From a virus: DNA of 20,604 bases. Location: the IMG/VR virus record IMGVR_UViG_3300025645_000575, positions 1-20,604 of that record; one strand, written 5' to 3'. A program made the position numbers and the translations under genes. The notes under the pieces were generated by a model. It saw nothing but the letters and a program-made list of their open reading frames with translations, was not told the origin of the DNA and did no database searches. Each line of letters opens with the position of its first letter. Positions within the stretch are counted from its first letter, which is position 1. Shown here piece after piece: positions 1 to 20,604 of this stretch.

Positions 1-1
1 G

Positions 2-148
2 CCAGCGAAAGTGCAAGCACAAGCTGACGAGTATAAAGCGACGGCAATTAAGCTTTGGAAAAACAGGGACAGGCTCAAAGCGATTCATGACCAGATCGAC
101 TTAGATCAGGAACCCGATCTTGATAGCGGGTGGGAGCCTGTTGTTTAA
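2..148 (+). CDS. C-terminal end of an unknown phage protein (partial)
   Basis: The reading frame is open from the left edge and ends in TAA at 146-148, giving the last 48 residues of a protein. The visible part is charged and probably helical, with a stretch rich in K, Q, A and D, then an acidic tail ending in DSGWEPVV. It is not recognisable. The TAA overlaps the ATG of the following LamG gene (TAATG), so the two are probably translationally coupled and belong to the same tail-fibre/adhesin cluster. The start lies outside the window. Confidence 0.7.
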   Translation, partial: PAKVQAQADEYKATAIKLWKNRDRLKAIHDQIDLDQEPDLDSGWEPVV

Positions 149-888
149 TGAGGGACCAAATCCATGAAACTCCTGATATGATAATAAATCCTTATAGATT
201 CGGCGCGGATAGCGGGAACCCAGGGACATCAAACCTTGTGGGGTGGTGGGATCTTGAAGAATCCACAGGGACCAGATCGGACGCGCACACGAACGGGCTT
301 GATTTGTCCATGGTGGGGGCGGTGGGGTCTGTGACTGGGAAAGTTGGGGACGCGGCAAACATATCAACAGCATCTTCTAACTCCTTGAGGAGATCTGATG
401 AAGCTCTCACTTCTATTACAGGCGCACTAACAATAACGGGTTGGATTAAGGCCGACATTCTCGATGTAATCTTAACAACAGTTCTTTCTAAGTCGAATGG
501 AACTGGAGACCAAAGAAGTTATTTGCTATACAGATCGGTCGATAAGCTTCGTATTTTAGTCAATAGTAACGGGACATCGGCAGGAAACACAATCGTGGAA
601 TCGACCACCACTATTTCAACTGGGGTTTGGTATTTTGTCGCGGGAGTGTTCAACCCGAGTGTTAATGTCGATTTATGGGTGAATGGGACAAAAGAAGCGA
701 GTGCAGGTTCCGCTCCATCAGCGTTATTTGACTCATCAGCACCGCTTGAAATGTTCACCCTCAACGATGGCACCGGTGGGGATTTAGCGTCCCTAGACTC
801 CGTAAATTTGTGGGACGCAGCGTTGACTGATGAGCAAATAGGTTGGATTTACAATAGTGGGAGCGGGAGAGCTTACGCGGATTTATAA
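148..888 (+). CDS. LamG/concanavalin A-like jellyroll protein, probable tail adhesin
   Basis: A 246-residue protein. From about residue 29 it shows the LamG-like (laminin G / ConA-like lectin) pattern: LVGWWDLEES near the N-terminus, ALTITGWIKAD in the middle, then TGVWYFVAGVF, VDLWVNGTKEAS and a C-terminal LDSVNLWDAALTDEQIGWIYN. The last is the usual final strand plus 'L..eei..ly' ending of LamG_3 domains. Such domains bind glycans and are common in phage tail-tip and fibre proteins, so a host-surface-binding role is inferred. The ATG at 148 is chosen because it overlaps the upstream stop as TAATG; an in-frame GTG at 130 would overlap the previous gene by 19 bases. No signal peptide is present, as expected for a virion part. 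Confidence 0.75.
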   Translation: MRDQIHETPDMIINPYRFGADSGNPGTSNLVGWWDLEESTGTRSDAHTNGLDLSMVGAVGSVTGKVGDAANISTASSNSLRRSDEALTSITGALTITGWIKADILDVILTTVLSKSNGTGDQRSYLLYRSVDKLRILVNSNGTSAGNTIVESTTTISTGVWYFVAGVFNPSVNVDLWVNGTKEASAGSAPSALFDSSAPLEMFTLNDGTGGDLASLDSVNLWDAALTDEQIGWIYNSGSGRAYADL

Positions 889-890
889 CC

Positions 891-1007
891 ATGAAACTCT
901 TCCTCCTATCTTTTTCGCTCTGCTCCTGCTCGTCGCTTCAGCATGTTGTTACAGCAGATAACGTTTTTCGTGCTGTGGAGATTGGAGAGAACGCTGGGAG
1001 GATTTAA
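891..1007 (+). CDS. Putative mini-lipoprotein (38 aa)
   Basis: A short ORF begins two bases after the LamG stop and ends just before the next fibre gene. Its N-terminus MKLFLLSFSLCSCSS looks like a short lipoprotein signal: one Lys, a hydrophobic core, then a lipobox-like LCSC with Cys13 as the possible lipidated residue. The -2 Cys is unusual for a lipobox. The mature part would be only about 26 residues (ending in ENAGRI). It could be an outer-membrane lipoprotein. By analogy with T5 Llp, a small lipoprotein encoded beside the receptor-binding protein gene, a receptor-blocking role is conceivable, but that is speculation. It could also be a chance ORF filling a 130-base gap; no good ribosome binding site is visible. 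Confidence 0.4.
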   Translation: MKLFLLSFSLCSCSSLQHVVTADNVFRAVEIGENAGRI

Positions 1008-1013
1008 TAAATA
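1006..1013 (+). promoter_or_regulatory. T4-late-like promoter box AATAAATA
   Basis: AATAAATA (7 of 8 to the T4 late box TATAAATA) ends exactly five bases before the ATG at 1019. The same spacing is seen at the TerL, gp53-like, sheath, tube and 20336 genes. It overlaps the stop of the mini-lipoprotein. Transcription would begin at or beside the ATG. Confidence 0.5.
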
Positions 1014-1018
1014 ATAAT

Positions 1019-1462
1019 ATGCCACTCCACTCCTCCACCCGAATTATTACCGTCGAAAATAGCGAAGACGGAATACCTGCTGGTGGCGCAACTGGGCAAT
1101 TTTTAGCCAAAATTGATGGATCAAACTATAATGTCGGGTGGGTTACGGGTGGTAGCACAGAAATGTCACCCCCAACCATCTCCACGGCAGGTGACTATAC
1201 CGTATTAGTTTCGGATTATATTATCCTTAAAACAGGCATAACCGCAGCAGGAGACACCGTAACTCTACCGTCAACGGCAGACAACGGACAAATTTTTACC
1301 ATTAAGGACTCTTCGGGTTCTGCCGCTACTGATAACATTACAGTAGATACTGAAGGTGCAGAAACTATTGATGGTTCCGAAACCGTTATAATTAATGGTA
1401 ACTATAACGGGATAACGGTTCTATTTGATGGGACGAATTATTCAATACTCAATTCAATCTAA
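1019..1462 (+). CDS. Tail-fibre-like protein (147 aa)
   Basis: The N-terminal half has IPAGGATGQFLAKIDGSNYN followed by VGW, a motif typical of phage fibre proteins (the 'GG.tGQvL.K.s..dy.v.W' pattern). The C-terminal half (about residues 50-147) is a beta-rich segment with YTVLVSDYIIL, TLPSTADNGQIFTIKDSSG, IDGSETVIINGNYNGITVLFDG and YSIL. This layout is common at the ends of fibre and appendage proteins of marine phages. The ATG at 1019 has the AATAAATA box five bases upstream and no Shine-Dalgarno. Its TAA overlaps the next ATG (TAATG), so it is coupled to the 484-aa gene. Role as a fibre or fibre-tip subunit is inferred. Confidence 0.65.
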   Translation: MPLHSSTRIITVENSEDGIPAGGATGQFLAKIDGSNYNVGWVTGGSTEMSPPTISTAGDYTVLVSDYIILKTGITAAGDTVTLPSTADNGQIFTIKDSSGSAATDNITVDTEGAETIDGSETVIINGNYNGITVLFDGTNYSILNSI

Positions 1463-2916
1463 TGATTTATACAGCACAAGATAAACTCCAGAAAGCAGCT
1501 TTCGGGGAATTAGTAACCACACCTATAACACAACTGGTTCAAATTGAAAATAAATATGCAATCGATCCTATCGAATTGGATGTTTTGGAAACGTTTGAAG
1601 CAACAGGTGGTTCGGCAGATAATGATGGCAATCTTTTTAGATGCCAAACTGGAACCTCTGTTGGCGGTTATGGTGTTGTTCGAAGTAAGGCAAATATCAT
1701 TTACTCGGCAGGTCAAGGTGTTGAAGCTAGATTTACTGCATCATTCACTACGGGTGTCGCCCTGTCTTTACAGTTTGGTGGTATGTTCTCATTGACAGAA
1801 ACCTTAGCTTTCGGATATGATGGTGTTGATTTTAGCACAATCCATCAATACAATGGAGAGGCTGAAGTCCAACTGATAACAGTGACCGCAACAGGTGCTG
1901 GAACATGCACCGTTACATTGGACGGCACTGCTTCATCAGGTATAACTGTCACTAGTTCTGATGTCCAAACTAATATAAGAGAAATTGGTGTTGGTTTGAA
2001 TGCTGATGCTCTTGCTCTTGCGTGGAGATTTGAATGTGTGGACGATAAAATCTATTGTATCGCGAAATCTACGGGAGGTAAGGCAGGAACAATGTCTATC
2101 AGTGGTGGGGTAACAGCTAATATTGTGGAGAAAACTGCTGGTGCTGACAAGGTTAGTAATAATACAGCACAAGCCAGTTGGAATAGAACTACCACTCCTT
2201 TTGCTGGATTCGACCCAACTAACTTGAATGTTTATAGAATCGTATTTGGGTATTTGGGTATCGCTAACATAGATTATAGCGTATACAATCCTGAGATAGG
2301 TGATTGGGTATTGGTGCATAGTGTCAAATGGGCTAACACTAATGGAACTACTCATTTGAGGAATCCTGATTTAAAAGTAGGTTGGACTTCTGCATCGTTA
2401 GGTGCTAGTGGGACCAACCTAACAGTAAAGGGCGCATCGGCATCTATGGGTATTCAAGGAGCAGAATCCGATATCAAAATTCCATTCGCAGCAGTGGGAT
2501 CAACCGCAGGAATCGGCACTTCGTTCACACCCATCGTGTCTATTAAAAATAGAATAGTATATGGTGATAGATTTAATTTAGGAAAACTACAACTGGAGAT
2601 ATCTACTGTTTCCAACGACCACAGCAAACCATTGATTGTTGAGTTAATTAAGAATGCAACTTTAACCGGACCTACTGTTTGGGAATTTGAAGATGAGTTT
2701 AACTCTATAACTTTGGTTGATACGGCATCCACTGGTTATACTGGCGGTAGCTTGATTGATGCATTCACCGTAGCCAAGGATTCATCAGGTATCCTAGACT
2801 TAGCAAAAGTCTCCACATATCTTCTTCCAGAAGAAACTTTAACAGTTGTGGCTAAAGCTGATTCTGGAACCGCAGTTAATACGGATGCAACCTTAACTTG
2901 GATTGAGAAGAAATAA
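1462..2916 (+). CDS. Large beta-rich virion/appendage protein (484 aa)
   Basis: This protein is rich in G, T, S and V, with few charged residues. The N-terminal ~60 residues are less regular. A beta-sandwich-like stretch begins near GGYGVVRSKANIIYSAGQG and continues through FTTGVALSLQFGGMFS. The middle has short repeats of the ITVTATGAGTCTVTLDG type, and a later block has YNPEIGDWVLVHSVKWANTN. Proteins of this look occur as structural proteins in large marine phages, so I infer a fibre or capsid-decoration role; no catalytic motif is seen. It starts on the overlapping TAATG of the preceding fibre gene and converges on the gp4-like gene, with only four bases between the stops and no convincing terminator there. 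Confidence 0.6.
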   Translation: MIYTAQDKLQKAAFGELVTTPITQLVQIENKYAIDPIELDVLETFEATGGSADNDGNLFRCQTGTSVGGYGVVRSKANIIYSAGQGVEARFTASFTTGVALSLQFGGMFSLTETLAFGYDGVDFSTIHQYNGEAEVQLITVTATGAGTCTVTLDGTASSGITVTSSDVQTNIREIGVGLNADALALAWRFECVDDKIYCIAKSTGGKAGTMSISGGVTANIVEKTAGADKVSNNTAQASWNRTTTPFAGFDPTNLNVYRIVFGYLGIANIDYSVYNPEIGDWVLVHSVKWANTNGTTHLRNPDLKVGWTSASLGASGTNLTVKGASASMGIQGAESDIKIPFAAVGSTAGIGTSFTPIVSIKNRIVYGDRFNLGKLQLEISTVSNDHSKPLIVELIKNATLTGPTVWEFEDEFNSITLVDTASTGYTGGSLIDAFTVAKDSSGILDLAKVSTYLLPEETLTVVAKADSGTAVNTDATLTWIEKK

Positions 2917-2920
2917 TCCG

Positions 2921-3406
2921 CTATAGAAACGGGACTCTATTCTCTTTTAAGTGTGCTTCACTGACGGTGATAAAAGCCCAGTTTCTCGCTCTACAGAAGT
3001 CGCTAGCAGCTTGCCATTTGGCCTTATTTATAAGGAACATTTTCATTTCATAAATGAAAGTAGTCTGCTTTTTGTTTTTCCTAGGTTGGGGTGATTTACC
3101 CTCAACAATAGCGGTAATCTCTTTTTGAGGCTTTATTTCGACAACTATAGGCCCATGGCTTTTGGTTTCTATATATAAATCTGTCCAGTATTGACTGGGT
3201 TTCTTTTTTAGAGGGTGTGTGTAGGGTACAAAGACGACCTCACTCCCCCAACGTGTGATGTTGGGGGAGTTGTCAATTCGCCACATGTAATCCAACTCCA
3301 ATTGGGAACGATACTCAATTGGAGTTTTGTTTATATTCTTTTCAGGATATCTTGGTTTGTAGATACCTTGGTGATATGATGGTCTAGGTTTTCTGTTCTT
3401 CGCCAT
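2921..3406 (-). CDS. Head-completion protein, T4 gp4-like, TnsA/endonuclease fold
   Basis: 161 residues, close to T4 gp4 (about 150). The basic N-terminus with YHQGIYKPRYPEK is typical of this family. A PD-(D/E)XK-type nuclease pattern is visible: E37 in YRSQLELDYM, D76 in YWTDLYIE, and E90-x-K92 in IVVEIKP. In T4, gp4 acts after DNA packaging to finish the head before tail joining. The likely catalytic residues are all present here, so the protein may be an active nuclease rather than only structural. It lies downstream of the large fibre gene and just after a mini-ORF and T4-late-like promoter. The ATG has TATAATAG directly before it and no Shine-Dalgarno. The assignment rests on motif pattern and length. 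Confidence 0.75.
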   Translation of the reverse strand: MAKNRKPRPSYHQGIYKPRYPEKNINKTPIEYRSQLELDYMWRIDNSPNITRWGSEVVFVPYTHPLKKKPSQYWTDLYIETKSHGPIVVEIKPQKEITAIVEGKSPQPRKNKKQTTFIYEMKMFLINKAKWQAASDFCRARNWAFITVSEAHLKENRVPFL

Positions 3407-3417
3407 CTATTATAGTA

Positions 3418-3456
3418 TTACGATAATTCTGGACGCATAGCTATGCGATAACCCAT
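3418..3456 (-). other. Mini-ORF MGYRIAMRPELS, leader-peptide-like
   Basis: A 12-codon ORF lies between a T4-late-like promoter and the gp4-like gene. Its first codons match those of the 986-aa fibre gene (MGYR here, MGYK there). Within Gly and Tyr the two differ only at third codon positions, and the next codon change is Arg/Lys. It ends 11 bases before the gp4-like ATG, so it could be a translated leader, or it could be the decayed start of a second fibre gene copy. A 14-bp palindrome lies inside it. Confidence 0.35.
3434..3447. repeat. 14-bp perfect palindrome CGCATAGCTATGCG
   Basis: The palindrome sits inside the mini-ORF, between the late promoter and the gp4-like start. It could be an operator for a dimeric regulator, or a small RNA stem, although a loop-free perfect dyad makes a poor hairpin. 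No second copy was seen in the window. Confidence 0.4.
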
Positions 3457-3472
3457 GTTGTTATTATTTATA
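3452..3472 (-). promoter_or_regulatory. T4-late-like promoter TATAAATA, copy A of a 21-bp cassette
   Basis: On the minus strand TATAAATA (3465-3472) is followed by ATAACAAC and an ATG at 3456. All 21 bases from the box through ATGGG recur exactly at 6443-6463, before the 986-aa fibre gene. The octamer equals the T4 late promoter consensus. It would drive the mini-ORF and the gp4-like gene. Confidence 0.6.
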
Positions 3473-3486
3473 ATAAATTGAGTTTA

Positions 3487-6447
3487 TTATCCAATTATCC
3501 AGCTTGATCCGTCATTGTAAACTGGCACGAAATTTGCACCACCACCTGCTGCTGCTGATCCTTCATTACCTGCATGGACTACTGACCCATCTGTCATAAA
3601 TGAACGCATACCTGCCACATCTGTGAGAGCATCAAGAGTTGCGAATGTGTATGCAGTATGATGTGTAACTCCTTTGAGATGAGTATCAGTTACGGAATTG
3701 TTACCTAAAGTAACAGTATCACTACCATTACCTACAGCAGTATGACCAATAACGACTTCATTATCGGTAGTATTAGAAGCTGATCTAACAAACGCACCTA
3801 TATAAATTGAATCAGTTGAGAATTGATTCGCAGTAGATCCATTAGCAATATAATATCCAGAGAACTGTCCGATAGAAACATTGTCAGTTCCTGTAGTGTT
3901 ACTACCTAATGACAAGTATCCAACACCACAATTACCAGTCCCTGTCGTCTTCCCTAAAGCTGCACGACCAAACGCACTATTAGTGCCACCAGTCAAATTA
4001 TCATTAAGTGCCCCGAACCCGAAAGAACAATTATTTGCCCCAGTCGTGTTTTTAGTCGAAGATAAACTACCAAATGCAGTATTACCTGAGCCAGTGCTTG
4101 CTGCTAATGCTCTATGACCGAAAGCACTAACGTCACTAGCTGTCACGTTACCACCACCTGCCACGTTACCAAATGCGCTATTATTGATACCAGTGGTATT
4201 ATTCTGTAAGGCTAGATATCCAAATGCAGAATTGAAATCTGCAAGATTATTCGATAGTGCTGACGAACCACAGGCAGTATTACCATCACCTGTAACATTT
4301 AAACTTAGTGCCGAACTACCTATTGAAGTATTAAAGTCACCAGTTGTATTAACGTTGAGTGCGACGAAACCGATTCCAGTATTACTAGCTCCAGTATTAA
4401 ATAATCCTGCATTTAGTCCTACGAAGATTGATGTGCTTGGAGTTTCTATCCTATCTCCGGTCAATGTTATAATACCTTTGAGATGAGTATCAGTTACGGA
4501 ATCGTTACCTAATGTAATAGTATTGCTACCATTACCAACTGCATCATATCCTATGACGATTTCATTGGTCGGAGTGAATGTCTTTGCTCGTGACTGTGAA
4601 CCTATGAAAATACACTCGTCTGCCGAGGTTAAAGTCGAAGTTCCACTCCCTCTCCAATGACCAGCATACCTTCCTAGTGCAGTGTTATTGTCACCTGAAA
4701 CAATCCTTCCCAATGAATTGTGACCGATTGCTGTAGTATTAGAACCTTCTGAAAAATGCGCTGAATAACTTCCCAAATTGGCATTATTAGTTCCTATTAA
4801 ATTACTGTACCCTGCTCTGTATCCGAATGCGGTATTGTCACCTGTAGAGACATCCTTCCTTGCAGCCTCAACCCCGACAGCAGTGTTGTAATTTCCAGTA
4901 GTTGAATCTGCCAATGCGTATCTCCCGACAGCAGTGTTGAATTGTCCTGTAGTATTACTGGTTAGTACGTTGGCACCAATACCAGTAATACCAGTTGCCG
5001 TGTTATTTACACCTGCTAGACTACCAATGAAAGTATTGGAAATCGCACTGGTAATGCTTTTTCCAGCATTATATCCAATTCCAATGTTGTCTGTGCCTAC
5101 TGTATTATTATACAGTGTATCAAAACCAATACCAACGTTGTAATTTCCTGAAATGTTATTATATAGGGCGCGAAATCCGACTCCTATATTCGAATCACCT
5201 ACAGTATTCGCTTGCAGAGATAGACTACCGAATGCAGTGTTATTCTCACCCGTAGAAGATTGCTTCAATGTCTGATAACCGAAAGCTGTATTGAAGCTTT
5301 CTGTTGAAAGTTGCAATGCATCCTGCCCCATACTAGTGTTATCTCCAACTACATGAATCCAATCTTGAATCGTCAATGCTAGAAACTCGGGCGAATCCGC
5401 AATATTAAGATCCTGATCGAAGGGATTACCTCCACCTCCACCCGATACCTGTTCCATTACACCATTGTTGTTAGCCCAAAGATCGACCGAGCTTAGAGAT
5501 GTATTGAGATGAAGACCCATATCGCCATCAATCGGGTATTCTGTAGTGGTGGCATTTGCAGCAGTTTCGGTTCTCTGGTTGAATATACTATCCAGAGTAA
5601 CCTTACCTTTCAGGTAAGTATCTGTAATAGCTGCATTTCCTAGAGTGATAGTATTACTACCATTACCAGTTACGTCATATCCAATGACGATCTCATTATT
5701 ACCACCATCAACTAAAGCTTTAGTTTCCCTACCTAAATATAGCGAGTTGGATGAAATCGTATTACTAACCGCTCCACCGCCAATATATCTACCAGCATAG
5801 TATCCGAGAGCAGTATTGCCGTCCGTTGTAGTGATATGACGAAGTGCGTGTGATCCAGAAGCAGTGTTGAAGTCCGCTGTAGTGATATTACGAAGTGCGG
5901 CATATCCACAAGCGTTATTTTCAATCCCAGTTATAAGATTTTCTAAGGAAAACGTCCCCAACCCTAAATTGGACCATCCTGTGGTAACGGATTTCAAAGA
6001 ATCAATCCCAACTCCAGTATTATACTGCCCCTGAAATCCTGAAGAATTAGACGCAGACGTGCCTCCACCTCCGACATACAAAGACCCATGATATTCAAGT
6101 GAGCCTTGATCAGGTATGCGGAGTGTGTTGATACCATTCATAGCTAAGGTTTCGCCTGTTAGGTTGAGCGTGCCAAATGTCGGGAAGTTTGTTGTATTAA
6201 GATCTTGATCAAATGGATTCCCGCCGCCCCCTAAACCACTCAAATCTACAACATCAGTTGTAGCATCTGAACCAGATAGAATTAGATCAGTTCCAGAAAG
6301 ACTATGAGTATATGTGGTATTAGTGTCATCAATAGAACCTAAAGCTCCTATCTGATACCTTAATGCTTCCTTTTCGGGTTCAGTATTAACATCACCTAAA
6401 ACAAATTTAGTCGCAGCTAGTGACATTTCTCTACCTTTGTATCCCAT
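3487..6447 (-). CDS. Long repeat tail fibre, YadA-head-like NTAxG repeats
   Basis: 986 residues in three modules. Each module is a run of ~22-residue repeats of the form 'GxxNTAxGxxAL' (e.g. GNYNTAVGVEAA, GENNTAFGSLSL), like the left-handed beta-roll head of trimeric autotransporter adhesins. Each run ends in a conserved cap of the form NEIVIGYD, GNGSNTITLGN and TDTHLKG, present three times. A GGGGNPFDQDLN linker occurs twice, near residues 73 and 340. The protein is probably a trimeric, rod-shaped host-contact fibre. No chaperone or peptidase domain is seen; the end is VYNDGSSWIIG. The start at 6447 is preferred because the MGY codons are conserved in a duplicated upstream cassette. The alternative ATG at 6426 has a Shine-Dalgarno-like AAAGGTAGAG and cannot be excluded. 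Confidence 0.8.
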   Translation of the reverse strand: MGYKGREMSLAATKFVLGDVNTEPEKEALRYQIGALGSIDDTNTTYTHSLSGTDLILSGSDATTDVVDLSGLGGGGNPFDQDLNTTNFPTFGTLNLTGETLAMNGINTLRIPDQGSLEYHGSLYVGGGGTSASNSSGFQGQYNTGVGIDSLKSVTTGWSNLGLGTFSLENLITGIENNACGYAALRNITTADFNTASGSHALRHITTTDGNTALGYYAGRYIGGGAVSNTISSNSLYLGRETKALVDGGNNEIVIGYDVTGNGSNTITLGNAAITDTYLKGKVTLDSIFNQRTETAANATTTEYPIDGDMGLHLNTSLSSVDLWANNNGVMEQVSGGGGGNPFDQDLNIADSPEFLALTIQDWIHVVGDNTSMGQDALQLSTESFNTAFGYQTLKQSSTGENNTAFGSLSLQANTVGDSNIGVGFRALYNNISGNYNVGIGFDTLYNNTVGTDNIGIGYNAGKSITSAISNTFIGSLAGVNNTATGITGIGANVLTSNTTGQFNTAVGRYALADSTTGNYNTAVGVEAARKDVSTGDNTAFGYRAGYSNLIGTNNANLGSYSAHFSEGSNTTAIGHNSLGRIVSGDNNTALGRYAGHWRGSGTSTLTSADECIFIGSQSRAKTFTPTNEIVIGYDAVGNGSNTITLGNDSVTDTHLKGIITLTGDRIETPSTSIFVGLNAGLFNTGASNTGIGFVALNVNTTGDFNTSIGSSALSLNVTGDGNTACGSSALSNNLADFNSAFGYLALQNNTTGINNSAFGNVAGGGNVTASDVSAFGHRALAASTGSGNTAFGSLSSTKNTTGANNCSFGFGALNDNLTGGTNSAFGRAALGKTTGTGNCGVGYLSLGSNTTGTDNVSIGQFSGYYIANGSTANQFSTDSIYIGAFVRSASNTTDNEVVIGHTAVGNGSDTVTLGNNSVTDTHLKGVTHHTAYTFATLDALTDVAGMRSFMTDGSVVHAGNEGSAAAGGGANFVPVYNDGSSWIIG
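3671..3698. repeat. 28-bp direct repeat inside fibre gene (copy 1; copy 2 at 4475-4502)
   Basis: The 28 bases at 3671-3698 recur exactly at 4475-4502 and more loosely near 5600. They encode the SVTDTHLKG part of the cap modules. They are coding repeats that mark recent module duplication and could allow recombination that deletes or adds a repeat module. Confidence 0.8.
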
Positions 6448-6463
6448 GTTGTTATTATTTATA
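6443..6463 (-). promoter_or_regulatory. T4-late-like promoter TATAAATA, copy B, for the fibre gene
   Basis: TATAAATA on the minus strand (6456-6463), followed by ATAACAAC and the fibre ATG at 6447. The cassette is identical over 21 bases to 3452-3472. With a T4-like start site about six bases after the box, the mRNA would have a leader of only a few bases before the first ATG, or about 25 bases before the ATG at 6426. Confidence 0.65.
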
Positions 6464-6479
6464 GTAAAGCTGCTACTTT

Positions 6480-6497
6480 AAAAAATCAATTATTGAT
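6480..6497 (-). terminator. Weak hairpin plus T-run after the propeller gene
   Basis: On the minus strand ATCAA-TAA-TTGAT is followed by a run of six T. The stop codon of the 573-aa gene is the loop. The five-bp, AT-rich stem makes this a weak terminator at best. It lies just ahead of the fibre promoter. Confidence 0.3.
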
Positions 6498-8211
6498 CAT
6501 CATATGCGGCACAAGATCCATCAATATACTCAGCCCCAGACTCATCATCATAAAGAGCCTCTTCACAAAGTGCGAATAGACTACAAGACCAATCATTATA
6601 CTCCGCACCAGACCAATCATCATAAAAGGCGTCTTCACAAAATAGAGATTCTTCGGAATATATACTACAAGACCCACCATTATACGCTGCACCAAACATA
6701 CCAAAGTATAACGCATCATCACAAATACAAAGAGGGATACAACTTAATGCAGGCACCGAAAGCTCCTTGAGTGATAATGGTGTCAGTTGGGGGTTGAATA
6801 GTTGGGGTGTGACACCGCAGCAGGATTGCGCACCTAAGCTCCAGTTGATAGAATCTAGGTAATCCGTGGAATTTGCAGAAAGAGCCGCTGTAGCACTAAC
6901 TGAGGTGTCAAAAACTTCAATACCAAACAGTTGGTCTCTGGTGTCTTCCAGCAAACTGTATAATTTACTGAATGTCCTTTCCCATGGATGGCAGGATACT
7001 ACCTCGTCATGTCTATGTAATATTTGGTGGTCGAACGTCAACCCAATCGAAGACACGGGTTCAATGGAAATATCGAGTAAATTGGATTCACCGTCCAATG
7101 TGGATACAAAGCGACCATTGACTCTCTGTGAGAAATCATCCAAGTTATTGTAGATTTTTACAAAGGAGTCATTCACTACATAATCGGTAGCCAACTCATC
7201 GGGTAGGATGTTTATGGCGGATAGTGGTGTAGCGAACCCAGAACCGTCTAGTATACTCTGAGAAAACTGGTATTCGAGATCATGGTTCATTACACCTGAG
7301 GACACTCGGAATAGGCCGGTTCCATACCGAACCAAATCCGTCATGGTTGTCTCAACCCTGCTGGCAATGAACAACCCATTCGTTGCGAACTTTTTAATCT
7401 CGTTTGAGTTGGCCACCCAAACAAATCCCAATTGAACGGAATCGACCGTAATAAGTAGTGGGTTAGTGATTCCGTGCGCTATAGACACCTCGTTATATCT
7501 TATGAATTCCGGAGTTATTTCGTACACCACCCCACCCACCACATCAACACTTATCGCGCCTGTGATGTCGATGAATTCCAAAAATGATAAATTCGAGTTA
7601 TATGCCTTCAGGACACCTGCGCCAATGTCCATTATATACAACAGACCACCGTCAACTATTATCTTAGAAGCTTTGGTGAATAGATACTCTTCGGTATTGT
7701 TTCCAGTTCCCCCAAAAAATGATACAAAGTTGAATGTGGTATCGGTGAGTGTGAGTTTAATGATAAAATTACCATCAAGTATGTATAACTCATTACCATT
7801 TAGCGCAACACCCCTTATGTCGAAAAACTCACCGAATTGAGTTAATTTTAATGTCTGAAGTAAGACCCCTAATTTATAGACACGTATCTCTTTTTTGGTG
7901 TGGATAACTTCGTAAGACGAGTTGATGTCTACTCCGATGACATCATCACCATATTCCACACAAGGGGTAGAGTCTATTGGGAGGATGTTGTTATACAATT
8001 TCGAATAACCCTCTAGGTATTCTAGGTTATCGTAAAATTTAGAGAATATTGGGTTTACGTTCTTCGCAAAAAAGAAATCATACGCTAGGTTGAATTCGCC
8101 TTGGTCGTGGGGGAAGCTGAACGGTGTGCTTATAGTCCGGAAAATGCCCGAATCATATTCTTCCAAAGAGTCAACTGGAATGTTTTCGGGAAATGTTGAT
8201 GATAAGCTCAC
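6490..8211 (-). CDS. Beta-propeller-like tail protein with C-terminal Cys/acidic repeats
   Basis: 573 residues, not assigned to a known family. Residues about 85-310 carry blade-like units of the NHL/propeller type: GVALNGNELYILDGNFIIKL, KIIVDGGLLYIMDIG and LGFVWVANSNEIKKFATNG. The last ~83 residues are very different, with three units of roughly 24-28 residues: CDDALYFGMFGAAYNGGSCS, CEDAFYDDWSGAEYNDWSCS and CEEALYDDESGAEYIDGSCA. They are rich in Cys, Tyr and acidic residues. A role as a tail-tip or fibre-network protein is inferred from its position between the fibre and baseplate genes. The start is GTG at 8211, supported by an AATAATTA box six bases upstream; no Shine-Dalgarno is present. 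The acidic repeat tail could bind metal or form disulfide-linked hooks, but this is not shown. Confidence 0.65.
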   Translation of the reverse strand: MSLSSTFPENIPVDSLEEYDSGIFRTISTPFSFPHDQGEFNLAYDFFFAKNVNPIFSKFYDNLEYLEGYSKLYNNILPIDSTPCVEYGDDVIGVDINSSYEVIHTKKEIRVYKLGVLLQTLKLTQFGEFFDIRGVALNGNELYILDGNFIIKLTLTDTTFNFVSFFGGTGNNTEEYLFTKASKIIVDGGLLYIMDIGAGVLKAYNSNLSFLEFIDITGAISVDVVGGVVYEITPEFIRYNEVSIAHGITNPLLITVDSVQLGFVWVANSNEIKKFATNGLFIASRVETTMTDLVRYGTGLFRVSSGVMNHDLEYQFSQSILDGSGFATPLSAINILPDELATDYVVNDSFVKIYNNLDDFSQRVNGRFVSTLDGESNLLDISIEPVSSIGLTFDHQILHRHDEVVSCHPWERTFSKLYSLLEDTRDQLFGIEVFDTSVSATAALSANSTDYLDSINWSLGAQSCCGVTPQLFNPQLTPLSLKELSVPALSCIPLCICDDALYFGMFGAAYNGGSCSIYSEESLFCEDAFYDDWSGAEYNDWSCSLFALCEEALYDDESGAEYIDGSCAAYDDQ

Positions 8212-8217
8212 TGCTTT

Positions 8218-8225
8218 TAATTATT
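8218..8225 (-). promoter_or_regulatory. Late-type box AATAATTA before the propeller gene
   Basis: AATAATTA on the minus strand, six bases before the GTG start at 8211. It fits the NATAATTA family seen before TerL, gp53-like, sheath and tube, and it supports the GTG start. Confidence 0.55.
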
Positions 8226-8229
8226 CCAT

Positions 8230-8673
8230 CTAACCCAAAATCAACTGGGGTTCTGTCGCAGACTCCTTATACCCGCTAATCATATCAAATGTGCCGTTTT
8301 CATTCAGACCCATTGACACTCTACCGTTGAAATTATTACCTTGAGGTGATGGGGCATACCCCATGGAGCCACCTCTGCCAATTAAGCCAGACGGTGACAT
8401 ATTTCTCACACCTTCCCTTTGTCCAAAAAACCCATTTACCATATCTAACATGGTGTCACTTTCGCTTTTGGGTTCGCTCTGAGGTTCTGATATTGACCCC
8501 GCAATGCGTCCCATGAAGCTATCAATGGATGCTATCGTAGCATCGCTGACCGATTCGGGGCATTTGGGTGCGGTTTCAACCGCCTGATACAATTGGTCCT
8601 TGATATCATCAAAAGTGAACCATGGGACATACCCATCACCCACACCGGTAGTTCCGTCACTTCTCAAGTGCAT
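8230..8673 (-). CDS. Unknown virion-associated protein (147 aa)
   Basis: Not recognised. Residues 1-60 are mixed and probably folded (WFTFDDIKDQLYQAV, then SDATIASIDSFMGRIAG). Residues 60-75 are a Ser/Glu/Pro linker (SEPQSEPKSES). The C-terminal half is Gly/Asn/Ser-rich and low in complexity (GLIGRGGSMGYAPSPQG). It starts five bases after the 167-aa gene and is followed closely by the propeller gene, so it sits in a baseplate/tail-tip block. The disordered C-terminus suggests a linker or assembly-chaperone-like role. No promoter box of the common kind is visible, so it is probably cotranscribed with the 167-aa gene. Confidence 0.6.
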   Translation of the reverse strand: MHLRSDGTTGVGDGYVPWFTFDDIKDQLYQAVETAPKCPESVSDATIASIDSFMGRIAGSISEPQSEPKSESDTMLDMVNGFFGQREGVRNMSPSGLIGRGGSMGYAPSPQGNNFNGRVSMGLNENGTFDMISGYKESATEPQLILG

Positions 8674-8678
8674 GAGTT

Positions 8679-9182
8679 TTATTCTTTAGTTGCTTTTGTT
8701 CCTTTAGTGAGACGATCAAGCTCATCTAGGTTAATCTTCTTAGAGAGTGTTTTGGGTAGACCTGCGATGTCCTGCCTTTTGAAGAACATGAAATTCTTCA
8801 AAATTTTGTTAATCCTCTCCGAGTTTTGGTCAACATCAAATGTCTTAAGGTCACTATAATGCTTATGTAGTAACCCCGCATCCTCATCACCTACTAGGCG
8901 GATTGCTTGGTTCAATACCTCCCTGTCCACATTCTTAAAAATATAAATCTTAAGTTGCTTCTTCTCATGTTCGGTCAATTCTTTAGTATCAATATCTCTA
9001 GTGTCACCATTTAGGTTAGCGACCTGTTGTGGGATCAGGCCGATATCATCGTAATGATCGAAACGCTTATTAACAAAATCTCTACCAAAAAGTGAAAAGA
9101 GGGGATCTTGGGTAATCTCGCTTGCCTCTTCAACTAAATCTGTTGCATCTTCTCCGAAAAAGTAGTCTTTAAAGTTATCCAT
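8679..9182 (-). CDS. Unknown helical baseplate-region protein (167 aa)
   Basis: Not recognised. The protein is charged and largely helical: N-terminal DNFKDYFFGEDATDLVEEAS, a middle IPQQVANLNGDTRDIDTKEL, then ELTEHEKKQLKIYIFKNVDR and a basic C-terminus (LDRLTKGTKATKE). There is no signal peptide, TM segment or catalytic motif. It lies 13 bases after the gp53-like gene, so a baseplate or tail-completion role is plausible from context only. A CTAAATAA element lies about ten bases before the ATG, but its spacing differs from the other late boxes, so I do not call it a promoter. Confidence 0.65.
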   Translation of the reverse strand: MDNFKDYFFGEDATDLVEEASEITQDPLFSLFGRDFVNKRFDHYDDIGLIPQQVANLNGDTRDIDTKELTEHEKKQLKIYIFKNVDREVLNQAIRLVGDEDAGLLHKHYSDLKTFDVDQNSERINKILKNFMFFKRQDIAGLPKTLSKKINLDELDRLTKGTKATKE

Positions 9183-9195
9183 AATATGTCTTTAT

Positions 9196-9555
9196 TTAGG
9201 CACTTTCGACCTCATCAAGAACTTGCGACACAATATACGCCTTTAATACCAATATCTCTTCACCGACCATCTCCGAGATCACGAATGGGTCATCGATATC
9301 GTTTGCAACTGCGATGACCCACCACAGCTTATATGTGTCATAAAACGCCCTAGCGATACTGTAGAACGAGTCCCCGCTCTTTATGTTATATTTTACATAG
9401 AATTTGGGGTCCATACCATCAGTCTCTATGTGGATGGCGTCAGTGTAGTCGTAGAAATATCTAGAGTCTCCATCGGTCTCCAGCTTGAAGAGGTTAGCCA
9501 TACTGCTACTTGGGAGATCATCCAGTTCAGATATTTCATTTTGCTTGAGCCTCAT
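9196..9555 (-). CDS. Baseplate wedge protein, gp53-like with LysM-type domain
   Basis: 119 residues from the ATG at 9555. Residues about 54-104 form a LysM-like module: VKYNIKSGDSFYSIARAFYD, then YKLWWVIAVANDIDDP and VGEEILVL. Phage gp53-type wedge proteins and related LysM baseplate proteins join the inner wedge to the tube/hub region. The length is shorter than T4 gp53 (about 196), so it may be a reduced version. An upstream in-frame extension to 9615 is rejected because it would run through a terminator hairpin and lose the GATAATTA box that sits exactly five bases before ATG 9555. It is followed by the 167-aa gene. Confidence 0.7.
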   Translation of the reverse strand: MRLKQNEISELDDLPSSSMANLFKLETDGDSRYFYDYTDAIHIETDGMDPKFYVKYNIKSGDSFYSIARAFYDTYKLWWVIAVANDIDDPFVISEMVGEEILVLKAYIVSQVLDEVESA

Positions 9556-9560
9556 GTTGG

Positions 9561-9568
9561 TAATTATC
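9561..9568 (-). promoter_or_regulatory. Late-type box GATAATTA before gp53-like gene
   Basis: GATAATTACC plus three bases, then ATG: the box and next two bases match those of TerL exactly. It begins two bases past the T-run of the terminator at 9571-9603, so terminator and promoter are back to back. Confidence 0.65.
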
Positions 9569-9570
9569 AC

Positions 9571-9603
9571 AAAAAAATCCCGTGGGGTTAACCCACGGGA
9601 TTT
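9571..9603 (-). terminator. Strong intrinsic terminator after the 76-aa gene
   Basis: On the minus strand a 12-bp perfect stem AAATCCCGTGGG / CCCACGGGATTT with a five-base loop is followed by a run of seven T, three to four of which pair in the stem. It lies 24 bases after the 76-aa gene's stop and insulates that gene from the gp53-like gene. Confidence 0.85.
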
Positions 9604-9627
9604 ATGAAAATACAACGGGTAATAAAA

Positions 9628-9858
9628 TTACATGGAAATCGTCATTTGGGTCTTAACCTGAATTTGGGACCGTTGAGATGATCGTCCAAGGTTAGTTGAG
9701 AGTTCGCCTTTATCACGCCCACGGGGGATGCTCATGTTGCTGGCGAACAGACGTAGGTCGTTGCGGGTGCAGTTCTCAAAGAGAAATTTAGCTGCTTTTT
9801 TAGGGGAGAGTGTTCCTAGGTTAGTCTCCGAATTGGTTGTTACTGTATTTGTAGTCAT
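9628..9858 (-). CDS. Unknown small basic protein (76 aa)
   Basis: Not recognised. The N-terminus is Thr/Asn-rich (TTNTVTTNSETN). A middle section LSPKKAAKFLFENCTRNDLR plus LFASNMSIPRGRDKGEL looks like a small helical, SAP-like or nucleic-acid-binding element, but this is only an impression. The C-terminus is polar (RSSQRSQIQVKTQMTISM). It is flanked by its own sigma70-like promoter (9868-9895) and a strong terminator (9571-9603), so it appears to be an independent one-gene unit inserted between TerL and the gp53-like gene. With the early-type promoter, it may be made at a different time from its structural neighbours. Confidence 0.6.
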   Translation of the reverse strand: MTTNTVTTNSETNLGTLSPKKAAKFLFENCTRNDLRLFASNMSIPRGRDKGELSTNLGRSSQRSQIQVKTQMTISM

Positions 9859-9867
9859 TACTACACC

Positions 9868-9895
9868 ATCATAACAACCATTTTTGTCTTTTCAA
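9868..9895 (-). promoter_or_regulatory. Sigma70-like promoter TTGAAA-16-TATGAT for the 76-aa gene
   Basis: On the minus strand TTGAAA (9890-9895), a 16-bp spacer, then TATGAT (9868-9873) and GG. The ATG follows nine bases after the -10 box, so the leader would be about two bases. The same layout precedes ThyA, the exonuclease and the 58-aa gene. Confidence 0.7.
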
Positions 9896-9909
9896 GTTGT
9901 TTTATAAAA

Positions 9910-11763
9910 TTAAAAATTCAACCAGCTTACATCCCCCTGATCACCACCATGCTTCGGGGGGGTTGTTATATTACTATTGAGTGATTGACCATTTCCACTA
10001 AAATACATTTTCGGTGAATAGGTATCTTGGTTTACTGGTGTAGTTTTGTGTTCAATTCTAGGGTCAATTGCCCCTCTAATCCTCTCGTTAACAATACGGA
10101 GTGCTTTATGTGCATCGTCAAATTTTGGGCTATCAAGAATAAATAAGTCCTCCACTAGATCTTGGTGGAGAGCAAATAACGCCCAACACATTGCATCAAC
10201 CCTATCGTCGTAAACCTGCCCCTTATCCTTACCCCATTTGTAGTTGTTACCTTTGGTGGCGGTTCTGATAAACGTATCCATTTCCGCCATGAGGTCCTCT
10301 GACCTAATGGTGATAGCTTTCCGTTTGTTCAAGAAATACCTGAAGTTTCGGATGGAATACATTTTGGAATTGTTGTGGCTATCAACACCCACTTGTCCAT
10401 TTTCGATCATCTTTGCCATGGTTGCTTTGTTGTGGTGATATCGGACCAACTTGGGGTATTTGAAGGTATGGCGGAGCAATGCCAGTAATTCACCTCCACC
10501 TCGACCATTGCTCTCAACACAGGCATAACATTGATTATATCGGTTGAATATATTCCGACAAATGCCTGCAAAATCTTCCACGATGACTAGATTGTTGGCG
10601 TATTCGGCAACCTGTCGAATGTCGAATAAATCCGTGATGTCGAATATCTGGACAACCGATGAACAACCATCAACACCTTCGGCGGTATCAACACCGGCAA
10701 TATAGGTGGCATTTGGATCTGGCAATTCCCAGACTTTAAAAGATCGGTCCTCTTTGGGGTCGGTGTGGTCGGTCTGTTTTAGTTCTTTATCCTCAGAGTA
10801 TATCGGTTCCATCACACCCTCCTCAAGGTCACTACGTTCATCGTCCTTAAACAATCGAATCTGTTTGGCACCCATATCAAAGCTGCCGCCATATTCCTGA
10901 TAGAATGATTCCAAGCTACCCAGTTCCAATATTTTATCCTGATACCATGCATCGTCTCTGTCGGGGTGGTGGCTCCATAGTATCTCGAAATGACGAAACT
11001 TGGTCTCTTCAGGAGTGTCTTTTGCTTTGAAGTATCGTCTGGCGAACTCGTTATTCTTGCCATACGGTGTCGAAATAAGAATACAGAATGAATTGACACC
11101 GGAGGAATCTAGTGTGGGTAGAACGGATTGTAGTATGTCAGCATCCAGCCCTTCCGATTTACCAATGTTGACAAATGCCGCCTCGTCAATAATAAGTCCC
11201 GTTAAGTCAGAACCCCGAAATGCCGCAGGTTGCGTTGCTGTGATTTTGACGGAGCAATCATTATCAAGGATAATGGTCTCCATGTTAAATTTCACCACAA
11301 ATGGCTTGAGAAAGAATGGTAGGTCCTCGAAAGCCTCTTTAACTTTAATGAGGTTACTTTTTGCTAAGTCGAAATTGTTACCCAGCATACCAATTCGTTG
11401 CATACCATCAGAAAATAACAATTTCCACAGTAGGAACCCACAAACCGACACAGTTTTACCAGTCCGTCTGGATGCGTTCAGAACGACCCTATTGTTGTCT
11501 TGAAGGAATTTGAAGGACTCCCTCTGAATAGGCCAAAGAGGCATCAGACCCTTCCCTATGCCCTCAATGAGGATCTTATAGTAGTTCTCTAGGAAGTATT
11601 CGATGGACTCCTTACATTTATGGATCTCAATGGCATGTTCCGGTAGGTATTTTAGGACAGAACCCTCCCCTAGAATATTCTCGTTACCCTTATAGAAGTT
11701 TTCAACTACAATCTCTGCATCCGGAATTTGACTATCTCCCCACAATTCCTCTTTACGTCCCAT
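9910..11763 (-). CDS. terL: Terminase large subunit (gp17-like), ATPase plus nuclease
   Basis: 617 residues, close to T4 gp17 (610). It powers DNA packaging into the prohead and cuts the concatemer. N-terminal ATPase: PIQRE (Q80), Walker A SRRTGKT (98-104), Walker B GLIIDEAA (D193, E194), coupling motif ISTPYGKNN near 230. C-terminal RNase H-fold nuclease: GVDTAEG with D359, ACVESNGRG with E417, and VYDDRVDAM with D519/D520/D523. All key residues are present. The gene follows a stand-alone TerL-like ATPase with a 35-base gap that holds a 12-bp hairpin. A GATAATTA box ends five bases before the ATG and there is no Shine-Dalgarno; the bases before ATG (ACCTC) are even anti-SD-like. No small terminase subunit is recognised in the window. 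Confidence 0.95.
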   Translation of the reverse strand: MGRKEELWGDSQIPDAEIVVENFYKGNENILGEGSVLKYLPEHAIEIHKCKESIEYFLENYYKILIEGIGKGLMPLWPIQRESFKFLQDNNRVVLNASRRTGKTVSVCGFLLWKLLFSDGMQRIGMLGNNFDLAKSNLIKVKEAFEDLPFFLKPFVVKFNMETIILDNDCSVKITATQPAAFRGSDLTGLIIDEAAFVNIGKSEGLDADILQSVLPTLDSSGVNSFCILISTPYGKNNEFARRYFKAKDTPEETKFRHFEILWSHHPDRDDAWYQDKILELGSLESFYQEYGGSFDMGAKQIRLFKDDERSDLEEGVMEPIYSEDKELKQTDHTDPKEDRSFKVWELPDPNATYIAGVDTAEGVDGCSSVVQIFDITDLFDIRQVAEYANNLVIVEDFAGICRNIFNRYNQCYACVESNGRGGGELLALLRHTFKYPKLVRYHHNKATMAKMIENGQVGVDSHNNSKMYSIRNFRYFLNKRKAITIRSEDLMAEMDTFIRTATKGNNYKWGKDKGQVYDDRVDAMCWALFALHQDLVEDLFILDSPKFDDAHKALRIVNERIRGAIDPRIEHKTTPVNQDTYSPKMYFSGNGQSLNSNITTPPKHGGDQGDVSWLNF

Positions 11764-11768
11764 AGAGG

Positions 11769-11776
11769 TAATTATC
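11769..11776 (-). promoter_or_regulatory. Late-type box GATAATTA before terL
   Basis: GATAATTA, five bases, ATG. It matches 6 of 8 bases of T4 late TATAAATA, and box plus spacing equal those of the gp53-like gene. Its first two bases are the end of the hairpin at 11775-11803. Confidence 0.65.
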
Positions 11777-11803
11777 TAAACGTATTTTTTGAATACGTTT
11801 AGA
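11775..11803 (-). terminator. 12-bp perfect hairpin between the two terminase-type genes
   Basis: TCTAAACGTATT and AATACGTTTAGA pair perfectly around a five-base loop. The stop codon of the TerL-like gene lies in the stem. No T-run follows on the minus strand, so it may be a processing site, a 3'-end stabiliser or a factor-dependent stop, rather than a classical terminator. Confidence 0.55.
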
Positions 11804-12557
11804 TGCCCTCTTGTCTCAAAAACGATCCAATGGAACCCGTCAAATTGACGCCCTCAGTGACACCCTTGTCGGTATATTCATTAATATTCCCTGAAAATGG
11901 GGCGAATTTCAGCACATCGATGGTGCGTGACCCCAAACGAGAGTTTCGAATTATACCCGAAAATAGATTATTGGAGTCATAGTGTTTTGTGGATATCAAC
12001 CCAAACGACCCACCCGCCATGTCGATTGTGGGCATAACGTCTTGGCAATTTTGCTCATATACACGCCCACTATCGGGGTGCCCTGCTTCTTCTCCGATGA
12101 AGTGTGTGGTGGAACGCTCCCTCCATACACTGGGGGATTTCATAGAAGCTATTCTGATACTATTCCCATTTTTAAAACGAATAATTCCCGATTCGTATTG
12201 TGTAACAAGTGAGTTATCGGAAAACTTTTTAGGGACGTTTTTCAGGAATGTGTTAAAGGTGTCCTGCCATGAACGTGCGACCATACTGTTATACACGCCA
12301 ATAGATAAGTTGAACACCCCCATGTGAAAGGTGAGCTTCCATGTCGCCCAAACTTGAACTAACGTAGTCTTACCAACTCGTCGGGGGGTTTCGATTGCAT
12401 AACTTTTGGAGGATTCCATTAGGTCGATAGCGGATTCCTGATTTGCCGTTAATTTGACACCCAAGTAATTCTCCGAAAAATACGATACATCATCACGACA
12501 TTTGATGTATTCTTTAAGGTCATCGACGGTGTAGCTATCCAAATAAAAAAGACTCAT
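11799..12557 (-). CDS. Stand-alone terminase-type ATPase (TerL paralogue without nuclease)
   Basis: 252 residues that resemble only the ATPase half of TerL. TANQESAIDL (Q40) matches the adenine-binding Q region; Walker A is TPRRVGKTT (57-65); FIGEEAG (153-159) sits where TerL has LIIDEAA, with Glu156 replacing the Walker B Asp; FGLISTKHYDSNN matches the coupling motif (STK in place of STP). The protein ends without the RNase H-fold nuclease. It lies directly upstream of full-length TerL, in the same direction. It could be a motor subunit or regulator, a packaging-restart factor, or a decaying duplicate; conserved motifs and an intact frame argue against simple decay. A CATAGTTA box lies five bases before the ATG, and the start codon is inside a terminator stem. 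Confidence 0.8.
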   Translation of the reverse strand: MSLFYLDSYTVDDLKEYIKCRDDVSYFSENYLGVKLTANQESAIDLMESSKSYAIETPRRVGKTTLVQVWATWKLTFHMGVFNLSIGVYNSMVARSWQDTFNTFLKNVPKKFSDNSLVTQYESGIIRFKNGNSIRIASMKSPSVWRERSTTHFIGEEAGHPDSGRVYEQNCQDVMPTIDMAGGSFGLISTKHYDSNNLFSGIIRNSRLGSRTIDVLKFAPFSGNINEYTDKGVTEGVNLTGSIGSFLRQEGI

Positions 12558-12578
12558 AGGATTAACTATGAGTCTTTT
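12545..12578 (-). terminator. Intrinsic terminator overlapping the TerL-like start codon
   Basis: On the minus strand AAAGACTCATAG, loop TTAATC, CTATGAGTCTTT and more T form a 12-13-bp perfect hairpin with a T-run, nine bases after the 61-aa gene's stop. The ATG of the TerL-like gene lies in the 3' arm and the T-run encodes Phe-Tyr codons. Read-through RNA from ThyA would terminate here, whereas RNA starting at the ATG lacks the 5' arm. Confidence 0.75.
12563..12570 (-). promoter_or_regulatory. Late-type box CATAGTTA inside the terminator
   Basis: CATAGTTA, five bases, ATG: one mismatch (G for A) to NATAATTA, with the exact spacing of the other late boxes. It occupies the loop and 5' arm of the terminator hairpin. 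Confidence 0.4.
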
Positions 12579-12586
12579 ATTTTAAT

Positions 12587-12772
12587 TCAAGTGTCGAGTA
12601 AATTAGACACCTCCCAATGTTCTATCGCCTCTCTCTGATAATTTAGGACCTCTACGATAGCCCCCTCTACCAAAAAACTACCGGACTTATCGGATACGAT
12701 TACACCTTCTTCCGTGTCTTTAACTTTTGTGACTTCCAAGAAATCCACGTCTTCTATTTTCTTAATGTTCAT
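12587..12772 (-). CDS. Unknown small protein (61 aa) cotranscribed with thyA
   Basis: Not recognised. MNIKKIEDVDFLEVTKVKD, then GVIVSDKSGSFLVEGAIVEV suggests a small beta-barrel (SH3/KOW-like) with a C-terminal helix (LNYQREAIEHWEVSNLLDT). It starts two bases after the ThyA stop, has no ribosome binding site of its own, and is followed by the terminator at 12545-12578. It therefore forms a two-gene unit with thyA. A link to nucleotide metabolism is only positional. Confidence 0.6.
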   Translation of the reverse strand: MNIKKIEDVDFLEVTKVKDTEEGVIVSDKSGSFLVEGAIVEVLNYQREAIEHWEVSNLLDT

Positions 12773-12774
12773 GA

Positions 12775-13695
12775 TTAGATTGCTACGGGGGCTTTAATGG
12801 CGGGGTGATGTTCATATCCAATTAATTTGGAGTCGGTGTGTTTCCAATCGAAGATGCTTGTAAAGTTCTCGGTTTCGATTGTTGGTAGCTCTTTCACTTT
12901 TCGTGCTAATTGAACTTGTGCTTGTTGGGTGTGATTGTTATAAAGGTGAACATCGGTGAATGTCCCCACCAAGTCTCCTTCCTCTAGTCCTGTTTCTTTG
13001 GCTAGAAGATGTAGTAGGAGTGCATATGATGCAACATTGAATGGGTTACCTAACATCCAATCGCAGGAGCGCATATTAAAATGCAAATTCAACTTACCTT
13101 CGATTACAATGACCTGAAACCCCATATGACATGGTGGTAATGCGGTGTGCTTAAGACCTAGTGGATTCCATGCGGCTACCACCATGCGTCTATCGTTGGG
13201 GTTGGTTTTAAGGGTATCGACAACAGATTTGAGTTGGTCAACTCCAACGTTTGGTTCGGTAGTAAGACCTACGACTACACTTGAGGTGGAGGTTTGAAAT
13301 AAACATGGGATTGTGGGATCACGGAAGCCTCTCCAAGACGCTCCATAAATACATGGGCCTAGATCATCTTCCTCTCTCATAGCCTTCTGAGAAGCTTCGT
13401 CGATCCCATATGGTGCTTTTTGTGGGTTTGCCCATCCATCCCAAATATGGCAACCTCTATCCTGAAACCATTTCTTAGAAGTGACCCCATTAATAAATCC
13501 TTCAAGTTCAACCGCCATTGTTTTGAATGCCAGTTTCTTGGTGGTGATTGCAGGGAACCCCAAGGACATGTCATGTCGAATGCTTCTGAAGAACAACGCA
13601 TTGGTGCCCGTGCCGGTCCTGTTCCCTTTAGGTGTCCCATTTCGGATTAGCTCATCAAGAATGTCTAGGTATTGTTGCTCGTAGCTGTGCCTCAT
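12775..13695 (-). CDS. thyA: Thymidylate synthase, ThyA type
   Basis: 306 residues (E. coli ThyA has 264). It makes dTMP from dUMP with methylene-tetrahydrofolate. Motifs in order: QQYLDILDELIRNGTPKGNR and TGTGT at the N-terminus, FPAITTKK, the dUMP-site NDRR (167-170), catalytic Cys189 in LPPCHMGFQ, RSCDWMLGNPFNVASYALL (209-227) and DVHLYNNH (248-255). All active-site residues are present. A segment at about 130-155 (CLFQTSTSSVVVGLTTEPNV) accounts for some extra length and resembles an eukaryote/phage-style insert. It has its own sigma70-like promoter with a leader of about one or two bases, and it is cotranscribed with the 61-aa gene. It boosts dTTP supply during phage replication, yet it sits between virion genes. 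Confidence 0.95.
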   Translation of the reverse strand: MRHSYEQQYLDILDELIRNGTPKGNRTGTGTNALFFRSIRHDMSLGFPAITTKKLAFKTMAVELEGFINGVTSKKWFQDRGCHIWDGWANPQKAPYGIDEASQKAMREEDDLGPCIYGASWRGFRDPTIPCLFQTSTSSVVVGLTTEPNVGVDQLKSVVDTLKTNPNDRRMVVAAWNPLGLKHTALPPCHMGFQVIVIEGKLNLHFNMRSCDWMLGNPFNVASYALLLHLLAKETGLEEGDLVGTFTDVHLYNNHTQQAQVQLARKVKELPTIETENFTSIFDWKHTDSKLIGYEHHPAIKAPVAI

Positions 13696-13703
13696 CTATA
13701 ACC

Positions 13704-13731
13704 ATATTACACCGAAGACTGAATTTTTAAA
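13704..13731 (-). promoter_or_regulatory. Sigma70-like promoter TTTAAA-16-TAATAT for thyA
   Basis: TTTAAA (13726-13731), 16-bp spacer, TAATAT (13704-13709), then GG; the ATG follows eight bases after the -10 box. The -35 box begins six bases past the sheath terminator stem. Confidence 0.65.
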
Positions 13732-13736
13732 CAAAA

Positions 13737-13773
13737 AAATCCCCAAGAAGCCATTTATACTCCTTGGGGATTT
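13737..13773 (-). terminator. Intrinsic terminator after the tail sheath gene
   Basis: On the minus strand AAATCCCCAAG and CTTGGGGATTT form an 11-bp stem with a 15-base loop, followed by more T (seven in all). It lies 14 bases after the sheath stop. Confidence 0.85.
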
Positions 13774-13787
13774 TGGTTAAGTTTAGT

Positions 13788-16334
13788 TTAGAATAACTCG
13801 GTGATGCCTTGATCCAACCTAGCGAGGTTGAGGTTGAGCTTAATCTGGGTAACGATGCCGGTGATCTTAATAGTAATGTCTGCGATCAAACACCCTTCTT
13901 GTTGGGAGGTTGGTGTGTTCTTAGACAGGCTAACTGCAAAATCTTCAATAGCCCCGTTGATCAAGAGTGTATCAAGATAAAGCTCAATCTCATTCTTAAA
14001 CCGAATTCTCGTTTGGAGGTTGTTTGGTTCAAACAAGAATGGACGTAATGCGTTCTGTAGATTCTTCTCAAGCCAGACCAGAAGTCTACGGGCTGAGTTG
14101 TTTCTCAGTTGGTGATTGTCATTCTTGAGCATAGTCTGGTCAGCAAAACGGAGGAATCCTGCCGTGTTGCGATCATAAAATGTTGCATTATGTTTGATCT
14201 TATAAAGGTAATCGCGATCCCTGAGAACTGGATCGATTGCAACATCGACAACATCCCGAATAACACCCCTACGGACACCAGCCGCAGGAAGCCATGGGAA
14301 TGGTGTTTCCGCCATCAAACCTGCCGTAACTGGGGATGCGGGAATCCAAACTGGAGATGAACTGTAGATATTGGAAGACTTATACCATTGAGCGTCCAGT
14401 GTGGTTACCGTGTTATTGACCAATTTGGTCAAATTCTTGGATGGCCAATAGACATCGGATGCAAAAACTCCGGGATTTTTACACTTAGTTTTTGAGTCAT
14501 ACACCTTACAATCTCTCCCATTGACCAGAATGTGACGGAGTGTATCCGCAACATGCAGGTGGTGGTAACCACCGTTACAAAGACGAACCTTTTCCGTGAA
14601 GTTGAGGAACTCCTGAAAAACAGCGGTCCAGTTGAGTCTCATGTTGCCCCTCTCGGAACCTTCAAGATCCCCACGTCCAAGATCCCCAATGACATCAATG
14701 AATACCTCATCGTCGAAACAGAAGCTTTCATCCTCAAGGTTTCCGGTCAACCAAGAAGGTCGATGTTCTCTGACGGTATTCCATATGGTTCCGAGACCAG
14801 CCTCAACCGAGAGGTCGATAGTTACACGGTCAGGGTTATCCACCGTGCAAAGAGCATTCCTGATTTTTTTAGGGACGTTTCCGACATCACACGCAGAGCG
14901 TTCTTGTTTTGGAGTATAACGAGAAACAGAATATAAGCTGTCACTAAACCCGTCAACAATTGCGGATGGTCCGAATTCGGATAGCGCCGTTGATTTGAAT
15001 GATGATGTATAAAGATCACTATCCTTGAGTTCCTCGCGCCACATTCTAAGGTTCTTAACCTTCGCGCCCTCTACATTGTAGATGTCACCAGAAATATTCG
15101 GGTTAACAAATACCTTGAGACGGTTGGAGTCGCCGTCGATCACATCCTGAATGAATACGTTCTGTTGATAACCACCTTCCGTTATAACAGTCTCGGTGTC
15201 CGAAATAGATCCGGTGTGAGATTCAACCAAGATAGGGATTAGCTCATCGGAGCCGTTTTGGAGATCTTTATTGAGTCTCCAAAGGGCAACGCTTAAGAAG
15301 TTCTTATGTTTACCGTCAGCCCAAGAATCATTAACTGCTCCGGATTGCTCAGAAATAGCAGCAAGACTTTGGGAGATGCTAGGTTTAGGGTCCGTATAAG
15401 GGAGTGTTAAGTCGAATGAATATGAATCCGTAGGTAGTTCCTGAAAAGCTGCATTTCCAAGACCTGTGCTCAGAGTATTCTTAATACCGACAATAGAACT
15501 CCAATCATTTGCAGGGTCACCATCGGTATTGTCCGTAACAGACACATAATACCCTTCACGGCTATCCAGTGATTTTGATCTACCATTATCAAGAACGATC
15601 AACCCAACCTTCCCGAATTGAACGGGGTCGAACGATGTTATGGACGAGTCGAAGTTTGGATAGTCGTCCTCCCAGAGTATCTTGCCGCATTCGAGGGCAT
15701 CGTATCCAGCTTGGTCGATGTCAATACGAACCGGCTCACCCAAGACGTAACCTTTACAAGACGATAATCCCGTAACTTCGATGAAGTTATCGGTATCATA
15801 CGGGTCAGCACCACCACCCGAGAGTGTTGTGCTGGAAAGTGCAGTATACTCATCATGAGCGGATAGTGCCTCGCTTACAGTAAGTGATTGTCCGATGACA
15901 ACATCAGAAGAGAATGGGCTAACCGAGCTAAGAGTTCCTCCGAACAAATCGGCTGTGAAATTCTGAATAGCCTCATATGCAATTACAGCCTCTCCTTCAT
16001 CATCGTCCTCTAATGCAGGGTATAATATAGCAGAATATTCCTCACCGACCTCATAACCCTCCTTTGCGCCATATGGTAGTTTAACAAATACAAGGTTCGA
16101 ACCCGATTCGATGACACGCTTGGCTGTCTCATAAGAGTAAATTTGCTCCTTTCTGGATGGGTCGGGCTCACCAAATCGGGCTAGGAAATCTTCCAATCGG
16201 TTGAACACAAATGGCTCATTGGCTATACCCTCTGAGGTGAATCCCGTAGCCATTACGTTGTAACCAACAGGGATAGTGGGTCTTGCATCAAAATTCTCCT
16301 GAATGATGATTGCGGGTGAAATAGGGGTTGACAT
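13788..16334 (-). CDS. Contractile tail sheath protein (gp18-like)
   Basis: 848 residues, longer than T4 gp18 (659). The N-terminus has the sheath pattern: ISPAIIIQENFDARPTIPVG, then VMATGFTSEGIANEPFVFNR and LARFGEPDPSRKEQIYSYET before ESGSNLVFVKL, as in other phage sheaths. The C-terminal ~110 residues are the conserved assembly domain: RRLLVWLEKNLQNALRPFLF, EPNNLQTRIRFKNEIELYLD, then GAIEDFAVSLSKN and a beta-strand pair near ADITIKITG. The extra length lies in the middle (about 110-450), as variable surface domains do. The sheath contracts around the tube to inject DNA. It is divergent from the tube gene, and both have late-type boxes five bases before the ATG. A strong terminator follows. 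Confidence 0.92.
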   Translation of the reverse strand: MSTPISPAIIIQENFDARPTIPVGYNVMATGFTSEGIANEPFVFNRLEDFLARFGEPDPSRKEQIYSYETAKRVIESGSNLVFVKLPYGAKEGYEVGEEYSAILYPALEDDDEGEAVIAYEAIQNFTADLFGGTLSSVSPFSSDVVIGQSLTVSEALSAHDEYTALSSTTLSGGGADPYDTDNFIEVTGLSSCKGYVLGEPVRIDIDQAGYDALECGKILWEDDYPNFDSSITSFDPVQFGKVGLIVLDNGRSKSLDSREGYYVSVTDNTDGDPANDWSSIVGIKNTLSTGLGNAAFQELPTDSYSFDLTLPYTDPKPSISQSLAAISEQSGAVNDSWADGKHKNFLSVALWRLNKDLQNGSDELIPILVESHTGSISDTETVITEGGYQQNVFIQDVIDGDSNRLKVFVNPNISGDIYNVEGAKVKNLRMWREELKDSDLYTSSFKSTALSEFGPSAIVDGFSDSLYSVSRYTPKQERSACDVGNVPKKIRNALCTVDNPDRVTIDLSVEAGLGTIWNTVREHRPSWLTGNLEDESFCFDDEVFIDVIGDLGRGDLEGSERGNMRLNWTAVFQEFLNFTEKVRLCNGGYHHLHVADTLRHILVNGRDCKVYDSKTKCKNPGVFASDVYWPSKNLTKLVNNTVTTLDAQWYKSSNIYSSSPVWIPASPVTAGLMAETPFPWLPAAGVRRGVIRDVVDVAIDPVLRDRDYLYKIKHNATFYDRNTAGFLRFADQTMLKNDNHQLRNNSARRLLVWLEKNLQNALRPFLFEPNNLQTRIRFKNEIELYLDTLLINGAIEDFAVSLSKNTPTSQQEGCLIADITIKITGIVTQIKLNLNLARLDQGITELF

Positions 16335-16339
16335 GCATT

Positions 16340-16369
16340 TAATTATGCAATAATCAACCCCTTTTTAAA
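16340..16369 (-). promoter_or_regulatory. Promoter of the sheath gene: CATAATTA box, TTTAAA upstream
   Basis: CATAATTA (16340-16347), five bases, ATG. Also TTTAAA (16364-16369) lies 16 bp upstream of CATAAT, so this promoter combines both motif types. Small dyads (GCAT..ATGC and CCCTTT..AAAGGG) lie in the same 59-base divergent region. Confidence 0.6.
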
Positions 16370-16380
16370 GGGTTGCGTAT

Positions 16381-16388
16381 GCTAATTA
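16381..16388 (+). promoter_or_regulatory. Late-type box GCTAATTA before the tube gene
   Basis: GCTAATTA, five bases, ATG at 16394. It fits NATAATTA except for C at the second place. It decides between the in-frame ATG at 16379 and the ATG at 16394 in favour of the latter. Confidence 0.5.
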
Positions 16389-16393
16389 AAAAC

Positions 16394-17059
16394 ATGAACG
16401 AATTGTCCAAAATTTTTAATCTCAAGACAGGAAATGAAGCTCTTCTCAAGCATGGCGTTCAGCAACAGAATTTTCTTCGACCTCTTAAGATTGGACCGGA
16501 GCCATTTAATTCTGATATTTTGAGGGGTGTTCACTTCATGACAACGGCGTCACTACCGGGACTTACCCGTGATTCTAAAGACGTTCCTATTCAAGGAGTT
16601 ACTCTGAAAGTTCCCGGTCAACTTCAATTTGGCGGTAATGAAACTACTATCGGTTTCCGTGTTGCTGGGGACTTTATGGCAATCAATCCCATTCAAGCTT
16701 GGAAGTTTGCAATGGGTAATCCTCTAGACGGAACCGCCCAGTTCTGTGTCGGTAGAGATTCCAATATCCAATATGCGGTCGTCAATAAGGCAAACAAAAT
16801 CGTCAGAGCAGTTGAACTTGTCGGTGTATATCCAACAAGTATCGGTTCCATTGATTATGATTATTCTGGGGATGAGGTGGTTAACGTTGATGTTGGATTC
16901 ACCTACAATTACTGGCAACCCTTGTCATTAGACGAACTTGATTTGGATCAATTTGCCGGTAATGATTCGGATTCCCTCCAAACCAATGTCGCCAATGTCT
17001 TCAAAGGTTATGAGGATATCATTGCAGCCAAAGATGAATCTTCCGAAGTTGATTGCTAG
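16394..17059 (+). CDS. Tail tube protein (gp19-like)
   Basis: 221 residues from ATG 16394 (T4 gp19 has 163). The tube-protein pattern is visible: TTASLPGLTRDSKDVPIQGV near residue 50, VPGQLQFGG, then IGFRVAGDF, and late in the protein AVELVGVYPTSIGSIDYDYS followed by VVNVDVGFTYNYW. The last is the hallmark final strands of gp19/Hcp-like tube subunits. The acidic C-terminus (ESSEVDC) and an N-terminal extension account for the extra length. The protein forms the hexameric inner tube through which DNA passes. It is on the opposite strand to the sheath gene, which is unusual, because sheath and tube genes usually run in tandem. Its TAG overlaps the TAG of the convergent gene through a shared CTAG. 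Confidence 0.88.
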   Translation: MNELSKIFNLKTGNEALLKHGVQQQNFLRPLKIGPEPFNSDILRGVHFMTTASLPGLTRDSKDVPIQGVTLKVPGQLQFGGNETTIGFRVAGDFMAINPIQAWKFAMGNPLDGTAQFCVGRDSNIQYAVVNKANKIVRAVELVGVYPTSIGSIDYDYSGDEVVNVDVGFTYNYWQPLSLDELDLDQFAGNDSDSLQTNVANVFKGYEDIIAAKDESSEVDC

Positions 17060-17553
17060 GTCCTGAACGGCTTAGTCTCTTCCAATTTCGCAACTTCCAT
17101 TTGATCATGGACATAGTCTGCTAGCCAATCTGGTAGTAAACCACCCTTTAGGGTGTATATGGCATCATCCATCCGATCATGGATGTATGATAGTAGATTA
17201 TTTCCGACGTTATGCTTGGTGGAATCGTATGACCCGAACATGTCTCTACAAATATTGTAACCATTGATAAAACAGAGCCAACTCGCCTGTTCGTTCTGTT
17301 TTATCTCATTTTTGGTTAACGTTCCTGTTCTCCAAAACCCATTATTCTTAATAATAACGTGGTTTTGGAAGAATTTATGCCACTCATTATAATAAGTCCC
17401 CATCTCGGATTTGCATAGAAACATATTCACCTCCTCGTCCCACGTTACTGTTGTGGCTACTTCCGAATGGATAGTCTTCCATTTCTCTTTCTCAGTTTCG
17501 ATGATGAATTTTAAGTCATAAGTTTGGTCTTTTATTTTTTTTGTTGATGTCAT
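17056..17553 (-). CDS. Unknown protein, last gene of the exonuclease operon
   Basis: Not recognised. 165 residues from ATG 17553; an alternative ATG at 17616 would lengthen the overlap with the upstream gene to 101 bases. The N-terminus is basic (MTSTKKIKDQTYDLKF), then charged helical segments, aromatic YYNEWHKFF and SWLCFINGYNICRDMFGSYD, and the C-terminus LLPDWLADYVHDQMEVAK. No catalytic motif is seen. The start overlaps the zinc-ribbon gene by 38 bases, and a run of eight A lies in the overlap. Cotranscription with the exonuclease suggests a role in DNA metabolism, by context only. Confidence 0.6.
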   Translation of the reverse strand: MTSTKKIKDQTYDLKFIIETEKEKWKTIHSEVATTVTWDEEVNMFLCKSEMGTYYNEWHKFFQNHVIIKNNGFWRTGTLTKNEIKQNEQASWLCFINGYNICRDMFGSYDSTKHNVGNNLLSYIHDRMDDAIYTLKGGLLPDWLADYVHDQMEVAKLEETKPFRT

Positions 17554-17995
17554 AATGTTTGGTGGACGATTTGTCAAATTTCCTTTGTCTAAAAAGGTGT
17601 ATGTAGAAATCCCCAACGAACGGAAACTCTCTAATGGTGAGGCCCTCGATTCGCTGCGAACCTACTGATGTATAGTGATACACCACCTTCGATTCGTCAA
17701 TATTATTTTTTGTATAAATTGCAGAGAACTCTTTTTTTAGAGTTTCCAGACATTCCGTTTTATAGAATGGCTTCAGTGCGGATTTTAGTTCCGCCTGTAT
17801 ATTCTTAACATGTTTTCCGTATTTAAGTTGGAACATGAACGGGTCTTTCTTCTTAAGTGCCCTGCATTTATTGCACTGGAAGTTGTTCTTAGCCTTCTTA
17901 GGAGTCCCAAACTCACCGACTAATTCTCGGAACTTGGTCTGGGCTACCCATCGGGTATCCCCACAATCTGAGCAATTTAGGTTCCTATTTGCCAT
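17516..17995 (-). CDS. Zinc-ribbon protein (159 aa), unknown role
   Basis: The start is ATG 17995, with one of the few good Shine-Dalgarno sequences in the window (AGGAAGGG, about four bases before the ATG). The N-terminus has two CxxC knuckles: NCSDCGD (Cys8, Cys11) and FQCNKCRALKKK (Cys41, Cys44), giving a treble-clef/zinc-ribbon layout, followed by a basic helical region (GKHVKNIQAELKSALKPFYK). It likely binds nucleic acid or protein; the function is not known. It overlaps the 139-aa gene by 11 bases upstream and the last operon gene downstream. Confidence 0.65.
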   Translation of the reverse strand: MANRNLNCSDCGDTRWVAQTKFRELVGEFGTPKKAKNNFQCNKCRALKKKDPFMFQLKYGKHVKNIQAELKSALKPFYKTECLETLKKEFSAIYTKNNIDESKVVYHYTSVGSQRIEGLTIREFPFVGDFYIHLFRQRKFDKSSTKHYDINKKNKRPNL

Positions 17996-18404
17996 CAATC
18001 CCTTCCTTCAAGTGGAAGGGGTAAAGGGATGCGAATACTGCTAACATCATCAATAGCTCGTCCTTGTTGTCTTTCTTATTGAGTTCGGGGTCATGCCGGT
18101 CTCTAGCTAAGTCTTTGGACATATCCAACAATATGTCAGCCATGGTGGCCATAGACGTGGGATATGGTTCTCCGCACCTCTGGAAGATATAACCCCTTAC
18201 CTTATTTTTATCATCTATAGGTAATCTATCTACGAAATTTAGTATATCCCTCTTTATATCAATCGGGTTTTCTAAGATGACAGGGGGTTTGGTATCACTC
18301 ATAGAACCCACATTCTGGGGGTTTTGGATGACGGTCGGTTTATGTTGCATGCCTATAGGGAGTCCTAGGGTTCCGGTTAATGGGTTTTCTTTTGGTTCAT
18401 TCAT
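17985..18404 (-). CDS. Unknown protein (139 aa) of the exonuclease operon
   Basis: Not recognised. The first ~45 residues are Pro/Asn-rich and look disordered (NPLTGTLGLPIGMQHKP). Residues about 46-135 are helical, with IKRDILNFVDRLPIDDKNKV and MADILLDMSKDLARDRHDPE. The last helix is hydrophobic (LLMMLAVFASLYPFHL). Its ATG lies within the end of the preceding gene (ATGAATGA overlap of eight bases), a sign of tight translational coupling. T4 has genes for late transcription and DNA binding next to rnh, but I see no sequence match that would support naming it after one of them. Confidence 0.6.
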   Translation of the reverse strand: MNEPKENPLTGTLGLPIGMQHKPTVIQNPQNVGSMSDTKPPVILENPIDIKRDILNFVDRLPIDDKNKVRGYIFQRCGEPYPTSMATMADILLDMSKDLARDRHDPELNKKDNKDELLMMLAVFASLYPFHLKEGIDGK

Positions 18405-18789
18405 TGGTCATTTCGCTGGAATTTTTAGATTCGGGTATTACCGTGAACTGTAATATCAACTTATTGGGGTTCTGGCACCGTTCGCAGGTGAAGCCTCTGG
18501 TTTCTAGCGAGAAGTCCATGACTTTCACATATTTACAATGCATACATGTGAATTTAACGGGAATGTCCCATATTCTACCGCCGATATGCTCCACTATAAC
18601 CTCCCGTTGCTTCACACTCTCCCCTATAAGGGTCCGTTTGGATTGGAGGGTTCGGTATTGGAGGAATATGAACAATGCAACGTATGCGCCGAGTATGGCC
18701 ACCTGTGCGGGTATGGAGGGTACCAACCACACCAACATGGCACCTATGGCTAGAAATATTTTGCCAGCTAGTATTGTGTATTTATTCAT
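18397..18789 (-). CDS. Membrane-anchored zinc-ribbon protein (130 aa)
   Basis: Two hydrophobic segments near the N-terminus (about 7-23, LAGKIFLAIGAMLVWLV, and 28-44, AQVAILGAYVALFIFLQ) form a membrane hairpin. A cytoplasmic-looking domain follows with paired knuckles CMHC (82-85) and CERC (102-105), a zinc ribbon. The positive residues after the second TM (YRTLQSKRTL) fit an inside C-terminus. Such a protein could tether a nucleic acid or protein partner to the inner membrane. It starts four bases after the exonuclease stop, so it is second in the operon. No family name is recognised. Confidence 0.65.
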   Translation of the reverse strand: MNKYTILAGKIFLAIGAMLVWLVPSIPAQVAILGAYVALFIFLQYRTLQSKRTLIGESVKQREVIVEHIGGRIWDIPVKFTCMHCKYVKVMDFSLETRGFTCERCQNPNKLILQFTVIPESKNSSEMTNE

Positions 18790-18793
18790 AAAA

Positions 18794-19693
18794 TTAGGCT
18801 AAATCTTGGTTCAGGAAGAAATTAGCCCACAGTGTCCTGACGGTGTGATGAACCCCAAAATTATCCAACACTTTGCCCAAGCTCAGATCACCAAGACGGG
18901 TTTTGGGTTTAATTTGTTTAGATACCAGTAATATTTCTCTATCCGCGAGGGGTTTGTGGTCCAAGTCGATAATGCTCATAGTCTCCTTTATGATCTCCAG
19001 TTGTTCCTCGCTTAACTTTTTGGAACCAACCTCCCAGTTCTCAACCAATTTTTTGGATTTTTTATCACCATAACGATAAAGACCCTTGATGTTATCGCTA
19101 GTGTCGCCTTTTATGGATTTCCATTTCACAAAATTCTCCAATGACACAGTGTTATAATCCTCAAAGTTTCTTTCAGTTACCAATATCTTCTTCATAGGAC
19201 TATACACGGAGCAATTTGCGCTCACACATTGATAAAAGTCTTCATCGGCGGAAACAATTATACAGCCGCCTTCTAGGGTGTTCTTCAAGTGGTTGATGAT
19301 GTCATCACATTCGGATGTCAGTGGGAATACTGTATGGAACCCGTAGGCGTCACACACCTGTTTAACTAAACGACAGAGATCAAATACCATTTTCTTGGAT
19401 TCGCTCGTATCCACGGTCCCTCGATTCGCCTTATAAAGTGGGTTGATGTCATTCCTCCAGTTCGTTGCAGTTGGATCAACTTTCCGATCCCACACTATGT
19501 AAAATTTGGTGTCTTCTTGCTGGAACCTTTGTGTGTCGTAATATAGCGTTGAGAAAAAGCTATGAATTGCAGTGATGTCCATCCCGTCTTCGGAATACTT
19601 CCGTTTGTAACGTGGATTTTCCTTATGCCGCCTCTCGGTATTCCCGACCGCACGGTATAGCATATTATTACCATCTATTAAAATGTTCCTCAT
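18794..19693 (-). CDS. rnh: 5'-3' exonuclease, T4 RNase H / FEN family
   Basis: 299 residues, nearly the size of T4 RNase H (305). It removes RNA primers and 5' flaps during replication. The metal-binding residues appear in order: D7 in ILIDGNNMLYRA, D69 in YIVWDRK, the helical-arch NPLYKANR (84-91), E128/D130/D131 in TSECDDIINHL, D150/D152 in IVSADEDFYQ, and D197/D200 in IKGDTSDNIKG (the helix-hairpin-helix entry). It heads a five-gene operon with overlapping or nearly overlapping junctions. Its sigma70-like promoter (19700-19727) lies back to back with the promoter of the divergent 58-aa gene, and its ATG lies only six bases after the -10 box. A PolA-type 5' nuclease is the alternative family label; the chemistry would be the same. 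Confidence 0.88.
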   Translation of the reverse strand: MRNILIDGNNMLYRAVGNTERRHKENPRYKRKYSEDGMDITAIHSFFSTLYYDTQRFQQEDTKFYIVWDRKVDPTATNWRNDINPLYKANRGTVDTSESKKMVFDLCRLVKQVCDAYGFHTVFPLTSECDDIINHLKNTLEGGCIIVSADEDFYQCVSANCSVYSPMKKILVTERNFEDYNTVSLENFVKWKSIKGDTSDNIKGLYRYGDKKSKKLVENWEVGSKKLSEEQLEIIKETMSIIDLDHKPLADREILLVSKQIKPKTRLGDLSLGKVLDNFGVHHTVRTLWANFFLNQDLA

Positions 19694-19699
19694 GCCCCC

Positions 19700-19727
19700 A
19701 TGATACCCCGAATATTCTTTTTAACAA
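19700..19727 (-). promoter_or_regulatory. Sigma70-like promoter TTGTTA-16-TATCAT for the exonuclease operon
   Basis: TTGTTA (19722-19727), 16-bp spacer, TATCAT (19700-19705) followed by GG, then the ATG six bases after the -10 box. The mRNA would be leaderless or nearly so. Confidence 0.6.
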
Positions 19728-19735
19728 GAGAAAAC

Positions 19736-19763
19736 TTGAAGTTTGTGTGATGTAGGGTATGAT
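19736..19763 (+). promoter_or_regulatory. Sigma70-like promoter TTGAAG-16-TATGAT for the 58-aa gene
   Basis: TTGAAG (19736-19741), 16-bp spacer, TATGAT (19758-19763) followed by GG, with the ATG six bases later. It shares the CTTGAA and TATGATGGT elements with the promoter of the 76-aa gene. The -35 boxes of this and the divergent promoter are eight bases apart. Confidence 0.7.
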
Positions 19764-19769
19764 GGTTTA

Positions 19770-19946
19770 ATGAGCGACCGTAATTTCATTATCTCAGAGG
19801 GGCACCTTAGGAATATTCTAGCAATTCTGGGAAAGTTGCCCCATGAGCAAGTGGACATCCCCATCCTAATACTTCAACAACTCCACTTACAAACACCAAC
19901 AGTAACAGATACCGCAGTAGATCCTGATTGGGACGATGATCTGTAG
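19770..19946 (+). CDS. Unknown small acidic protein (58 aa)
   Basis: Not recognised. MSDRNFIISEGHLRNILAIL and a following GKLPHEQVDIPILILQQLHL form two probable helices, then a short linker and an acidic tail ending DPDWDDDL. It has its own promoter and a predicted leaderless ATG, so it is a one-gene unit. Small acidic phage proteins with this kind of promoter are often early regulators or inhibitors of host proteins, but nothing here proves that. An upstream in-frame start at 19743 would lie between the -35 and -10 boxes and is rejected. Confidence 0.65.
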   Translation: MSDRNFIISEGHLRNILAILGKLPHEQVDIPILILQQLHLQTPTVTDTAVDPDWDDDL

Positions 19947-19955
19947 TGGTGTTTC

Positions 19956-20222
19956 TTAGTTGATTAGACTTCGAGCGATTGCAGCCTTGTGTTCCTCAAG
20001 TGTTATCACATGGAGATTCTCAGGTAGTACGTATTGTTTTCCAGAGAATTCAACTTTAGTTCCCGCTTTCACCTGAAAACGCTTTGGACTCCTGAAGTTC
20101 GATAAGTCGTTCGGTGTTTGCCAGACGCTTCCTGAGCCGCATGATATGAGAAGGGTCGGGATTAACATTAGGATTACCTTCAAGGTCAAGGATTTTGTAA
20201 GTAATTTTTTCTTGGTCTTCAT
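19956..20222 (-). CDS. Outer-membrane lipoprotein, probable o-spanin (Rz1-like)
   Basis: Starting at ATG 20222, the N-terminus is basic (MKTKKKLLTKSLTLK), followed by a hydrophobic core (VILMLIPTLLIS) and the lipobox LISC, then GSGSVWQTPNDL. The mature lipoprotein is about 61 residues with some beta content (KAGTKVEFSGKQYVL). In-frame ATGs at 20246 and 20231 are alternatives. The gene overlaps the 3' half of the membrane-protein gene in another frame, the classical Rz/Rz1 arrangement. Spanin pairs fuse inner and outer membranes at lysis. The proline-rich region of many o-spanins is missing, so the call rests on the signal, size and overlap. Function other than lysis is possible. Confidence 0.6.
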   Translation of the reverse strand: MKTKKKLLTKSLTLKVILMLIPTLLISCGSGSVWQTPNDLSNFRSPKRFQVKAGTKVEFSGKQYVLPENLHVITLEEHKAAIARSLIN

Positions 20223-20334
20223 AAAGGTCATGTAGTGTTCGGACATTAAAGTTGGTCTCCCGTGCCGCCAAATACTTAGCTATATTTGAAATCAATGCAA
20301 CTATTCCAACTCCCGACATAACTATAATTATCAT
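20056..20334 (-). CDS. Membrane protein, probable i-spanin (Rz-like)
   Basis: 92 residues from ATG 20334. A single N-terminal TM segment (MIIIVMSGVGIVALISNIAK) is followed by a charged, helical periplasmic part (LHDLYEDQEKITYKILDLEG, and RLRKRLANTERLIELQESKA), as in i-spanins. The o-spanin-like gene begins inside it in another frame. A longer reading frame back to 20460 is rejected: that part lies opposite the plus-strand gene at 20336 and precedes the TM with unrelated sequence. ATG 20319 is a weaker alternative. No endolysin or holin gene is visible in the window, so the pair stands apart from other lysis genes. There is no Shine-Dalgarno; TATATT lies seven bases before the ATG. Confidence 0.6.
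   Translation of the reverse strand: MIIIVMSGVGIVALISNIAKYLAARETNFNVRTLHDLYEDQEKITYKILDLEGNPNVNPDPSHIMRLRKRLANTERLIELQESKAFSGESGN
20323..20330 (+). promoter_or_regulatory. Late-type box TATAATTA before the gene at 20336
   Basis: TATAATTA, five bases, ATG at 20336: the exact spacing of the other late boxes, and 7 of 8 bases of T4 late TATAAATA. It lies inside the i-spanin coding region on the other strand. Confidence 0.6.
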
Positions 20335-20335
20335 T

Positions 20336-20604
20336 ATGTCCAATATATGCAACCCTATAGCTGGTGCCGAAATCGTCGGTAGGGAGTATTTAGAATCCCT
20401 GTTACCTTCGAGGGACAACCTGAGGACTAACCAATTGATCGATAAGGTTCGTAGGATCAACTCTAATGTCGGTGGTGTGGATGAAGCTCTACAGACCGTG
20501 AAGGAACTACACGGACCTTACAGAGGTGCTTCAGAGGAGCTTGTGAGCTTCACTAAAAACTTGTTTGGGGATAGTCCCGTTTTCACCAACAGTATTCTTG
20601 AGAT
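20336..20604 (+). CDS. Start of an unknown protein (partial, 89+ codons)
   Basis: The frame is open from ATG 20336 to the right edge. The visible part begins MSNICNPIAGAEIVGREYLE, then SLLPSRDNLRTNQLIDKVRR and continues with charged helical sequence (VDEALQTVKELHGPYRGASE). Not recognised. The start is chosen by the TATAATTA box five bases upstream; there is no Shine-Dalgarno. The frame is open further upstream, but without an in-frame ATG near by. The ATG lies one base from the start codon of the divergent i-spanin-like gene. With a late-type promoter it is probably a virion or late-function gene, but that is inference. Confidence 0.6.
   Translation, partial: MSNICNPIAGAEIVGREYLESLLPSRDNLRTNQLIDKVRRINSNVGGVDEALQTVKELHGPYRGASEELVSFTKNLFGDSPVFTNSILE

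Follow-up and report, generated by a model that had tools for sequence, protein, structure and literature searches.

A 12-codon ORF conserved in two phages between a duplicated late promoter box and the gp4 gene

The window, i.e., the whole stretch of 20,604 nucleotides analysed here, derives from an uncultivated T4-type phage and holds a 21-bp block that stands both before a gp4-type gene and before a 986-aa fibre gene, and the gp4-side copy runs into a 12-codon ORF that has a counterpart at the same place in a relative (L004 below). This ORF is, judging from its conservation, probably a translated leader for gp4 and not debris. We consider it about an even bet (probability near 0.5) that the whole arrangement is an exchangeable fibre module bracketed by twin late promoters, with the mini-ORF coupling translation to gp4. 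If true, a host-recognition gene could be gained or lost while the essential gene that follows stays expressed, the phage copying a promoter and keeping a tiny translated leader as ribosome entry. The features are, in the order of transcription:

6490..8211 (-): 573-aa upstream gene with a Cys-rich repeated C-terminus; its homologue adjoins gp4 in a fibre-less relative
6456..6463 (-): late promoter box TATAAATA, fibre-side copy, T4-type
6443..6463 (-): 21-bp cassette, fibre-side copy (exact repeat, shuffle test)
3487..6447 (-): 986-aa fibre/spike-like gene between the cassettes (tail-spike/virion-structural PHROG matches); N-terminus MGYKGREMSLAATKF common with L004, body not
3465..3472 (-): late promoter box TATAAATA, gp4-side copy, T4-type (box-to-ATG statistics)
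3452..3472 (-): 21-bp cassette TATAAATAATAACAACATGGG, gp4-side copy (exact repeat, shuffle test)
3418..3456 (-): 12-codon ORF MGYRIAMRPELS with TAA stop, probable translated gp4 leader (ortholog MGWRFSIRPELM at equal distance in L004, selection test)
3434..3447 (no strand): 14-bp palindrome CGCATAGCTATGCG inside the ORF, a chance feature (shuffles, absent in L004, no fold signal)
3407..3417 (-): 11-nt spacer TACTATAATAG from mini-ORF stop to gp4 ATG, without Shine-Dalgarno or A at -3/-6, of equal length in L004
2921..3406 (-): gp4-type head-closure (head completion) gene, 161 aa (phrog_218, E 3e-37; 65% identity to L004)

Twin cassettes around the fibre gene

The 21-bp repeat is confirmed and exceeds chance expectation. 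Its two exact copies lie 2991 nt apart with none elsewhere in the window, as a preliminary description made from the letters alone had reported (about three kilobases), and the longest repeat in 40 dinucleotide-preserving shuffles of the window was 16 bp; only one 28-bp repeat within the fibre gene exceeds it among the exact direct repeats of the window. The PHROG matches likewise bear out that description in its naming of the gp4-like and fibre genes. The cassette is composed of a T4-type late promoter followed by ATGGG, the box being TATAAATA in both window copies and the variant TATAATTA in L004. That this is a late promoter, as first proposed, agrees with the T4-like NATAAATA boxes near start codons across the lineage and with G001, a relative, encoding a homologue of the gp55 late sigma factor (phrog_234, E 2.8e-11, in two pieces of one 287-aa frame); none was found in the 20.6-kb window or in the 55-kb contig G004, both of which are fragments. 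Both cassette copies are predicted to be active promoters.

Relatives were sought with gp4, the upstream gene, the fibre N-terminus and the terminase as queries, together with genomes and peptide patterns, and these scans yielded two phages, one that has the mini-ORF and is represented by three contigs, the other lacking the fibre module (blastn against named phages gave no match). The three IMG/VR contigs of the former, L004, L005 and L006, represent one phage, the largest contig being the 139.6-kb G001; it has the gene order upstream gene, fibre, gp4 in common with the window. The latter, L082, is a contig of 55.6 kb (G004) with a terminase 47% identical to that of G001 and a gp4 of 54-60% identity. 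Here the upstream gene ends with TAA, one T follows and then the ATG of gp4, with no fibre, promoter or mini-ORF in between. This may be either the ancestral arrangement or a loss; it demonstrates that close translational contact of gp4 with the preceding gene is viable.

At the two corresponding places of G001, before and after the fibre gene, there is likewise a repeat, with copies 1603 nt apart and a sequence unlike that of the window. It comprises 26 bp exactly and 64 bp at 91% (counted on the alignment), spanning GTATACTCCGATTAAATAATTAACTT to TATAATTAATATTTA and GGGATA, and within 139 kb TATAATTAATATTTA is present solely at the two repeat copies. The first copy begins inside the upstream gene's last codons (GTA TAC TCC GAT TAA), and the second copy thus includes a non-coding fossil of that end, preserved in the gp4-side copy as GTATACTCCGATTAA (VYSD and stop). 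Since the repeat sequences differ between the phages, either each lineage made its own duplication or the copies are kept alike by conversion; the duplicated cassette in two phages, coupled with the fossil, suggests that a duplication bounded the fibre gene. The gene at the fibre position of L004/G001 encodes 500 aa with a GDSL hydrolase domain and its body is unrelated to the spike-like protein of the window, but the fibre start is identical at 43/45 nt and the gp4 start at 110/120 nt. Unrelated bodies next to starts of more than 90% identity fit module exchange between conserved borders.

These repeats, phage-specific in sequence yet placed alike in both phages, together with the fossil, the dissimilar fibre bodies and the module-free L082, would also be expected if the site were a recombination border only, with twin cassettes that fibre exchange has left behind and may have used, and an ORF that is incidental in leader DNA conserved otherwise. 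We find this somewhat unlikely, because permuting the columns of the aligned ORFs gives p 0.0007, third positions are the most variable, and frame and stop are kept despite a DNA drift to 64%. The suggestion that the ORF is a scar of a lost second fibre gene survives in part: the window and L004 both have the cassette in duplicate, and the gp4-side copy of L004 retains the last codons of the upstream gene, but no remains of a second fibre were seen and the ORF is unlike fibre sequence beyond MGY. Insertion of the fibre module could also have left the upstream gene's 3' end behind at gp4 as the mini-ORF, in favour of which are the upstream gene of L082, which ends right at gp4, and a weak likeness of NPNLTA to RPELS; however, the DNA of the L082 3' end aligned with the two leaders no better than shuffles did (p 0.12 and 0.45), and we rejected this origin as highly improbable.

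Intergenic repeated regulatory elements tied to module shuffling are reportedly known in T4-type phages as PeSL, mobile regulatory cassettes that Arbiol et al. 2010 are said to have described as early-promoter stem-loops. The present elements resemble them in being such repeats and differ in consisting of a late promoter without a stem-loop that flanks a structural fibre gene.

Three further observations concern the module and its borders. The >90% DNA identity at both starts (window 3287-3406 (-), the first 120 nt of gp4, well above the remaining gp4; and 6403-6447 (-), the first 45 nt of the fibre gene, whose bodies are far more diverged) may reflect recent exchange or some constraint. An internal ATG (MSLAATKF) with AAAGG before it could be the fibre start instead; the first codons, almost identical in DNA, do not distinguish between the two starts. 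The Cys-rich repeated tail of the upstream gene (window 6490-6720 (-), L004 2980-3288) is present in both fibre-bearing phages and absent in the fibre-less L082, and is perhaps linked to fibre attachment.

Conservation of the 12-codon ORF

As had been described, 3456-3418 (-) reads MGYRIAMRPELS and then a stop (ATG GGT TAT CGC ATA GCT ATG CGT CCA GAA TTA TCG TAA). The corresponding position of L004/G001, likewise 50 nt ahead of gp4, is also occupied by an ORF of 12 codons, which ends in the identical stop and shows no indel (ATG GGA TGG AGA TTC AGC ATA CGC CCA GAA TTG ATG TAA, i.e., MGWRFSIRPELM and stop). Fifteen of the 33 internal positions differ, four, three and eight of them at codon positions 1, 2 and 3, respectively, while the peptides score 35 in BLOSUM62 against a null mean of 6-9 (p ~2e-4 to 7e-4). 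Three null models were used, among them the alignment-column permutation already quoted and a scattering of an equal number of changes, and such a score was reached in 0.02-0.07% of trials; the basis is one pair of 12-codon sequences from two independent phages. A score so far above the nulls, together with the excess of third-position changes, suggests that the reading frame is selected and not just the DNA, and as the leader DNA is only 64% identical (32/50), similar to the gp4 body, the likeness is not mere recent common sequence. Selection on the peptide had earlier been suggested from the MGY common to both cassettes, just three codons beside a copied promoter; the comparison between phages provides stronger evidence for it. 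The same junction comparison, which had been proposed as a check, found ORF length, position, stop and peptide kept and the palindrome missing, and the leader-peptide reading of the preliminary description gains from it. From this conservation of ORF and peptide, shown in two phages, we infer translation and coupling.

Phages make tiny proteins, and a conserved peptide could also be a small protein of 12 residues with a separate function (e.g., virion or ribosome binding) that merely lies before gp4. This seems to us clearly unlikely, given that homologues beyond these two phages were absent from two IMG/VR pattern scans and that the exact 11-nt stop-to-start distance in both fits a leader better. 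The same two scans gave no further mini-ORF before a gp4 gene, and five additional peptide-pattern matches were chance. A frameshift fusion of mini-ORF and gp4 was rejected, stops directly preceding the ATG in gp4's own frame in both phages.

Box spacing and the start of gp4

Near gene starts of this lineage the box stands at a fixed distance. ATAA[AT]TA lies exactly 5 nt before the ATG in 4/5 occurrences in the window, 17/25 in G001 and 15/23 in G004, against an expectation of 0.01-0.06 per position. Both window cassettes stand at 8 nt, and the ATG of the L004 mini-ORF follows the box by 24 nt. The 5-nt boxes of the window are at 1019 (+), 9555 (-), 11763 (-) and 16334 (-), and genes with such a box in the three phages include terminase, sheath and gp53-like genes. 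T4 late promoters (TATAAATA, the gp55-gp33-gp45 system) have the same 8-bp box without a -35 element, and G001 has a gp55 homologue as well; however, their boxes lie 10-35 nt before starts (0/15 at 5 nt), often with a Shine-Dalgarno sequence in between. The cyanophage late promoter NATAAATA of S-PM2 and Syn9 (PMC2984593) has the same motif, but in the S-PM2 stretch tested the boxes are mostly 19-40 nt from annotated starts and none is at 5.

In T4 the late box is located about one helical turn upstream of the transcription start site (PMC2988020), and by this geometry an mRNA from a box at 5 nt would begin with the A of the AUG. The spacing in three phages thus predicts leaderless late mRNAs. 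In principle, the fixed spacing might also mark a translation signal; the likeness of the box to T4 late promoters and the gp55 gene point to a promoter. We tentatively suggest, at slightly less than an even chance, a T4-type lineage with leaderless late mRNAs (gp55-type box 5 nt before the AUG) in which a conserved mini-ORF near the mRNA head loads ribosomes for non-leaderless genes such as gp4. We found no paper on leaderless mRNA in connection with T4-type late promoters, the AR9 paper only remarking that phage transcripts are often leaderless. The fixed promoter-AUG spacing would, if true, provide the T4 superfamily with a clear example of leaderless late expression, and true gene starts in such phages could be found by a simple signal.

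For the gp4 site, we postulate the following. It would mark where an exchangeable fibre module ends downstream, this module being bracketed by two copies of one late promoter, one firing the fibre gene and the other gp4. On the gp4 side transcription would start ~6 nt after the box, leaving a ~3-nt 5' leader that opens on the AUG of the 12-codon ORF, and ribosomes would translate MGYRIAMRPELS, stop at UAA and start gp4 11 nt downstream. The mini-ORF would thus replace the coupling of gp4 to its upstream neighbour found in the fibre-less relative (stop and start 1 nt apart). Owing to its 24-nt distance from the box, the mini-ORF of L004 would perform the coupling step only, without the leaderless step.

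The mini-ORF is a candidate ribosome supplier because the gp4 start has no Shine-Dalgarno sequence (dG +0.5 and -0.4) and carries T, not A, at -3 and -6; A at these positions favours initiation in F. johnsoniae and E. coli (PMC6847099). Against this model speak the presence of the mini-ORF in only two phages, the window cassettes at 8 nt and not at the lineage's usual 5, and some Shine-Dalgarno sites at the window's other genes (33% vs 9.5% in shuffles), and re-initiation as the main coupling mechanism in E. coli is disputed (PMC7538156). The proposed element resembles short translated coupled leaders in its short ORF with a stop 11 nt before the next start, and differs from them in the possible entry from a near-leaderless phage late mRNA and in that no arrest or attenuator structure was seen. 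Over the 133 predicted genes of G001 there is no Shine-Dalgarno enrichment, and positions -12, -6 and -3 are A-rich, as described for Bacteroidetes, which suggests a host of that kind.

The palindrome and minor observations

The palindrome CGCATAGCTATGCG noted earlier is indeed present at 3434-3447, but its significance is not borne out: the window has two 14-bp palindromes where 1.1 are expected, and 70% of shuffles contain at least one. A perfect 14-bp palindrome immediately after a promoter might be bound by a repressor, or form an RNA hairpin, and so control gp4, as the preliminary description had considered. However, its count is at chance level, it is missing at the corresponding place in L004 and folding of the leader RNA is on a par with shuffles (z-score 0.07); a dyad neither conserved among relatives nor beyond chance leaves the operator or hairpin with hardly any credence, and we rejected it.

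Elsewhere in the window, a 252-aa terminase-like ATPase fragment (Walker-type PRRVGKTT) is encoded at 11799-12557 (-), directly before the full gp17 gene; the matching start in G001 (122868) ends after 26 codons. G001 also has, at 111578-114370 (L069), several copies of repeats that reach 58 bp in length (GTGGAGGCGCGATCTAAACCGAACTCCGTTCGG and neighbours) over 3 kb, and a repeat related to this group is found at 9095 and 9605.
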